This document shows positions 1-64,000 of a stretch of 64,000 nt of DNA, in pieces (position 1 is the stretch's first letter; each line of letters opens with the position of its first letter). The position numbers and the translations under genes are program-made. Under the pieces are notes generated by a model. It had not been told where the DNA came from. It did no database searches and worked only from the letters and a program-made list of their open reading frames with translations. Origin of the DNA: Longimicrobiales bacterium (GTDB lineage Bacteria; Gemmatimonadota; Gemmatimonadetes; Longimicrobiales; Gaopeijiaceae); contig OX639991.1 in NCBI GenBank assembly GCA_951828585.1, forward strand, positions 2,016,576 to 2,080,575, given 5' to 3'.

Positions 1-75
1 CCGGCGGCCAGTTGCGTTACGATAGAGGTGTAGTCAAGGGATCATCGATTCGCGCCCCATGCAGGAGGCAGTAAA

Positions 76-1230
76 GTGCGAGAAGGCTTGCAGATGCGAA
101 GACGTGACTTCATCAGGGCGGGAACGCTCGGGGGGCTCGCGGCGGGTGGGGGGATTGGGGGACTGGGGGACCCCTTGGCTGCAATTGTCGGCGGCCCCGG
201 GCGCGGCGTTGCCGAGGGCCGTGTACGCCTCAGCTCCAACGAGAACCCGCTCGGAATCTCGTCGGCGGCGAAAGACGCGCTGGTCGAGGCCATCGTTCTC
301 GCCAACCGCTACCCTGCGGACCAGCACCGGGCCCTCGTGGCCAAACTGGCCGCGGCGCACGAGGTGGGCGAGGATCAGGTGGTGCTGGGAACGGGATCGG
401 CGGAGGTGCTGCAGATGGCCGTCCAGGCGTACGCCGCCCCGCGTGCGAAGCTGGTTATGGCGGAACCGACGTACGAGGCCGTGACCAACTACCAGCGCAC
501 GGAGGCGTACGAACTGGTGAGGGTTCCGCTGACTCCCGGGCACGAGCACGATCTGGATCGCATGCGCGAGGCCGCCGAAAGCTCGGGCCACCCAGCGCTG
601 GTCTACCTCTGCAACCCCAACAACCCGACCGCGACCATCACGTCCAGCGCGGCGATCGACGCCTGGATCGCCGACGCGCCGGATCACGTCTTCTTTCTCT
701 CGGACGAGGCGTACATCGAATACGTCGAAGACGAACGCATGTGGAGTTCGCTCCCGTGGATCGCGAAGAAGCGTAACGTCCTCGTGGTCAGGACGTTTTC
801 GAAGATCTACGGTCTGGCGGGACTTCGGATCGGGTACGGGATCGCCCACCCCGACACGGCGGCGCGCCTCTCCGACTTCGCATCGCGGAACAACATCAAC
901 CAGCTCGCGATCGCCGCGGCCGGCGCGTCCTTCCGCGACGAGGGCCTGATGGAGAAGAGCCGCGTGGTCAACCGCGAGTCGCGGCAGATGGTCGAGGCCA
1001 CGCTGGACGAACTGGGGTTGGAACGCATGCCCACTCAGGCGAACTTTCTCATGCACCGAATCAACGGAGACCTCGCCACCTACCGTGGCCGCATGGCCGA
1101 GGCGGGTTTTCTTGTCGGGCGGGACTTCCCGCCCATGCTGGACTGGAACCGGCTCTCCTTCGGTCTCCCGGAGGACATGGGCCGATTTTGTGACACACTG
1201 CGCGATTTTCGCGGAAAGGGATGGACCTAG
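76..1230 (+). CDS. Tat-exported histidinol-phosphate-aminotransferase-like PLP enzyme
   Basis: Fold-type I pyridoxal-phosphate aminotransferase of the HisC/class I-II family, 384 aa. The N-terminus has a twin-arginine motif (RRRDF) followed by a Gly/Ala-rich stretch, so export by the Tat system to the periplasm is likely. The substrate loop CNPNNPT lies at residues 179-185, the cofactor Asp and Tyr (SDEAY) at 210-213, and the Schiff-base Lys243 sits in TFSKIYGLAGLR. The GTG start at 76 has AGGAGG at 63-68; an ATG at 94 just before the twin arginines is an alternative. The gene stops 3 nt before a TonB-dependent receptor, so the two are probably co-transcribed. HisC proper is cytosolic, so this is more likely a paralogue acting on an extracellular amino compound than the histidine-biosynthesis enzyme. 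The substrate is unknown. Confidence 0.85.
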   Translation: MREGLQMRRRDFIRAGTLGGLAAGGGIGGLGDPLAAIVGGPGRGVAEGRVRLSSNENPLGISSAAKDALVEAIVLANRYPADQHRALVAKLAAAHEVGEDQVVLGTGSAEVLQMAVQAYAAPRAKLVMAEPTYEAVTNYQRTEAYELVRVPLTPGHEHDLDRMREAAESSGHPALVYLCNPNNPTATITSSAAIDAWIADAPDHVFFLSDEAYIEYVEDERMWSSLPWIAKKRNVLVVRTFSKIYGLAGLRIGYGIAHPDTAARLSDFASRNNINQLAIAAAGASFRDEGLMEKSRVVNRESRQMVEATLDELGLERMPTQANFLMHRINGDLATYRGRMAEAGFLVGRDFPPMLDWNRLSFGLPEDMGRFCDTLRDFRGKGWT

Positions 1231-1233
1231 CCA

Positions 1234-4113
1234 ATGAAATCGAAATTGATTCTGATCGGAGCGCTGTTCACGTTCGCCCTGCCCGGTCTCGCTGCGGCTC
1301 AGGGTACGCTGCGGGGCACCATCACGAATGCTGCCACGGGGGCGGCCCTGGAAGGGGCCTCGGTCTCGGTGGCGGACCTCAACATGGGCGCCAACACTAT
1401 GGCTGGCGGCGCGTACGAAATCACCGGCATTCCGGCCGGAACCCACGAGGTGGAGGTCCGTCTGATCGGCTTCCAGCTCGCGCGCCGGGAAGTCACCATC
1501 ACCGAGGGCGGCACGGCCCGGCTGGACGTCGCGCTGACCGAGATGGCGATCGAACTTGGCGGACTGGTCGCCGTGGGCAGCCGTGCGCAGCCCAGAACGG
1601 TGACCGAATCACCCGTGCCGGTCGACGTCATCCGGACCCGGGAACTCGTCAACCAGGGCGATTCCGACCTGGTGAACCTGATCCGCAACGTGGTTCCGTC
1701 GTGGAACGCCAATATCCAGCCGATCTCCGACGCGGCCACCTTCGCGCGGCCCGCCAACCTGCGCGGTCTCGCGCCCGACCACACACTGGTGCTCGTCAAC
1801 GGAAAGCGACGTCATCGCACCGCGGTCATCACCTGGTACGGCAACGGACTCGCCGACGGCTCCCAGGGCCCCGATATCGCGGTCATCCCCGGGTTGGCTC
1901 TCGAGCAGGCCGAGGTTCTCCGCGACGGCGCGTCCGCCCAGTACGGCTCCGACGCGATCGCCGGCGTCATGAACTTCGTGCTGAAGAACGACCGCTCCGG
2001 CGGCGCGATCGAGTTCAAGTCGGGCGGGTATCTCATGGGCGAGACCAGTGAACGCTTCGAAGAGGGCAGTGTGCCGGGAGACGGCGAGATGTACACCGTG
2101 TCGGGCAACGTGGGTCTGCCGCTCGGATCGACCGGCTTCCTGAACCTGACCGGCGAGTACGGCAATGCCTACCCCACGGACCGCAGCACGCAGCGCAACG
2201 ACGCGCTCGCACTGATCGCCGCCGGCAACTCGAGCGTCCGGGCGCCCGCGCAGATCTGGGGCTCGCCCCAGGTCTCGAACGAGATCAAGCTGTGGGCGAA
2301 TATGGGCTACGTATTCGACAACATGTCGTTCTACTCCCACGGCAACTACGTGAGCAAACAGGTCGAGGGCGGGTTCTACTTCCGTAATCCGGGCACCCGC
2401 AGCGGCGTCTTCGGAACGAGGAACGCCGACGGCGACCGGATTCTCCTGGTGGGCGACATGGTGGACGCGGCGGACGGCGTGCTGGACGGATCGGCGGGCT
2501 GTCCCGAGGTTCGGGTTGACGACAATGGCGTGGTGCTCGACCAGGCGGCGTTTGCCCACATCATGAACGATCCCAACTGCTTTAACTTCCGGAAGCTCTT
2601 CCCCGGGGGGTTCACCCCGCAGTTCGGCGCGAACGTGCGCGACGCGTCCGCGGTGGCGGGGCTGAAGGGCACCAGCGGCGACCTGAACTGGGACGCGAGC
2701 GCGAGCTGGGGCAAGTCCAACATGGACTTCTACATGTACAACACGGTCAACGCTTCGCTCGGACCGGACCAGCCGTGCGCCGATGGCAGCAGGGACATTT
2801 CCTTCGTCGTGCCTGATCAGGCCTGCACCCCGTGGTTCGGTCCCGGGATCTACGACCAGCAGGATATGAACCTGAACCTGGACCTCTCCTACGCCGTCGA
2901 CGACAGAATCAACATGGCGGGCGGTGCCGAGTTCCGTAACGAGCGCTTCGAGATCGTCGAGGGCACCAAGGAGTCGTGGACGGAGGGCCAGCTTGCCAGC
3001 CAGGGCTTCCAGCCGGGCTCCAACGGCTTCACCGGGTTCGGCCCCCTGACGAAGGGCAATTGGAACCGGTACAACTTCGCGGCCTACGCGGATCTCGAGA
3101 TCAATGACCGGGACGGGAACTGGACCGTGAGCTTCGCCCAGCGCATCGAGCATTTCTCCGACTTCGGCATGACCGCGAACGGGAAGTTCGCCGGGCGTGT
3201 GGGCCTTTCCGACCAGTTCGCCCTGCGGGCCAGCGTCCAGTCCGGCTTCCGTGCGCCCACGCCCGGTCAGCAGAACGCCTTCAACATCTCGACGATCTAC
3301 GATCCCGCGATCATGGATCTGACGAACAACGGCACGATTCCCTCCACGAATCCACTGGCGGAGCATTTCGGCGGGCAGCCGCTCAAGCCCGAAAAGTCCG
3401 TCAATCTCGCGATGGGGGGCGTGTACGATAGTGGCCCGTTCAATCTCTCGATGGATTTCTTCCAGATCAGGGTGTCGGACCGGCTGACGACCAGCGCGGA
3501 CAGGCAGCTCTCTCCGGAAGAGATCCAGCAATTGGAGGACGACGGCGTTATTCGGGAGGGTGGGGTGCTCGCTCGCTTCCGGTTCTTCATCAACGACTTC
3601 GCGACCACGACCACGGGCATCGACCTGGTGGGCGCTTACGATATTGAGGGAGCGGGCGGCTCCACCACGACCATCAGCAGTGCGTGGAACTGGACGACGA
3701 CGGAGGTGACGCAATTCAACGAGACCACCCTCAACACGCTCCGCATCAGGATCCTTGAGCAAGGGCTTCCGAACGTGCGCGGCAACCTCGCGCTCAACCA
3801 TGTCTTCCCGGCCGGCACCCGCTTCCTGGTGCGCGGCAGCTACTGGGGCGGCTACTTCGACGGTGAGCAGCCGTACTACGAGTCGAATCCCGACAGTACG
3901 ATCGATTACCCGGCCCGCATGCTCGTCGACATGGAGGCGGCCCACACCTTCGCGGATCGCTGGACGCTCACGGTCGGTGGAACGAACGTGCTGAACACCT
4001 ACCCTGAAGAGTATCCGGGCGCGGCGGCCGGCGTCGGCAACCGCTTCGGCCAGTTTACGCCGTTCGGCTTCAACGGCGCCTTCTACTATTCGCGGATCGG
4101 GTACTCCTGGTAA
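1234..4113 (+). CDS. TonB-dependent receptor with N-terminal carboxypeptidase-regulatory domain
   Basis: Outer-membrane active-transport receptor, 959 aa. A Sec signal peptide ends near residue 23 (LAAAQ). Residues about 25-105 form a CarboxypepD_reg-like beta-sandwich. The plug domain (about 115-240) carries the typical VLVNGKRRH, VLRDGASAQYGSDAIAG and NFVLKN signatures. The rest is a 22-strand barrel, ending in an aromatic residue (SRIGYSW) as expected for BAM recognition. It starts 3 nt after the exported aminotransferase gene, which suggests that the two act on the same imported substrate. The ligand cannot be read from the sequence. A strong GC-rich hairpin at 4142-4178 follows it. Confidence 0.92.
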   Translation: MKSKLILIGALFTFALPGLAAAQGTLRGTITNAATGAALEGASVSVADLNMGANTMAGGAYEITGIPAGTHEVEVRLIGFQLARREVTITEGGTARLDVALTEMAIELGGLVAVGSRAQPRTVTESPVPVDVIRTRELVNQGDSDLVNLIRNVVPSWNANIQPISDAATFARPANLRGLAPDHTLVLVNGKRRHRTAVITWYGNGLADGSQGPDIAVIPGLALEQAEVLRDGASAQYGSDAIAGVMNFVLKNDRSGGAIEFKSGGYLMGETSERFEEGSVPGDGEMYTVSGNVGLPLGSTGFLNLTGEYGNAYPTDRSTQRNDALALIAAGNSSVRAPAQIWGSPQVSNEIKLWANMGYVFDNMSFYSHGNYVSKQVEGGFYFRNPGTRSGVFGTRNADGDRILLVGDMVDAADGVLDGSAGCPEVRVDDNGVVLDQAAFAHIMNDPNCFNFRKLFPGGFTPQFGANVRDASAVAGLKGTSGDLNWDASASWGKSNMDFYMYNTVNASLGPDQPCADGSRDISFVVPDQACTPWFGPGIYDQQDMNLNLDLSYAVDDRINMAGGAEFRNERFEIVEGTKESWTEGQLASQGFQPGSNGFTGFGPLTKGNWNRYNFAAYADLEINDRDGNWTVSFAQRIEHFSDFGMTANGKFAGRVGLSDQFALRASVQSGFRAPTPGQQNAFNISTIYDPAIMDLTNNGTIPSTNPLAEHFGGQPLKPEKSVNLAMGGVYDSGPFNLSMDFFQIRVSDRLTTSADRQLSPEEIQQLEDDGVIREGGVLARFRFFINDFATTTTGIDLVGAYDIEGAGGSTTTISSAWNWTTTEVTQFNETTLNTLRIRILEQGLPNVRGNLALNHVFPAGTRFLVRGSYWGGYFDGEQPYYESNPDSTIDYPARMLVDMEAAHTFADRWTLTVGGTNVLNTYPEEYPGAAAGVGNRFGQFTPFGFNGAFYYSRIGYSW

Positions 4114-4141
4114 CTGGTCTCAGACCCGCGTAACCGCAACC

Positions 4142-4178
4142 CCGGCCCCGGGTCGGCCTCGTGCCGGTTCGGGGCCGG
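4142..4178 (+). terminator. Rho-independent-like terminator hairpin after the TonB receptor
   Basis: A 16-bp GC-rich inverted repeat (4142-4157 paired with 4163-4178, three G-U pairs, 5-nt loop) is followed by TGGTTTATGTTG, a weak U-rich tail. It lies between the receptor stop at 4113 and herA at 4201 and separates the two transcription units. The U-tract is poor, so termination may be partial. Confidence 0.6.
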
Positions 4179-4200
4179 TGGTTTATGTTGAGAACCCGTC

Positions 4201-5901
4201 ATGAGCGAACACCCCACCTCACCTCCCGTCGGCCGGGTCATCGGCACGGACCCAGCCACCCCGCTGGAGTTCTGGGTGGCGGTGGGCGACGACTGCTTTC
4301 TGCAGCTCGACGACGTGGTGGTGGTCGAGCGGTCCCTCCCCGGGCGCGCCGAGCCGATCCGCATCTACGGCATGGTCTCCGACCTGCGCGTCCGGCACGA
4401 AGGCGCGCGCTTCGACAGCGATGTCTTCCTGATTGAGGACGGGGTGCTCCCGGCACAGGTCACCGAGGCCGCCAAGGTGCTGGCCACCCGCTTCGAGCCG
4501 GAGGTCTTCGTGCCGCCGGTGCCGGGCGAGATCGTCCGCAAGGCCGTCGGCGAAGCCCGCGACCAGGCCCTCTTCTTCGACGGCATGGAGCGCCGCATCC
4601 CGGCGGGCCTCTCTCGCGACGGCGAGGTCGTCCACGCCAACCTGGAATTCATGGACGGCACGCGGGGCGCGCACGTGAACATCAGCGGGGTCTCGGGCGT
4701 GGCCACCAAGACCAGCTACGCCGTCTTCCTGCTCCACTCGCTCTTCACGTCGGGGGAACTGGGTGCGGGCGCCCACAACACCAAGGCGCTGATCTTCAAT
4801 GTGAAGGGCGAGGACCTCCTCTTCCTCGACCGGCCCAACCGCCACCTCGACGGGGAACAGATGGCGCGCTATGCGACACTGGGTCTCCCGGCCACGCCCT
4901 TCGCGAGCGTCGAGCTGTGGGCGCCGCCCCGCCGGGGGGACCCCTCCGCCGCCCCCCGCACCGGCAGCCGCGCCGACGGCGTGACATCGTTCTTCTGGAC
5001 GCTGGCCGAGTTCTGCCGGGACGAACTGCTGCCCTTCCTGTTCGCGGACGCCGGGGACGAACGGCAGCAGTACACGATCGTCGTGCACAACGTCACGGCG
5101 CGGCTCCGGCGCGAAGCCAAACCCCTCGGCGATGGCGGCGTGCGGATCGGCGGAATCACCTGCCGCACATTCGAGCAGCTGATCGACGTCATCAACGACC
5201 GGCTGGAGGACGAGGGCGACCGGGGCGAATGGGCGGGCCGCTCCATCGGCACCGGCACCATCAACGCTTTCGTGCGCCGCCTCTACGCCTCGCGCCGCGA
5301 CGCCGAGCACCTCGTCCGCGGCGACGTCCCCAACCCGGGGAAGCACCGCATCGGCATGCAGGGGCAGGTCACGGTGGTGGACATCGCGAAGCTGTCGCGC
5401 CGGGCGCAGCGGTTCGTGGTTGGGGTGGTGCTTCGCAAGACCTTCCAGGAGAAGGAGGAGACGGGTTCGCGCGAGCCGCTCCTCTTCGTCGTGCTCGACG
5501 AACTCAACAAGTACGCGCCGCGCGAGGGACACAGCCCGATCAAGGAGATCCTGCTGGACATGGCCGAACGGGGGCGTTCGCTGGGCGTGATCCTGATCGG
5601 GGCGCAGCAGACGGCCAGCGAGGTGGAACGCCGCGTGATCGCCAACTCGTCGCTCCGGGTGGCGGGCCGCCTGGACAGTGCCGAGGCGGGGCGGCCCGAA
5701 TACGCATTCCTCCCGACCGCGCACCGCCAGCGCGCCACCATTCTCAAGCCCGGCACGATGATTCTGTCGCAGCCGGAACTGCCGGTCCCTCTCGTGCTGG
5801 AGTTTCCCTTTCCGGCGTGGGCCACGCGGCCGGATGAGGTGGGGGATGAGCCGGGCGACGCGGAAGACACACGCGATCCATTTGAAGGGCTGGAGGAGTG
5901 A
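4201..5901 (+). CDS. herA: HerA-family hexameric DNA translocase ATPase (bacterial type, DUF87)
   Basis: FtsK/HerA-superfamily ATPase of 566 aa. Known HerA proteins form a hexamer that pumps DNA for end resection together with NurA. The N-terminal ~100 residues look like the HAS-barrel. The P-loop region GVSGVATKTS (Lys170) is a degenerate Walker A with Thr in place of the Gly before Lys. Walker B is FVVLDELNKYAP (Asp433, Glu434), followed by the sensor stretch LIGAQQ. The next genes are sbcD, sbcC and nurA on the same strand, the same order as the archaeal herA-mre11-rad50-nurA cluster, and this supports a repair role. Bacterial HerA also occurs in anti-phage modules with Sir2 or DUF4297, but no such partner is present. 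The ATG at 4201 has no clear Shine-Dalgarno. Confidence 0.85.
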   Translation: MSEHPTSPPVGRVIGTDPATPLEFWVAVGDDCFLQLDDVVVVERSLPGRAEPIRIYGMVSDLRVRHEGARFDSDVFLIEDGVLPAQVTEAAKVLATRFEPEVFVPPVPGEIVRKAVGEARDQALFFDGMERRIPAGLSRDGEVVHANLEFMDGTRGAHVNISGVSGVATKTSYAVFLLHSLFTSGELGAGAHNTKALIFNVKGEDLLFLDRPNRHLDGEQMARYATLGLPATPFASVELWAPPRRGDPSAAPRTGSRADGVTSFFWTLAEFCRDELLPFLFADAGDERQQYTIVVHNVTARLRREAKPLGDGGVRIGGITCRTFEQLIDVINDRLEDEGDRGEWAGRSIGTGTINAFVRRLYASRRDAEHLVRGDVPNPGKHRIGMQGQVTVVDIAKLSRRAQRFVVGVVLRKTFQEKEETGSREPLLFVVLDELNKYAPREGHSPIKEILLDMAERGRSLGVILIGAQQTASEVERRVIANSSLRVAGRLDSAEAGRPEYAFLPTAHRQRATILKPGTMILSQPELPVPLVLEFPFPAWATRPDEVGDEPGDAEDTRDPFEGLEE

Positions 5902-5944
5902 GACACCCGGATCGCCACACTCAACGATCCGATATGTAATGTTA

Positions 5945-5972
5945 AGTTTACAACATGTAAACTCTAGTTTAC
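5945..5972 (+). promoter_or_regulatory. AT-rich palindrome upstream of sbcD
   Basis: In the 127-nt gap between herA and sbcD lies a perfect palindrome with 8-nt arms, AGTTTACA (5945-5952) and TGTAAACT (5956-5963), spaced by 3 nt. A third half-site AGTTTAC follows at 5966-5972. The AT-rich patch stands out in GC-rich surroundings. It could be a repressor operator or part of an internal promoter; TGTAAT at 5935-5940 is a possible -10. No known regulator can be assigned. Confidence 0.45.
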
Positions 5973-6028
5973 CTATTCTCAAACGGACGCCCCCGGGGGC
6001 TACCCTCGCAACCCCCCACCCCCCCATC

Positions 6029-7186
6029 GTGAAGATCCTCCACACCGCCGACTGGCACGTCGGCAGGACCCTGCGTGGCCACAGCCGTGCCGACGAGCAC
6101 AGCGCAGTCCTCGACGAAATCGTCCAGATCGCCCAGGACCAAGCGGTCGACCTCGTCCTCGTCGCCGGCGACCAGTTCGACCGCGCCGTCCCATCCCCCG
6201 AGTCCGAGCGCATCGTCTACGACGCGCTGCTGCGCCTGGCCCGCACCGGCGCGCAGGTCGTGGTCATCGCCGGCAATCACGACAACCCCCGCCGCCTGAC
6301 CGCGGTCCGCCCCCTGCTCAAGCTGGCCGACATTACCGCGGCCTCCTCCGTCGCGGCACCCGGCAAGGGCGGAGTCGTCCGCCTCGCCACCCGATCCGGC
6401 GAGACCGCCTGCATCGCCCTCTTCCCCTTCCAGTCGAAGCGCGGAATCGTCAAGGCCGAAGCCCTCATGACCGGCGATCCCGACGACCACCAGAAGGAGT
6501 ACGCCGACCGTTGCCGCGCGATTGCGGGCGCCCTGTGCGCCGGCTTCGCGGCCGACACCGTCAACCTGGTCGTGGCCCACCTGACCGTGGTGGGCGCCAT
6601 GGCCGGGGGCGGCGAACGCACGGCCCACATCTTCGACTACTACGTCCCCGCCGACATCTTCCCCGTGGAAGCCCACTACGTCGCTCTCGGGCACATCCAC
6701 CGACCCCAGCGGATCCCCGGACGCTGTCCCATCCGGTACGCCGGGTCGCCCTTCGCCCTCGACTTCGGGGAGACCCACGGCGAGCACAGCGTCACCCTCA
6801 TCGAGGCGGAGGCGGGAAAGCCGGCGCACGTCGAGCAGATCCCCCTGAAATCGGGGCGGGCGCTCACCACCATTCGCGGCGGCAGCCTTCAACTGGAGCA
6901 ACTGGCCGGCACCACCGGCGACGATTTCCTGCGCGTGTACGTCGAGGAGGCGCCCACACCCGGTCTGGCGGAGCGGGTGCGGGACATGTTCCCCCACGCG
7001 GTGGACGTGATCGTCGCCCCCCCGGGAAAGACCGCCACCAAGCGAAAGGCGATCGACCCGGGCGAGCTGCGCGACCCGCGCGCCCAGTTCCAGCGCTACC
7101 TCAGGGAGCGCGGCATCGAGGGCGACGAGCTGTCGAAGCTCTTCGCCGAATTGCTGGAGGAGGAGTATGCGTCCCCTTCGGCTTGA
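6029..7186 (+). CDS. sbcD: SbcD/Mre11-type DNA exonuclease subunit
   Basis: Calcineurin-like metallophosphoesterase of 385 aa, the nuclease subunit of the SbcCD (Mre11-Rad50) complex that processes DNA ends and hairpins with Mn2+. The metal-binding motifs appear in order: DWHVG near the start, GDQFD, GNHDN, VVAHLT and LGHIHRPQ. The reading frame is open back to 5834, but conserved sequence begins at V/M-KILHTADWHVG, so the GTG at 6029 is chosen although no Shine-Dalgarno is visible. The stop overlaps the sbcC start by 20 nt, indicating translational coupling. It is the second gene of the herA-sbcD-sbcC-nurA operon. Confidence 0.92.
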   Translation: MKILHTADWHVGRTLRGHSRADEHSAVLDEIVQIAQDQAVDLVLVAGDQFDRAVPSPESERIVYDALLRLARTGAQVVVIAGNHDNPRRLTAVRPLLKLADITAASSVAAPGKGGVVRLATRSGETACIALFPFQSKRGIVKAEALMTGDPDDHQKEYADRCRAIAGALCAGFAADTVNLVVAHLTVVGAMAGGGERTAHIFDYYVPADIFPVEAHYVALGHIHRPQRIPGRCPIRYAGSPFALDFGETHGEHSVTLIEAEAGKPAHVEQIPLKSGRALTTIRGGSLQLEQLAGTTGDDFLRVYVEEAPTPGLAERVRDMFPHAVDVIVAPPGKTATKRKAIDPGELRDPRAQFQRYLRERGIEGDELSKLFAELLEEEYASPSA

Positions 7187-9947
7187 GCTGGAAGGCTTCA
7201 CCTCCTACCGCGAGCCCACGGTCGTGGACTTCGCCGACACCGACCTGCTCGTCTTCACCGGCGCAACCGGATCGGGAAAGTCCAGCCTCATCGACGCGAT
7301 CATCTTCGCGCTCTACGGATCGGTCCCCCGCTACGACCACGCCAGCCTGATCGCGCCCGTCATCAGCCAGGGCAAGGTCCGCGCCCGGGTGCGGCTCGAC
7401 TTCGAGGCGCGGGACAAACGCTACACCGCGGTCCGCGTCGTGCAGCGCACCGCGACCGGCGCCGCCACCCGCGAAGCCCGCCTCGAGGAACGGGCCAACG
7501 GCAAGTCCGTCAAGACGTTGGCCGCCACCGAATCGGACCTGTCGGCGTGCGTCCAGAACGACGTGATCGGCCTCGGCCTCGACCACTTCACGAAGTGCGT
7601 GGTCCTTCCGCAGGGCGAATTCGCCGCCTTTCTGCGCGCCAAACCCGCCGAGCGCAGGCAGTTGCTGGAACGGCTGCTCGGACTGGGGCTGTACGAGCGG
7701 TTGCGCAGGGCGGCCAACCTGCGGTGGAAGGTCGAGGAGGACTGGGCCGACAAGCTGCAGTGGCGGCTGGACTCGGTGCTGGCACACGCGACCCCCGAAG
7801 CCGTCCGCGCGGCCGAGGCCCGGGTCGCGGTGCTGGACCGGCTCCGGCGACGCGTCACCGAGGTCGCAACGCAACTGGCCAAACTCGACTCGAAGTTCCA
7901 GGCCGCCGCCGATCGATGGACGCAGGCCGCCGCGCAGCTGGATCGTCTGGCCAGCGTCAAGGTTCCGGATGGAACGGCCCAACTGGCGACCCGGTACCAG
8001 GCGGCCGAGCAGGAGGTCAAGCGGTCCGCCGAAGCCTGGACCACTGCCGCCCGCCGCTTGCGCGACGCCCGGTCGGCGCGGGAGGACCTGCCCGAGAAGG
8101 CGGCCATCGACAAGGTGGTGGAGAAGCGCGACCAACTCGCGCGCCGGGAAACCGAGATAGCCCGGACCAGGCGTGACCTCAATGTGGCGACGGAGATCGT
8201 CGCGGAGGCCACCGAACACGAGAAGACCATCCGCGACGAGTTCGCACAGGCCAGACAGCGCCTGAGGGAACTTCCCGAACAGTCGGAGCTGGACGCCATT
8301 GCCGGGAAGCACGAGCAACTCCGCCAGCTGGAGGGCGACCTGGAGCGCACACGGCGCGAACTCGCCGAGGCCGACCATGCCTACACCGCGGCCGCCCAGC
8401 GAAAAACCGACGCGGACCGTGAACTGGAAGCCGCGACGCAGGCATTCGAGACCCTGCGCGCCGCCCACAGCGCGGCCGACATGGCCCATCATCTTCACGA
8501 GGGCGGGCCCTGCCCTGTCTGTCTCCAGACCGTCGCCCGGCTACCCGACCACACTCCCCCCGCCGACCTCGACGCGGCCCGCAAGCGAACACACGCGGCC
8601 CGGGAATCCTCCACGCAAACCACCGCTGAACGCGACCGCCGCGCCTCGGCCCGGACCGCCCGCACCACCACCCTGGAACTGCAGACCCAATCCGCACAGT
8701 CACTTCGGCAGTCCCTGGCGGGGTCCCCCGCCCAAACCGAAATCTCCACCCTGATGGCCGAGGTGGCCAAGACGGAGACCCGGGCGGCCATTCTCGAAAA
8801 GCGCCTGGACGACGCGGCCTCCCAGCGGACCAAACGGGAACGGGACGCCAACCACGCCGTCTCGACGCTGAAACAGCAGGAGCGCTTTGCCGCGAGCCTG
8901 CGCGACGACCTGGCCACGGCCCCGTCCCTTGAAGAGACGACCACACTGCTGGACAGGATACGCTCGGCCGACGAGGCGGTGCGCAAGGCCCGACGCGACG
9001 AGGAGTCCTCCCGGCAGGCGCACGATACCGCCGCGGAGGCGCTGCAACGCTGGAAGTCCCGTATCGGCGGCGCCTGGAACGAGTACCACACCGCCCGCGA
9101 TTCGGTCGCCGAAATGCGCCCCCCGGACATCGCCGAGGGCGACCTGGCCGACTCCTGGAAAACCCTGTCGCAGTGGGCCGAAAACACCCACGCGGCCACG
9201 AAGGCCGTCGTTGCCCGGGCCGACTCCGATCGCACCGCCGCCTCCCGCGAAAAAACCCGCCTCGACGCCCAGGTCCGGGAACGCTGCGCAACCGACGGCC
9301 TCACCCTCGACCCGGACGAAGACCCCGCACAGAAAACCTCGGAAGCCCTGGGCGCCGCCCGTGGGAAACTCGACCATCTCCGCGCCTCCGCCGATGAGCG
9401 AAAACGCATTCAGACCGAAGCCGACGAAACCCGCGCCCGATCCCTCATCGCCAAGGACCTGGGCAGCCACCTCGGCGCGAAGAAGTTCGGCGCGTGGATG
9501 CAGAACCAGATCCTCACCTGGCTCATCGAGGGCGCCACGGCGCGGCTGCGGGAGCTGTCCAGCGGCCAGTATTCGCTCGATCTGTCCGACCGCAACGAGT
9601 TCCTGGTGATCGATCACCGCAACGCCGACGAACCGCGGCTGGCAAAGACCCTGTCCGGCGGCGAGACGTTCCTCGCCTCGCTGGCCCTCGCGCTGTCGCT
9701 GGCCCAACAGGTCGCGAACCTGGCGGCACACGGCAGCGCGAAGATCGAGGCGCTCTTCCTCGACGAGGGCTTCGGCACGCTCGATTCGGAGACGCTCGAT
9801 GTCGTGGCCGCCACCATAGAACAGCTGGGCACCGAGCGCATGGTGGGGCTCGTAACGCACGTTCCCGAGCTGGCAGGCCGCATCCCGGTGCAGTACCGCG
9901 TGACCAAGGTGGGCAACTCCTCCTCGGTCGAGCGTGTGGAGACGTGA
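7167..9947 (+). CDS. sbcC: SbcC/Rad50-type SMC-like ATPase
   Basis: ATPase and tether subunit of the Mre11-Rad50-type nuclease, 926 aa, slightly shorter than the roughly 1050 aa of E. coli SbcC. Walker A TGATGSGKSS (Lys38) is at the N-terminus. Two long coiled coils flank the zinc-hook motif CPVC (residues 449-452), through which two molecules dimerise. The C-terminal lobe has the ABC signature LSGGETFLAS and Walker B ALFLDEGFGTLD. The start ATG has GAGGAGGAG just upstream and lies inside the end of sbcD. The coiled-coil DNA is rich in C on this strand but keeps the frame without breaks. Confidence 0.95.
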   Translation: MRPLRLELEGFTSYREPTVVDFADTDLLVFTGATGSGKSSLIDAIIFALYGSVPRYDHASLIAPVISQGKVRARVRLDFEARDKRYTAVRVVQRTATGAATREARLEERANGKSVKTLAATESDLSACVQNDVIGLGLDHFTKCVVLPQGEFAAFLRAKPAERRQLLERLLGLGLYERLRRAANLRWKVEEDWADKLQWRLDSVLAHATPEAVRAAEARVAVLDRLRRRVTEVATQLAKLDSKFQAAADRWTQAAAQLDRLASVKVPDGTAQLATRYQAAEQEVKRSAEAWTTAARRLRDARSAREDLPEKAAIDKVVEKRDQLARRETEIARTRRDLNVATEIVAEATEHEKTIRDEFAQARQRLRELPEQSELDAIAGKHEQLRQLEGDLERTRRELAEADHAYTAAAQRKTDADRELEAATQAFETLRAAHSAADMAHHLHEGGPCPVCLQTVARLPDHTPPADLDAARKRTHAARESSTQTTAERDRRASARTARTTTLELQTQSAQSLRQSLAGSPAQTEISTLMAEVAKTETRAAILEKRLDDAASQRTKRERDANHAVSTLKQQERFAASLRDDLATAPSLEETTTLLDRIRSADEAVRKARRDEESSRQAHDTAAEALQRWKSRIGGAWNEYHTARDSVAEMRPPDIAEGDLADSWKTLSQWAENTHAATKAVVARADSDRTAASREKTRLDAQVRERCATDGLTLDPDEDPAQKTSEALGAARGKLDHLRASADERKRIQTEADETRARSLIAKDLGSHLGAKKFGAWMQNQILTWLIEGATARLRELSSGQYSLDLSDRNEFLVIDHRNADEPRLAKTLSGGETFLASLALALSLAQQVANLAAHGSAKIEALFLDEGFGTLDSETLDVVAATIEQLGTERMVGLVTHVPELAGRIPVQYRVTKVGNSSSVERVET

Positions 9948-9948
9948 A

Positions 9949-10959
9949 GTGGGCGAAGACGCCGGCGGCGGGGCGGGTAACGCGGGCGAAGCCATGAATC
10001 GCGTCGAATCGCTGGCCATCGAAGGCTGGTCCCCCGAATTCGGCTCCCCCGTCGAGACGGAAAGGGACGATGTCCCCGCCGCGCAGGTGGACGCCGGCGC
10101 GGAGCTTCCGCCGGAAGAGTGGCGTCCCCTGGCCGCGGCAGCCGACGCGCCGGCACCGGCCCGCGTGTACTTCGTCGACGGTGTGCGACGGATCGAGGCG
10201 AGGGTGTGGATGAGCCACGGGGGCGAGCCGAGTCTCGGGATCTGCGCGTCCTACGGAGCCGGCGTGGTCCGGTGCGGCCGGAGGGCGGAGATCGTGTCGG
10301 CCAGCGTGCGGCGCGGCTTCTTCGGCAAGGCAGGCGTCCCCGCTCTCGTGACTCGGGCGGGCACTTTCGCGGCGTGCCCCGTCGCCGCCGACGACATCCA
10401 GCAGTTGGTGAACGGCCTGCAGGAACGCATGGGACAGCTCGAGATCGAGGTGGCCGAGACCGCGCTGCCTTCCGCGTCGCGCCCGTCTCGCGGCGATGCG
10501 CTGATGGTGGTGGACGGTCCCCTGCGCGGAAGTCAGCGCATTGCCGGAGCCACCGGCTACGTGAAGAGCCACAGGGTCCAGTACCTGTCGGGCGGGCCGC
10601 GCGCAACCGTTGCCCGGCTCGGCCCGGGCCAGCGCACCCCCGTCTTTCTCATCCAGACCACCTGGACCCGCTACTCCTGGTACCTGCGCCTCACCGAGGC
10701 CGAAGGTCACCCCTGGGCCGGCATTGTGCGGTGCGAAGCGTGGCACGACACGGGACTGGACCAGGTCAAGAGAATCGCGAACGCGACGGCTGCCGTCCTA
10801 CCGCGCTTCGCATCGGAACCACACAAGGACGACCGCGCACCTCAGAACCTCTACCCGATCGCGGGCCTGGAACGCGAGCTGAGACGGCGACTGGGCGATA
10901 CCGGCGTGGTCTATCGTGCGCTCAGACGCGCAGCCGACGACTACCGTCCCCCGACCTGA
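9949..10959 (+). CDS. nurA: NurA-domain 5'-3' nuclease, partner of HerA
   Basis: NurA-type nuclease (RNase H-like fold), about 336 aa. Conserved acidic motifs are YFVDGVRR (Asp77) and VVDGPLRG (Asp189), followed by GYVKSHRVQYL, the hallmark stretch after the second motif. In archaea NurA is inserted in the HerA hexamer and degrades DNA ends opened by Mre11-Rad50. The chosen GTG follows the sbcC stop by 1 nt and has GGAG at 9938-9941; an ATG at 9994 is an alternative start. Gene order and strand place it as the last gene of the herA operon. Sequence similarity is judged from the motifs only, so the family call is firm but not certain. Confidence 0.8.
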   Translation: MGEDAGGGAGNAGEAMNRVESLAIEGWSPEFGSPVETERDDVPAAQVDAGAELPPEEWRPLAAAADAPAPARVYFVDGVRRIEARVWMSHGGEPSLGICASYGAGVVRCGRRAEIVSASVRRGFFGKAGVPALVTRAGTFAACPVAADDIQQLVNGLQERMGQLEIEVAETALPSASRPSRGDALMVVDGPLRGSQRIAGATGYVKSHRVQYLSGGPRATVARLGPGQRTPVFLIQTTWTRYSWYLRLTEAEGHPWAGIVRCEAWHDTGLDQVKRIANATAAVLPRFASEPHKDDRAPQNLYPIAGLERELRRRLGDTGVVYRALRRAADDYRPPT

Positions 10960-11094
10960 CCCCGACCGCGCCCCCACTGGCCCCGCCACCCCCCCCGCCC
11001 CACTTTGAACCGCGAGACCTGGCGCGGCCCGAGGCCCAGCCTCGCGACCCCCGCGCCGGACCCCTCGCCCGACCCAAGCAGCCGGAGGTGCCCG

Positions 11095-11712
11095 ATGTCC
11101 TCACGCTCCCCTCTCCCCGCGCGATCCACCCTCTTCCTGGCCGCCGCGCTGACCCTCCTCACCGCCACCCCACCCGGCGCGGCCGCCCAGCGCAAGTTCG
11201 CCACCGTCGATTCCCTGCGGCACATCCAGTCGGTCGAGCCGCGCACCGGTCCCCCCGGCACCGTGGTCAAGGTGTACACCGAGAACCTTCCCCTGCAGGC
11301 CAGGATCCATGTCGGGGTCGGCGCCATGCGGGCCGGTTTCGAAGCCCTGGCGGAGGGTACGCAGGAGATGTGGGGCGAGGTCTCGGCCACGGTACGGATT
11401 CCCGACTACGCCACGTGGGAACGTCCCCTCGTCTTCATCGTCTTCAACGGCATCTTCACCCCGATCGGGATTTCGGACCCCTTCCACGTCACCAACGGGG
11501 AAGGCCTTGTCCAGCGCCGCGGCCGCATCACCGACGAGGGCCTCGGTTGCGTCACGCTGCGCGACGGCGACCAGTACATGTACGCGCTCACCGGCGAACT
11601 GGGTGACCTGACGCCCGGCGACGAGGTGGTCGTGGAAGGAACCGTCACGGTTGACGGGCCCTGCGAAGGTGCCGACCAGATCGCGGTGGTGAACCTCAGG
11701 CGCAGCGGCTAG
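11095..11712 (+). CDS. Secreted IPT/TIG-domain protein
   Basis: Protein of 205 aa with a Sec signal peptide (hydrophobic LFLAAALTLL, cleavage after GAAAQ). Residues about 40-130 resemble an IPT/TIG immunoglobulin-like fold: SVEPRTGPPGTVVKVY and a regular beta pattern ending in DPFHVTN. The C-terminal part, from RGRITDEG to the end, is a small beta domain like those annotated DUF5818. The ATG at 11095 is chosen because it directly precedes the signal peptide; the frame is open further upstream. It converges on the sugar dehydrogenase gene with only 18 nt between the two stops. The function is unknown, perhaps surface binding. Confidence 0.7.
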   Translation: MSSRSPLPARSTLFLAAALTLLTATPPGAAAQRKFATVDSLRHIQSVEPRTGPPGTVVKVYTENLPLQARIHVGVGAMRAGFEALAEGTQEMWGEVSATVRIPDYATWERPLVFIVFNGIFTPIGISDPFHVTNGEGLVQRRGRITDEGLGCVTLRDGDQYMYALTGELGDLTPGDEVVVEGTVTVDGPCEGADQIAVVNLRRSG

Positions 11713-11730
11713 ACCGCTGCCGATCCCGGG

Positions 11731-12888
11731 CTACCCCACCGGTTCCAGCCGCACGATCGGCGTCGGCTCGCCGCCGCGGGCCTCGAGCGCCACGTAGATG
11801 TAGCCGTCGGGGCCCTCGCGCACGTCCCGCACGCGTCCCATCCCCCGCAGAATGGTCTCCCTGTCCACGACCCGCCCGTCCTCGATGGTCAACCGGTCGA
11901 CGTTCTGTCCCGCGAGCCCACCGGCAAAGAGATTGCCCCGCCACTCGGAAAACTTGTCTCCGGTGTAGAAGGCCAACCCCGACACGCCGATGGAGGGCAC
12001 CCAGAAGTGGACCGGCTGCTCCATCCCCTCGGCGTGGGTCGCGTCGTGAATCTTCGTCCCGCCCCGGTAGTTGACCCCGTAACCGATCACCGGCCAGCCG
12101 TAGTTGGCGCCGGCGGTCGAGACGTTGACCTCGTCACCCCCCCGGGGTCCATGCTCCGTGAGCCAGACGGCCCCTGTCTCCGGGTGGATCGCCAGCCCCT
12201 GCGGGTTGCGATGGCCGTAGCTCCAGATCTCGGGCATCGCGCCGGCTTGGCCCACAAAAGGATTGTCCTCGGGGACACGGCCGTCGTCGTGCAGCCGCAC
12301 GATCACGCCGTGGTGGTTGGAGATGTCCTGTGCCGGGTGGGCCGCCAGGTCGCCGCTCGGGGAAGCCTGGCGGTCGCCCACCGAGAGGTAGACGTAGCCG
12401 TCCGCGTCAAAGGCCAGCCTGCACCCGTAATGTCCACCGCCCTCCGAGACCGCCTCGAAGATCTCGTCGACCAGGGTGAAGCGATCGTCTTCAAAGGTGC
12501 CCCGCACGACCGCGGTCGTCGCGCGGCGCCCGTCGCCCACCGGCTTGGAGTAGCTAAGATAGATCAGCCGGTTGTTCGTAAAGTCCGGATGGGGGAGCAC
12601 TTCCATCAATCCGCCCTGCCCCCGAGCCAGCACTTCGGGAACTCCCGGAACCGGGTCCGCGACAAGCTTGCCGTCGCGGACGATCCGAAGCCGCCCGGCG
12701 CGTTCCGTCACCAGGATATCGCCTCCCGGAAGGAACGCGATCGACCAGGGGACCTCCAGTCCCTCGGCCACGGGAACCACACGAAAGTCGTGAAGGGCCG
12801 TCCGCCGCACGTCCGACTGGGCCGAAACGGGGGAGCAAATGGAGGCCAGAACCGCAGTGGAGAGGAACAGCGACACTGTACGAGTCAT
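11731..12888 (-). CDS. PQQ-dependent sugar dehydrogenase family protein (soluble aldose dehydrogenase type)
   Basis: Periplasmic six-bladed beta-propeller of the glucose/sorbosone dehydrogenase (GSDH) family, 385 aa with a signal peptide ending VSAQ. Family signatures: LPGGDILVTERAGRLRI in blade 1, HYGCRLAFDADGYVYLSVGDR in the middle, then HRNPQGLA and TEHGPRGGDEVN. These correspond to the PQQ/Ca2+ binding face of YliI-like aldose dehydrogenases. No PQQ-biosynthesis genes lie in the window, so the cofactor would come from elsewhere. The start ATG has AAAGGG upstream on the minus strand. It is transcribed alone, convergent with the IPT/TIG gene. Confidence 0.88.
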   Translation of the reverse strand: MTRTVSLFLSTAVLASICSPVSAQSDVRRTALHDFRVVPVAEGLEVPWSIAFLPGGDILVTERAGRLRIVRDGKLVADPVPGVPEVLARGQGGLMEVLPHPDFTNNRLIYLSYSKPVGDGRRATTAVVRGTFEDDRFTLVDEIFEAVSEGGGHYGCRLAFDADGYVYLSVGDRQASPSGDLAAHPAQDISNHHGVIVRLHDDGRVPEDNPFVGQAGAMPEIWSYGHRNPQGLAIHPETGAVWLTEHGPRGGDEVNVSTAGANYGWPVIGYGVNYRGGTKIHDATHAEGMEQPVHFWVPSIGVSGLAFYTGDKFSEWRGNLFAGGLAGQNVDRLTIEDGRVVDRETILRGMGRVRDVREGPDGYIYVALEARGGEPTPIVRLEPVG

Positions 12889-13303
12889 GAATCTTGCCCT
12901 TTGGAGCCGATTGGGTTGCGGGGTGCCTGAACGAAATTGATACCGCTATTTCGACGGTCAGGCCAGCCCTGGTGTCGGCCCGCCGTTTCGGGATCAGGCA
13001 ATTCGATAGACTCATAAAGCGTTATCTGTCAACGCCTTACGCATCCATGCCCGCCGCTGGCCCATGGGGTCGCACGGCGCGGCGGGATGTCGGCGGGGAC
13101 AACGCATGCCGCACCATCGGGTCAATCCTCCGTTCCCCGACCCGTGCGCGAGCGGGTCCCGACGCCTATTTTCGCCGTTCACTTGCGGGTCCGCGTTTGC
13201 GTTTCGCGCAACGGTACCGTATTGTGTGAGCGTCGGCAGTGCCGTCCGAAGGAGTCGGCGGCCGACTGCGTGGACACATTCACCTCTTGAAAGGAGATGT
13301 CCA
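12889..13303. other. Gene-less stretch between sugar dehydrogenase and SusC
   Basis: This 415-nt divergent intergenic region contains no convincing gene. The open frames across it are upstream extensions of the SusC frame. It holds the proposed SusC promoter at 13197-13225 and an AAAGGAG ribosome site at 13290-13296. Nothing else was recognised. Confidence 0.6.
13197..13225 (+). promoter_or_regulatory. Putative sigma-70 promoter for the SusC/SusD operon
   Basis: TTGCGT (13197-13202), a 17-nt spacer and TATTGT (13220-13225) match sigma-70 -35 and -10 boxes at optimal spacing. Transcription would start near 13232, giving a leader of about 70 nt before the SusC ATG at 13304. Confidence 0.45.
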
Positions 13304-16273
13304 ATGTCCAATCGCTACTGCATCAGCGGTGTGATTGCGGCTCTGGTACTCGCGCTTAGCGTAGCCGGAGCCACGAACCTCGCCGCCCAGACAGGCGCCG
13401 TAACCGGTTTGGTTACGGACGCCACCACGGGTCAGCCCCTCAACGATGCCGCCATCACCCTGGTGGATACCGAGGAGACGGGTCTGACCGCCACCAACGG
13501 ACGCTATCTGCTTAACAGCGTTCCCGTTGGTGTGTACACCGTCAAGGTCGTGATCCTCGGGTACGCCACCCAGGAGAAGGAGGTCACGGTCACGCCGGGG
13601 AGCACACAGCAGGTCGACTTCCAGCTCGAAATCTCCGCCATCAACCTGGACGAAATCGTCGCGACGGGTGTGGCTGGCGCGGTAGAGCGCAGGAAGGTCG
13701 GCGTGTCGCTCCCCTCGGTCAAGGTGGAAGACCTCACCGAGACCATGCCGATTGACAACTTCTCCCAGATCCTCGAGGGCCGTATTCCCGGTGTCCGCTC
13801 GATCGGCACCAACGGCTCGATCGGCGGCGGGCGTCAGCTCCGTATTCGCGGCATCGACACCTTTGGGTACACGAGTGTGCGTCCGGTGGTGTACATCGAT
13901 GGCGTCCGGGTCGACACCCAGAAGGCCGAATGGGGCTACATGGGCACGACGTGCTGCGGCTTCTCCGGCGGTGCCAGCGAGGACCGGCTCGGCGACCTCA
14001 ACCCCGAGGAAATCGACCGGATCGAGGTCCTGAAGGGCCCGGCGGCAGCGACGCTGTTCGGGTCCGAAGCCGCCGCCGGGGTGATCCAGGTGTTCACGAA
14101 GCGCGGCCGGAGCAACACGCCGTCCTCCTTCACGCTGAACACCAGTGTCGGCATGAACCGCATCCGGGCGAATCTTCCCACGAAGTTGCGACCCAACTTC
14201 CGGGGACCCGACGGCTTCGTTCCGTGGGAGCCGAATGAGACGCTCATCGAGAACGGTCTCGTCAACAGCTACGACCTCTCGGCGTCGGGTGGCGGCGAAG
14301 ACGTCACGTACTTCGTGTCGACCGGGCTGAGCTACGAGGAAGGCTCGATCAAGCCCAACGACGCGACCCGCGGCAACATCCGCGTGAACCTCAACTGGAC
14401 GGCGTCCGAGAATCTGTCCCTCGGCCTGACCTCCGGGTACGTCCGCAACAAGATCCTGGCGTTGCAGACCGGAAACAACTGGCTGGGCATCTACACCAAC
14501 GCGATGCTGAGCAACCCGTTCAACGCCACCGAGGAAGAGCCCTACGGCGGCGGCCTGGACGTGAACGTGGCGAACTCGCAGGCGATCACGACGCATTCCG
14601 ACGCGGATCGCTGGACCGGCAGTGTGTCGCTGAACTACACCCCGATGCCGAACTTCAGCCATCGCTTCACCTTCGGGCTCGACGCGGTGACCGACCAGAA
14701 GACCCGGCACCTGCCCTGGGGCCGCTACTACACCTACCTCGGCGAGCGGGGCGAGAGGAACATCGGGTACCGGTCGGCCCGGAAATTCACGAGTGACTTC
14801 CTGTCGTCCTACGACTACGACAACATGTTTGGCATGGACTTCCTGACCGGGTCGATCTCATTCGGCGGGCAGGGCTACTGGGACGTCGAGTCGCGGTCCA
14901 TGGCGATCGGCAAGGGCTATGCCGCCGCAGGCGTAACCACGGTGACAGGCGCCGCCGAAAGGCTCGGTAACGAGAGCTTCTCAGAGGAGATCAACCTCGG
15001 GTTCTTCCTGCAGAACCGTTTCGACCTCAGCGACGACCTCTTCCTCAACGTCGCGGTCCGAGCGGACGGCAACTCCGCATTCGGCGACAACTACGGCTTC
15101 CAGGTCTATCCGAAGGCCGACGTCGCCTACAACATTCCGCAGTCGGTCCTTCCCGAGATGGTCTCGAGCCTCAAGTTCCGTGCGGCCGTGGGCATGGCGG
15201 GCAAGGCCCCCGGCCCGTTCGCCAAGTTCCAGACCTTCTTCCCCATCGTGGTGCTCGACGACAAGCCCGGCGTGGCGCCCGCGGGTGCCGGCAACCAGGA
15301 CATCGAGCCCGAGAACAAGCGGGAAGTGGAAACCGGTCTCGACATCGGCCTTATGAACAATAGGATCGGGATGGAGCTGACCTACTACGACGCGCGTACG
15401 ATCAACGCTCTGTTCTACCTCCCGAAGGCGCCCAGCACGGGCACCTACGGACGGACGGAGAACTGCTGCATCTGGCTGAACCGCGGCTTCGAGGCGGCTG
15501 TAACCGGATCGGTGATTGAGTCGCCTTCATTCCGCTGGAACATGAACCTCACCTACGAGTGGAACTACAATCGCCTCCACGACCTCGGCGAGGCCGCGGT
15601 GGACGATTCGGTCCCGATGTACACGGAGGACCCTGAAACCGGGTTCTGGGAGTTCAGCCACTGGAGGTACACCAGGCAGCTGAGCGGGTGGTTCGAGGGT
15701 GAATCCATCGGCAACCTGTGGAGTCGATATATCACGAGCTGGGATCCGGAAGCCCGCGCTCACACCCTTACGGATCACTACTTCAACATTGGCCTGAGAT
15801 TCCCCACGCACATGGGGTCGGTCAACAGCACCTTCCAGATCATGAACGATCTGGTGGTCAGGTTCCAGGTACGGGGCGAGACCGGTGCGCACATGCAGAA
15901 CGCGGACCGCGCCTATGGGATCCGCCAGTACGGCTACGACGAGTTGCTGGCGGAAGCCAACCCGGACGGGACCTTGAACCAGGTGGGTGACTCGATCCTG
16001 GACTTCCACCGCCTGGTGTGGGCGCTCGATTCGCGCGCGCACATCCGCCTGCAGGAGGTTTCGATGGCCTACACCGTGCCGGAGAGCATCAGTGGCCGGC
16101 TCGGACTGCAGAGGACGACCGTCATGCTCTCGGGGTACAACCTGCACTGGTGGGACGACTGCAATTGCCAGGATCCGAATGCGTCCTACAGCGCCAGCGA
16201 CTTCGACGGCTTCCCGTTCCTGAGCCCCTCGCAGCCGAGAAAGTTCCAGCTTTCCGTGCGAACACGGTTCTAA
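13304..16273 (+). CDS. SusC/RagA-family TonB-linked outer membrane protein
   Basis: Large outer-membrane transporter of 989 aa. A signal peptide ends at NLAAQ. A CarboxypepD_reg-like domain (about 27-110) is followed by the SusC/RagA plug with ILEGRIPGV, LRIRGIDTFG, VVYIDGVRVD and the box ATLFGSEAAAGVIQVFTKRG, then a barrel ending in LSVRTRF. The ATG at 13304 has GGAG 7 nt upstream; the frame is open further upstream but without signal-peptide features. A SusD-like lipoprotein follows 30 nt downstream, so the pair forms the pedestal-bin complex for uptake of oligosaccharides or peptides. The ligand cannot be told, and there is no glycoside hydrolase next to it. Confidence 0.93.
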   Translation: MSNRYCISGVIAALVLALSVAGATNLAAQTGAVTGLVTDATTGQPLNDAAITLVDTEETGLTATNGRYLLNSVPVGVYTVKVVILGYATQEKEVTVTPGSTQQVDFQLEISAINLDEIVATGVAGAVERRKVGVSLPSVKVEDLTETMPIDNFSQILEGRIPGVRSIGTNGSIGGGRQLRIRGIDTFGYTSVRPVVYIDGVRVDTQKAEWGYMGTTCCGFSGGASEDRLGDLNPEEIDRIEVLKGPAAATLFGSEAAAGVIQVFTKRGRSNTPSSFTLNTSVGMNRIRANLPTKLRPNFRGPDGFVPWEPNETLIENGLVNSYDLSASGGGEDVTYFVSTGLSYEEGSIKPNDATRGNIRVNLNWTASENLSLGLTSGYVRNKILALQTGNNWLGIYTNAMLSNPFNATEEEPYGGGLDVNVANSQAITTHSDADRWTGSVSLNYTPMPNFSHRFTFGLDAVTDQKTRHLPWGRYYTYLGERGERNIGYRSARKFTSDFLSSYDYDNMFGMDFLTGSISFGGQGYWDVESRSMAIGKGYAAAGVTTVTGAAERLGNESFSEEINLGFFLQNRFDLSDDLFLNVAVRADGNSAFGDNYGFQVYPKADVAYNIPQSVLPEMVSSLKFRAAVGMAGKAPGPFAKFQTFFPIVVLDDKPGVAPAGAGNQDIEPENKREVETGLDIGLMNNRIGMELTYYDARTINALFYLPKAPSTGTYGRTENCCIWLNRGFEAAVTGSVIESPSFRWNMNLTYEWNYNRLHDLGEAAVDDSVPMYTEDPETGFWEFSHWRYTRQLSGWFEGESIGNLWSRYITSWDPEARAHTLTDHYFNIGLRFPTHMGSVNSTFQIMNDLVVRFQVRGETGAHMQNADRAYGIRQYGYDELLAEANPDGTLNQVGDSILDFHRLVWALDSRAHIRLQEVSMAYTVPESISGRLGLQRTTVMLSGYNLHWWDDCNCQDPNASYSASDFDGFPFLSPSQPRKFQLSVRTRF

Positions 16274-16303
16274 CCGGGGTGATCCCAGAAAGAGGAAAGA
16301 AAA

Positions 16304-17599
16304 ATGAATTGGATAAAGAAAGGAAAGGTTCTGAGCGTAGCATTGCTCACGGTGTCGCTCGGTGCCTGCGACCTCCTTACGGTGAATGACCCGGGGCGGT
16401 ACACCGGCCCAGACCTCGACGGCGCGCTACAGGCGGTCGCCGATGGCGTGGAAGGTCGTTCGCAGCTGTACGTTCAGTACTTCTCGGTCTACACGGCCCT
16501 GATGGCGGACGAATACCAGCACACCGGGACATGGTCAGGCTTCGACGCCATGGACCATGGCACCTCCCTCAAAGAGTGGTATACTTTCTTCAACCACTAT
16601 CACACCAACGGGAGAGTGTTTTCCGAGCAATCCTGGGACAGGTTCGAAAGGGTCCTCGGAGCGGCGGAAGCCGCAAGCAGCTCGGTAGGCGCCCAGGTCA
16701 AGCTGGCTAGAGCCACATACACTCTGCTGTCGGTTTGGCACAATTGCGAGTCGGTGACCGAGCCCGCCCCATCCCCGAGTCTGCCCGATACCGAGGTCCG
16801 GAAGGTTGCCGCCCAGCAGTTTTCCGACGCGATCAGCGTGGCGCAAGCTGCCGGCACGCCCTTCTATCAGAACGCGGCCCGGGCAGGGAGGGCCATTGCG
16901 CTCTACCAGTCGGGTGACTACGCGGGCGCGGTGGCGGAAGCGTCGCAGGTCCCGGATGGCTTCAGCTACGATCAGATCTTCAACCAGGTCTACCGGAACT
17001 ACGTCGTCGTGATTACGACAAAGGGCCACAACGAGGCAGCGGGGCTCATGCACTGGCTGTGGCCGCGGATCGACCAGACCGAAGACACCCACACCTATAT
17101 CAGGGACTGGGCGACGAACGAGCATGACATGCGCATGCCGGCATGGTTCGACGGCGAGATCGCGACGGACAACATCACGCCGCACTACAGCCAGTACAAG
17201 TACCAAACCGACATGGACCCGATTGCCATCTATCATTCGGACCACATGAAGCTGATCGATGCCGAGGCCATGGTCATGAATGGTGACTATGCGGGAGCGA
17301 CGGCGGTGCTGAACGGCCTGCGGGCCGCGGTTGGCCTGGCTGCGCTGGACGTGCCGGACAACGAAGAGATGATGATGGAAGCACTCCTGAACGAGCGCTT
17401 CGCGGAACTCTTCATGGAGGGATGGCGCTGGGCCGACCTTCATCGCTTCGGTCTGATGCGGGAGCGCTTCGATTCCTTCAACGATCCCGAGCGGCCCGGT
17501 GCGGGACGACCGACCCAGTGGGCCGGCAGCTCAAGCGAGACTCGGTACAATGACATGGTCGAAGATGACGATGCGTTGCGCTGCTGGCCGAGGGCGTGA
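16304..17599 (+). CDS. SusD/RagB-family outer membrane lipoprotein
   Basis: Nutrient-binding lid of a SusC/SusD complex, 431 aa. The lipobox LGAC is at residues 19-22, so the mature protein is anchored by lipid and probably surface exposed. The sequence is alpha-helical with TPR-like repeats, and the C-terminal half has the usual SusD elements (LLNERFAELFMEGWRWADLHRFG). A clear ribosome site (AAAGAGGAAAG) precedes the ATG. At 431 aa it is shorter than many Bacteroides SusD proteins (500-600 aa) but typical for other phyla. It is co-transcribed with the preceding SusC gene. Confidence 0.9.
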   Translation: MNWIKKGKVLSVALLTVSLGACDLLTVNDPGRYTGPDLDGALQAVADGVEGRSQLYVQYFSVYTALMADEYQHTGTWSGFDAMDHGTSLKEWYTFFNHYHTNGRVFSEQSWDRFERVLGAAEAASSSVGAQVKLARATYTLLSVWHNCESVTEPAPSPSLPDTEVRKVAAQQFSDAISVAQAAGTPFYQNAARAGRAIALYQSGDYAGAVAEASQVPDGFSYDQIFNQVYRNYVVVITTKGHNEAAGLMHWLWPRIDQTEDTHTYIRDWATNEHDMRMPAWFDGEIATDNITPHYSQYKYQTDMDPIAIYHSDHMKLIDAEAMVMNGDYAGATAVLNGLRAAVGLAALDVPDNEEMMMEALLNERFAELFMEGWRWADLHRFGLMRERFDSFNDPERPGAGRPTQWAGSSSETRYNDMVEDDDALRCWPRA

Positions 17600-17670
17600 G
17601 GTTGCGTATCGAGTGAATCTCGGTGATCGGGTGAGTTTTTCGCTCGCCTGTTGCCGAAGACTGAGACGGA

Positions 17671-17706
17671 GCGGGGTCGGGCCGGATGTACTCGGCCCGG
17701 CCCCGC
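17671..17706 (+). other. GC-rich hairpin between SusD and the plug-only protein
   Basis: A 14-bp inverted repeat (17671-17684 with 17693-17706, one G-U pair, 8-nt loop) lies between the SusD stop and the next ATG at 17730. No U-run follows, so it is more likely an mRNA-stabilising or attenuating hairpin than a full terminator. Confidence 0.5.
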
Positions 17707-17729
17707 GCCGCTAGGTGGGGGAAGACCGG

Positions 17730-18539
17730 ATGGAGTCAACGAATCTGCGAGGCACGGAGGGGCGCTCGGTAGCGCCCGGCGGACGGGTTGTCTTGGCCCT
17801 TGCGATCACGACCGCCGCCGGATTGCTCGCTTGCCCTGCGGTGACCGCTCAGAAGCCCGGCATACACGTTGGCGCCATCGCCGGCCAGGTGTTCGACCAG
17901 GACACGCGGAAGTGGATTGCCGGCGTCGAGATCACGGTCGAGGAGATGGAATCGGTCGTCACCGATGTGGAGGGCCACTTCAGAATCGACGGCATTCCGG
18001 TTGGGTGGCACCGTGTTGTTACGCGGAGGATCGGGTACGAAACGCGTGTCGACACCATCGCGATCCCGACGAATTCCGTCCTGGCGGTACGCGTGGCGCT
18101 AGCCCGGGAGCCCGTGGTCCTGGAACCTCTGACGATCACCGTGCGCTCCGCGACGCTGGAGCGCAACGGCTTCTACGCTCGTTCCCAGCAGGGGTACAGC
18201 GGAGTCTACCTTGACCGGGCCAGGATCGAGAGCATGCGCGCGTCGTCGGTCACCCAGTTGTTCCGGAACATGAACGGGATCCGGGTAATCTATGACGGGT
18301 TGTACGGAGCGCGCCTGATGATCAACCAGGTCGTCAGTCTGAGTGATCCGAACCACGAAGACGGCGGTTGCGAGCCGTCATACTGGATCGACGGCATCCG
18401 TTCGACCATGACTACTCCCGACATGATGCGGCTCGACGAGCTCGAGGGCGTTGAGGTCTACCGCCGGGCCGGCGCCCCGGGGAAATTCATCGACTCGTGC
18501 GGAACCATCCTCTTCTGGACGCGAGTGCCGATCAGGTAG
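17730..18539 (+). CDS. Carboxypeptidase-regulatory plus TonB-plug-like protein without barrel
   Basis: Protein of 269 aa with a signal peptide (LACPAVTAQ), a CarboxypepD_reg domain (about 48-125; IAGQVFDQDTRKWIAGVEI) and a shortened plug-like region containing YWIDGIRS and LDELEGVEVYRRAGAPGKF. It then ends without any beta-barrel. Such stand-alone proteins recur in Gemmatimonadota-like genomes, and their role is not established. It follows the SusCD pair and may modulate or sense it, analogous to signalling N-domains. ATG 17730 is preferred over GTG 17715 because a GGGGGAAG ribosome site precedes it. Confidence 0.75.
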   Translation: MESTNLRGTEGRSVAPGGRVVLALAITTAAGLLACPAVTAQKPGIHVGAIAGQVFDQDTRKWIAGVEITVEEMESVVTDVEGHFRIDGIPVGWHRVVTRRIGYETRVDTIAIPTNSVLAVRVALAREPVVLEPLTITVRSATLERNGFYARSQQGYSGVYLDRARIESMRASSVTQLFRNMNGIRVIYDGLYGARLMINQVVSLSDPNHEDGGCEPSYWIDGIRSTMTTPDMMRLDELEGVEVYRRAGAPGKFIDSCGTILFWTRVPIR

Positions 18540-18551
18540 GCTTGCGGATCG

Positions 18552-19691
18552 TCAGAGCGACTTCAGGAAGACGACCAACCGGTGCTTGCGCGCCGGTGAG
18601 AGGCGGTTGAAGGCATCGCGCGCGGGGCTCGCCTCGCCGCCGTGCATCTCGATCACCATGGTGAAGTCCAGGGCCTGTCCGTGATGCAGAAACGCATCGC
18701 GGAATCTGAGGCCGACCAGTGGCGTGGTGCGCCACTCACCGGGTACGCTGCCCGGAGTGCAGATGTCCGCCAACTCGCGCCCCATGTCGTGGAGCAGTAG
18801 GTCCGAGTAGATGCGGAAACGCTTGCGGTCGAGGGCCGGGTTGTCGTTGGACGCAGTCGTCATGGTGGGCGTATGGCATTCGGCGCAGCCGAGATCCCGA
18901 AAAATCTCTTCGCCAACCGGGTCGTGGGTGGTGGCGGGCTCGGTGGGCGCCAGGAAGCGAACGTAGTCCGACAGCAGTCCGATTTCGGCATCACCCACCT
19001 CGGGGTCGGGGGCCGGATCCATCCCGGGCGGAAGCGGTTCGCCGTTGGGCAGCATCTCGTCCGGGTGTTCCGGGGTGGTGAGGCCCATCTCCACGCGGAT
19101 CGCTTCCTCAATGAATGAATCGATAGTGGCGTGCGTCGCCCGCAGGCCGAACCGGGCCAACCGGCCATCGGGGTCGATCCCGGGTCGGCCGGAGATACCG
19201 TCGCCATCGAGGTCTTCGGGGTCGGACCGGGACAGAATCGCCTCCTCCGATAGCGCCCCCACCAAACCGAGGCCGAAGAGCGACGGTGGAATCATCATGG
19301 TGACTCCGCTGGCTTCGCGCGGAATCCGTTCCGGCTGCAGACCGGCTTCCCTCATGGCCGGGACGATCACGGACTGTAGAAGACTGCCACCCAAACGAGT
19401 GAGAGGATCACAACCCGTGTCCGGATCGTAGTGGCTGATCCTGGTCACGGCTTCCGCGCCGTGGCCGCCGCTCTCGGGCAGGTCGTGACAGGACACGCAC
19501 CTGGCCTGATTGAAGATCGGCCCGAGGCCCTCTCCGGGGGTGAACGCCCGGCCGAAGAGGGCGCGTCCCTCGCGGAACCGGAGGAGTTGGTCTTCGGTCA
19601 GTCCGGGCAAGGGTGTGCCCGGCTCGCCGTGGATCAGGGGGGCTTCGATCGACGCGCACCCGCTCAGGGCCAACAGGAGGAGGACGCGCAT
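18552..19691 (-). CDS. Di-heme c-type cytochrome lipoprotein (DUF1111, di-heme oxidoreductase family)
   Basis: About 379 aa. The N-terminal lipobox LSGC follows MRVLLLLA, hence ATG 19691 is preferred over the TTG at 19712. Two CxxCH heme-attachment motifs are visible, CVSCH in the N-terminal third and CAECH in the C-terminal third, as in the putative di-haem oxidoreductase family. The conserved internal stretch DLDGDGISGRP fits the family. It is probably a periplasmic electron-transfer protein or peroxidase. The upstream gene on the same strand is a lipoprotein that stops 27 nt before this start, so the pair is probably an operon. Confidence 0.85.
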   Translation of the reverse strand: MRVLLLLALSGCASIEAPLIHGEPGTPLPGLTEDQLLRFREGRALFGRAFTPGEGLGPIFNQARCVSCHDLPESGGHGAEAVTRISHYDPDTGCDPLTRLGGSLLQSVIVPAMREAGLQPERIPREASGVTMMIPPSLFGLGLVGALSEEAILSRSDPEDLDGDGISGRPGIDPDGRLARFGLRATHATIDSFIEEAIRVEMGLTTPEHPDEMLPNGEPLPPGMDPAPDPEVGDAEIGLLSDYVRFLAPTEPATTHDPVGEEIFRDLGCAECHTPTMTTASNDNPALDRKRFRIYSDLLLHDMGRELADICTPGSVPGEWRTTPLVGLRFRDAFLHHGQALDFTMVIEMHGGEASPARDAFNRLSPARKHRLVVFLKSL

Positions 19692-19718
19692 TCGCGCGGC
19701 AAGGAAATCCAACAGGGG

Positions 19719-20204
19719 TCAGGGACCGCCGGGGCCGGGGTTTGCGGCCTGCAGGTCGTGGTACTGATACACGAAACGCAAGCTGTCCCGTTCTCCGTCT
19801 TCCGTCACTGGACCGAGAAGCTGCTCGACGTCAAACCACTCCCTGCCGTCGATATCGACCTTCAGATGGACCACCGCCTGGACCTCGTCCACGGGAAAGG
19901 TCTCAACGATGATCTGGTACCGGTCATTGAATTCGAAGGTGTTGGAATACGGGGACGAAACGACGATCGTATCTGCCGATATGACACTCTCGGTCGTCGG
20001 ACATTCCGGATCCCCCGCGCACACGGGTTCCTGAAACCGCTCGAAGTGCTGTGAAACGACAACCGTGAGCTGGCTCACATCTGCACTCGAGATCTCGACT
20101 TGGGCTTCGTCCGGCGGCCCTCCGGGGCGCAGCCAGTCGCACCCGGCTGTCAGAATCAGGCCGATACCCACCACGACCTGAAGTGAATGGTTCTTTTGCG
20201 CCAT
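19719..20204 (-). CDS. Lipoprotein of unknown function
   Basis: 161 aa with signal peptide and lipobox LTAGC. The mature part is rich in acidic residues and beta-strand pattern, with two cysteines close together (VCAGDPEC). No family is recognised. It immediately precedes the DUF1111 di-heme cytochrome on the same strand and may form a complex with it. Start ATG at 20204; the ribosome site is weak. Confidence 0.6.
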   Translation of the reverse strand: MAQKNHSLQVVVGIGLILTAGCDWLRPGGPPDEAQVEISSADVSQLTVVVSQHFERFQEPVCAGDPECPTTESVISADTIVVSSPYSNTFEFNDRYQIIVETFPVDEVQAVVHLKVDIDGREWFDVEQLLGPVTEDGERDSLRFVYQYHDLQAANPGPGGP

Positions 20205-20519
20205 GGGCCTAGTCGCTCCTGCCGGCGGTCAACCGATGCTGGTACTGATAGCTGGCGGTCCCTTGGGCCTCCCCCGGCACTGGCCATGGACCGCAATAGA
20301 ACCCTAGGGCGGTTCCCGGTGTTTCGCAAGCTCCGTTTCGTCCCTTCATGGGTGAGCTGTCCATGGACGATATTGCCCGGCATTCGAGCGGCGACCTGGC
20401 CGCGCGAGCCTGGATTCGCGCTTGACGATCCGTGGGGCAAGACCGAATACATGATACCTGCCAACGAGGGTTGTCCGGTTTCCGGTCCCCGACGAACTAC
20501 TTTCCGCAGCGGAGGATCT
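20205..20519. other. Gene-less stretch upstream of the S9 peptidase
   Basis: This 315-nt divergent region has no supported gene. The peptidase frame stays open through it, but without signal-peptide or family sequence. TTGACG at 20422-20427 could be a -35 box, but the -10 at the right distance (GAATAC) is poor. Confidence 0.5.
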
Positions 20520-22874
20520 ATGTCATCCAACGGACGCCTGGTGGCGCGATTCTGTCTATCTCTCGTTCCGATGTTCCTGGTCCGGGTCGGCGCGGACGCC
20601 CAGGAAATCGATGTCACGCGCTATCATCGCGCGGAGCGCCTGCTCGCCTGGAACCTCAATCCCCTCATCGGCGGCGGGGCCGTATCGCCCCGGTGGATGT
20701 CCGGCGGGCGCCGCTTCTGGTACCGAAACCAGACCGGCGACGGAGCCGAGTTCGTGCTCGCCGATCCGGAACGGCGGTCGCGCGCCCTCCTCTTCGACCA
20801 CGACCGGCTTGCCGCCGCCATGTCGCTGGCCGCGGACACCGCCTTCGACGGCCGGAAGCTGCCGTTCCAGTCCTTCGAGTTCACCGATGGCGAGGCCGGC
20901 ATCGTCTTCAACGCCAACGAGCGCGGGTTCAGCTGCGACATCCGCGGCTACGTATGCGAGGTTGGCGACACGCTGCCCAACCGGACGCCCTTCGTGCGTT
21001 CCCCCGACGGCCGCATGGAGGCATTCGTACATGAACACGATCTCTGGGTGCGACCGGTGGAAGGCGGCGATTCGACCCGGCTGACCACGGACGGCGAGGA
21101 ATACTGGTCCTACGGGGTTACGGCGCCCCGCCCCTCCCAGATCATTGCGTCGTTGCCGGCCCGCCCGGTCCTGCAATGGTCACCCGACTCGAAGCGGATC
21201 GCGGTGCAGCGGATGGACGAGCGCCACGTGGAGCGGATGCCAATCATCTCCCACACCTCGATACGGCCCACGCTCTACACCTATCCCTACGGCCTGCCCG
21301 GGGACTCGGTCGTGGCGACCTTCGACATCCATGTGGTCGATGTCGAGAGCGGCGGGAACCTGAAGCTTCAGACCGAACCGCAACCGTACATGACCTTTAC
21401 GGCGACGGGCATGCGCGATTCCACCTGGGTGACGGTGAAGTGGAAGGAAGGGGGCGAGCGTCTGTACTACGTGCGGGGATCGCGGGGCGGGAAGAGCGTG
21501 ATGCTGTACGAGGCCGACCTGGAAACCGGCGAGGCCCGGGAGATCATCGACGAGAGGCGCGCCACGCATGTGGAGCTCAACCTGGACCTGGTGGGTGGGT
21601 ATCCCAACTGGGACGTGATCAACGGCGGCCAGGACGTGATCTGGTTCTCGGAGCGGGACGGGTGGGGGCACCTCTACCGTTTCGACGGCGACGGGCAGCT
21701 GAAGGGACGGATCACGCAGGGGGCGTGGACGGTGGGCGACATCCTGCACATCGACGAGGAGTCGGGGCGGATCGTCTTTACGGCGAGGGGGATGGAGGAA
21801 GGGAGGATTCCGACGATGGCGGACCTGTACGCCGTCAATCTGGATGGGACGGGGCTGGAGCGGCTCGGGGGGGAGGATGCGGACCACACGGTGCGCGCCA
21901 GTCCGGACGGCCGCTACTTCGTGGACAGCTGGTCGCGTCCGGACGTGCCGCCGGTGAGCGTGGTGCGGGACCGTGCGGGCCGGGTGGTGCTGGAACTGGA
22001 GCGGGCGGATGTCTCCCGCATGGAAGAGGTGGGATGGTCGCCGCCCGAGATCTTCGAGTACAAGGCCCGCGACGGGGTGACGACGATGTACGGGCTGCTC
22101 CACAAGCCCTCCGATTTCGATCCCGGGAAGGTGTACCCGATCGTGGAGTACATCTATCCGGGTCCGTTTATCGGGAGCGTCGGGCGGTGGAACTTCGGTG
22201 GGGGGACGCTGGGGACCGCGCTGCGCGGCGACCAGGACGCGTTGGCCGAGCTGGGGTTCATCGTGGTGCAGATGGACCACCTGGGCACGCCGTTCCGCTC
22301 CAAGGCGATCCAGGACAACTATTGGGGGAACATGGGCGACAACGGGATCCCCGACCACGTGGCCGGGGTCAAGCAGCTGGCCGCCCGCTACCCGTGGATC
22401 GACCTGGAGCGGGTGGGGATCTACGGGCACTCGGGCGGCGGCTTCGCCTCGACCGACGCGATCCTGCGCTACCCGGACTTCTACAAGGTGGCGGTGTCCA
22501 CGGCGGGGAACCACGACAACCGCAGCTACCACGCCGCCTACGCCGAGAAGTACCAGGGTCTCCTGGTGCGGGACACGGTCAAGGGCACGGACAACTATGC
22601 CAACCAGGTCAACGCCTCGCTGGCGGAGAACCTGAAGGGGAAGCTGTTCCTCATGACCGGCGACATGGACGACAACGTGCATCCGTCCATGACCTACCGG
22701 GTCGCGAACGCGCTGATCGCGGCCAACAAGAACTTCGACTTCATGATCCTGCCGGACCGGGCCCACGGCCTCAATGAACCCTACGTGATCCGGCGGCGCT
22801 GGGACTACTTCGTGGAGCACCTGCTGGGACTGGATCCGCCGGCCGACTACGTGATCCAGCCGCCGCCGGGTTGA
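20520..22874 (+). CDS. S9 family serine peptidase (dipeptidyl peptidase IV type)
   Basis: Secreted prolyl-oligopeptidase-clan enzyme of 784 aa with a signal peptide ending GADAQ. An N-terminal beta-propeller (DPPIV_N) spans about 60-480 and the alpha/beta-hydrolase catalytic domain covers the rest. The nucleophile is Ser638 in GIYGHSGGG, the acid Asp717 in GDMDDNVHP, and the base His749 in DRAHGL. The propeller restricts access to short proline-containing peptides in this family. The start ATG 20520 matches the signal peptide; the frame is open to 20187. It shares a transcript with the DUF5107/TPR gene 14 nt downstream. Confidence 0.92.
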   Translation: MSSNGRLVARFCLSLVPMFLVRVGADAQEIDVTRYHRAERLLAWNLNPLIGGGAVSPRWMSGGRRFWYRNQTGDGAEFVLADPERRSRALLFDHDRLAAAMSLAADTAFDGRKLPFQSFEFTDGEAGIVFNANERGFSCDIRGYVCEVGDTLPNRTPFVRSPDGRMEAFVHEHDLWVRPVEGGDSTRLTTDGEEYWSYGVTAPRPSQIIASLPARPVLQWSPDSKRIAVQRMDERHVERMPIISHTSIRPTLYTYPYGLPGDSVVATFDIHVVDVESGGNLKLQTEPQPYMTFTATGMRDSTWVTVKWKEGGERLYYVRGSRGGKSVMLYEADLETGEAREIIDERRATHVELNLDLVGGYPNWDVINGGQDVIWFSERDGWGHLYRFDGDGQLKGRITQGAWTVGDILHIDEESGRIVFTARGMEEGRIPTMADLYAVNLDGTGLERLGGEDADHTVRASPDGRYFVDSWSRPDVPPVSVVRDRAGRVVLELERADVSRMEEVGWSPPEIFEYKARDGVTTMYGLLHKPSDFDPGKVYPIVEYIYPGPFIGSVGRWNFGGGTLGTALRGDQDALAELGFIVVQMDHLGTPFRSKAIQDNYWGNMGDNGIPDHVAGVKQLAARYPWIDLERVGIYGHSGGGFASTDAILRYPDFYKVAVSTAGNHDNRSYHAAYAEKYQGLLVRDTVKGTDNYANQVNASLAENLKGKLFLMTGDMDDNVHPSMTYRVANALIAANKNFDFMILPDRAHGLNEPYVIRRRWDYFVEHLLGLDPPADYVIQPPPG

Positions 22875-22884
22875 AGGAGGTGAA

Positions 22885-23010
22885 CCCCGTGACGCTGTTC
22901 AGCCCCGTGCTACCTGCCAGCCCCGTGACGCCTGCCGGGCCCGTGACGCCAGTCGCCCCCGCGACGCCCGCCGGCCCCGTGACGCCTGCCAACCCCGTGA
23001 CGCCCGCCAA
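22885..23010 (+). repeat. 18-nt minisatellite, seven units, spanning a start codon
   Basis: Seven consecutive 18-nt units with consensus CCCCGTGACGCCTGCCRR (starts 22885, 22903, 22921, 22939, 22957, 22975, 22993) encode a hexapeptide PVTPAG/N. The start codon of the downstream gene is the GTG of the first unit. Most other units carry an in-frame GTG at the same place; the fifth has GCG. Copies vary at the third codon position and at the last residue. Confidence 0.85.
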
Positions 23011-26000
23011 CCCCCTGCCCGGCCGCCGCGGATGTGCGCCCGGCTCCATGTTTGCGCTGCTGGCAGTCGTGGCACTGGGCGGAGGTGTTGCTCCTGGCGA
23101 CGCTGCGGCGCAGGCCCGCGTCACCGAAGAGGTTCGGATCCTCGACACCTATCCGTTCTCCGAGCCCGACCCCGTGCCGATCCTGGTGAGCGATCCCCGG
23201 CTGTACCCGTACCATGCCTTCCGCGGCTACTCCGCGACCTCCGAGCCGCGCGAGTGGAAGGTGGTGAAGCTGGAGAACGACCTGATCGAGGTCTTCGTGC
23301 TGCCGGAGGCGGGCGGAAAAGTGTGGGGCGCGGTGGTGAAGGAGACCGGCCACGAATTCATCTACCGCAACGAGGTCATGAAATTCCGCGACATCGCGCT
23401 GCGTGGGCCGTGGACCTCGGGGGGGATCGAGTTCAACTTCGGGGTGATCGGCCACACGCCGGCGACCGCGACCCCGGTGGACTACGCGGTGCGCGAGAAC
23501 TCGGACGGCAGCGTCAGCTGCATCGTCGGGGCGATGGACCTGCCGTCGCGCACGCACTGGCGGGTCGAGATCCGGCTGCCCTCCGACCGGGCCTACTTCG
23601 AGACCCGGGCGCTCTGGTACAACCCCACGCCGCTGGAGCAGCCCTACTACAACTGGATGACCGCGGCGGCCTTCGCGCAGAACGACCTGGAGCTGTTCGT
23701 GCCCGGGGGGTCGTACCTGGAGCACTCGGGGCGTGAACGGCCGTGGCCGGAGGACGAATCGGGCCGCCTCCTGCCGCTGTACCGTAACAATGACTTCGGT
23801 GGTCACAAGTCCTACCACGTGGTCGGCGAGCTGAACGATTTCTTTGGCGGCTACTACCACGACGACGACTACGGCTGGGGACACTGGGCCCGCTACGAGG
23901 AGATGCCGGGCCAGAAGATGTGGCTGTGGGCGCTGTCGCGTCAGGGAGGCGTGTGGGAGGACCTCCTCACCGACACCGACGGGCAGTACGTGGAGTTCCA
24001 GGCGGGACGGCTCCTCGTGCAGTATTCGCCGGGCGATCATGTGAATCCGGTTACCCAGGCGGGCTTCGATCCGCTTTCGGCGAGCGCATGGACGGAGACG
24101 TGGTTTCCGCTCGAGGGGATCGGCGGCCTCAGCGATGCGTCCAGGGAGGGGGCGATGCATGTCGAGCTGGGGGACAGCTTGCTGCGGGTGACCGTGAACG
24201 CATTCGGAGACGTGACGGACACGATGCGGATCTGGTCCGGGGAGCGTTTGATCGTGAATGACACGGTCGATTTGGTGGCGCTTGAGCCCGTGGAGGTGAC
24301 GATCTCCCATGTGTCGGCCGACCGGCGGGTGAGGGTGGAGCTACCTGGGCTTGGGCTGGACTACACCACCGGCTCGGTGGACCGTTCGCTCTCGCGCCCC
24401 TTCGAGACGGATCCGCAGGCGTGGGAGAGTATTTCCGAGGTGGACCGGCTGGTCTTTCAGGCGCGGGAGCTGGCGAAGGGGCGGCGCTACGGCGAGGCTC
24501 GCGTGATGTTCGAGGAGGCGGCTGCCGAAGAGCCGTGGAATCGCGGGGCGCTGCTGGGGCTGGCGGACCTTGCGCTGAGGTCGGCCCGTTACGAGGAGGG
24601 GCTGGGGCACGCGCGGCGGGCGCTGCAGCTGGATACCTACGATGCGGCGGCGAACTTCGTGGCGGGGAACCTGTACCGGGCTCTGGGACGCAATGCGGAC
24701 GCGCGCGATGCCTTCGGCTGGTCGGCCCGGTCGGTGGCGTTTCGGGCTGCGTCGTATATTCGGCTGGGTGAGATCATGGTGGGGGCGGGGGAGTGGGGGG
24801 AGGGGAAGCGGTACGCCGAGCTTGCGCTGGACTTCGACCGCAACAGCGTTCCGGCTTGGCAGTTGCTGGCAATCGTCGGGCGACTTTCGGGGGACGGGGA
24901 CGGGGCCGAACGGGCCCTCACGGCGCTGCTCGACATCGACCCGTTACACCACTTCGTCGCGGCGGAGCGCTATCTGGCGGACGCGACGAGGGAGAACACG
25001 GCCGCGTTTCGTGGTGCGATGCGCAGCGAGTACCCGAACCAGACACTTCTGGAACTGGCGGTGGGCTACGCCGAGCGTGGGCGTCGCGACGATGCACTCG
25101 CCATTCTCGATGTTGCGGCAACCGGCAATGACGAACCGCCATCCCGACCGACCCACCCCCCCGCCGGCAGCGACCACCTCCGGCGCGGACACGACGGACC
25201 CGTCCTGCGCGCCTGGCGGGCCTTCCTGAGCGGGGACCCCGCCGCCCTCGGCGACCCTGGCGACCTCGCGTTCGCCTTCCCCTTCCGCCCGGAAACCCTC
25301 CCGGTGCTGCGCTGGGCCGCCGGGGAGAGCGACCATTGGGGTTGGCGCTACCTGCTTGGGCTCAACCTCTGGGGGCTGGAGCGCAAGACCGAGGCCCAGC
25401 AGGTTCTCGGTCAGCTGCGGGACCAGCCCGACTACGGACCGGCCTATGCGGCGCGGGCCCACCTCTTACTTGAGTACGGCGGCGACCCGGGCCTGGATTT
25501 GCAACGCGCGCTCGACTTCGACCCCGAAAGCCGGATTCTGCGGGTGGGGCTGATCCGCTACCTGCAGGACGAGGAACGCTGGCCCGCGGCGCTGCAGGCG
25601 TCGGCCAGGGGGCGCGAAATGTTCCAGGATGACTTCAATCTCGATCTCCTGCACGCACGGTCGCTTCTCAACCTGGGCGCGTACGGCGAGGCGATCGAGG
25701 TGCTCGCGGCGACACATGTGCTTCCCTCCGAGAATGCCCGCGAGAGCCACCGGCTATACGAGCTTGCCCACATCGGCGCGGCGCTCGACGACTTCGACGC
25801 AGGCAACCCCGAGGGCGCTCGCGACTACCTGGCGGCCGCGCTGCTGTGGCCCGAATCGCTCGGACAGGGCCGTCCCTACGATCCTGACGAGCGGCTGGTC
25901 CACTACCTCCTTGGCGTTGCGGCGCGGGTTGCAGGCGACGAGTCCGCCGCGCGGGAAGCTTTTGAAGCGGTGGTAGCCGATGCGGACGGGACGACGGTTG

Positions 26001-26263
26001 GCCCCCTGGAGAGCGGGGATCTACTGGCAATCGCAGCGCTGCGTGCACTAGGCCGGGAGCCCGAGATGTCGCTTGAGAGCGCTTTGGACCGGGTGATGTC
26101 CGAGAATGCCGAAGCGTTCAGGAGCCTGGAGGGGCGTTTCGTTCAGCGGGCCCTGGCGCTCGGCGAGCGTAGCACGCCGGACGCTTCGCGATCCGGTTGC
26201 GGGGGATCGGCTGTCCGGCCGGCAGTCAGGACTCCAGTCCCAACGCTTCCTCCACCTTCTTGA
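22889..26263 (+). CDS. DUF5107 domain protein with TPR repeats, secreted
   Basis: Large protein of 1124 aa. After the repetitive Pro-Val-Thr N-terminus (six-residue repeats to about residue 41) comes a hydrophobic segment (FALLAVVALGGG) that should act as signal peptide. Residues about 75-500 match DUF5107, a beta-rich domain related to galactose-mutarotase-like folds. From about 530 to the end are alpha-helical tetratricopeptide repeats. The GTG start at 22889 has a perfect anti-Shine-Dalgarno match AAGGAGGTGA at 22874-22883. The tail overlaps the end of the convergent lipoprotein gene by 38 nt. It is probably co-transcribed with the S9 peptidase. A carbohydrate-related role is inferred from the fold only. 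Confidence 0.8.
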   Translation: MTLFSPVLPASPVTPAGPVTPVAPATPAGPVTPANPVTPANPLPGRRGCAPGSMFALLAVVALGGGVAPGDAAAQARVTEEVRILDTYPFSEPDPVPILVSDPRLYPYHAFRGYSATSEPREWKVVKLENDLIEVFVLPEAGGKVWGAVVKETGHEFIYRNEVMKFRDIALRGPWTSGGIEFNFGVIGHTPATATPVDYAVRENSDGSVSCIVGAMDLPSRTHWRVEIRLPSDRAYFETRALWYNPTPLEQPYYNWMTAAAFAQNDLELFVPGGSYLEHSGRERPWPEDESGRLLPLYRNNDFGGHKSYHVVGELNDFFGGYYHDDDYGWGHWARYEEMPGQKMWLWALSRQGGVWEDLLTDTDGQYVEFQAGRLLVQYSPGDHVNPVTQAGFDPLSASAWTETWFPLEGIGGLSDASREGAMHVELGDSLLRVTVNAFGDVTDTMRIWSGERLIVNDTVDLVALEPVEVTISHVSADRRVRVELPGLGLDYTTGSVDRSLSRPFETDPQAWESISEVDRLVFQARELAKGRRYGEARVMFEEAAAEEPWNRGALLGLADLALRSARYEEGLGHARRALQLDTYDAAANFVAGNLYRALGRNADARDAFGWSARSVAFRAASYIRLGEIMVGAGEWGEGKRYAELALDFDRNSVPAWQLLAIVGRLSGDGDGAERALTALLDIDPLHHFVAAERYLADATRENTAAFRGAMRSEYPNQTLLELAVGYAERGRRDDALAILDVAATGNDEPPSRPTHPPAGSDHLRRGHDGPVLRAWRAFLSGDPAALGDPGDLAFAFPFRPETLPVLRWAAGESDHWGWRYLLGLNLWGLERKTEAQQVLGQLRDQPDYGPAYAARAHLLLEYGGDPGLDLQRALDFDPESRILRVGLIRYLQDEERWPAALQASARGREMFQDDFNLDLLHARSLLNLGAYGEAIEVLAATHVLPSENARESHRLYELAHIGAALDDFDAGNPEGARDYLAAALLWPESLGQGRPYDPDERLVHYLLGVAARVAGDESAAREAFEAVVADADGTTVGPLESGDLLAIAALRALGREPEMSLESALDRVMSENAEAFRSLEGRFVQRALALGERSTPDASRSGCGGSAVRPAVRTPVPTLPPPS

Positions 26264-26813
26264 CGATCAGTGCCTCCAGCTTTTCGCGCGTCGTACACTG
26301 GACCGGGTGTCCCGCATTGCTTCGGGGCATTGCGGACCCGTCAACCACCGTCGACACCTCGGTATGGTCCCCGTCGACCTTGGCGAGCGTGGTGATCACC
26401 GAGAGTGTGACTGCGTAGTGGTTCGCGAGCGGGCCGCTGAAGTTGGTACCGCAGTCCAGGTAGGTGTTCATCCTGACGCCATCGATCCGACGGGCCTCGA
26501 AGCCGGCGTTGCCGACCGTCATGGTCCACGTGTCAGTCGTGGTGACAGGGATGCCGAGTTGATCGAAGACTCCCCCGAGGACACCCCACACCAGGTCGGT
26601 ATTCGCGGCGATCGTGTTCTTCTCGGCGATCTTGTCGTGAGCCAGAATCTCCTGGCCGACGCCCTGGATTGAGACGGTCCCGATGGTCGACGTGGGTATC
26701 GCCGGTACGTCCGGCGCCGAGGTGGCACACCCTGCGACAGCGACCAGGGCGGCCACGGTCGCGATCTGCAGCGAATTGAGGTTGGGGCTCAGGTAACGGG
26801 CTGGCTGGTTCAT
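26226..26813 (-). CDS. Lipoprotein of unknown function
   Basis: 195 aa with lipobox VAGC after a hydrophobic segment. The mature part has two cysteines and an alternating beta/alpha pattern, and no family is recognised. ATG 26813 is chosen over a start at 26828 because GAGGAG lies 7 nt upstream of it. The 3' end overlaps the convergent TPR gene by 38 nt. Confidence 0.65.
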   Translation of the reverse strand: MNQPARYLSPNLNSLQIATVAALVAVAGCATSAPDVPAIPTSTIGTVSIQGVGQEILAHDKIAEKNTIAANTDLVWGVLGGVFDQLGIPVTTTDTWTMTVGNAGFEARRIDGVRMNTYLDCGTNFSGPLANHYAVTLSVITTLAKVDGDHTEVSTVVDGSAMPRSNAGHPVQCTTREKLEALIVKKVEEALGLES

Positions 26814-26915
26814 TCTGACTCTCCTCAAAGGTGTTGATCAGGCCGACTTTCGACGCTGGCACGCCCGCCGCCTGCTCCATAGTCAATTGGACACTCCAGG
26901 AGGTCCGATCGTTGC

Positions 26916-27641
26916 CTATTCGACCCGGTGCGCCAAAGCGTCGGACTCGTAGATCTCGAACCCTTCCCCCGCCAGCCCCCTACGGAGCTTTTCCCGCCAC
27001 GACGGTCTGCGTACCAGCACCAGCTCAACGTAGGGAGGGGGTTGGATGCCGTCCACGATCCGAACGAAATGGAGGTCTCCCAATTGTACCGGGTGACCGG
27101 TCTCATAGTTCCGCCCGGCCCACGCGAAAAGGATTCGCTCCGCGCGCTGGAAGTCGGCGGTCTTCCACCTCTGCTCGATGTACACCTCGTCCTCCACGGC
27201 GTAGGTGTCCGGGCCGATGCGGTCCCCGCTGCGGTAGTAGAGCGGGTCGAAGCCCAGCCCTTCGTTGCGCAGGAAGACCTGCTCCATGGCGTAGTCGACG
27301 CCGACCAGATCGTCCCGGTCCGCGAGTGATTCCAGGTGGTGGCGGAGTTCGTGGGTGAGCGTTTCCCAGATCTGCTCGCGCCAGTCGAATCCGGGGTCCA
27401 ACTTCGCGAGTGCCCGGAAGGAACCCCAGTAGAGGAGTACGACCGAGCGCACCGTTTCGGGACCCTCCCAGCTGGACGGGTAGGACTCCGTCACGCATTC
27501 GCCCAGAGTGTAGACGCCCAAAAAACGCGGGTGGCGAAGCGGCCTGCGGTGCACGGTGAGGCCGTCGACGCCCTCGCGGAAGCGCTCGGGGATCTCCTCG
27601 AACACGTGGCGGGATTCCTTTTCGAAGGCGTCGAATTCCAT
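26916..27641 (-). CDS. Minimal zincin-like metallopeptidase
   Basis: 241 aa, no signal peptide. An HExxH-type motif HELRHH (His97, Glu98, His101) suggests a zinc metallopeptidase of the small MMP-like or DUF1025/zincin_1 group. Further acidic residues after the motif (DRDDLVGVDYAMEQ) could supply the third ligand. It is cytosolic as far as can be seen. It is divergent to the MFS gene and upstream of the lipoprotein on the same strand. The substrate is unknown. The C-terminal third is a beta-rich extension not found in the shortest family members. Confidence 0.65.
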   Translation of the reverse strand: MEFDAFEKESRHVFEEIPERFREGVDGLTVHRRPLRHPRFLGVYTLGECVTESYPSSWEGPETVRSVVLLYWGSFRALAKLDPGFDWREQIWETLTHELRHHLESLADRDDLVGVDYAMEQVFLRNEGLGFDPLYYRSGDRIGPDTYAVEDEVYIEQRWKTADFQRAERILFAWAGRNYETGHPVQLGDLHFVRIVDGIQPPPYVELVLVRRPSWREKLRRGLAGEGFEIYESDALAHRVE

Positions 27642-27742
27642 GCGGCGTTAGGTTGAGCGGTCGTGGGCGTGAGGCGGCCGGAAAATGCGGTCACGAGGAG
27701 CCGGGGTTGCCATCCCGGCGACGGTCTCGCGGGAGGTTCGTT

Positions 27743-28969
27743 GTGACATCATCGGGTCGGGGCCGCCAGGCCGCCATGATCTTCATCCTCATCACGGTCT
27801 TCATCGACGTGCTGGGGATCGGTATCATCATCCCCATTCTTCCCGAGTTGATCAAGGACTTCGCTGGCGGGAGCACCCCCCTGGCCGGTCGCTGGTTCGG
27901 TGTGCTTGCGTCCACCTATGCGCTGACCCAGTTCATCTTTGCGCCCGTGCTGGGGGCCCTGTCGGACCGTGTGGGGCGCAGGCCGGTGATCCTGATCTCG
28001 CTCTTCGGGCTCGGTGTGGACTACGTGATCATGGGGTTTGCGCCTTCACTGGGGTGGCTGTTCGTGGGGCGGCTGGTGGCGGGGGTGATGGGGGCGAGCA
28101 TCACGACCGCGAACGCCTACATCGCGGATGTGTCGAAGCCCGAGGACCGGGCGCGCAACTTCGGGCTGATCGGGGTGGCCTTTGGGCTGGGGTTCATCTT
28201 CGGGCCGGGGTTGGGCGGGGTTCTGGGGGGAATCGACCTGCGGCTGCCGTTCTTCGTGTCCGCGGGGCTGGCTCTGGTGAACTGGCTGTACGGTTTCTTC
28301 GTGCTGCCCGAGTCGCTGCCGCCGGAGAAGCGGGGTGCGTTCAGCTGGAAGAAGGCGAATCCGGTGGGGACGTTGTTCGTGCTGGGGTCGTATCCGCTGG
28401 TTGCGGGTCTGACGGCCGCATTCGTCTTCGTGGTCCTGGCGCAGCGGGGGCTGGAGACGGTGTGGGTGCTCTACACGGGCCACAAGTTCGGGTGGGACGA
28501 GCAGATGAACGGCTTTTCGCTCATGCTGGTGGGGCTGATGGCGACGATTGTGCAGGGGGGACTGGTGCGCCCGGTGGTGGGGCGGCTGGGGGAGCGGCGG
28601 GCGATTCTGTATGGACTGGTCGTGGCGGTGGTTACGTATCTGGGGTATGGCCTCGCGACGGAGGGGTGGATGTTGTTCGCGTTCATCGTGGTCGGGTCGA
28701 TCGGGGGGGTGGCGGGGCCCGCGATTCAGAGCCTGGTAGCCGGGGCGGTGCCGCCCGAGGACCAGGGGAAGGTGCAGGGGGGGATCACGTCGCTGATGAG
28801 TCTGACGGGGATCCTTGCGCCGCTGATCTTCACGGCGGGGCTGTTTAGCTACTTTACTTCGCCGGGGGCGCCGGTGGAGCTGCCGGGGGCGCCGTTTCTG
28901 CTGGGGGCGGTGATGTATGGGCTGGCGTTCTGGTCGCTGGTGAGGTTGTTCAGGAGGATGCCGGGGTAG
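27743..28969 (+). CDS. MFS transporter, TetA/multidrug-resistance-like
   Basis: Inner-membrane major facilitator of 408 aa with 12 predicted helices. The MFS signature GALSDRVGRRPV lies between helices 2 and 3, and the antiporter region GPGLGGVLGG in helix 5 is typical of TetA-type proton antiporters. The GTG at 27743 has GGAGG 6 nt upstream; an internal ATG at 27776 (MIFILI) is an alternative. The substrate is not predictable, and resistance function is an inference from the family only. The codon usage becomes very G-rich near the end, like the rest of the genome. Confidence 0.88.
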   Translation: MTSSGRGRQAAMIFILITVFIDVLGIGIIIPILPELIKDFAGGSTPLAGRWFGVLASTYALTQFIFAPVLGALSDRVGRRPVILISLFGLGVDYVIMGFAPSLGWLFVGRLVAGVMGASITTANAYIADVSKPEDRARNFGLIGVAFGLGFIFGPGLGGVLGGIDLRLPFFVSAGLALVNWLYGFFVLPESLPPEKRGAFSWKKANPVGTLFVLGSYPLVAGLTAAFVFVVLAQRGLETVWVLYTGHKFGWDEQMNGFSLMLVGLMATIVQGGLVRPVVGRLGERRAILYGLVVAVVTYLGYGLATEGWMLFAFIVVGSIGGVAGPAIQSLVAGAVPPEDQGKVQGGITSLMSLTGILAPLIFTAGLFSYFTSPGAPVELPGAPFLLGAVMYGLAFWSLVRLFRRMPG

Positions 28970-29223
28970 GGGGGCATTCGGCTGGCGGCGGGCAACAGCG
29001 GGGACTGCTTGCGACGGGCAACAGCGGGGTGTGACGAAGTCAGTGTCATATGTCTGCCGATGATGGTGTCGCAATACTGCCGTTGTATACAGTATAATCC
29101 TGCCGGCATATGCGTCCTATTACTGCCGTTATCCGTTGCGTAAATCAATCCGGCGAAGCTAAGTTCCGGTGATCGCGCGGTTCGCAGCGCCCCACGAGTC
29201 TTCTGCCCCGAGAAGCCCCACCA
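28970..29223. other. Intergenic region upstream of the DUF4143 ATPase
   Basis: 254 nt without a gene. A 15-nt direct repeat (CGGGCAACAGCGGGG at 28989-29003 and 29015-29029) is present. An AT-rich patch near 29081-29098 includes a perfect -10 box TATAAT (29093-29098), but its -35 is poor. Confidence 0.5.
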
Positions 29224-30480
29224 ATGAAGCGATACCTCCCCAGGACCGCGGATCTGGAGATGCGCGAACTCCTCCGCGCCACCGGTTGCGTGGTGATCGA
29301 GGGCGTTCGGGGTTGCGGCAAGACCACGACTGCGAGGGAGTTTGCCGCGAGCGAAGTCCTGCTCGACATCGACGAGGACGCTCGACACCTGTCGGACGCG
29401 GATCCGGCGGAAGTGCTGAAGGGGGCGCCCCCGCGCCTCATCGACGAGTGGCAGCTGGAGCCCAGGATCTGGAACCACGTGAGACGGGCAGTCGATGACC
29501 GGCGGGCGCCCGGCCAATTCATCCTTACCGGGTCGGCCATTCCCGCGGACGACGCCACCCGGCACACGGGAATGCGCCGCATCGTCCGACTTCGCCTGCG
29601 CCCCATGTCGCTGCACGAATCGGGACGGTCCTCGGGCGCCATCTCGTTGAAGCGAATGCTGGCGGGGGAACCTCCCGAGGCTGGACGACACGCCATTCCC
29701 GTCGAAGAGATGGCCGAACTCATCTGCCGGGGAGGATGGCCCGAAAGCGTGGACTGGCCGCTCGCGCGCGCCCTGCGGGCGAATCGTGGCCAGGTGGACG
29801 AAGTGGTCCGCGTGGACATTCGGGCAGTAGATGGCGTCCGCCGGGATCCACAACGCGTGAGGCTGCTCCTGCGTTCGCTAGCCCGGAACGTTGGCACCGC
29901 CGTTGCGACATCGAAACTCGCCGCGGACCTGGGAGCCCGAGACAACGGGGGCATGAAACCGCACACCGCCGCGGACTACCTCAACGCCCTGGAGAGGATC
30001 ATGATTGTCGAGAACCAGCCGGCCTGGGCAACTCACCTGCGTTCACGGGCGGTCCTCCGCAAGCGACCGGTTCGCCACTTCGTCGATCCATCCCTGGCCG
30101 TGGCCGCGCTGGGCGCCGATCCCGAGCGATTGCTCCGGGACTTCAAGTTCCTTGGACTTCTCTTCGAGTCGATGGTCGTACGCGACCTCCGCGTGTACGC
30201 GCAGGCCGCAGATGCCGAGGTCTTCCACTACCGGGAAGACGGACGGCTTGAAGTGGACGCCGTGGTGCAGGCCAAGGACGGACGGTGGGCGGCTTTTGAG
30301 ATGAAGCTGGGCCCGAGGATGGTCGAGGAGGGTGCCCGCAACCTGATCAGGCTCGCCGAGCGCGTGGATCCGGAGGTGGCAGGACCGCCGCAGGCCCTGG
30401 GGGTGATCGTGGCGAGCGGGTACGGGTACACGAGGCCGGACGGCGTGGGGGTGATACCGATGGGGGCGCTCGGGCCGTAG
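29224..30480 (+). CDS. AAA ATPase with DUF4143 C-terminal domain
   Basis: 418 aa. The N-terminal AAA+ module has Walker A GVRGCGKTT (Lys33), Walker B-like RLIDEWQ and the sensor stretch FILTGSA. The C-terminal DUF4143 domain is related to restriction-endonuclease folds: near the end, EVFHYREDGRLEVDAVV followed by FEMKLG resembles the D/E...ExK arrangement. These proteins are widespread, often mobile, and of uncertain role. It stands alone, 138 nt before the BlaI gene, with an AT-rich region upstream. It is cytosolic. Confidence 0.85.
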   Translation: MKRYLPRTADLEMRELLRATGCVVIEGVRGCGKTTTAREFAASEVLLDIDEDARHLSDADPAEVLKGAPPRLIDEWQLEPRIWNHVRRAVDDRRAPGQFILTGSAIPADDATRHTGMRRIVRLRLRPMSLHESGRSSGAISLKRMLAGEPPEAGRHAIPVEEMAELICRGGWPESVDWPLARALRANRGQVDEVVRVDIRAVDGVRRDPQRVRLLLRSLARNVGTAVATSKLAADLGARDNGGMKPHTAADYLNALERIMIVENQPAWATHLRSRAVLRKRPVRHFVDPSLAVAALGADPERLLRDFKFLGLLFESMVVRDLRVYAQAADAEVFHYREDGRLEVDAVVQAKDGRWAAFEMKLGPRMVEEGARNLIRLAERVDPEVAGPPQALGVIVASGYGYTRPDGVGVIPMGALGP

Positions 30481-30543
30481 TCCATGGGGCGCAGGGTCCT
30501 CCTGCAGGTCGAAGGGCAACCGTTTCAGGTTGCGTTACGATCA

Positions 30544-30566
30544 TAATAGTATTACCATGATAGTAT
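30544..30566 (+). promoter_or_regulatory. AT-rich operator candidate upstream of BlaI
   Basis: A palindrome TAATA-G-TATTA (30544-30554) overlaps a direct repeat of ATAGTAT (30546-30552 and 30560-30566). The block lies 50 nt upstream of the BlaI start, where an autorepressor operator would be expected. No clean -35/-10 pair was found. Confidence 0.45.
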
Positions 30567-30617
30567 AGTCACGGATCGAGCGGGCCGTACCAGACCACCA
30601 CGACCCTGGAGGAACAG

Positions 30618-31019
30618 TTGAGACGCAGATCGTTGAGCCGGCTGGGCGAGACCGAGATGGAGGTGCTCCACCATGTGTGGCGGTTGGAGGAGGCGTCGGT
30701 GGCGGACGTGCACGACAGCATCGTGAAGAGCCGCAATGTCGCCTACACCACCGTGATGACGGTCATGAAGAAGTTGGCGCGGAAGGGATTCCTCAACTGC
30801 GACAGCAGCGAATCGCGGTACATGTACACGCCCGCGCGCCCACCCGCGCAGGTACGTCAGGAACTCGTACAGGACCTCTTGGACAAGGTCTTCCACGGGT
30901 CGGCGGCCGCATTGGTGCAGACCCTGGTCCGTGGCGACACGCTGTCGGCGGAGGAAAACGCGGAGATCCGGAAGGTGCTGGCGCGGATGGCCGCCGATGA
31001 GGAGGAAGACGATGCTTGA
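30618..31019 (+). CDS. BlaI/MecI/CopY-family transcriptional repressor
   Basis: Winged-helix repressor of 133 aa with typical sequence: LGETEMEVLHHVWRLEEASVADVHD in the DNA-binding domain, the recognition helix region VAYTTVMTVMKKLARKGF, and a dimerising C-terminus. Family members are inactivated by a membrane M56 protease (BlaR1) that cleaves the hinge. The TTG start has GGAGG 5 nt upstream. The stop overlaps the downstream M56 gene by 8 nt, so the pair is coupled. The operon continues with three beta-propeller genes and no beta-lactamase. Confidence 0.9.
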   Translation: MRRRSLSRLGETEMEVLHHVWRLEEASVADVHDSIVKSRNVAYTTVMTVMKKLARKGFLNCDSSESRYMYTPARPPAQVRQELVQDLLDKVFHGSAAALVQTLVRGDTLSAEENAEIRKVLARMAADEEEDDA

Positions 31020-32487
31020 GTTTCTCGAAGGGATTGGAAGCGCGAGCGTCTGGCCGTTCTGGGCTCCGGTCCTCGTCTGGACGGGGCTTGCGGGGGTGGC
31101 GGCGTTCGTTCTGGGACGGGCGCGTGGACTACATCCGATCGCCGGATACCGTCTGCGCCAGGCGCTGTTGCTGGCCCTGCCGGTTTCGGTTCTGGCCGCG
31201 CCCTGGGTTCCCGGGTTGCTGCCGGCCGCCCCCGCCCCCGGCGGTCCGGTGCCGTTGGTGAACGGCGCCCGGATCGCGCCCTCGGTTTCGGGCGACGTTG
31301 CCCTCGCGGCCGATCGTGGTCCTGGCGTGGACATCATCCTGGCCCTGCTCGGTGCGGCAACGCTCGCGATCGTTCTGCTGGCGATCGGGCGGCTCGCCGT
31401 GTTGGTGACCGACCTGCGGCAATTGCGAAGGCTTCGGCAGGTGGCCGGGCGCGTCGACGATCCTGCCCCGCGGCGCAGGCTACGCACATTGGCGGAGCAA
31501 CTCGGCGTCCGCCGGCCGGTGGAACTGCTGGAAGGCCCCCCGGACAGCGCCCCCATGACCTTCGGCGCGTGGCGGCCCGTCATCATGGTCCCGCGTTCCT
31601 TGCTGGACGCTCCCGATTCGCTCGATGCAGTCCTCGTGCACGAACTCGTCCATATCCGCCGCGCGGACTATTCCTGGGCCCTGCTCGACTGTCTCGTCTC
31701 GGCGGCCTTCGCCTTCCATCCCCTGGTGTGGTTGCTGAGGCGCGCGATCGAGCGCTGCCGCGAGACATCGTGCGATGCCGAGGTGCTCGCCCGCGGTTTC
31801 GTGCGCCCCAGGCCCTACGCCGAACTGCTGGCGCACACTCATATCCCCACGCAATTCCCGATGCCCGCGGTGGCCGCGAGTCTGTCGGCACCGTCGCTCG
31901 AACTCAAGGAAAGGTTGGAAACCATGAAGAGCTTTGCAGACAGGAAACTCACGTCCCGGCAGCGTGTCGGGATCGTGCTCGGTGCCGGGTTGGTTTGCCT
32001 GGTGGTTGCGGTTGCGGGTGCCTGCGCGAACAGGACGGAAGAGGAGGCGGGGGGGCTTTCCGAGCCTTCGATGGCTCTTGAGGGCCTTGCGCAGTTGGCC
32101 ATAGTGCCGTCGAGGGCCGAGGAGGATAGACGCCAGGTCGTCTACGAGTTGTCTCGGGGGAGCGGGGCGAACCTGTACACCTACCGGGCGCCGGAGGAAA
32201 AGGTGCTTGAGGCGCTGGCCCGACTCGATCTGGAATTGGCCTACCTGCGGGAGCAGATGGACGCGGCCGACGATGCGTACGGGGAACTCGAGCGTGCAGA
32301 GGGTGAGCTCGCTGCCGAGGGTGACGTGGAGGCCAATCGGGCGGAACTTGCCGCGCTGCGGAAGGACAGGGAGGAATTGCGAGTCAGGATCCAGCTGCTT
32401 CATACCATGCGCGGCGAGCGCATGCGGGAGTCCGAGACGATGAAGATGCAATACACGACGCAGAAGAGGATGCGCGAAAGTCGATGA
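31012..32487 (+). CDS. M56-family (BlaR1-like) membrane metallopeptidase
   Basis: Integral membrane zinc protease of 491 aa. The zinc motif HELVH (His210-His214) is followed by the third-ligand region ETSCDAEVL. Several hydrophobic segments precede it, and one transmembrane helix near residue 325 (VGIVLGAGLVCLVVAVAGAC) follows it. After that comes a periplasmic coiled-coil tail rich in Glu, Arg and Ala. The penicillin-binding sensor domain of classical BlaR1 is absent, so the signal must be another. The ATG overlaps the BlaI stop, and the stop overlaps the next ATG by 4 nt. Confidence 0.88.
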   Translation: MLEFLEGIGSASVWPFWAPVLVWTGLAGVAAFVLGRARGLHPIAGYRLRQALLLALPVSVLAAPWVPGLLPAAPAPGGPVPLVNGARIAPSVSGDVALAADRGPGVDIILALLGAATLAIVLLAIGRLAVLVTDLRQLRRLRQVAGRVDDPAPRRRLRTLAEQLGVRRPVELLEGPPDSAPMTFGAWRPVIMVPRSLLDAPDSLDAVLVHELVHIRRADYSWALLDCLVSAAFAFHPLVWLLRRAIERCRETSCDAEVLARGFVRPRPYAELLAHTHIPTQFPMPAVAASLSAPSLELKERLETMKSFADRKLTSRQRVGIVLGAGLVCLVVAVAGACANRTEEEAGGLSEPSMALEGLAQLAIVPSRAEEDRRQVVYELSRGSGANLYTYRAPEEKVLEALARLDLELAYLREQMDAADDAYGELERAEGELAAEGDVEANRAELAALRKDREELRVRIQLLHTMRGERMRESETMKMQYTTQKRMRESR

Positions 32488-33338
32488 CAGTCCCACGCCG
32501 GCGATCGACATGGCATGGCCATGCGGTCCGGTTGGTGGTGGCCGCAACGGTCCTGATCACGCTGCTCGCAACGACCTCCCGCCCCCTCGCCGCCCAGGAG
32601 GCTATCGAACTGCCGGCCCAGGACAGGCTCCTCGTCGCCGACTTCGAGGAGATCTACCGGTTGGGCGCCGTGGGCGGCGGTGGCTGGGACACCTTCGGCA
32701 GCGTTGAGGGCCTCGGTTTCGATGGTGCCGGCAACCTCTACATCCTCGACACCCAGGCGGTGCGGATCTCGGTGGTCGATCCGGATGGCAATCTGGTGCG
32801 CCAGTTCATCGGGGAGGGGGAGGGCCCCGGCGAGTTCGGGAGCAACTCCGCCCGCGCTCGAGTTCGCCGCCATGCGGGACGGGCGGGTTGCCGTCTACGA
32901 CCCGGGGCGCATCGGATTCGCCCTCTTCGGTGCAGACGGCGAGTTCGAACGCACGATCCCCATGGGCGGCGACAAGGGCAACAACCGATGACCGGCGACT
33001 CGGCGATGCAGGCGGCGGTTCAGGCGATGATCGACGCCCAACGCGCCGGGATCGAGTCCATGGAGTTCTACCCCGAAATGCCGGTAGTGCTCGCGCTGCG
33101 GACGGACTGGGAAGGGACCGTCTGGGTGCGCCGCCGAGGTGAGGAAGGGGCGGGGGGCGACCCAATCGATCTGATCACGGCGGAGGGGCGCTACCTGGGG
33201 ACCTTTTCGCCCGGCTCCACCGCGCTGCCCGAGGCGTTCGGCCCGGACGGGCTGATTGCGTTCGTAGAGACGGACGATCTGGACGTGTCGTACGTGGTGG
33301 TGAAGAGGTTCCGGTGGCCGGAGGGGGCGGCACAATGA
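32484..33338 (+). CDS. Six-bladed beta-propeller protein with a compensated frameshift
   Basis: 284 aa with a signal peptide ending PLAAQ and an NHL-type six-bladed propeller: GLGFDGAGNLYILD and a GEGPGEF loop. Between about 32853 and 32990 the reading frame gives an Arg-rich, non-family stretch. The +1 frame over the same bases encodes the expected blade, with AAMRDGRVAVYDPGRIGFAL and GEFERTIPMGG. The gene therefore appears to carry two opposite indels, one near each end, which restore the frame. ATG overlaps the M56 stop (ATGA). The protein may still fold poorly; sequencing or assembly error is an alternative. Confidence 0.7.
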   Translation: MTVPRRRSTWHGHAVRLVVAATVLITLLATTSRPLAAQEAIELPAQDRLLVADFEEIYRLGAVGGGGWDTFGSVEGLGFDGAGNLYILDTQAVRISVVDPDGNLVRQFIGEGEGPGEFGSNSARARVRRHAGRAGCRLRPGAHRIRPLRCRRRVRTHDPHGRRQGQQPMTGDSAMQAAVQAMIDAQRAGIESMEFYPEMPVVLALRTDWEGTVWVRRRGEEGAGGDPIDLITAEGRYLGTFSPGSTALPEAFGPDGLIAFVETDDLDVSYVVVKRFRWPEGAAQ

Positions 33339-34405
33339 GCCGTCTCACCAGGAGGCTGGCACACGCGGGGTTCGGGTTTGTTCTCCCGGCGGCGTGCGGG
33401 GTTCCCGCATCCGACGGTTCCCCGTCCGGGCCATTCCTGGGTGATTGGACCGAAGTCACCCGCATCGGCGAGTACGAGACACCGGTGGTGGAGGTCTTCG
33501 GGAGCATCCGGGCGGCGGCGCTGATCGAACGCGGCGGTGTGGTGATTTTCGATGGCCAGGATGGGCGGGTGACCGGCTTCGACGACCGGGGCGGCCATTC
33601 GTTCACCTTTGGCGGGAGGGGTCCGGGTCCTGGAGAGTTCGTCGACCCCTCCGCCCTGTTCCGGGTTGCCGACGACACCCTCGCTTTCCTGAACCGGAGT
33701 GCGCGCACTCTGCAGCTGTTTGCGCGGAAGGTGCGAGGGCCGTTTGCCGAGATCGGACGCCACGAGCTGCCTTTCTGGCCATCGGCCGGCTGCTCGATGC
33801 AGGGGAGAATCTTCGTCCTCGGGGGTTACGAGGATCGAGCCGTGCACGAGGTCGACCGTAGGGGTGTGGTCCTGAACTTCTTCCCGGCGAGCGACTACGC
33901 GGACGAGGCGGCTGAAGGCGTGCCCGAGGCGATCGCGTGGGACATCCGCGACCAGGCACGGAGCGGACTTCTGGCGTGCTCAGAGGGGTCCGGGCATGTG
34001 ATCCACATTCCTCAATACCTGGGCTGGGCGCGCGCGTACACCGCTGCGGGCGATCTCGCGTGGCATTCATCCCTCCCCGATTTCGTGAAGCAGAGGGTTG
34101 TCCCGGCGGCGGGTGGCGGCGCCGTCAAGTACGAGTTCGACCCGGATTTCAACTTCAGTCACGGGGTGGCCGGGGCGGCCATCGTGGCGGACACGCATCT
34201 GGCGCTTTCGATCTCCGTAAGCGTCCCCCGCGGTCAGGAGCCGGAAGTGCCGGGCCTTCTCGCGCTCCTCGATCTCGAAACCGGGGAGCAAACCCGACGC
34301 GACGAATTCGGTGGAGTTGTCATGTCAGGCCTCGGAGAGTACGTGGCGGTGGTCTACAGGGAACCCTTCCCCACGCTGTCGATTCTGAAGCCGCAGGTCC
34401 ACTGA
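33335..34405 (+). CDS. Six-bladed beta-propeller protein (second copy)
   Basis: 356 aa, probable lipoprotein or signal peptide at the N-terminus (LPAAC). The propeller contains IERGGVVIFDGQDGRVTGFDDRG and the family loop GRGPGPGEF. The frame is intact. The ATG overlaps the stop of the preceding propeller gene by 4 nt. Within the BlaI-M56 operon this protein is a candidate extracytoplasmic ligand sensor for the protease, which is inference. The propeller family name is inferred from the repeated loop and its neighbours. Confidence 0.7.
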   Translation: MSRLTRRLAHAGFGFVLPAACGVPASDGSPSGPFLGDWTEVTRIGEYETPVVEVFGSIRAAALIERGGVVIFDGQDGRVTGFDDRGGHSFTFGGRGPGPGEFVDPSALFRVADDTLAFLNRSARTLQLFARKVRGPFAEIGRHELPFWPSAGCSMQGRIFVLGGYEDRAVHEVDRRGVVLNFFPASDYADEAAEGVPEAIAWDIRDQARSGLLACSEGSGHVIHIPQYLGWARAYTAAGDLAWHSSLPDFVKQRVVPAAGGGAVKYEFDPDFNFSHGVAGAAIVADTHLALSISVSVPRGQEPEVPGLLALLDLETGEQTRRDEFGGVVMSGLGEYVAVVYREPFPTLSILKPQVH

Positions 34406-34416
34406 ATGAACCACAT

Positions 34417-34434
34417 TGTAAAGAGGAGTTTACA
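34417..34434 (+). promoter_or_regulatory. Palindrome around the ribosome site of the third propeller gene
   Basis: TGTAAA (34417-34422) and TTTACA (34429-34434) form a perfect 6-nt dyad with the ribosome-binding sequence GAGGAG as the 6-nt loop, 2 nt before the ATG at 34437. Folding would hide the ribosome site, or a protein could bind it. Confidence 0.4.
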
Positions 34435-34436
34435 TA

Positions 34437-35698
34437 ATGTCATCTCTACTTGACATATCGCGGCTTCGCCGATTGGTTGCGACCATCTGGGCGGCTACGG
34501 TGGTGGTTGCCGGCGTTCTCATCGCGGCGTGCGGCGATGAGTCGTCCAGCCGCGTGGCCGACGCACGCTCGCCCCAATACGGCGTGCGCGACAGCGCGGG
34601 AATCAGGATTGCCGAGAACCCGCGTCCCGCACCGGATTCGCGACTCGGCTGGGTAGTGAGCGCCGAGCCACAGGTCTCGATCGGGAATGTCGAGGGCGAA
34701 TCGGCCTACCAGCTCCACAGGGTTGCGGACGCGACCCGGCTCGCCGATGGGAGGATCGTGGTCGCGAACGGCGGCTCCCTCGAACTGCTGGTCTTTGACG
34801 CAGATGGGATCCACCTAGATTCCTGGGGCGGCAGGGGAGAGGGGCCGGGCGAATTCGAGGGGCTGAACCGGGTGAGGCCGTGGGCCGGGGATTCGCTCAT
34901 CGCGGCCGACCCCGAACAGGGCAGGATCTCGATCTTTGACGGGGAGGGCAGCCATGGGCGGACGGCGGTGTTGCATGCTCAAGGTGGCAGTGGAGGGCTG
35001 TTGGCGAAGGTTGCCGACGCGGTGCGGTCAGTGGGAACGATCGGCGCGGTGACCGCCGATGATCTGATCGGCGTGCTCCCCGACGGCACCCTCTTCACGT
35101 GGGATTTCGACGCCTTTGCGACTGTGGGGTTCGGGCGCCGGGCTACACCGAGAACTACAATGCGGGCGGCGGCTTCATCTTCATTCCGCTGAGGCATCCA
35201 TTCGGCCAGACGACCCATGCCGCGGTCTGGGGTGAACTGGCCGTCATCGGTCGCACCGAGAGTTACGAGTTGCAGGGCTTCCGCAGCGACGGCTCCCTAG
35301 CGCGAATCGTGCGCCGCGACGACGAACCGGGGACTCCGACCCGGGCCGAGCAGGATGCCTACTTTCGGGGGATGGTCGCCGCGTATACGGAGGAGCGTCG
35401 GAGGCGCGTGGCCGAGGTGGCGGCGAACGTTCCGCTGGTCGATGCCTTCCCCGCCTTCGATGCGGTCATCGGCGATGCACTGGGCCATCTCTGGGTTGCC
35501 GAGTTCAAGCGTCCGGGCGACGAGTATCGGGGCACGCTATGGACGGTGTTCAACGGAGATGGCCGGATGCTCGGTCTTGTTGACACCCCCGAGATTCTCA
35601 CGGTGTACGAGATCGGGGAAGACTACATCCTGGGCGAGGGCACGGACGACCTGGGTGTCGAGTATGTGAGGATGTGGGGACTGGTCCGGCAGGGGTGA
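34437..35698 (+). pseudogene. Six-bladed beta-propeller lipoprotein gene with frameshift
   Basis: Two reading frames cover one gene. Frame 1 (34437-35192) gives a lipoprotein N-terminus with LIAAC and propeller blades ending in FDAFATVGF. It is continued by frame 2 (about 35140-35698), PGYTENYNAGGGFIFIPL to WGLVRQG. A 1-nt indel near 35126-35144, close to a run of four G, joins them. Restored, the protein would be about 419 aa, the third propeller of the BlaI-M56 operon. As written it is truncated. Sequencing error cannot be excluded. Confidence 0.7.
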
Positions 35699-36832
35699 AG
35701 TCGCCTCCCACGGATACCCCCCACCCATCTCCACCCCACCCGCCTCAAACAGCAACTCAACCAACCGCTGCCACGACCGCCACCTCGTCGTCCGCCCATA
35801 CGCCGACTTCGTCTTGTGCGCGATCACCAGGTCCAGCGCCGGAAACACGCTGATCCACTGCCCCACCGCCCCCCTCCCCGTGTACGCGCCCTCAAACGCG
35901 CCGCTCACCCTCGGCCCGTCGAACACCCACCACATGTAGCCGTACCCGAAGTAGCCGTCCCGCCTCCCCGCCGGATTCATCTCCTCAAGCGGGGTGACCA
36001 CGCTGACGATGCGCCGCGCCCACTCTCGTGAGATTACCTGCTCGCCGTTCCACGCTCCCTCGTTGAGCATGAGGTGGCCGATGCGCGCCATGTCCCGCGT
36101 GGAGAGCCAGAAGTGGTAGGCCGGGTTTCGCGAGATGCTCAGGTTGCCGCTCTTTCGCTGCACGGACCGGTCCCAGTCCTCGAAGTCCAGCGGGATGGCG
36201 AGCTGCGCCTGCGCCTCGTCGTAGATGTCGCGTCCGGTGAGCTGCTCGAAGACGGCGCCGGCGGCGTTGAAGTCCCAGTTGCTGTAGAGCATGTAGGTGC
36301 CGGGCTCCCGGGAGCCGCGCGGGGGTGCATCGGCCAGGTTGTCGCCGGAGTTGGACGCGGGGTGGTAGACCCCGGAACGGGCGGTGATCAGGTGGTCGAT
36401 CGTGGCCTGGCGCTCGATCGGAAGGAGGCCGCCGACATCGTCGACGCCCAGATCCTCCAGCGTGGCGTCCAGGTCAATGACGCCGTTCTCGACCCACGGG
36501 CCGTACAGGATCGCCAGGATACTCTTGCGCACGGAAGCCAGGTACGAGAGTTCCTCGATGTCGCCGAAGGTGAAGACGACACGGCCCTTGTGCGCGACCA
36601 CCACGCCGGTCGAGTTGGCGCTGTCGCGCAGGAATGCGGCGGCTTGCTGGAGCACGTCCGAATCCCAGCCGTATTCGGCGAGGTCGGCTCGGCGCACCAC
36701 TTCCCACCGTTCGCCGGGGAAGACGCAGTCGGCGCACTGGGCGGTGAGGGGTGGCGCGGGGCCAACGGCCAGCGCGAGCGCGAGCACATGAACGGGTGAC
36801 GCGAAGACGGTTCGGAAGATTCGGGCTCTCAT
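35537..36832 (-). CDS. Beta-lactamase-family serine hydrolase
   Basis: 431 aa from ATG 36832, with a signal peptide (LALALAVGPAPPLTAQ). Class C/esterase-type active-site motifs: SVRK (Ser100, Lys103), YSNWD as the YxN motif, and HKTKS at the KTG position. Normal family members end near WQRLVELLFEAGG. Here about 50 more residues run through and overlap the convergent propeller gene by 162 nt, so the original stop may have been lost. GTG 36859, overlapping the ATPase stop (GTGA), is an alternative start that would couple translation. Last gene of a three-gene minus-strand operon. Confidence 0.82.
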   Translation of the reverse strand: MRARIFRTVFASPVHVLALALAVGPAPPLTAQCADCVFPGERWEVVRRADLAEYGWDSDVLQQAAAFLRDSANSTGVVVAHKGRVVFTFGDIEELSYLASVRKSILAILYGPWVENGVIDLDATLEDLGVDDVGGLLPIERQATIDHLITARSGVYHPASNSGDNLADAPPRGSREPGTYMLYSNWDFNAAGAVFEQLTGRDIYDEAQAQLAIPLDFEDWDRSVQRKSGNLSISRNPAYHFWLSTRDMARIGHLMLNEGAWNGEQVISREWARRIVSVVTPLEEMNPAGRRDGYFGYGYMWWVFDGPRVSGAFEGAYTGRGAVGQWISVFPALDLVIAHKTKSAYGRTTRWRSWQRLVELLFEAGGVEMGGGYPWEATSPLPDQSPHPHILDTQVVRALAQDVVFPDLVHRENLGGVNKTEHPAISVEHRP

Positions 36833-36855
36833 GGGGAGGAACAGTGTGGGTCGTA

Positions 36856-38541
36856 TCACCCTCCCCCCACGCTCCCGATCACATCCAGTTTCTCGCGCAC
36901 TTCGTCGTCGATCTCGTCGTCGGGGATGTACTCTACCAACCTGTGAAACTCCCGCTTGGGCATCGTGTTGTAGAGACCGAGCCGGGCGAAGTATGACTTG
37001 AACAGCGGCACCAGGAACTCGTCGCTGACCTTCAGATCGTCCCCCCACGGAGACGGCTTGCCGAGGTCCTTGAGGGCTGATTCCGTCCTTGCGATGGCTT
37101 CGCGCATGGCCTCTTCCCCGGCTGGACGCAAAATCTGATCGGGCGACTGTCGCGCGAACGCCTCCAGCGTCCTTCGCGAACACAGGTAGCTCTCGATCTC
37201 CCTCCTGCTCCACGTAAGGAAGGTGACGCCCCCGTCCACCGGGCGTTGATCCAGGCGATCGAACAGGGCGACGCCCCGCAGCTCCGGAAACGCCTCCCTG
37301 AGGCCGTGGAAGTGTTCCCTGACCTTGCGGGGCTGGTCGGCGACCGACTTTGCGAAAGGTTTCACAAGCGCCTCCATTGCCGGGCCGTGATCCAGCCTTC
37401 GCGCGAACGCCCGGAGGATGTCGAGATCGGTGGCATCCTCGGTGTAGAGGATCCAGCCGGTCTGCTTGGCCTGATGGTACTGGTCCCAGCCGATCAGTCT
37501 CAGCGATTTTCTGACCTGTGCGCTACTGCCCATGCGGTGTGGCGGGCCGACGAACGCGACGACCGTATCGCTTCCGGCGGCTTCGTTCAGCAACACCTCC
37601 GAGTGCGTTGCCACGATGACCTGGCCGCCCGTCTCGCGCGCGGCGCGGGTAAGGGACCGGTAGGCGTCACGCTGGCGAAGGATTTCGAGGTGGGCGTCAG
37701 GCTCGTCCAGGAGGAGAATCGCGCCCGGCTTCGCGCCCAGGTATGCCAGGAGCAGAAGCGTCTGCTGCATTCCCCGGCCCGCGGCCGACAGGTCGAGCGT
37801 ACGTCCATGCTCCTTGTAGGACATGGTGATCTCGCCCCGTTGCGGCAGGTAGACCGGGTCGTCGAGCGACACGCCGAAAAGGGTCCGGAGGCGGCGGACG
37901 ACCCCTTCCCACTTCTCACGATCGCTTTCCCGGAGGGCGTAGCAGATGTTCCGCAATACATCCGCGGTGCGGCCTTCGCCGATGCGGACATCGATCGCGC
38001 CCGGATCCAGCCGGGGTTCATTGGCGGCCAGCCCGGACATGGGCCCGAGGAACGCCGTGGGCGTATTCAACACGTCGGCGGGGACCGGCATGCGCTCCGA
38101 ATCCGAGCCGCGGACGCGCATGGACCGGCAGTACACCCACTCCGGGTTGGCGTAGTCGAACTCCATCCCGCACCGCCACTCGGCACCTTCGGCCGATACA
38201 CCGTCCACGAGGACATCGATGAGGATGTTGGATGTTACCTGCCGCCCGGAGTCGCGGCTGACGTGACGAACGCTCTGGTTGCGCCAGAGCAACCGGGCGG
38301 TCGGGACCGGGACCGACACGATATCGCGCCTTCCGACCGTCACGCCGGGGCGCTTCGCGGGCACCTTGCGGTCGGCGTACTTCGCGCTCCACATCCGTAA
38401 CCCCAGGTCCCACAGGGCGAGCGCCTGCATCGCGGTCGTCTTCCCCGAGTTGTTCGGGCCCACGAAGACAACCGGATCGCCGAGTTCGATGTCCATCTCG
38501 TCGAACCGCTTGAAGTTGCGTACTCGGAGTCGTGTCAGCAC
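36856..38541 (-). CDS. OLD-like AAA ATPase with C-terminal Toprim-like nuclease region
   Basis: 561 aa with ABC-type ATPase sequence: Walker A GPNNSGKTT (Lys34), signature-like LSAAGRGMQQ, and Walker B AILLLDEPDAHLE followed by ATHSEVLL. The C-terminal part has TEDATDLDIL and LFDRLD, which resemble the E and DxD motifs of OLD-family Toprim nucleases, though the second motif is DxxD. Known OLD-type nucleases take part in phage defence (for instance GajA with GajB), but no UvrD-like partner is present. It starts with GTG 2 nt after the S9 peptidase stop. Confidence 0.75.
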   Translation of the reverse strand: MLTRLRVRNFKRFDEMDIELGDPVVFVGPNNSGKTTAMQALALWDLGLRMWSAKYADRKVPAKRPGVTVGRRDIVSVPVPTARLLWRNQSVRHVSRDSGRQVTSNILIDVLVDGVSAEGAEWRCGMEFDYANPEWVYCRSMRVRGSDSERMPVPADVLNTPTAFLGPMSGLAANEPRLDPGAIDVRIGEGRTADVLRNICYALRESDREKWEGVVRRLRTLFGVSLDDPVYLPQRGEITMSYKEHGRTLDLSAAGRGMQQTLLLLAYLGAKPGAILLLDEPDAHLEILRQRDAYRSLTRAARETGGQVIVATHSEVLLNEAAGSDTVVAFVGPPHRMGSSAQVRKSLRLIGWDQYHQAKQTGWILYTEDATDLDILRAFARRLDHGPAMEALVKPFAKSVADQPRKVREHFHGLREAFPELRGVALFDRLDQRPVDGGVTFLTWSRREIESYLCSRRTLEAFARQSPDQILRPAGEEAMREAIARTESALKDLGKPSPWGDDLKVSDEFLVPLFKSYFARLGLYNTMPKREFHRLVEYIPDDEIDDEVREKLDVIGSVGGG

Positions 38542-38542
38542 C

Positions 38543-40681
38543 CTACCGGCCCCCCCCCACCCCCAGCTGCCCCATGTGAAACGCCAGCTCCATCGCAGCG
38601 TTCCTCACGCTCCGGCTGAACGTCCGCCCCCCCGCATGCCCCGCGCGCGGGTCGTAGTCGAGAATGACCGGCAGACCCGACGCGGTCGCCGCCTGCATTC
38701 GCGCCGCCATCTTCCTCGCCTGCAGCGGCGGCACCCGCGTGTCCAGGTCCCCCTGCATGATGAGCATGGCCGGGTAGTCCACGCCGTCGCGCACATTCTG
38801 GTACGGCGAAAACGTCCGCAGCACCTCGAACTCCTCCTTCACCGCCGCGTTCCCGTACTCGAGCAGGGCGGGCATGTTGTTGGTTTCCGTGAACTGGTAG
38901 AAGCGCACCATGTCCAGGTCGGGGACGCCGCAATAGACGGAACGGTAGAGATCCGGGCGTTTGGTCAGCGCGCTGGCGACGAGCAGGCCGCCGTTGCTGC
39001 CACCGCGGATCGCGAGGCGGTCCGGGTTGGTGTAGCCGTTGTCGATCAGCCACTCGGCCGCCGCGATGAAGTCGTCGAAGACGTTGGGCTTGTTCTCGAG
39101 CATGCCGTCCCGGTGCCAGTCCTCGCCGAATTCGCCGCCGCCGCGCAACGTCGCGATCGCGTAGACGCCGCCCCGCTCCATCCATACCGCAGCCCGCGAG
39201 TCGAAGCGGGGCAGCAGGTTCACGTTGAAGCCGCCGTATCCGTAGAGCAGCGTGGGCGTGTCGCCGTAGGGCTCGTAGCCCTTGCGGTGGGCGACGTAGA
39301 GGGGACCGCGGGTGCCGTCGGCCGAGGTGTACCAGTGCTGGCTGACCTCGTAGGCGTCGGAGTCGAAGGGGACGGCTGACGGCAGCCACTCGGTGGTCTC
39401 CAGCGTTTCCAGGTCGATTTCGAGGATGTGGGACGGGGTGACCAGCGAGTTCAGGGTCAGCAGCGCGGTCCCGTCACGCCACGAGCGCAGGTTGGCGACG
39501 GTGTGTTCGGGGATCGGGAGCTCGTCGATGAGGGTGCCGTCCATCGCGTGGCGGACGATGCGGCTGCTGACATTGTGGAGATAGTCGGCGTAGATCTTCT
39601 TGTCAATGATCTGGTAGCCGGTGAGGAGGTCGTCGGCTTCGGGGAGCACGACGCGCCAGTTGACGGGGTCGGGGTCGGGGCTGGCGGGGTTCACGGCGAC
39701 GATCCGGTTCCTGGACGCGTCCAGGTTCGTCAGCAGCCAGAGCTCGTCCTCGACGAAGCGGGTGCGGAAGCGCGCCGGGGCCCCGACGATCAGGGGCTGC
39801 GGCTCTCCGCCGGCCTGGGCATCCTGCAGGTACACATCGACGCGCGCCCAGCCGTGCTGCACGGTGTAGACCGTGTAGCGCCCGTCCCCTCCGTGCGAGA
39901 ACCCCACGAACTTCTCCGGCCCGTGCCCCTCGCCGAACAACTCCTCGTCGTCCTCGATCTCCGTCCCCAGCATGTGCAGCCGTACTCGCCCACCCGTCTC
40001 CCGCGACCGGCTAACGTAGAAAAACCCGGTCCCGTCGTCGTTGAACGAGGTCCCGCCGTAGAGGAAGTTGGGGAGCCGGTCCGGCAGGTCCTCGCCGGTT
40101 GTCAGGTCGCGCACCCGGATCGAGACCTCGTCCTGTCCACCGTCCCGGATCGCGTACATCATGAGGTTTCCGTCCGGCGAGAAGTCGCGGATGCTGACGC
40201 TGGTTGTGCCATCCGGGTGGATGTCGAGCGGATCGAGCACCATCTCGAAATCGCCGTCCGGGTCGATCGGCGCGTACTCGCGCTCCTCGGGCGCGGGACG
40301 CCGGTAGATCGCGCCCACCTCGCGGCCCGGCGGCCGCATCGAGAAGTACTGGTAGTCGCCCGCGCGGCGGGGAAAGAGCGCCCCGGGAACGTCCATCAGT
40401 TCGCGCAGGCGGGCCTCCAGTTCCGCACGCAGCACGGTGTCGCCCACGATGCGCTCGGCGTATGCGTTCTGGTCGTCGATCCAGGCCCGCGTCTCGGGAC
40501 TGTACTGGTCTTCGAGCCAACGGTAGTCGTCGACGAATTCGACGCCGTGAATTGTGTCCACGACCGGGTCGCGGGTGGTGTCGGGTGGGGATGGGTATGG
40601 CCCGCGGCAGGCTGCCGCGAGGATGGCGACTGCGAGGGCGACCGCGGCGAAAGGGGCCGGTCGGGAGGAGGGCTTCGGCAT
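38543..40681 (-). CDS. S9A prolyl oligopeptidase, lipoprotein
   Basis: 712 aa. Signal peptide with lipobox LAAAC, then the typical prolyl-oligopeptidase start with VEFVDDYRWLED. The seven-bladed propeller spans about 80-440, and the catalytic domain has Ser562 in RGGSNGGLL, followed by the Asp region GDLDTRVPP and the His region AGHAGG. It cleaves after proline in short peptides. ATG 40681 is chosen because it directly precedes the lipobox segment, although the frame is open to 41089. First gene of the operon with the OLD-like ATPase and serine hydrolase, and divergent from the broken Rpn gene. Confidence 0.92.
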   Translation of the reverse strand: MPKPSSRPAPFAAVALAVAILAAACRGPYPSPPDTTRDPVVDTIHGVEFVDDYRWLEDQYSPETRAWIDDQNAYAERIVGDTVLRAELEARLRELMDVPGALFPRRAGDYQYFSMRPPGREVGAIYRRPAPEEREYAPIDPDGDFEMVLDPLDIHPDGTTSVSIRDFSPDGNLMMYAIRDGGQDEVSIRVRDLTTGEDLPDRLPNFLYGGTSFNDDGTGFFYVSRSRETGGRVRLHMLGTEIEDDEELFGEGHGPEKFVGFSHGGDGRYTVYTVQHGWARVDVYLQDAQAGGEPQPLIVGAPARFRTRFVEDELWLLTNLDASRNRIVAVNPASPDPDPVNWRVVLPEADDLLTGYQIIDKKIYADYLHNVSSRIVRHAMDGTLIDELPIPEHTVANLRSWRDGTALLTLNSLVTPSHILEIDLETLETTEWLPSAVPFDSDAYEVSQHWYTSADGTRGPLYVAHRKGYEPYGDTPTLLYGYGGFNVNLLPRFDSRAAVWMERGGVYAIATLRGGGEFGEDWHRDGMLENKPNVFDDFIAAAEWLIDNGYTNPDRLAIRGGSNGGLLVASALTKRPDLYRSVYCGVPDLDMVRFYQFTETNNMPALLEYGNAAVKEEFEVLRTFSPYQNVRDGVDYPAMLIMQGDLDTRVPPLQARKMAARMQAATASGLPVILDYDPRAGHAGGRTFSRSVRNAAMELAFHMGQLGVGGGR

Positions 40682-40834
40682 GGCTGGCTCCGGCTGGGGG
40701 CGACCGTGGGATAGCGACGGCGCTTGTGGCGGGCAGCGTGAAAGTGGTTTCCGCGAACGGTTTGCCGCAAGCGGGGACCGGCTCTGGGAAAAGGCCGTGG
40801 GTCGAAAGTCCCATTTCGTCATGGAACCGCCCGG

Positions 40835-41650
40835 TTGTTGGCCCGAGTGTTTGAACGGGTGTTCGGCACCCACCTTGCGATCAACCCACCAGAATCGGAA
40901 GCCAACTTGTCCCGAAGGCACGATCAATCCTACAAACTCCTGTTCTCTTCCGAGGGACGGTTGCCGCCCGTCCTGGCGGTCACCATCTACAACGGGCGCC
41001 CGCCATGGACCGCTCCGGACGACGTGTTCGAGCTGGTTGAACCGGTAAAGGGCTGGCTCGCCGGACGGCAGGCGCGGCTCCGCCGCCAAGTGCTTGACCT
41101 GCGGGCCCTGGCGCGCGAACGTCTACCGGAGTTGAACGTGGTGTCGTGGATCGCGAGCATGGAACTGGACTCGTCGGCCGACAACGTGTCGCGCGTGGTC
41201 CGGGAGGTGCTGGCGCGATATCCTGGATCCGAGCATGCAAGGCTGCGCGAGGCCTTTCGAGAATGGATTCTGGGAGGAGCGGAATCGTGGGTGATGGCGG
41301 GGGGGACTCTGGATCAGGTCAAGTCACTAAAGGAGGCGGGGATGGTTTACGCGGGCATCGAGGAATTGAAGGAACGGGCTCACCTGGAAGGGCTCGGGCA
41401 GGGCCGCAGGGAGGGACGCGCCGAAGGGCATATTCAAGGCCGTGTAGAAGGCCGTGTAGAGGGTCAGGCTGAAGGTCAAGCGGCCCTGGTTTGCCGGCAG
41501 GCGAGTCTCAAGTTCGGAGTGGAAACCGCCGACCGGCTCGGGCGCATACTCGAGGACATCACCGACCCGGAGCGAATCGCCCGACTCGGCGATCGGATCA
41601 TCGAGTGCGAGACGGGACCGGAATTGCTCGCGCGCGTTCGTGAGGTCTGA
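40835..41650 (+). pseudogene. Rpn-family nuclease with internal deletion
   Basis: 271-codon frame. The N-terminus SRRHDQSYKLLFS matches the start of Rpn/YhgA-like recombination-promoting nucleases. The next conserved piece, EGRLPPVLAVTIYNGRPPWTAP, normally lies about 100 residues further on. The junction is near 40951, and the PD-(D/E)XK catalytic core is missing. The C-terminal part is intact, including the EGR/EGQ repeat tail with a tandem 12-nt duplication at 41438-41461. No good start codon is visible (TTG at 40835 or 40907). It is probably a non-functional remnant. Confidence 0.75.
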
Positions 41651-41674
41651 TTCGGCCTGACGAGCGTGATGGGC

Positions 41675-42571
41675 TCAGACCGGAGTCCCGCTCCGTGACG
41701 TCAGCTCTCCGTACAGCCGGCTGAGCCGCATCGTGACCGGACCGGGTGAGCCCTGCCCGATCCTCCACCCATCGATCTCGATCACGCCCGCCAACTCACC
41801 CATCGTTCCCGTGCAGAAGGCCTCGTCCGCGCGGTAGGCTTCGTCCAGCGACAGATCCTTCACCCGTGACGGGATCCCGACCTCGGCACACAGCTCAAGC
41901 ACCGTCGCCCGCGTGATCCCCTCGGGACAGGCGACCGCGTGGGGCGTCATCACCACGCCGCCGGTCACAACGAAAAAGTTGGTCGCGTTCGTCTCGGCGA
42001 TGAACTCGCGCCGGTCCAGCATGAGGGCGTCGTCGGCGTCGGCCGCGTTCGCCTCGATCTTGGCCAGGATCGACTGGAGAAGGTTGGCGTGGTGGATCCT
42101 GGGGTCGAGGGTGTCGGCGTCGAAGCGGCGCAGCGAACTGGTGACGAGCCGCAGGCCCGAACGGTCGTAGACGGGAGGCTTGTGCTCGGCGAGCACGACC
42201 AGTGTGGGGCCTGACCGATTGAGGCGCGGGTCCATGCCGCTGGTGTACTTGACGCCGCGGGTCAGCGTGAGGCGGATGTGGACGCCGTCGCGCATGTCGT
42301 TGGCGGCCAGGGTGCGGCGGATCTCGCGGATGATTTCGCCGTCGGTGGGGATCTCGGTGAAGGCGATGGCCAGCGCGGACGCGCGCAGCCGGGCGAGGTG
42401 CTCTTCGAGCTTGAAGATGCGGCCGTCGTACAGACGGAGACCCTCCCACACCGCGTCGCCGCCCTGCACCGCGGAGTCGAAGGGGCTGATGCCCGCCTCG
42501 TCGCGGTGAAGCAGTTTCCCGTTCACGTTGACGATCAGGTCGCGGTTGCGTTTGTCGAAGGGCTGGAGCAT
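41675..42571 (-). CDS. Class IV aminotransferase, branched-chain or D-amino-acid type
   Basis: 298 aa of fold-type IV PLP transaminase sequence: VQGGDAVWEGLRLYDG at the N-terminus, FIAETNATNFFVV with the cofactor Glu193, and GTMGELAGVIEIDG near the end. At the place of the Schiff-base lysine (Lys145 of Bacillus D-amino-acid transaminase, context KSLNLL) this protein reads HHANLL, with His160; the nearest lysine is Lys171. Activity may therefore differ. The ATG follows the threonine synthase stop directly (TGAATG), so it is the last gene of the threonine operon and may use a related 2-oxo acid. Confidence 0.85.
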   Translation of the reverse strand: MLQPFDKRNRDLIVNVNGKLLHRDEAGISPFDSAVQGGDAVWEGLRLYDGRIFKLEEHLARLRASALAIAFTEIPTDGEIIREIRRTLAANDMRDGVHIRLTLTRGVKYTSGMDPRLNRSGPTLVVLAEHKPPVYDRSGLRLVTSSLRRFDADTLDPRIHHANLLQSILAKIEANAADADDALMLDRREFIAETNATNFFVVTGGVVMTPHAVACPEGITRATVLELCAEVGIPSRVKDLSLDEAYRADEAFCTGTMGELAGVIEIDGWRIGQGSPGPVTMRLSRLYGELTSRSGTPV

Positions 42572-43927
42572 TCAGACCAGCACTCCGCGTAGCGCCTTCA
42601 GCTCGGGATCGATCACCACCGACCGGCGCGGCAGATCCATCACCCGTGCAATCCCCGACGGAACGGGCAGCTCCTCCCCGATCAGAGGCTCGACCGTCTC
42701 GGCGAATTTCGCGGGATGCGCGGTCGCCAGAACCACGCCCCGCGCCCCCGGCCGCCGCCACAACTCGTCGCGCAGTCCCAGCAGCCCCACCGCCGTATGC
42801 GGGTCGATCGCCACGCCGCTGCGCCGCCACAGGTCACGGATGCACTCGCGCGTCTCGGTGTCGGTCCAGGGCGAGCCGGTGAACCATTCGCGGAGGGTTG
42901 GCGGTGTGGGCTCCACGCCAGGGCCGTCCGCGACGGAACCGCCGTCGTGACCACCACCCCCGAACATGTGCACAATCCGCCGAAAATTGCTCGGATCCCC
43001 CACGTCCATCGCGCTCGAGATCGTCTCCACCGACGCACGGGGATGGAAGCCGCGCCCCGCAAGGTACGCCGGCACGACGTCGTTCTCGTTGGTCGCGGCG
43101 ACGAAGCGAGCGAGGGACATTCCGAGCGAGCGACGCGCGAACAGGCCCGCCGTGAGATTGCCAAAGTTCCCCGAAGGGACTGAAAACAGCAGCTCGGAAT
43201 CCGCAGCCGTCGGTTCCAGCTCGGTCCACGCGTGCAGGTAGTAGAAGGTCTGGGGGAGGAGGCGGCCGATGTTGATCGAGTTGGCGGAGGTGAGCGACAG
43301 GCGGGCGTTGAGGTCCGGGTCGGCGAAGGCCTGGCGGACGAGTCGCTGGCAGTCGTCGAAGGCGCCGCGGACGGCGATGGCGGTGACGTTGCCGCCCAGG
43401 GTCGTGAACTGGGCCTCCTGGCGGGGGCTGACCTTGCCGAGGGGATAGAGGATCGCGACGCGGATTCCGGGGAGGTTGTGGAATGCGTGGGCGACGGCGC
43501 CGCCGGTGTCGCCGGAGGTGGCCGTGAGGATCGTGATGGGGGGACTGTCGTCGTCGCGCAGGGCGGACATCATGCGGGCCATGAAGCGGGCACCGATGTC
43601 CTTGAAGGCGTGGGTGGGGCCGTGGAAGAGTTCGAGGAGGTGGACGTTGGGCTCGATTTCGCGCAGGTGGACGGGGAAATCGAGGGCGTGGTGGATGACG
43701 GGGTGGAGGATGTCGTCGGGGATCTCGTGGCCGAGGAGGTGGCGTGCAGCGATGAGGGACCGTTCGGGGAAGGTGAGGTGGGGGAGGGGTGTACGGTAAG
43801 CGGTGGGGAGGGGTGGGAGGGTGGCAGGGACGAAAAGGCCGCCGTCGGGGGCCTGGCCGAGGAAGAGGGCCTGCTTGAAGGTCCACGTGGGGCCGTTGGG
43901 GCCGCCGCGGGTGCTGATCAGTTGCAT
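42572..43927 (-). CDS. thrC: Threonine synthase
   Basis: PLP enzyme that converts O-phosphohomoserine to threonine, 451 aa. The N-terminal start MQLISTRG and the cofactor lysine Lys109 in HGPTHAFKD are characteristic of the longer thrC type. ILTATSGDTGGAVAHAF binds the phosphate, and VPSGNFGNLTAG follows in the C-terminal half. It lies 16 nt after homoserine kinase, whose product is its substrate, and the class IV aminotransferase gene follows it directly. Confidence 0.96.
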   Translation of the reverse strand: MQLISTRGGPNGPTWTFKQALFLGQAPDGGLFVPATLPPLPTAYRTPLPHLTFPERSLIAARHLLGHEIPDDILHPVIHHALDFPVHLREIEPNVHLLELFHGPTHAFKDIGARFMARMMSALRDDDSPPITILTATSGDTGGAVAHAFHNLPGIRVAILYPLGKVSPRQEAQFTTLGGNVTAIAVRGAFDDCQRLVRQAFADPDLNARLSLTSANSINIGRLLPQTFYYLHAWTELEPTAADSELLFSVPSGNFGNLTAGLFARRSLGMSLARFVAATNENDVVPAYLAGRGFHPRASVETISSAMDVGDPSNFRRIVHMFGGGGHDGGSVADGPGVEPTPPTLREWFTGSPWTDTETRECIRDLWRRSGVAIDPHTAVGLLGLRDELWRRPGARGVVLATAHPAKFAETVEPLIGEELPVPSGIARVMDLPRRSVVIDPELKALRGVLV

Positions 43928-43943
43928 GGTGACCGGGGGTCAG

Positions 43944-44915
43944 TCACTCGGTCTCCAGGATCCGTGCGCCAGCCGCGTTTGCGCCGGAGATCACAATGTC
44001 CGACTCCACGCCGGCCTCAAGCTGAAATGCCTCGGCCATGGCGGCCGCCGCCGTCTCCGCCGCGAGACTTCCCCGGCAGAGCGCGAACACCGACGGCCCC
44101 GAACCCGAGAGCCCGGCCGCGACGGCTCCCGCCGCCAGCGCGCTTGCTTTGACCCGTCGAAAACCGGGCACGAGACCGGCCCGCGCGGGTTCCGCCACCG
44201 CATCGCGCACACAGCGGGCGATCAGCTCCCAGTCCCCCTCGAAGAACGCGGCCACAAGGCCCGCGGCATTGCCCCACTGCCGGATGCCCGCCGCGAGCGG
44301 AATGGTTTCGCCCAGGATCACCCTCGCGCCGAGCGTCTCCACTTCCAGCGCGGGATGAGCCACGGCGACGACCATCTCCGGTGGCGTTGGAAGCTTGACC
44401 ATCCGCGTGGGTTGGCCCGGCAGAACCAGCACGAATCCCCCGGCCAGCGAGGGAGCCGCGTTGTCGGCGTGGTCGGCGCCCGAGCCCTTGCTTTCGCCGA
44501 TCAGGGCGCACTCGAGCAGGGCGATTCGGTCGAGTCCGCCGCCCAGCAACGCGTCGGCCGCCACCGCGCCCGCGACCGCACTGGCCGCGCTGCCGCCCAG
44601 CCCCGAGGCCAACGGGATCCCCTTTCGCACCTCGATCGCGACGCCCGCGTCGGAGCCCAGCCGGTCGAGGACGCCTTGCACCGCCAGCGCGGCGGCGTTG
44701 CGCAAGGGGTCCGTCGGCACGCGCCCACCGTCCCCGGTCACCGAAAGCGAAACAATCCCGGTCCCCGCGACGGCCCGCACCACCACCTCGTCCCCCGGAC
44801 GCTCCAGCGCGAGCCCGAAGATGTCGAAGCCGGGACCCAGATTCGACACCGACGCCGGTGCGAAGACGCGGACGGATCCGCCGGATTGGTCAGTGGAGAA
44901 AGCCCTGGGTCCCAT
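43944..44915 (-). CDS. thrB: Homoserine kinase
   Basis: GHMP-family kinase of 323 aa that phosphorylates homoserine. The ATP-binding motif PLASGLGGSAASA and the N-terminal VRVFAPASVSNLGPGFD are diagnostic, and the C-terminal GLSGSGPSVFAL motif is present. Its ATG directly follows the stop of the fatty-acid hydroxylase gene, and threonine synthase is next. The order thrB-thrC supports a threonine operon. Aspartate kinase and homoserine dehydrogenase are not in the window. Confidence 0.95.
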   Translation of the reverse strand: MGPRAFSTDQSGGSVRVFAPASVSNLGPGFDIFGLALERPGDEVVVRAVAGTGIVSLSVTGDGGRVPTDPLRNAAALAVQGVLDRLGSDAGVAIEVRKGIPLASGLGGSAASAVAGAVAADALLGGGLDRIALLECALIGESKGSGADHADNAAPSLAGGFVLVLPGQPTRMVKLPTPPEMVVAVAHPALEVETLGARVILGETIPLAAGIRQWGNAAGLVAAFFEGDWELIARCVRDAVAEPARAGLVPGFRRVKASALAAGAVAAGLSGSGPSVFALCRGSLAAETAAAAMAEAFQLEAGVESDIVISGANAAGARILETE

Positions 44916-45755
44916 TCAGCCCTCCAGCTGTCCGCGTGCGTCGTCAGCCGCCTCGTCCCTCCGCCGCGCCCGCCGCCTCCTGAACGGCATCGCCAACATC
45001 CCCGGCAGCGTCGCCCAGTCGCGCCGCTCCGTATCCTCCAGCCCAAGCGTGAGCGCCCGCGGATCGGCGACCAGCCGGAAGCTGCCGAAGATCCGGTCCC
45101 AGAAGGAGAACACGCTGGAGTAGTTGGAGTCGGTTTCGGGCTGGTAGTCGGAGTGGTGCACCCAGTGCATCCAGGGGGTGACGATCAGCCAGCGAAGCCA
45201 CCTGTCGGCGCGCGCGGGGACCCCCACGTTGCCGTGGTGGAAGAGGATGACGGGGAGCAGCACGGCTTCGTACAGCAGCACCTGGGTGACCGTCATGCCC
45301 AGGAGCGGCAGCACGGCCAGGCGCACGCACGAGGAGAGCACGATCTCGCCGGTGTGGAAGCGCAGTCCGGAGCTGGCGCTCAACTCACGGTCGGCGTGAT
45401 GCACGGCGTGGAAGCGCCACAGAAACGGCACCCGGTGGTTGAGCCGGTGCCAGAGGTACTGCCACATGTCGAAGAGGACGAATCCGAGCGCGAAGGCCCA
45501 GACGCCTTCGATGCCCAGCCAGTGGAGGACGCCGAAGGAGTTCGTCCGGGCCCATTCGGTCGCGATCAGGGTGGCGCCGGCGAAGACGAGGGAGACGAGG
45601 AGCGCGTTGGCGACGCCCAGCACCAGGTTGGGCGCGTCGTGCCGCACCCGGTCCTTGCGGCCCTCGAACATGGGGATCAGCCCCTCGAGGAGCCACATGA
45701 TCGCCAGGGCCGCGGCGGCCATGACGGGCTTGAAGGCGAAGATCGACTCGGTCAT
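44916..45755 (-). CDS. Sterol desaturase / fatty-acid hydroxylase family membrane protein
   Basis: 279 aa with about four transmembrane helices and the histidine clusters of diiron hydroxylases: HRLNH, HAVHHAD and HWVHHSDYQPETDSNYS. It would hydroxylate or desaturate a lipid chain at the membrane. The C-terminus is Arg-rich and soluble. It is the first gene of the operon with thrB, thrC and the aminotransferase, and its stop is immediately followed by the thrB ATG. The metabolic link to threonine synthesis is not obvious. Confidence 0.88.
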   Translation of the reverse strand: MTESIFAFKPVMAAAALAIMWLLEGLIPMFEGRKDRVRHDAPNLVLGVANALLVSLVFAGATLIATEWARTNSFGVLHWLGIEGVWAFALGFVLFDMWQYLWHRLNHRVPFLWRFHAVHHADRELSASSGLRFHTGEIVLSSCVRLAVLPLLGMTVTQVLLYEAVLLPVILFHHGNVGVPARADRWLRWLIVTPWMHWVHHSDYQPETDSNYSSVFSFWDRIFGSFRLVADPRALTLGLEDTERRDWATLPGMLAMPFRRRRARRRDEAADDARGQLEG

Positions 45756-46011
45756 GCGGATGTGCGGCTGGGCATGGCCGGAAAGGTAACCGGGAGGGGG
45801 GCGGGGGACGAACCGGGGGGAGGGCCACGAAGGCGGCCAACATGAAACCCGGCAGCAGGGTGTGTGCGGGTTGCGGTCTCGTGATCATTGCTCAACTCCT
45901 GCAGGGACGGCACTCTTGTGGCCGTTGCCCGGATTGTCCAACGGCAAACATCTGCGCGCGACCGGCCGCCGCGAGCCCCGAACCTGAATCCCATGGACGG
46001 GAGGAAACACC
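45756..46011. other. Intergenic region between hydroxylase and small membrane protein
   Basis: 256 nt of divergent spacer. A frame from 45842 overlaps it, but its sequence has no family resemblance and it lies across the supported gene at 46012. A GGGAGG ribosome site at 45999-46004 belongs to that gene. No promoter was recognised. Confidence 0.5.
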
Positions 46012-46293
46012 TTGCCACCTCATCACCGTCGGCAGCCCGGCGGACCTGAGCCGCCACCAGAGACCGGTCCTCCCGATGGCCACCCGTATGCGGAGCCGGG
46101 CGGGCAGTTTCCCAGGTTCCCGATCGTCTCTCTGATCCTCATGGCCATCTTCCTGGTGGGCGGCAGCATCGGGCTTCTGGTGGACTGGCCAGCCGGCCCG
46201 GCCAACCTGGACTGGGGAGTATGGGTCGTCCTATATGGGGGATATGGGTTTGTGATCGGCGCGGCGGTCTTCCACGCCCGCACAGGCCGCTGA
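46012..46293 (+). CDS. Small two-helix membrane protein upstream of a symporter
   Basis: 93 aa. A proline-rich N-terminus is followed by two hydrophobic segments (IVSLILMAIFLVGGSIGLLV and WGVWVVLYGGYGFVIGAAVF). The TTG start has GGGAGG 7 nt upstream. It ends 15 nt before the sodium:solute symporter. The arrangement resembles YhdT (DUF997) beside the pantothenate symporter PanF, but the sequence relation cannot be shown by eye. It is probably an accessory subunit of the symporter. Confidence 0.6.
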   Translation: MPPHHRRQPGGPEPPPETGPPDGHPYAEPGGQFPRFPIVSLILMAIFLVGGSIGLLVDWPAGPANLDWGVWVVLYGGYGFVIGAAVFHARTGR

Positions 46294-46308
46294 CGGGGCT
46301 CTCGCGCG

Positions 46309-47793
46309 ATGGCTGATTCCGTCCTCTACACCGTCATCCTCGTCGTCTATTTCACAGGTCTGATGGGGCTCGGGTTCCGGTTCAACCGGGGCAAACGGAC
46401 CCGCCAGGAGTACTTCCTAGCCCGGGGAGATCTCGGCCCGGCCACGCTCGGGTTCTCCTACTCGGCCACCCAGATGAGCGGCAGCTCCTACATGGGCGCG
46501 GTCGGCACGGAGCGGGAACTCGGCTACAACTTCGCGCCTGCCGGTGTGTCCTCGGCGGCCGCCGCCTGGTTCACCTATGTCCTGCTGGGCGAACGCCTGC
46601 GCCGCCTGGCGTCGCGGATCCGCTGCACGACGATCGTCGACGTCTTCGAGGCGCGCTACCGGGGCAAGGGGGTGAGCATGACCGCCACCCTCCTCATGCT
46701 CCTGGCCTTCATCCCGCTGATCGCTGCCCAGCTCAAGGCGGCGGGGAACCTCTTCGAGGTGCTGCTGGGGATGCCGTACCTGCTCGGGCTGGTGGTCTTC
46801 GGGGGAATCGTGATCGTGTACACGGTGATCGGGGGAATGCACGCGGTCGCGTGGACGGACCTGATCCAGGGCTCGATCATGATCGTCGGCTTCGCGGTGC
46901 TCGCGCCGGTCGCGGTCTCGGCGGCGGGCGGATTCGCGGAGATGCACCAGCGCTACGCCGAGTTCAACCCCGGCGGGATCTCCTTCCTGGGCGACATGCC
47001 GGCGCTCTGGGTGGTGTCGTCGTTCCTGGTGTGGGGGTTCTTCCAGATCGGTGGCGCCCCCGCGGCCGTGACCCGTTTCCTGATCCCGAAGGACCGGGGG
47101 ACGCTGCGCAAGGCGCTCGTCTTCTCGATCGCCTTTTCGTCCTTCATCTACATCGGCTCGACGGTGATCGCGATCGCGTCGGGGGTTCTCTTGCCTGACC
47201 TGCAACAGACCGATCTGGCGCTCCCCACGCTGGTGCAGCTGCTCATGCACCCCCTCTTTGGCGGGATCCTGGTCGCGGCGGTGCTGGGCGCCACCATGTC
47301 GACGATCGATTCGGTGCTGCTGCTGGCGAGTTCGCTGGTCGTGGAGAACCTCTACGTGCCGATGGCGCGGCGCGAGGTGTCGCAGCGGCGGGGGGTTCGG
47401 TTGGCCCGATGGACCACGCTGGGAATCGGGGTGCTCGCGCTGGTGGTCGCGGTGGATCCGCCGGCGACGATTCTGTTCATCGTGACCATGTCGTTCAGCT
47501 TGATGGCGTCGGCGTTCACCTTTCCGCTGCTGCTCGGGATGTGGTGGCCGCGCGCGACGCGGGCGGGGGGGCTGGCGGGGATGTTGGGCGGGGCGGCGAC
47601 CTGCGTGGTGTGGTACGGCCTGGGCTACATGGAGCACGGGAGCTTCGACAACTGGATCGCGGGGCTGTGGCCGGCGCTCGTGGGGCCCGCGGTGTCGCTG
47701 GTGCTGCTCGTGGGGGTGAGTCTGGTGACGAGGCCGCCGCCGCGTGAGGTGGTGGAGGTGTTCTTTGGGGAGGGGGAGGGGGCGGGGGAATGA
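46309..47793 (+). CDS. Sodium:solute symporter (SSS family)
   Basis: 494 aa with about 13 transmembrane helices. SSS-family features include the N-terminal helix 1 (VILVVYFTGLMGLGF), FSYSATQMSGSSYMGAVG in helix 2, GGMHAVAWTDLIQG in the middle, and LGATMSTIDSVLLLASSLVVENLY, the Na+-binding helix 8. The group includes proline, pantothenate and sialic-acid importers; the substrate here is not determined. It is probably co-transcribed with the small membrane protein. Confidence 0.9.
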   Translation: MADSVLYTVILVVYFTGLMGLGFRFNRGKRTRQEYFLARGDLGPATLGFSYSATQMSGSSYMGAVGTERELGYNFAPAGVSSAAAAWFTYVLLGERLRRLASRIRCTTIVDVFEARYRGKGVSMTATLLMLLAFIPLIAAQLKAAGNLFEVLLGMPYLLGLVVFGGIVIVYTVIGGMHAVAWTDLIQGSIMIVGFAVLAPVAVSAAGGFAEMHQRYAEFNPGGISFLGDMPALWVVSSFLVWGFFQIGGAPAAVTRFLIPKDRGTLRKALVFSIAFSSFIYIGSTVIAIASGVLLPDLQQTDLALPTLVQLLMHPLFGGILVAAVLGATMSTIDSVLLLASSLVVENLYVPMARREVSQRRGVRLARWTTLGIGVLALVVAVDPPATILFIVTMSFSLMASAFTFPLLLGMWWPRATRAGGLAGMLGGAATCVVWYGLGYMEHGSFDNWIAGLWPALVGPAVSLVLLVGVSLVTRPPPREVVEVFFGEGEGAGE

Positions 47794-47822
47794 GGCCGGT
47801 GTGGAATTCGACCATCCTCACT

Positions 47823-47850
47823 TTGTCGTCCGAGGGAAACGGGCTAGATT
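47823..47850 (+). promoter_or_regulatory. Putative promoter of the methyltransferase-nuclease module
   Basis: TTGTCG (47823-47828), 16-nt spacer, TAGATT (47845-47850). The start site would fall near 47857, 55 nt before the methyltransferase ATG. The spacing is acceptable and both boxes match 4 of 6. Confidence 0.4.
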
Positions 47851-47911
47851 CCATGTTCATCGGGGCGCGAAGGGTCAGCCTTACTCAATTCACTGCGGAG
47901 AAAGAACACAT

Positions 47912-50101
47912 ATGGGGATAGAAACACGTTTCGATGTTCCGCTCATTTCTGCGCTCGCTCTGCGTGAAAAGGCAATACAACAGAATTATCGCCCGATTAT
48001 TGCGGTGCACAAGTGGTTTGCCCGCCGGCCGGGCACGCTCTTCCGAGGGCTCTTGCTGTCCGAATTCGTCGACGCGGATCTCAGGGAGAGCTTCTTTCAA
48101 TCCAATCAACTCGATGGAAAGCGCATTGCAGATCCGTTCATGGGTGGTGGCACACCACTGATCGAGGCCAATCGACTGGGCGCGGATGTCGTCGGCTGGG
48201 ATATCAACCCGATGGCATGGTGGATCGTGGGACGAGAGCTGGAGCACCTCGACCTGCCCGCATACGAGGTTGCTGGCGAAGAACTGCTGGACAACCTGCA
48301 GCGCAAGATAGGCAGCGGCTATCAAACCGAGTGCACAACCTGCGAAGAAACGGTGCCCGTCAAGTATTTTCTCTGGGTGAAGATACAGCCTTGTGAAAGT
48401 TGTCACAAGGACATCGACCTGTTCCCTGGATTCGTCGTGGCCACGAACTCGCGGCATCCGAGTTTCGTACTCGTCTGTGCCGAGTGCGGCGAACTCAACG
48501 AAACGGAAGGTCGCGCTTCACCTGGAAGCTGTTCCTGCTGTGGGGCACGACTGAAGGCCGCTGGACCGGCCCGAAGAAGTTCCGTCGACTGCCCCGGCTG
48601 TGGTGCCGCCAACAAGTTCCCTGTTGTTGACGACGGGCCGCTCGACCACCGTATGTTTGCGATAGAATATCATTGTCCGTCATGCAAGGACGGGCGAAAG
48701 GGGCGTTTCTTCAAGAAACCTTCGCAAAGGGACCTGGACAGGTATGATGAGGCGGCGGAGTTGTGGGAGCGAACGGTCCCGGAATACGTTCCGGACGATT
48801 GCATTCCGGCGGGGGACGAAACGAACAGGCTGCATCGCTGGGGATATGAGCGATACCGTCAGATGTTCAACAACAGGCAGCTTCTGGGTCTGGAGATCAG
48901 CTGCAGGCTGGTGGCGGCGCACCCGGATAGGCGGGTGAGGGGTGCGCTGGCTACGAATCTGTCCGATCTGCTTAGGTACAACAACCTTCTCGTGCGCTAC
49001 GACACCGTGTCTCTGAAGGCGTTGGATCTGTTCTCGGTGCACGGGTTTCCGGTCGGTCTGGTGCGGTGCGAATCCAACCTACTCGGGATTCGGGGGTCGA
49101 ATGGCCGACCGGTCGGTAGTGGGGGTTGGGTCAACATCCTCGCCAAATACCTGACCGCCAAGGACTACTGCAGCCGGCCATTTGAGGTCCCGCTCGGGTC
49201 CCGTGCGCGAGCGTACACCAGTGAGGAGTGGATTGGCGATCACCCTCGTGACAGAGGTTGCCGCCCGAGGGTTATCGATCTCAGGTGTGAGAGTGCGACT
49301 GAGGCCAAGCTCAAGGCCGGTTCATTGGACGCGGTCTTTACTGATCCTCCGTACTACGACAGCGTCCAGTACGCCGAGCTCATGGACTTCTGCTACGTCT
49401 GGCTCCGGCGGTTGGTTGGATCTAGTGCCGGGGGGTTCGAGCCGATGTCAACCCGCAATCGCGACGAACTCACCGGAAACGAAACGGAGGGACGTGACAT
49501 CACGCATTTCGCGAAGGGACTCGCGACTGTGTTTTCGCGTCTGGCCGTGGCTCTCCGTCCGGGCGGGCCGTTCGTGTTCACCTACCACCACAATCGAGCC
49601 GCGGCTTACCACCCGGTGGCGTTCGCCATTCTGGACGCCGGACTGGTCGCGACCGCGACGATTCCTTGTCCCGCCGAAATGGGAGGTTCAATTCACATCA
49701 GCGGAACGACGTCGTCGATCGTGGACACAGTATTCGTGTGCCGGTCCCAAGGGGAGGTTGCCACGGAAGAGCGGACTCTTGGTTGTGAGGACGTTGTCCA
49801 CCATGTTTCGCTGGACTTGGCCAAGCTTCGGGCCGGTGGCGTCAAGCCCACTCTGGGTGACACGCGGTGCATTGCGCTGGGTCATATTACTCGCATTGCG
49901 GTGCGGATGCTTCGCGACGGGTGGAATCGGGAAATGAGCACGGGCGAAAAGCTCGCGAGGGTCTCTCGTACGATGACCGAGATCGCGTCTGTCGACGATG
50001 TCGTGGAACACTTTCGGACCGGGCAGACCCCGGCGGCACGTGGTGTGCAACCGAGAATGATGGAGAAACGCCATGGCGACCAGGCGACCATTGCCCTTTG
50101 A
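47912..50101 (+). CDS. DUF1156-type DNA methyltransferase with zinc-ribbon inserts
   Basis: 729 aa. DUF1156 start (KWFARRPGTLFRGLLLSEF), then SAM-binding motif DPFMGGGTPLIEA (Asp74, Gly78-80) with WDINPMAW. The catalytic motif is TDPPYYDSVQYAEL (Asp478-Tyr481), indicating an amino methyltransferase (adenine-N6 or cytosine-N4). Between them sit several Cys pairs (CTTC, CESC, CAEC, CSCC, CPGC, CPSC) that look like zinc ribbons. A partner nuclease gene overlaps its end by 29 nt. Sampled lines in this gene are 47-63 % GC against about 70 % nearby, which suggests horizontal transfer. Confidence 0.85.
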   Translation: MGIETRFDVPLISALALREKAIQQNYRPIIAVHKWFARRPGTLFRGLLLSEFVDADLRESFFQSNQLDGKRIADPFMGGGTPLIEANRLGADVVGWDINPMAWWIVGRELEHLDLPAYEVAGEELLDNLQRKIGSGYQTECTTCEETVPVKYFLWVKIQPCESCHKDIDLFPGFVVATNSRHPSFVLVCAECGELNETEGRASPGSCSCCGARLKAAGPARRSSVDCPGCGAANKFPVVDDGPLDHRMFAIEYHCPSCKDGRKGRFFKKPSQRDLDRYDEAAELWERTVPEYVPDDCIPAGDETNRLHRWGYERYRQMFNNRQLLGLEISCRLVAAHPDRRVRGALATNLSDLLRYNNLLVRYDTVSLKALDLFSVHGFPVGLVRCESNLLGIRGSNGRPVGSGGWVNILAKYLTAKDYCSRPFEVPLGSRARAYTSEEWIGDHPRDRGCRPRVIDLRCESATEAKLKAGSLDAVFTDPPYYDSVQYAELMDFCYVWLRRLVGSSAGGFEPMSTRNRDELTGNETEGRDITHFAKGLATVFSRLAVALRPGGPFVFTYHHNRAAAYHPVAFAILDAGLVATATIPCPAEMGGSIHISGTTSSIVDTVFVCRSQGEVATEERTLGCEDVVHHVSLDLAKLRAGGVKPTLGDTRCIALGHITRIAVRMLRDGWNREMSTGEKLARVSRTMTEIASVDDVVEHFRTGQTPAARGVQPRMMEKRHGDQATIAL

Positions 50102-51125
50102 GGCGTCGTTTGTCGATCTGACGGTCGACCTCGATGCCCATGTGGACCGGGTCTTCGAAGCCCTGGAGAGCGACTATCTCAATGATTTCCTGGTGCTTCC
50201 CCTTGGCAAGGGATTCACCCCTTTCGACGCGTTCGCCCAGGGATACACTGCGATCCACGAAGCGACCGACGGGTTTCGCGCGCTGGATCCGGACGTGCTC
50301 TTCGATGTTGTTTGCCGGGCGCCAATGGCGCTGCTGGTGCTGAGAACGATTCTGGGTCTGTCGCCTCCTGAGTGGGCCAGTGTTGCGACTGTCGCGACGG
50401 GTGAGCAGATAGACCAGGGATTCGCCCGCAGTCTCGATCGGGGTATCCGGGCGGATCCGGGAAAGCGGATCGGGCACACGCCTCTTCAGGAGGCCAGGAT
50501 TCGGGCGCTGGTTCAAACGGCCTGCCAGATGCTGTTCGAGCCCGTCCCGAGGGGCCGCAAGGGCGTGATTCACAGGTTGGACAAGGTCGATACGGCCTAC
50601 GGTATCGAGAGCTTGGCCAAGGTGGCGAGTGAGGGGGTGGAATACCCGGCCCTCCTCTATGAGCGCCTTCTGGGACGCCCGTTTGCGTCTCATCGCGATT
50701 CGGTGAGCGAACTCGTTGGAGGGACGCTGGAAGACAGGATTCAGGATCAACTCGTGACGAAGAAGGTACCGTTTCACAGGACGGAAAGGGCGGAGACTTT
50801 CCAGGGGTGGGACCAGAACCCCGACTTTTTCTGTCCCGATCCCATGGCTCCGACGGCAGTGATCGAAGCGAAGATGACGAATGACGACGGCACTGCGAGG
50901 GACAAGGTGGCTCGCGTCCTGCGGCTTGCCGAGATGCGCGACAGCCGAGAGCGCGACTACAGGCCGGGATTTGATGTCATCGCCTGTATTGGAGGTCGTG
51001 GCTTCGGTGTCCGAAGAAACGATATGCGGTCACTTCTTCTCGCTACACGAGGAAAGGTATTCACGTTTTCCCAAGTGGATCGGATAGTGCAATGTACGGC
51101 GATTCGCCGCGGCAAGGCGGAATGA
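50073..51125 (+). CDS. Probable restriction endonuclease, PD-(D/E)XK-like, partner of the methyltransferase
   Basis: 350 aa, not recognised as a named family. The C-terminal third has acidic and lysine residues in the order of a PD-(D/E)XK nuclease: Glu220 in GTLEDRIQ, Asp251 in NPDFFCPDP, Glu265 and Lys267 in VIEAKMT. The N-terminal part is helical. The ATG lies inside the methyltransferase end (29-nt overlap) with GGAGAAAC upstream, so the two are translated together. The pair fits a type II-like restriction-modification unit. No specificity subunit or helicase is present. Confidence 0.65.
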   Translation: MATRRPLPFEASFVDLTVDLDAHVDRVFEALESDYLNDFLVLPLGKGFTPFDAFAQGYTAIHEATDGFRALDPDVLFDVVCRAPMALLVLRTILGLSPPEWASVATVATGEQIDQGFARSLDRGIRADPGKRIGHTPLQEARIRALVQTACQMLFEPVPRGRKGVIHRLDKVDTAYGIESLAKVASEGVEYPALLYERLLGRPFASHRDSVSELVGGTLEDRIQDQLVTKKVPFHRTERAETFQGWDQNPDFFCPDPMAPTAVIEAKMTNDDGTARDKVARVLRLAEMRDSRERDYRPGFDVIACIGGRGFGVRRNDMRSLLLATRGKVFTFSQVDRIVQCTAIRRGKAE

Positions 51126-51314
51126 CCATGTCGCCCCACTGATGTGGGGGCGTTCGCCAGGCGCTAGGTGTTGGAGCCACCAACACCGCAAAACCGGCCA
51201 GAACGTTGTCTCCGGCGCGCGCGGCGGCCTGCTCCGGCGTGAGCGCGAGGTCTTGATCCGACGAACTGCGGCGTGCCATTTCATGAGAGGGCGCCACCCC
51301 CTATCCTATCCGTC

Positions 51315-53600
51315 ATGACCACCGCATCCCCTCCCCGGCGGCACCTCGGCCTCCTCGGCGCGACCGGCATCGGTGTCGGCGCGATCGTGGGCGGCGGCTT
51401 CCTCGCGCTGGCCGGGATCGGCTTCCAGGCCACCGGCCCGAGCGCGATCCTGGCCTTCGCGCTGAACGGCGGCATCGCAATCCTGACGGTGTTCTCCTTC
51501 GCCGAACTGGCCGCCCGGTTCCCTCGCTCCGGGGGCACCTACGCGTATGCGCGGCGGGTGCTCACGGTCGAGGCGGCGTTCGCGGTGGGGTGGGTGGTCT
51601 GGTTCGCGTCGGCGGTGGCGGCGGTGCTGTACGCCATGGGGTTCGCGGTCTTCTTCGTCCCCTTCCTGGAGCAGATGCTGCGGTTGGCGGGCAACGAGCC
51701 TCCGGCGTGGCTTGGGGACCGTCTGGCGCTGGTCGGCTATGCGCTCTGCGCGGTGGCCTTCTACGCGTGGCGGCTGACCCGGTTCGCGGTGGGGGGACGC
51801 CAGTGGGAGACGATGGGGAAGGTGGTGGTGCTGGTCGTGCTGATCCTGGCCGGGTTCTTCGCACTCTTCGCCGAAGGACCCGCTCCCGGGGACCTGGCCG
51901 CGCGCTTCCGGCCGTTCTTCACGGAGGGCTTCACGGGGCTGCTCCAGGCCATGGGGTACACCTTCATCGCCCTGCAGGGCTTCGACCTGATCGCCGCGGT
52001 GGGGGGCGAGGTGCGGGACGCCGAACGCAACGTTCCCAAGGCGATGTTCCTCTCGCTGGGCACCGCGCTGGTCATCTTCCTGCCGCTGCTGTTTCTGATC
52101 GTGACTGTGGGCGTGCCGGGCGGGACCGTGACCGAGTTGGCCGCCGAGAATCCCGAAATCCTGGTGGCCGAAGCCGCCCGCAACTTCATGGGTTCGGCGG
52201 GCTACTGGCTGGTCGTGGCCGCCGGCCTGCTCTCCATGCTCTCCGCGCTCCAGGTCAACCTGATCGCGGCGTCGCGCTTTGCCCAGGCGATGGCGACGGA
52301 CCGCACACTGCCGCAACGGTATGCGCGCCTCACATCCGCGACCGGGACGCCCACGGCCGCGGTGCGTTTGACGGCCGTGGTGGCCGCGTTTCTGCTGGTC
52401 GCGGTCCCCAATGTGGCGGCGGCGGGCGCAGCCTCCAGCCTCGTCTTCCTGGGGAGCTTCGCGCTGACCCATACGATTGCATATCTCGCGCGCAGGCGCG
52501 CCGGGCGGCCGCTGAGCTTCCATACTCCGTGGTTCCCGGCGATTCCGATTGCGGGCGGATCGGCGTGCATGCTGATTGGCCTCTACCAGGCGGTGGCGGT
52601 GCCCTCGGCGGGGGTGCTGGCGGCGCTCTGGCTCAGCGCCGGTGCCATCCTCTACGCGCTGTATCTGGGACCGCGGGCACGGGTGGTCGACGCATCTTCG
52701 GAGGCGCGGGATCCCCAGTTGATCAAGTTGCGGGGACGCCGGCCGGTTGTGCTCACGCCGATCGCCAACCCGGCCAGCGCGCCCACGATGGTGGCGATGG
52801 CCAAGGCGCTCGCGCCGCCCGATGTGGGCCGGGTCCAGCTGCTCTCAGTGGTGGAATGGCAGGAGGGGGCCGAAGCGCAGGTTCTGCCTCAGGGGATCAG
52901 CGACGCGCAGGCGGTCCTGGGCGGGGCGCTCAGCACGGCGGTGGACGTGGATCTGAGACCCGAGGCGCTCATCACGCTGCACAAGGATCCGTGGAGCGAG
53001 ATCGCCAGGGTGGCCGAGGCGGTCAGGTGCGAGAAGCTGCTCCTGGGCGTCGGCGAACTGGACGATTCGCTGATGACCGGGCCCCTATCCCGGGTCATCG
53101 GCGCGGTGGATGCCGACGTGGTGATCCTGCGCGCTCCGCACGACTGGCGACCCGACCAGGCGCACAGCATCCTGGCCCCGTCACGGGGAGGACGCGACCA
53201 GAGCCCGGTCCGTGCGCGCCTGCTGGGAAGTCTGGTGCGGGATGCGCCGCGGGACGTGGCCTTCCTGGGCGTGGTCTCTCCGACGGTCGCCGGGGGTGCT
53301 CACCGCCGGGCCGTGAAGGATCTGGAGCGCCTCGCGTGGGACGAGGTGGGTGACCAGGCGCACGCCGAACTGGCGGTCAGCGACGACGTGGTGGCGCAGG
53401 TGGCACGCAGGGCCGAGGAGTGCGACCTGCTGATTCTGGGCTTCCACCGCAGGCGTCGCCGCCGCGCCGTCTTCAGCAACCTCATGCTCAAGATTGCGCG
53501 GGCCACGACGTGTCCCCTGGTCATGATCAGCCACCGCCACAGCTCGTCGGTCATGGCGAACCCGTCGCTGCTGGGGAGCACGCAGGAGTCCGAGAAGTAG
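51315..53600 (+). CDS. APC-family amino-acid permease with C-terminal UspA-like domains
   Basis: 761 aa. Residues about 5-460 are a 12-helix amino acid-polyamine-organocation transporter (GIGVGAIVGGGFLALAG in helix 1, FAELAARFPRSGGTYAYARR after helix 2). From about 480 a cytosolic tail follows with two universal-stress-protein-like modules (VVLTPIANPASAPTMVAMAKAL and a second one ending in ARATTCPLVMISH). Such tails may regulate uptake by binding nucleotides. ATG 51315 is chosen as it directly precedes helix 1. Substrate unknown, and no operon partner. Confidence 0.85.
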   Translation: MTTASPPRRHLGLLGATGIGVGAIVGGGFLALAGIGFQATGPSAILAFALNGGIAILTVFSFAELAARFPRSGGTYAYARRVLTVEAAFAVGWVVWFASAVAAVLYAMGFAVFFVPFLEQMLRLAGNEPPAWLGDRLALVGYALCAVAFYAWRLTRFAVGGRQWETMGKVVVLVVLILAGFFALFAEGPAPGDLAARFRPFFTEGFTGLLQAMGYTFIALQGFDLIAAVGGEVRDAERNVPKAMFLSLGTALVIFLPLLFLIVTVGVPGGTVTELAAENPEILVAEAARNFMGSAGYWLVVAAGLLSMLSALQVNLIAASRFAQAMATDRTLPQRYARLTSATGTPTAAVRLTAVVAAFLLVAVPNVAAAGAASSLVFLGSFALTHTIAYLARRRAGRPLSFHTPWFPAIPIAGGSACMLIGLYQAVAVPSAGVLAALWLSAGAILYALYLGPRARVVDASSEARDPQLIKLRGRRPVVLTPIANPASAPTMVAMAKALAPPDVGRVQLLSVVEWQEGAEAQVLPQGISDAQAVLGGALSTAVDVDLRPEALITLHKDPWSEIARVAEAVRCEKLLLGVGELDDSLMTGPLSRVIGAVDADVVILRAPHDWRPDQAHSILAPSRGGRDQSPVRARLLGSLVRDAPRDVAFLGVVSPTVAGGAHRRAVKDLERLAWDEVGDQAHAELAVSDDVVAQVARRAEECDLLILGFHRRRRRRAVFSNLMLKIARATTCPLVMISHRHSSSVMANPSLLGSTQESEK

Positions 53601-53624
53601 CGGGCGGTTCCGCCGCGAACCAAC

Positions 53625-56315
53625 TCAGCGCAGCAGGTTCCGATAGACCTCGATCGCGGTGTCCACCCGCGCCAGGAAGTGGTCCCGGGCTACGTCGGCG
53701 GTCCAGCTGTCCCGCGCTACCACCCGCCCGCGAAAGGCCTCAGCGGCCGCGAGAAGGAAGCGAACATCCGCCTCGGATCGATACTCCCGGTCGCCGGCCA
53801 CGATCCACACCGGGCTGGTCTGGGCGAAGGCGTAGCCGTCCGCCACCAGCGTGTTACGGGGCCCCAGCGCCCGCGCGGCGATCCAGCCGCCCTCGTCGGT
53901 GCGCACCCGGGTCTCGAAGCGGAACCGTTCGTCCTGGTCCGCGGCGTCGAAGGTCTCGACAACACTCCCGTTGACCACGATCTCAACGGTGGTCAGGGGA
54001 GTGATGGAGGCCGCCTCCACCACCACCAGCCGCTCCCCCCCGCCCCCTTCCGGCACGCGGATCTCGCCGCCGGGCTCCACCCCGTCGACCGTGAGGAAGA
54101 GCAGGGGACCGTTCGTCGCGAAGGTGCGCCGATCGCGCACGGCCTCGAGCCAGGGCTCCACGGTGAGGGCCGCGTCCGTCGGCGCGCCTGCCGCCTCGCC
54201 AGGCGCGGCCGGGCCCACTTCACCGGGACCGCGCCCTTCAACGCCATTGTCGGGTCCTCCTACCCCACCGGGACCGCGCCTTGCAGCCCCATTGTCGGGT
54301 GCTCCCTCACTACTCGGTACCTCCATCCGCGCATACGTCCGGCTCGCGCCCGGACCCGGATCGCGCCACACGTCCGAAAAGTTGTCCGTCCCGCCGGTTG
54401 CGGCGAGGCGGAAGCCCGCGTTGAGCAGCCGGTAGTAGATCTCGGCGTTGTCGAGTTCGTCGTACCAGAAGCAGATGACATCGTAGAAGTCGCCGGCGCC
54501 GAGGGCGGCGTCTATGGGAATCTCCGACCAGCTCACGTCTTCAGGCGTGTCCACCGAGCCGTTGAAGGGGTGCATGAAGCCGCCGGTTCCGCCCATTTCG
54601 CGCGCGGCGTCGAGGTAGTCCGCGTTGAGGAGGTCGGCGGCGAACGGGGTGTTGGCCGCGCCGCCGATCAACGGGGTGATGAAATGGTCGATGCCGGCGA
54701 GGCCGACATGGCCGAACGAACCGCGGAACTCCTGCGCGTACTGAAGGACGTGTTCGCCGGTGGAGAGGGGGTGGGGGCGGCCGGTGAGGTCGTCCCAGCG
54801 TCCCATGAGGCGGGTGCCGTCCATGTGGATGAGCGCGATCGCGACCCGCAGGTCCTCGCTGGCGATGTCGTTGAAGAAGTCCTCATGGGTGAGGCCGTAG
54901 CGGCCCTGGTGGAGGTCGTGGACGTGCGTGTCCCCGGCGAACCAGCCGAGGTCGCGCGTGTCGATGAGGCGGTCGAGTTGCAGGGACAGCTCGGGGTTGT
55001 CGCCGGGTGTGACCTCGACGGTGTGGTAGATGGGGCGGTACTCGAGTCCCTTGCGCACCTGGATGATAACGAGGCCGGCGGGCACCTCCACCTCGAAGTC
55101 GCCGGTTGTGCGGAAGTAGTGTGTCTCGGTGGGGGTAAGGACGCGGTGGAATCCGTCGCGGGGGGCGTAGCCGCGGCCGTCGGCGCCGTAGACGGAGACG
55201 CGGGCGGGGGTGGGGTCACCGGTCTCGTCCAGCACGGTTGCGCGCAGGCGCCCGACCGGGTCCAGGTACGTGCGGTCGCTCAAGTCCAGCGTTCGCCAGG
55301 AACCCCGCGCGCCTCCCGAAACCGGCATCACATGGAGTTCGGTGGGGCCGTTTTCGTTGGAGACGAAGGCGATTCGGTCGCCATCCGGGCTCACTCGCGG
55401 GGTCAACTCGTGGCTCGTGCCGCCGGTCAGCCGGAGGGGGTTGCCCCCGGCGGCCCCGACGAGCACCAGGTCGTTCGAGCCGGCGTCGTCCGACACGTAC
55501 ACCAGGGCGCTGCCGTCGGGAAGCCAGTCCGGCCGGGCGCGGTAGGCGGTCTCCTCGGAGCGAGCCAGCACGGGTTCGCCGCTGCCTGCCCAGAAGTCGT
55601 CCCCCGGCTTCGGCAACATCCGTGTCCAGATTCCCCCGCTCCCCGCCACCCCCGGCGCGGGCGCCATGTACGCCATCACCCCCTGCGCCGAAACCCGCGG
55701 CTGGTACTGGTTGCCCGGTCCCACGACCACCGCTTCACGCTGACCAATCCGGATTCTCATCGGCGCCGACGAAGCGCGCGTCGGCAACTCGACCCGGTGA
55801 ATGTCCATGCCCCCCCGGCCCGCCGTCGCGAAGTAGACGAAACGCCCCTCTGGACCCCATGCGGGCTGCACGTCCACCCCACCGCCCTCGAACAGGAGCG
55901 TGACCTCCCCCCTGTCCAAATCCAGCACCGCGATGTCCAGCCCGACACCCGTCTCCACCGTCATCACAATGCGGGACCCGTCGGGACTCCAATCCGGCTC
56001 GAAGTGGTACCAGGGCCCCCGCGTGAGCTGCTCGGCGGTGCCGCCTTCCGCCGGAACACGCCAGATGTCACCCGCCATGGCAAAGGCGATCCATTCGCCA
56101 TCCGGCGACCAGGTGGGGCTCATCGGTCCGGTGCTGACCGGGGGCAGCATGTGCAGTTCGCCCCGGATGTTTCCGTTCAGGCTGGCGTAGCGCAGGACCG
56201 AGGTGCGTTCGGGCGTCTGGGCGGCGGCCGGCCTCGAGACCGGGGCCGCGCAGATCCCCAGGGCCGCGACGATGGTGGCGGTGGTTCTGGTGGACTTCGT
56301 CAGAATGGAAACCAT
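53625..56315 (-). CDS. CehA/McbA-family metallohydrolase with N-terminal beta-propeller
   Basis: 896 aa with a signal peptide (APVSRPAAAQ). Residues about 40-360 are TolB/WD40-like propeller blades (WSPDGEWIAFA, WSPDGSRIVM, VSPDGDRIAFVSNE). A short CarboxypepD-like domain follows. The C-terminal half is a PHP-like amidohydrolase with the metal motif GDTHVHDLH and GGTDNFSD. A linker of two 15-aa repeats lies near residue 690. Related enzymes hydrolyse esters or phosphoesters; the substrate here is unknown. The start codon sits 2 nt from a TTTAC-GTAAA palindrome. Confidence 0.83.
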   Translation of the reverse strand: MVSILTKSTRTTATIVAALGICAAPVSRPAAAQTPERTSVLRYASLNGNIRGELHMLPPVSTGPMSPTWSPDGEWIAFAMAGDIWRVPAEGGTAEQLTRGPWYHFEPDWSPDGSRIVMTVETGVGLDIAVLDLDRGEVTLLFEGGGVDVQPAWGPEGRFVYFATAGRGGMDIHRVELPTRASSAPMRIRIGQREAVVVGPGNQYQPRVSAQGVMAYMAPAPGVAGSGGIWTRMLPKPGDDFWAGSGEPVLARSEETAYRARPDWLPDGSALVYVSDDAGSNDLVLVGAAGGNPLRLTGGTSHELTPRVSPDGDRIAFVSNENGPTELHVMPVSGGARGSWRTLDLSDRTYLDPVGRLRATVLDETGDPTPARVSVYGADGRGYAPRDGFHRVLTPTETHYFRTTGDFEVEVPAGLVIIQVRKGLEYRPIYHTVEVTPGDNPELSLQLDRLIDTRDLGWFAGDTHVHDLHQGRYGLTHEDFFNDIASEDLRVAIALIHMDGTRLMGRWDDLTGRPHPLSTGEHVLQYAQEFRGSFGHVGLAGIDHFITPLIGGAANTPFAADLLNADYLDAAREMGGTGGFMHPFNGSVDTPEDVSWSEIPIDAALGAGDFYDVICFWYDELDNAEIYYRLLNAGFRLAATGGTDNFSDVWRDPGPGASRTYARMEVPSSEGAPDNGAARRGPGGVGGPDNGVEGRGPGEVGPAAPGEAAGAPTDAALTVEPWLEAVRDRRTFATNGPLLFLTVDGVEPGGEIRVPEGGGGERLVVVEAASITPLTTVEIVVNGSVVETFDAADQDERFRFETRVRTDEGGWIAARALGPRNTLVADGYAFAQTSPVWIVAGDREYRSEADVRFLLAAAEAFRGRVVARDSWTADVARDHFLARVDTAIEVYRNLLR
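54219..54300 (-). repeat. 45-nt tandem duplication in the CehA linker
   Basis: Two diverged copies with 45-nt period. Landmarks are ACCGGGACCGCGCC (54222-54235 and 54267-54280) and CATTGTCGGGT (54245-54255 and 54290-54300). They encode Gly/Pro/Asp-rich linker repeats (PDNG...RGPG) within the coding frame. Confidence 0.7.
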
Positions 56316-56317
56316 GG

Positions 56318-56332
56318 TTTACTTTTTGTAAA
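56318..56332 (-). promoter_or_regulatory. TTTAC-N5-GTAAA palindrome at the CehA-like gene start
   Basis: TTTAC (56318-56322) and GTAAA (56328-56332) with a 5-nt T spacer lie 2 nt upstream of the ATG at 56315. No ribosome-binding sequence is seen there. The position suits an operator or a leader hairpin. Confidence 0.35.
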
Positions 56333-56362
56333 GTGTAGATGACATCCGTGCGAGTACAGGCT

Positions 56363-59300
56363 TCAACGCCGGTCGTCGGAACGGGGGAGGCCGCGGGTGA
56401 AGAGCACCTGCAGGCCTGGCTCGCCGGTTACCGCGGACGTTCCCTGCCGCGCGGCCGCGGTTGCGTCCTCGCCCCGCAGGATCGCGCGCACCTGCCCGGA
56501 GCGGGGATCGCGCAGGATGGCGAGCGGCCGGTTGTCGGTTTCGTCCAGAGTGAAGGATCCCTCCGGTCCCGACAGGGTGATGGTGGCGAGGTCTCCGATC
56601 CGGTTGGCCGGCACGGGAAGGGCGTAGGCGAAGCCGTTGCCGCCGTCGCCGTCCTCCACCGTCGGCATCTCGAAGCTGATCGAGAAGAGCTCGCGGCCGT
56701 CCCGGGTGCGCCCGGTGATCAGGTAGGGGCCGGTTGTGTGGGGGAGGGCGGGTGGGATGTCGGCCGCGAGGACGGGTTCCAGGTGCAAGCGGCCGGCGGC
56801 GTCCACGCCTCCCCACAGAAGCAGCGAGCTCTCCGGGCGTGCGTTGGCGTGCGAGGCGGAGGTGCGTGCCGCGGCAACCCTGTACCGGAGCGCTTTGGCG
56901 AAGTGGTAGTCGCCCACCCATCTTGGCGGGCAATAGGACATGAGGTCCTGTCTTCGCGGCGACACGAGTTCACCCCCCTCACGACTGTCGTAGCCCCAGG
57001 AGCCGATCGAACCGTCGAGGGACGGGTAGTGGGGATCCAGCCGCGTGGCACCGCCGCAGGAAGCGTGCAGGAGGCTCAGGTTGTGGCCGATTTCGTGAGC
57101 CATGGTGGTGGCGTCGAGGACCGAGAAGCTGGATCTGCCCCCAACGTAGGCGACGCCAATACGCCTTCCCAATCCCGTCATTGTGCCCATGTAGTAGCCG
57201 CGTCCGCCCTCCATGACCTGGATGGCGTGGGTGGTTCTGAGAAGATAGAGCAGGTCGCGGGAGGACACCTCCACCGGGTCATGTGCCGTGACGCCCAGGT
57301 CGCCGATCGGGAGGAGAGTGCGGGTGGCCCACAGCAGTTCGTGCTCGCCAGGGTCGGCGGCCATCGCCACAATCGAATCGATGACCGCCGAGTCGGGTGA
57401 CGGCTCCCACAGGAAGGGGATCAGCGTGAGGTCGAACGCAGGCATCTCATGGACCGGAATTGCGATCCGCCCGGTTTCCGGTATCCGCTCGGGCAACCCC
57501 AGCGACTCGTCCATCGTCCCGGCCGGATCGACGTTGATGACCAATTCGAGTCCCGGCTGCACCCATGCGGCGGGAATCACCGCGTTCACGGAAAGACCCA
57601 GGTCGCCTTCGTCCACCTCCGTGGGCAGAGTGCCTGCCTTCCCCGCAATATCCGCGACATACCCCCGCTCCCCATGCAGATAGAAGGTGGCGCGAACGCG
57701 TGGAATGCGATCGCCTCCGGACCGCGCGGCGGTCACGAAGACCCTGAGCAGCGCCTCCTCGCCGGCCACCAGGGGGACCGGGTACTCCCGCGACTGGACC
57801 GCCTGCGTCAGGTATGCCGCCCACGCGTCGCAGCGGGCCACCCGGTTCTCGGGAATCCGTTCCAGCCATGCCAGGAAGGTCGGGTCGGAGGGTGCGCAGA
57901 GTGCGGTGCCTCCGGTCAGCAGCTTCCTCACCAGGTTGAGCGAGGCGAGGCCGGCGGGCAACTCGCCGGTGAGCTCCTCGTTGTCGGCGAGGTTCAGCTG
58001 CCGGAGCCCGGTCATGTCTCCCAACTCGGGTGGAACCGAACCGGCCAGTCCGTTGTCGTCCAGGTCCAGCCCGAAAACCCGCCCGTCCAGAGGAGCCTGG
58101 ACTCCGTACCAGTTCCGAACCGGAGCATCTGTCAACCAATCGCGCCGTCTGGTCCAGCCGGAACCGCCCGTCGCCTCGAAGAACGCGACGAGAGCCGCCC
58201 GGTCGCGGTGCACGACGGTGATCCTTGCCCCCCCGGCCTCTCCATCGACCGTTGCGCTGATTGTCGCCCTGCCCTCGCGTCCAGCCGTGACCAGGCCGCC
58301 GTCGTCCACGCGCGCAACCCCCGTGGCGCTGGTGGACCAGGCGAAGTCTGCCGCCTGCACGACTTGGCGACCGTTCTCGTCCAGCGCGATCGCATCCAGA
58401 CGAAGGGTGTCGCCTCCCACGATGGTGGGCGTGGCGGGGGACACCACGACCGATCGTACCACCTGCATGACCGTGAGGCGTGCCTCGCCCGACGCTTCAC
58501 CGGCCGCGACTCTGACCGCGGTCGTTCCGTTTCCGGTCGCCGTGGCCGTCCCAGCGGAGTCGACTGTTGCGACGGCCGAATCACCGCTCTCCCAGGAGAC
58601 CGCCGCCTCGGGCAACGGCCTCCCGATCTGGTCGAGGACCTCGGCGGCCAGCGTTATCCGTTGGTCCAGCGCGGTGAGAAGCACGGAGTCGGGGGTGACG
58701 GCGACGGCGGTGGGCACGGGCCGCTCGACGTCTGCCCCGATCCCGTATCCGGTCGCGAGTCCCTCCGTGTCCGTGGCGGTCACCGTGACGGTGGCCATTC
58801 CCTGCCCCGCGCCCGTAACCGTGGCCGTATCACTGACCGTGGCGACCGTCGCCACGCTCTCGTCCGAGGTCTCGGCCGCATACACAAGCGCGTCTCCGTC
58901 CGGGTCGCTGAAGTAGACCGACAGGACGATCACGGCAGCTTCGCCTGTAATCAGTCCCAGCGGGGGGATGGAATCGGCCACGGGAGCCCGGTTCGGCACG
59001 GTCACCGGGAAGCTCTGCTGGACCGAGAGCCCGTCGGGGTCGAAGGCGGTAATGGTTACGGTCGCCGTACCCTTTGCCACACCCAACACGGAGAGAGTGT
59101 TTCCGGACACCGTGGCGATCGCCACCTCCATGTCGGAAGTCTCGGCCATGTAGGTGAGCGCGTCCCCGTCCGGGTCGTTGAAGTGAACGGAGAGATCAAC
59201 CGTGGCCGTCTCGCCGACGCCGACGGTGAGCGCGGGGATCGGGGCGACCGGCACGGGGGCATCCGCGCAGGCCGCTGCCCAGACGACAGCCACCAGTCCG

Positions 59301-59383
59301 TGGAGAAGTCCGCGCGGGAGCCGGGAGCGGGGCGTCACCGGGCCGGCAAGGCGCGAGGAGAGGGCAGCAGCCGGGCTATTCAT
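56363..59383 (-). CDS. Multidomain secreted metzincin-type zinc protease
   Basis: 1006 aa lipoprotein (lipobox AAAC near residue 40). In order: two cadherin/putative-Ig-like repeats with DPDGDALTYMAETSD and DPDGDALVYAAETSD, two bacterial Ig-like (Big_2) domains with TATGNGTTAVRV and REGRATISATV, a short leucine-rich segment (GLDLDDNGLAGSVPPELG), then a zinc protease. The metzincin signature HEIGHNLSLLH (His763, Glu764, His767, His773) and the Met-turn DLMSYC are present. It is probably surface anchored and binds and degrades protein. Start ATG 59383 or GTG 59395, neither with a clear ribosome site. Confidence 0.82.
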   Translation of the reverse strand: MNSPAAALSSRLAGPVTPRSRLPRGLLHGLVAVVWAAACADAPVPVAPIPALTVGVGETATVDLSVHFNDPDGDALTYMAETSDMEVAIATVSGNTLSVLGVAKGTATVTITAFDPDGLSVQQSFPVTVPNRAPVADSIPPLGLITGEAAVIVLSVYFSDPDGDALVYAAETSDESVATVATVSDTATVTGAGQGMATVTVTATDTEGLATGYGIGADVERPVPTAVAVTPDSVLLTALDQRITLAAEVLDQIGRPLPEAAVSWESGDSAVATVDSAGTATATGNGTTAVRVAAGEASGEARLTVMQVVRSVVVSPATPTIVGGDTLRLDAIALDENGRQVVQAADFAWSTSATGVARVDDGGLVTAGREGRATISATVDGEAGGARITVVHRDRAALVAFFEATGGSGWTRRRDWLTDAPVRNWYGVQAPLDGRVFGLDLDDNGLAGSVPPELGDMTGLRQLNLADNEELTGELPAGLASLNLVRKLLTGGTALCAPSDPTFLAWLERIPENRVARCDAWAAYLTQAVQSREYPVPLVAGEEALLRVFVTAARSGGDRIPRVRATFYLHGERGYVADIAGKAGTLPTEVDEGDLGLSVNAVIPAAWVQPGLELVINVDPAGTMDESLGLPERIPETGRIAIPVHEMPAFDLTLIPFLWEPSPDSAVIDSIVAMAADPGEHELLWATRTLLPIGDLGVTAHDPVEVSSRDLLYLLRTTHAIQVMEGGRGYYMGTMTGLGRRIGVAYVGGRSSFSVLDATTMAHEIGHNLSLLHASCGGATRLDPHYPSLDGSIGSWGYDSREGGELVSPRRQDLMSYCPPRWVGDYHFAKALRYRVAAARTSASHANARPESSLLLWGGVDAAGRLHLEPVLAADIPPALPHTTGPYLITGRTRDGRELFSISFEMPTVEDGDGGNGFAYALPVPANRIGDLATITLSGPEGSFTLDETDNRPLAILRDPRSGQVRAILRGEDATAAARQGTSAVTGEPGLQVLFTRGLPRSDDRR

Positions 59384-59421
59384 CCGATGAGCCACGCGGA
59401 GTGCGGTGTTTCAAGGATATG

Positions 59422-59463
59422 ATGTATACTATACATGACATAATGTAACGTTGTCTTTACATT
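59422..59463 (-). promoter_or_regulatory. Two palindromes in the metzincin promoter region
   Basis: ATGTATA-C-TATACAT (59422-59436) is a perfect 7-nt dyad. AATGTAA (59442-59448) and TTACATT (59457-59463) form a second dyad with 8-nt spacer. On the minus strand TATAGT (59433-59428) could be a -10 box, with AAGACA 18 nt upstream as -35, so the first dyad overlaps the -10. Confidence 0.4.
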
Positions 59464-59651
59464 GTGAATAAGCGACGCGAAGCGGTCCAGCACCGATCGG
59501 GGGAGGGAAACAGTACGCGCCGCGATGGTGCAGGAGCAAGGGTGGAAGGGCGAGGCGGCCGGGCGCGCGCGAGGGAGGTGAGAACGGTGAGGAGTGGGGA
59601 CGGTGCGGCTCGCGAAAGCGGACGAGTCGAACGGCCCGGCAATTTTCTTGC

Positions 59652-59680
59652 TTGACATTCCCCGAACCATCCCCTAATAT
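59652..59680 (+). promoter_or_regulatory. Near-consensus sigma-70 promoter of the second BlaI operon
   Basis: TTGACA (59652-59657), 17-nt spacer, TAATAT (59675-59680): a perfect -35 and a 5/6 -10 at optimal spacing. It is the best promoter in the window and is directly followed by a palindrome. Transcription would start around 59687. Confidence 0.75.
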
Positions 59681-59681
59681 C

Positions 59682-59697
59682 TCCTAACGACTTAGGA
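59682..59697 (+). promoter_or_regulatory. Palindromic operator overlapping the start site
   Basis: TCCTAA (59682-59687), 4-nt spacer CGAC, TTAGGA (59692-59697). The perfect dyad begins 2 nt after the -10 box and covers the expected transcription start. A repressor bound here would block the strong promoter. BlaI autorepression is the simplest inference. Confidence 0.65.
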
Positions 59698-59776
59698 ATT
59701 GAATCGAACGGGGCCGCCTAGCTGACCCCGGACGCAGACCAGGGCGCGACGCGCCGGCCGAAAGGGCGAATCACAA

Positions 59777-60169
59777 GTGAGCACGCTTACCAGACGGGAA
59801 ATGGATGTCATGGCGGTCCTCTGGGACCAGGGATCCGCCACCGTCGCCGATGTCAGGGACCGGCTCGACGACGACCTTGCCTACAACACGGTCCTGACCA
59901 TCCTGCGAATCCTGGAGAGGAAGGGACTGGCGGGACGGCGGAAACATGGCCGCGCCCATCGCTACCGTCCGTTGCTGGGGCGGGCGGAGGCGGGCCGGTC
60001 GGTGCTCGGGCGCCTGCGCGACAAGGTGTTCTGCGGGTCGGCCGAACTTCTCATGACCCAGCTTGTTACCGAAGAGCAGCTGTCCCCGGACGCCGTGAGG
60101 AGGCTCCAGCGGCTGCTCAACCAGCAGTTGGCGGTCGTGGACCGCCCCGAACAGGAGGATGAAGAATGA
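59777..60169 (+). CDS. BlaI/MecI-family transcriptional repressor (second copy)
   Basis: 130 aa winged-helix repressor. Characteristic sequence: LTRREMDVMAVLWDQGSATVADV at the N-terminus, LAYNTVLTILRILERKGL for the recognition helix and wing, and a helical C-terminus with GSAELLMTQLV. The GTG start has a weak AAAGGG upstream. The stop overlaps the M56 gene (ATGA). The promoter and dyad at 59652-59697 lie about 80 nt upstream, suggesting autoregulation relieved by proteolysis. Confidence 0.92.
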   Translation: MSTLTRREMDVMAVLWDQGSATVADVRDRLDDDLAYNTVLTILRILERKGLAGRRKHGRAHRYRPLLGRAEAGRSVLGRLRDKVFCGSAELLMTQLVTEEQLSPDAVRRLQRLLNQQLAVVDRPEQEDEE

Positions 60170-61506
60170 TTGCTGCATGGATGCTCTGGTCGATCGGAGC
60201 CGGGTTGCTCTTCCTGGCGGCGGGACTGGCCGTGGAGAGACTGCTGAACAGGGGGCGGCGGTGGGTGTGGGTGGCCGCGGGTGCGGGAACGGTGCTGCTT
60301 CCGGCGGTGCGGCTGCTTGCCGGCGGTGGCGCGGTGGAGGGCGCCGCGTCGACGGGTGCCGTCGTCGCCCTGGAGCCGCTGGTCGTCACCGTGCCGGGGG
60401 ACTCCGTGCTGCATTCCCTGGACGATGTGCTGCTCATGGGTTGGGTGATCGTCTCGGCGTTGCTCGTGGTGGTGGCGCTGGCCGGTGCCGCGCGCTTTGC
60501 CTGGCGGCGTCGCGGGTGGGAGCAGGGGACGCTTCTGGGGCGCAGGGTCCTGTGGACGCGTGACTCGGGGCCGGCGGTGGTGGGGCTGGTGACGTCGCGT
60601 ATCGTGCTGCCGGAGTGGGTGGCGGGGGTGGGGCGGGCGCGCCAGGAACTCGTTCTGGCCCACGAGGAGGAACATCTCGGGGCGCACGACGTGCAGGTGC
60701 GGTTCCTCGCGGCGCTGCTGCTCTTCGCCTTCCCCTGGAATCCGGCGCTCTGGGTACAGTACCATCGTCTGGGTCTGGCGGTGGAGCTGGACTGCGACCG
60801 CCGGGTCATGGACCGGTGGCCGGAACGGCGTCGGCTCTATGGGGACCTGCTGCTTCGGGTGGGGACGGGCGGCCGTGCGATTCCCGCCATGGCGGTGGCG
60901 GCCCTGGCAGAGCGGAGGTCGCTGTTGGAACAGCGCATACGGAAGCTGCTCAGCAAGGCGCCCGAAGTGCGGATGGCGCAGGCGGCGTTTCTGGCCTTTT
61001 GCGCGATCCTGGTGGTGGGGGTGGCGGTGATGGTGCCGGGGCTTGCGAAGGATGAGGGGCAGCCGGTTGAAGAGTTGCGCCCGGATGTGGAAGTGAACTC
61101 GGTCCCGTTCCCCATTACGGAGGTTGAGTTTCATGCGGAAAGGCTCCCTCCCCCTCTCCCACCCCCACCCGAAAAGGTCGAAGTGGATCCCTCGGAAGCA
61201 CCCGTGTGGACCGACGTCGACGTAATGCCCACGCGAACCAATAAGGACGAAGTCCAACGACTTTTCACGCGCGAATACCCGCCGCTCCTGCGCGACGCCG
61301 GAATCGGGGGCACAGTCACTGTCTGGTTCTTCATCGACGAGACCGGCGGGGTCGTCAAGAACCAGATCCACACGAGTTCCGGACATGCTGCCCTGGACGA
61401 CGCGGCACTGCGTATCGCTGGCCACTACGAGTTCTCACCAGCCAAGAACAAGGGCAAGGCGGTTCCGGTTTGGGTTTCACTCAATATCGCATTCAAGACG
61501 CATTGA
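60166..61506 (+). CDS. M56 membrane metallopeptidase fused to a TonB C-terminal domain
   Basis: 446 aa. N-terminal membrane segments, zinc motif HEEEH (His166-His170) and ELDCDRRVM as the third-ligand region place it in the M56/BlaR1 family. After a final transmembrane segment (AFLAFCAILVVGVAVMVPGL) comes a proline-rich linker (LPPPLPPPPEKVEV). A TonB C-terminal domain follows, from about residue 355 (YPPLLRDAGIGGTVTVWFFI, then SSGHAALDDAAL). There is no penicillin-binding domain. The TonB module could bind an outer-membrane receptor and convey its state to the protease. Coupled to BlaI by overlap. Confidence 0.87.
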   Translation: MIAAWMLWSIGAGLLFLAAGLAVERLLNRGRRWVWVAAGAGTVLLPAVRLLAGGGAVEGAASTGAVVALEPLVVTVPGDSVLHSLDDVLLMGWVIVSALLVVVALAGAARFAWRRRGWEQGTLLGRRVLWTRDSGPAVVGLVTSRIVLPEWVAGVGRARQELVLAHEEEHLGAHDVQVRFLAALLLFAFPWNPALWVQYHRLGLAVELDCDRRVMDRWPERRRLYGDLLLRVGTGGRAIPAMAVAALAERRSLLEQRIRKLLSKAPEVRMAQAAFLAFCAILVVGVAVMVPGLAKDEGQPVEELRPDVEVNSVPFPITEVEFHAERLPPPLPPPPEKVEVDPSEAPVWTDVDVMPTRTNKDEVQRLFTREYPPLLRDAGIGGTVTVWFFIDETGGVVKNQIHTSSGHAALDDAALRIAGHYEFSPAKNKGKAVPVWVSLNIAFKTH

Positions 61507-61635
61507 GCCGGGCCGGTCGTCCGGCGCCTCTCGTGCCGGGGACGCGGGACCAGCGCGAATCCGTGCCCGGAGGCTTCCACGGTCTCCGAGGCACGCCATT
61601 TCCCGGGCGGCGCCGCAGGGGCGATACTTCTCGTC

Positions 61636-62652
61636 ATGTCAACGGCTCGCCCGGCGCTCTCCTCGCCTCTGACCTTCGCGCCCCGCCTCAAGCACTACCT
61701 CTGGGGCGGACGCAGACTGGAGGAGCTCTTTGGCCGGCGCCTACCGCCCGGCGTCACCGCCGAGAGCTGGGAGGTGTCCGGCCACCCCGCTGAACCCTCG
61801 GTCGTTGTCGACGGCCCGCTGGCAGGCCGCGCGCTCCCGGACCTAGTTGCCGAATACGGAGTCGATTTGCTGGGACGCCGCGGGTCCCTTGCCGCCGAAC
61901 GCGGGACCTTTCCGCTGCTGGTCAAACTCCTCGACGCCAGTCATGCCCTGTCCGTCCAGGTACACCCGGACGACGCCTGGGCCGCCGCCCACCGCACCGG
62001 CGAGGCGGGCAAGGACGAGATGTGGTTGATCCTCCACGCGGAGCCGGGCGCGTGCATCATTCATGGACTCGCGCCGGAGGTGGACCGGGCGGCCTTTCGC
62101 CGCGCGGTGGCGGAGGGACGTGTCCAGGACATGCTGAACCGGGTTGCCGTCCATCCCGGGGACTCGGTCATGGTACCGGCGGGGACGGTGCACGGGATAC
62201 TTTCGGGCGTGGTCCTGCTCGAGGTGCAGCAGACATCGGACACGACCTACCGCATCCATGACTGGGACCGGCTCGGGCCGGACGGGCGGCCGCGGGAGCT
62301 GCACCTGGACAAGGCGCTGGAGGTCATCGACTTCGAGCGTCGGGGCCCGGCGCTGGTGGAGCCGCGGCTGGTCGAGGCGAGCGGGGGCGTCCGACGTGAG
62401 GTGGTCGCCGCCTGCCGGCACTTCGTCGTGGAGCGGATCCGGGCCGATGCCGGCGCGGTCTTCGCGGCCACCCTGGACGGCGAATCCTGCGAGATCTGGG
62501 GAGCGGTCGCCGGTACCGCCTCCCTGCGCGCTTCCCGCGCCCCGGCCCTCGACCTGGAACCGGCGCGCTTTTCTCTGCTGCCCGCGACCGTGGGCCCGTT
62601 TGCGCTCCGTGCCCACACCCAAACCGTCGCGATCCGCATCTTCCTGCCGTGA
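61636..62652 (+). CDS. manA: Mannose-6-phosphate isomerase, type I
   Basis: Zinc cupin enzyme of 338 aa interconverting mannose 6-phosphate and fructose 6-phosphate. Zinc and active-site motifs: LSVQVHPDD, GKDEMWLIL, VPAGTVHGI and LLEVQQTSDTTYRIHDWDR. The N-terminal LKHYLWGGRRL is typical of the short bacterial form (about 320-400 aa). It stands alone between the M56 gene and the tRNA. Needed for GDP-mannose synthesis and mannose use. Confidence 0.93.
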   Translation: MSTARPALSSPLTFAPRLKHYLWGGRRLEELFGRRLPPGVTAESWEVSGHPAEPSVVVDGPLAGRALPDLVAEYGVDLLGRRGSLAAERGTFPLLVKLLDASHALSVQVHPDDAWAAAHRTGEAGKDEMWLILHAEPGACIIHGLAPEVDRAAFRRAVAEGRVQDMLNRVAVHPGDSVMVPAGTVHGILSGVVLLEVQQTSDTTYRIHDWDRLGPDGRPRELHLDKALEVIDFERRGPALVEPRLVEASGGVRREVVAACRHFVVERIRADAGAVFAATLDGESCEIWGAVAGTASLRASRAPALDLEPARFSLLPATVGPFALRAHTQTVAIRIFLP

Positions 62653-62681
62653 AAAAGGGCGGCCGCTTCCGCGACCGCCCT
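62652..62681 (-). terminator. Intrinsic terminator of tRNA-Lys
   Basis: On the minus strand an 11-bp-class stem (62681-62671 with 62666-62656, one mismatch, TTCC loop) is followed by five T (62656-62652). It lies 20 nt after the 3' end of the tRNA and also separates the transcript from manA. Confidence 0.8.
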
Positions 62682-62700
62682 CAATCATGCCCGCAGTCAG

Positions 62701-62773
62701 TGCCCCGCCAGGGACTCGAACCCCGAACCTGCCGATTAAGAGTCGGATGCTCTACCAGTTGAGCTAGCAGGGC
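62701..62773 (-). tRNA. tRNA-Lys (anticodon CUU)
   Basis: Minus-strand cloverleaf of 73 nt. The acceptor stem GCCCTGC pairs with GCGGGGC plus discriminator A. The D-loop contains TAGCTCAACTGGTAGAG, the anticodon loop is CT-CTT-AA (anticodon at 62740-62738), and the T-arm reads GGTTCGAGTCC. The 3' CCA is not encoded. Start and end follow from the acceptor pairing. Confidence 0.95.
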
Positions 62774-62874
62774 CAGAACGGGTTCAAATGTAAATCACCG
62801 GCAATGGGTGCAACACCGGGCCGGACCGCAACCCTCCGATCGTCGCTACAGCGCAAGGGCACTCGGGGCCGTCT

Positions 62875-63558
62875 CTACACGCCGGATCCGCCGGGGCGCC
62901 TCCAGCCGCGCGACCGGTCGCCTCCGCGCCCGCGGTCCATTTGTGCCCGCCCGCGTATTCCCCGCCCGCGGTCGATCTGTCCTCGCCCGCGTGTGCCGCG
63001 ACCGCGATCCATCCCCGGCCGACCGGGCATGCCACGGCCACGGTCCATCGCCGGCCGCCCACGCGTGCCGCGCCACCGATCCGTCCGCGTCCGGCCGCGC
63101 ACGGCGCCCTGCCGCCACGCAGCCCTCCGTGTCATCTGTCTCAGCTCCTGCTTCTGTTCATCGGTCAGGATGCCGTCGTACTGCTCCCTGAGGGCCTTCC
63201 GGCCCGCCTCGGCTTCCTCCCGGATGGGGGCGAGCGCCCCCCGGATGGAGGCCCGTTCCCGGATCCCGGCGCGGATTTCCGACTGGAGACTCATCAGCTT
63301 CGCGGAATGCGCGGCGCGCTGTTCCTGCATGCCGACCCTGACCGCCTCCAGCTGGGTGCGCTGCTCCTGCGTCAGCTCCAGCCTCTCGGCGAGGCGAAGC
63401 GACTGCTCCACGGGGTTCGTTCCGACTGCGGTCCGCGCCGAACCCCGGCGCTGGGCCGACAGGTCCGGTACGGCCACGGACATCACGGTCGCGGCGGCAA
63501 AGGTGGCGCCGGCGGTTCTCAGCATTGCTCTCGATATGGTGAAATGTGCGGGAATCAT
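62875..63558 (-). CDS. Spy/CpxP-like periplasmic chaperone with RG-repeat C-terminus
   Basis: 227 aa with a signal peptide (ATVMSVAVPDLSAQ). The helical core has two LTxxQ-type motifs (LELTQEQRTQLE and LTDEQKQELRQM), as in Spy/CpxP ATP-independent chaperones. From about residue 150 the sequence turns into 12-residue repeats of the form DRGRGxxGRxxM (five copies, 36 nt each). Such an Arg/Gly-rich tail is not part of Spy; it would be strongly positive in the periplasm. A GGGAG ribosome site precedes the ATG. It is divergent from the MBL-fold gene. Confidence 0.78.
   Translation of the reverse strand: MIPAHFTISRAMLRTAGATFAAATVMSVAVPDLSAQRRGSARTAVGTNPVEQSLRLAERLELTQEQRTQLEAVRVGMQEQRAAHSAKLMSLQSEIRAGIRERASIRGALAPIREEAEAGRKALREQYDGILTDEQKQELRQMTRRAAWRQGAVRGRTRTDRWRGTRGRPAMDRGRGMPGRPGMDRGRGTRGRGQIDRGRGIRGRAQMDRGRGGDRSRGWRRPGGSGV
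62905..63084 (-). repeat. 36-nt tandem repeats in the chaperone C-terminus
   Basis: Five consecutive 36-nt units, with phase landmarks (GGTCCAT-like sequence) ending at 62940, 62976, 63012, 63048 and 63084. They encode a 12-residue unit MDRGRGxxGRxx, and units differ mainly in the variable positions. Confidence 0.75.
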
Positions 63559-63675
63559 CGTTTTCTCCCTGCTCTGGTGGGTTGTGATGGTGCATCGTAT
63601 CGAAACGGGGTTTACGTTTATTGTCCCCGTCTCGAAACGAGGACAGGCCGGGACCCGAGTCCGTTAGGAACGCAG

Positions 63676-64000
63676 ATGTTCTTCAAGCAGATCGTCGACG
63701 AGAAGCTGGCGCAGTACGCCTACCTCGTCGGCTGCCAGCGAACCCGCGAAGCGTTGCTCATCGACCCGCAGCGCGACATCGACCGCTATGTGAGGATTGC
63801 CCGCCGTGAAGGGCTGCGGATCACGGCGGTCACCGAAACCCACATTCACGCCGACTTCCTGTCCGGCTGCCGCGAATTCGTGGAGCGGCGCGGGTGCCAG
63901 GCCTTCCTCTCCGCCGAGGGCGGGCCCGACTGGCAGTACGCCTGGGCCGAGGGGAACGATGGCGTCACCCTGCTCGGGGACGGCGACCGGTTCTCCGTGG
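63676..64000 (+). CDS. MBL-fold hydrolase, persulfide-dioxygenase/glyoxalase II type (partial, 3' end cut by window)
   Basis: First 108 codons of a metallo-beta-lactamase-fold protein. The HxHxD motif THIHAD, followed by FLSGCREF, matches the ETHE1/glyoxalase II branch, in which many members carry a rhodanese domain further on. ATG 63676 has AGGA 6 nt upstream. The frame is open to the end of the window, so the C-terminal architecture is unknown. Confidence 0.85.
   Translation, partial: MFFKQIVDEKLAQYAYLVGCQRTREALLIDPQRDIDRYVRIARREGLRITAVTETHIHADFLSGCREFVERRGCQAFLSAEGGPDWQYAWAEGNDGVTLLGDGDRFSV

Follow-up and report, generated by a model that had tools for sequence, protein, structure and literature searches.

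A bacterial-type herA-sbcD-sbcC-nurA operon that probably serves as an exchangeable, one-per-genome cassette in a genus of Longimicrobiales

In Deinococcus radiodurans, the HerA protein translocates duplex DNA into the nuclease NurA, which digests the 5' tail; K175 and T176 of this HerA bind nucleotide and metal, and bacterial and archaeal NurA-HerA proteins share less than 20% identity (PDB 7f6d, 7wrw, 7wrx; PMC9960219). A bacterial nurA-hepA-sbcD-sbcC cluster was noted earlier in Oceanithermus profundus (PMC5448004). Archaea cluster the same four functions as herA-mre11-rad50-nurA, and joint action of the four proteins has been proposed (PMC2288612; Constantinesco 2004), while a role of this archaeal complex in resection has recently been doubted and the destruction of foreign DNA suggested (PMC12977600).

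The DNA analysed here, a stretch of 64,000 nucleotides from a Longimicrobiales bacterium that we refer to as the window, carries four end-processing genes on the forward strand in the order herA-sbcD-sbcC-nurA (4201-10959), just as a sequence-only reading of the same DNA had placed them. Upstream, on the same strand, lie a hisC-like aminotransferase gene and a gene for a TonB-dependent receptor (76-4113), followed by a hairpin of 16 pairs (4142-4178) located 3' of the TonB gene and a short leader that reaches the herA start (hairpin and leader together, 4142-4200). The herA gene (4201-5901) encodes a bacterial-type HerA hexameric translocase. The open reading frame of sbcD, which encodes a Mre11-like nuclease, opens at 5834, but homology starts only at the GTG codon at 6029; the gene thus likely spans 6029-7186 and is separated from herA by a gap of 127 nt, without overlap. 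It overlaps sbcC (7167-9947), the gene for a Rad50-like ATPase of 926 amino acids, by the 20 nt that had been claimed. The nurA gene (9949-10959) encodes a bacterial, RNase-H-like NurA nuclease; the claim that it follows sbcC by 1 nt holds for the GTG start at 9949 and fails for the more likely ATG at 9994, where the homology of NurA relatives starts and in which case the gap would measure 46 nt. Between herA and sbcD, in a region of 68% G+C, lies an AT-rich perfect palindrome (GTTTACA-ACA-TGTAAAC, 5946-5962) of which shuffled sequences yielded no instance. G007, G013 and perhaps G011 have looser forms at the equivalent position, and G010, G017 and G022 lack them; two further sites with two mismatches are found in the window at 34428 and 56317. 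This palindrome may be an operator.

As a single sequence, the window's HerA matches that of D. radiodurans (7f6d) with E=1.4e-154, and as a profile built with its relatives it finds the solved D. radiodurans protein at 1.9e-184. Its Walker-A motif is a variant, GVSGVATKT, whose residues G, S, G, A, T, K and T do not vary in the alignment of HerA proteins of the window's type and recur in the D. radiodurans protein. The residues K170 and T171 of this motif, the Walker-B residues D433 and E434, and D205 are likewise invariant and correspond to K175/T176, D487/E488 and D220 of D. radiodurans HerA. This full-length similarity, together with the equivalent residues, assigns the protein to the bacterial HerA family of the D. 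radiodurans type. On its own, it has no matches in Pfam, the Pfam HerA family included, and archaeal HerA models remain far under their cut-offs (NF040937: E=0.018, 13.5 bits against a cut-off of 800). A third, more distant type of HerA, with 32% identity to the window's protein and with nurA nearby, is encoded in two other genomes (G035, locus L038; G041, locus L039), and a similar C-terminal match is found in many genomes of the class.

NurA matches its D. radiodurans counterpart (7f6d) with E=7.1e-21 as a single sequence, and its family profile reaches D. radiodurans NurA (7f6d_H) at 1.6e-45; the archaeal NurA 2ygk attains only E=0.91 in the same profile search. The top Foldseek match of the predicted structure (pLDDT 87) is chain G of 7f6d (3e-18, TM 0.67), and the structure search also finds TdpAB, a phosphorothioation-linked system, as a weaker structural neighbour. 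Invariant residues are D77-G78, E165, D189-G190 and K206; sequence, fold and the conserved acidic site (D77, E165, D189) identify the protein as a bacterial NurA. A comparison of the 9949-10959 product with the Pfam NurA family (PF09376), proposed in the sequence-only reading, gave a divided answer: the protein scores 18.0 bits, under the gathering score of 21 (E=0.0022), but D. radiodurans NurA is the top match of both profile and fold. Thirteen of 19 members of the NurA family match PF09376 at E<=0.1, the best of them at 1.4e-6.

SbcD scores 184.8 bits against TIGR00619 (cut-off 77.65), which identifies it as a canonical SbcD, and the five phosphoesterase motifs DxH, GDxxD, GNHD, H and GHxH can be read from its sequence. 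SbcC matches TIGR00618 at 4e-72, though under that model's cut-off of 478.5 bits; it is recognized as SbcC by its two ATPase halves and its zinc hook (Walker A, CPVC, LSGGE signature, Walker B). The best-scoring models for both proteins are bacterial. Furthermore, the order herA-sbcD-sbcC-nurA recurs, mostly in Actinobacteria, in most of the readable loci among the best 80 matches, that is, those where the DNA reaches far enough; by the record titles as deposited, these taxa include Gemmatimonadota, Acidimicrobiia, Nitriliruptorales and Micromonosporaceae. Given this recurrence, the order is not due to chance. The genes inserted between the cassette genes in some Actinobacteria (L064, L067, L076, L113, L126) are unrelated genes and reveal no conserved fifth component. 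The window's genes had been read as an archaeal-type complex, a label that these data contradict, since HerA and NurA belong to the bacterial D. radiodurans family, bacterial models give the best scores for SbcD and SbcC, and Actinobacteria commonly have this gene order. An archaeal operon gained by a bacterium, a scenario that draws on the archaeal clustering of the same four functions (PMC2288612), is hardly credible when HerA and NurA match solved bacterial proteins and the matches to archaeal profiles and structures lack significance or are much poorer. Judged by family membership, the four genes are a predicted DNA-end-processing operon of a bacterial, Deinococcus-type lineage and of an already-known kind.

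Both AddAB genes are present in the window's genome, about 110 kb from the cassette. Of the two roles suggested earlier, an addition to AddAB thus agrees with the gene content, and a replacement of AddAB is ruled out, as nothing has been replaced. Among 101 genomes of the family, a canonical SbcD (over the cut-off) occurs in 36/36 that carry this HerA and in 2/65 that lack it (Fisher 2e-25), a co-occurrence that leads us to treat SbcCD and HerA-NurA as a single functional unit; these data would hence link the two as a unit in bacteria. As 65 of the 101 genomes lack this HerA, and 63 of those 65 the canonical SbcD as well, the function appears to be dispensable outside the genus. Two additional SbcD-like/SbcC-like pairs are encoded in the window's genome (G000:C1, near 1307594 and 1348636; L054 and L055); both SbcD-like proteins fall under the SbcD cut-off, and the second pair resembles YhaO-YhaN.

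Within the genus, represented by 23 genomes, one per species, the cassette exists in two versions. Version A (herA-sbcD-sbcC-nurA, as in the window) is present in 8 of these genomes and version B (nurA-herA-sbcD-sbcC) in 15, and the two share only about 42% identity in HerA, 33% in SbcD and 35% in NurA. The survey of gene order in relatives that the sequence-only reading had proposed therefore has a mixed outcome: the order recurs among the best 80 matches, but in most congeners nurA comes first, as part of a different version and not of a scrambled copy. Each congener possesses one NurA (G020 in addition a broken fragment) and one HerA version. Most of the genomes are metagenome bins; the two in the genus that consist of single contigs, the window's genome (A) and G001 (B), contain one version each. 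In some version-B genomes, 1-10 kb separate herA from sbcD, and several have a contig that breaks off ahead of sbcC. The multi-kb inserts at this position in G003, G009 and G015 (L248, L249, L250) carry genes for Fic and AAA (AAA_14) proteins and for an ATPase of AAA type that looks TOPRIM-like (OLD-like), and part of the 3' end of herA is duplicated in G003 and G015.

A species tree resting on two marker genes, rpoB and hisC, requires at least seven changes of version, all of them forced by well-supported branches, and version A as a single clade is rejected (p-AU 7e-38). The cassette trees, in turn, reject the species topology (p-AU 3e-77 for version A and 7e-6 for version B); the B tree retains some vertical stretches (G002/G014/G016 and G003/G015/G019). 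That the unit has been transferred horizontally, as the sequence-only reading had allowed, is borne out by these version changes and by the discordant cassette trees. At four-fold sites, version-B HerA differs by 0.33 as compared with 0.505 for rpoB (correlation 0.37), whereas for version A the values are 0.43 and 0.50 (correlation 0.84). Version B is hence less diverged than the species that carry it, while version A follows them more closely; from these site differences, it looks as if version A is the older one and version B spread later. One B cassette was also detected in a neighbouring genus (G268), a tentative finding on a contig of 4.35 kb from a bin whose contamination amounts to 6%. 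A genome from a further genus of this family carries a mosaic (G030, L037, 595-7803) that combines a B-type nurA (62% to B) with a following A-type herA (74%), sbcD (63%) and sbcC, so that the unit is not inviolable; this cluster lies near a block of 17 tRNA genes.

The cassettes occupy a small number of shared sites. Locus I, with the aminotransferase and TonB genes on its left, holds version A in G000 (the window's genome), G007, G010, G017 and G013, the last placed by its right flank because its contig begins at herA, and version B in G001, G004, G006 and G020. The left flank (76-4113) is common to version-A, version-B and empty-site genomes. In near sisters at this locus, DNA identity is about 84-93% until the cassette is reached, inside which the sequences are unrelated or only very distantly related; the flanks of G010 (A) and G006 (B) match at 89% on both sides, and those of G017 (A) and G020 (B) at 88.7% and 93.3%. 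Locus II, between glyS/oxidoreductase and NifU-like/dihydroorotase genes, holds version B in eight genomes and version A, inverted, in G021 and G022; G021 and G012 (B) have flanks of 78% and 93.6% identity around cassettes in opposite orientation. A third site holds version B in G003, G015 and G019, and the version-A cassette of G011 lies elsewhere. A common site for G011 and G003 was considered and dropped, as it was based on 64% matches only. Locus I is empty in locus-II genomes, with 212 bp between the flanks in G012 as compared with 6.7 kb in G017. Exactly one of the three sites is filled in each of 22 genomes, for which the chance would be 5e-8 if the sites were independent, a value that ignores relatedness and serves as a rough guide. 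No tRNA gene was found in the regions of the genus that were fetched, and tRNA-guided integration was accordingly rejected for them.

Several version-B cassettes bear a scar of version A. The stretch corresponding to hairpin and leader (4142-4200) is retained ahead of nurA-B in version-B genomes of locus I, and in G006 and G020 the sequence before nurA-B equals the A-type leader, the start codon and the first herA codons. The G006 (B) leader agrees with the first 48 nt of herA-A of G010 (A) at 47/48 positions, and G020 agrees with G000 at 56/63; G001 and G004 carry more decayed versions. In all four B genomes, the scar forms an open reading frame of 22-23 codons whose TGA overlaps the ATG of nurA-B. 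This herA-A remnant indicates that at locus I version A came first and that version B took over its start region. The scar comparison revealed no version-B scar in version-A genomes and no A scar in empty sites, the rows for G003 (B), which had a wrong start coordinate, being set aside. One might attribute the pattern to differential loss of two ancestral paralogous cassettes, in line with the use of three loci of which one is filled per genome; we regard this as very unlikely, because A and B sit at the same site between homologous flanks, even in inverted orientation, because version B carries the start of herA-A, and because it is less diverged than its hosts.

We consider it probable that the four genes form a bacterial DNA-end-processing operon that acts beside AddAB and that, in this genus, constitutes an exchangeable cassette present once per genome. 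The protein families, their order, the single copy in the genomes searched, the same-site exchange, the scar and the discordant trees are direct observations; for the biochemistry of the cassette, D. radiodurans is taken as the guide. SbcCD would open blocked ends, binding and trimming blocked or hairpin ones; the HerA hexamer would then pump duplex DNA into the NurA dimer, and NurA would degrade or resect it, beside AddAB. Versions A and B alternate at the same chromosomal sites, one per genome, through horizontal transfer; at locus I, recombination in the flanks probably moved the cassette, and the herA-A remnant, which now forms the leader of B, records that the change ran from A to B.

What drives this exchange can be viewed in several ways. 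The cassette may be a housekeeping repair operon whose versions are equal in function, with neutral exchange among related, perhaps co-living, species, and with a single copy because one set suffices. Such neutrality sits well with one copy in every congener, with metabolic neighbours and with the vertical stretches in the B tree, but less well with the family genomes that lack both this HerA and canonical SbcD; moreover, at least seven version changes among 23 species seem many if four genes are swapped neutrally, and we incline against it. We are similarly hesitant about an anti-phage or anti-plasmid system proper, in which SbcCD and HerA-NurA would destroy foreign linear or replicating DNA and phage pressure would drive the turnover of versions. 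The gains, losses, inversions and exchanges are like those of defence systems, TdpAB is among the structural neighbours of NurA, HerA pairs with other nucleases (SIR2, DUF4297) in defence, according to work cited in PMC12977600, and a phage protein inhibits SbcCD (PMC12624138). On the other hand, no congener lacks the cassette, a constancy that most defence systems do not show, and its neighbours at locus I are metabolic genes and not a defence island. Searches with PADLOC for known anti-phage HerA systems gave weak or generic matches (HerA and mad8, best 1.6e-8), and no SIR2 or DUF4297 partner is present among the four proteins. A search of IMG/VR confirmed no virus-borne homologues, the query being the window's NurA as a single sequence, which reaches close relatives only.

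Returning to the exchangeable end-processing cassette, the repeated replacement of entire sets would be compatible with pressure from phage inhibitors, given the phage protein that inhibits SbcCD. Exchange might be favoured where one version is inhibited by phages or other elements, or through an additional activity of the cassette against foreign DNA, which it would destroy; this strikes us as just short of an even call. The more far-reaching formulation, namely that phage inhibitors exert balancing selection on mutually exclusive, interchangeable versions, that these are swapped at fixed sites where the newcomer takes over promoter and start codon of the version it displaces, and that a repair operon thus evolves in the manner of an immunity allele, is put forward tentatively, and we would sooner doubt it than adopt it. 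Near-sister species in which flanks of 89% identity enclose either A or B nevertheless offer a natural experiment on the reasons for exchanging a repair machine as a whole, and on whether the versions differ in the restriction of phages or plasmids.

Among the described systems, NurA-HerA of D. radiodurans (PMC9960219) is homologous over most of its length, and the catalytic residues and P-loop variant of its HerA are kept here; there, however, the two genes form a nurA-herA operon, whereas here sbcD and sbcC separate herA from nurA, in a genome that also encodes AddAB. The O. profundus cluster (PMC5448004) likewise brings all four functions together in a bacterium, but in the order of version B, not that of the window, and exchange of versions was not reported for it. 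The archaeal cluster (PMC2288612; Constantinesco 2004) also groups these functions, yet archaeal HerA, NurA, Mre11 and Rad50 represent different families or far subfamilies. In SIR2-HerA, HerA-DUF4297 and TdpAB, a HerA-like ring works with a partner nuclease as well; these have other nuclease partners and no SbcCD. In xenologous replacement, distant homologues displace operons in situ, and the cassette resembles this in that a gene unit is replaced in place by a diverged version, but differs through its recurrence, the empty sites, the inverted occupancy and the one copy per genome. What is unusual here is that each sampled species has exactly one cassette, in one of two highly divergent versions, and that these have several times taken each other's place in situ.
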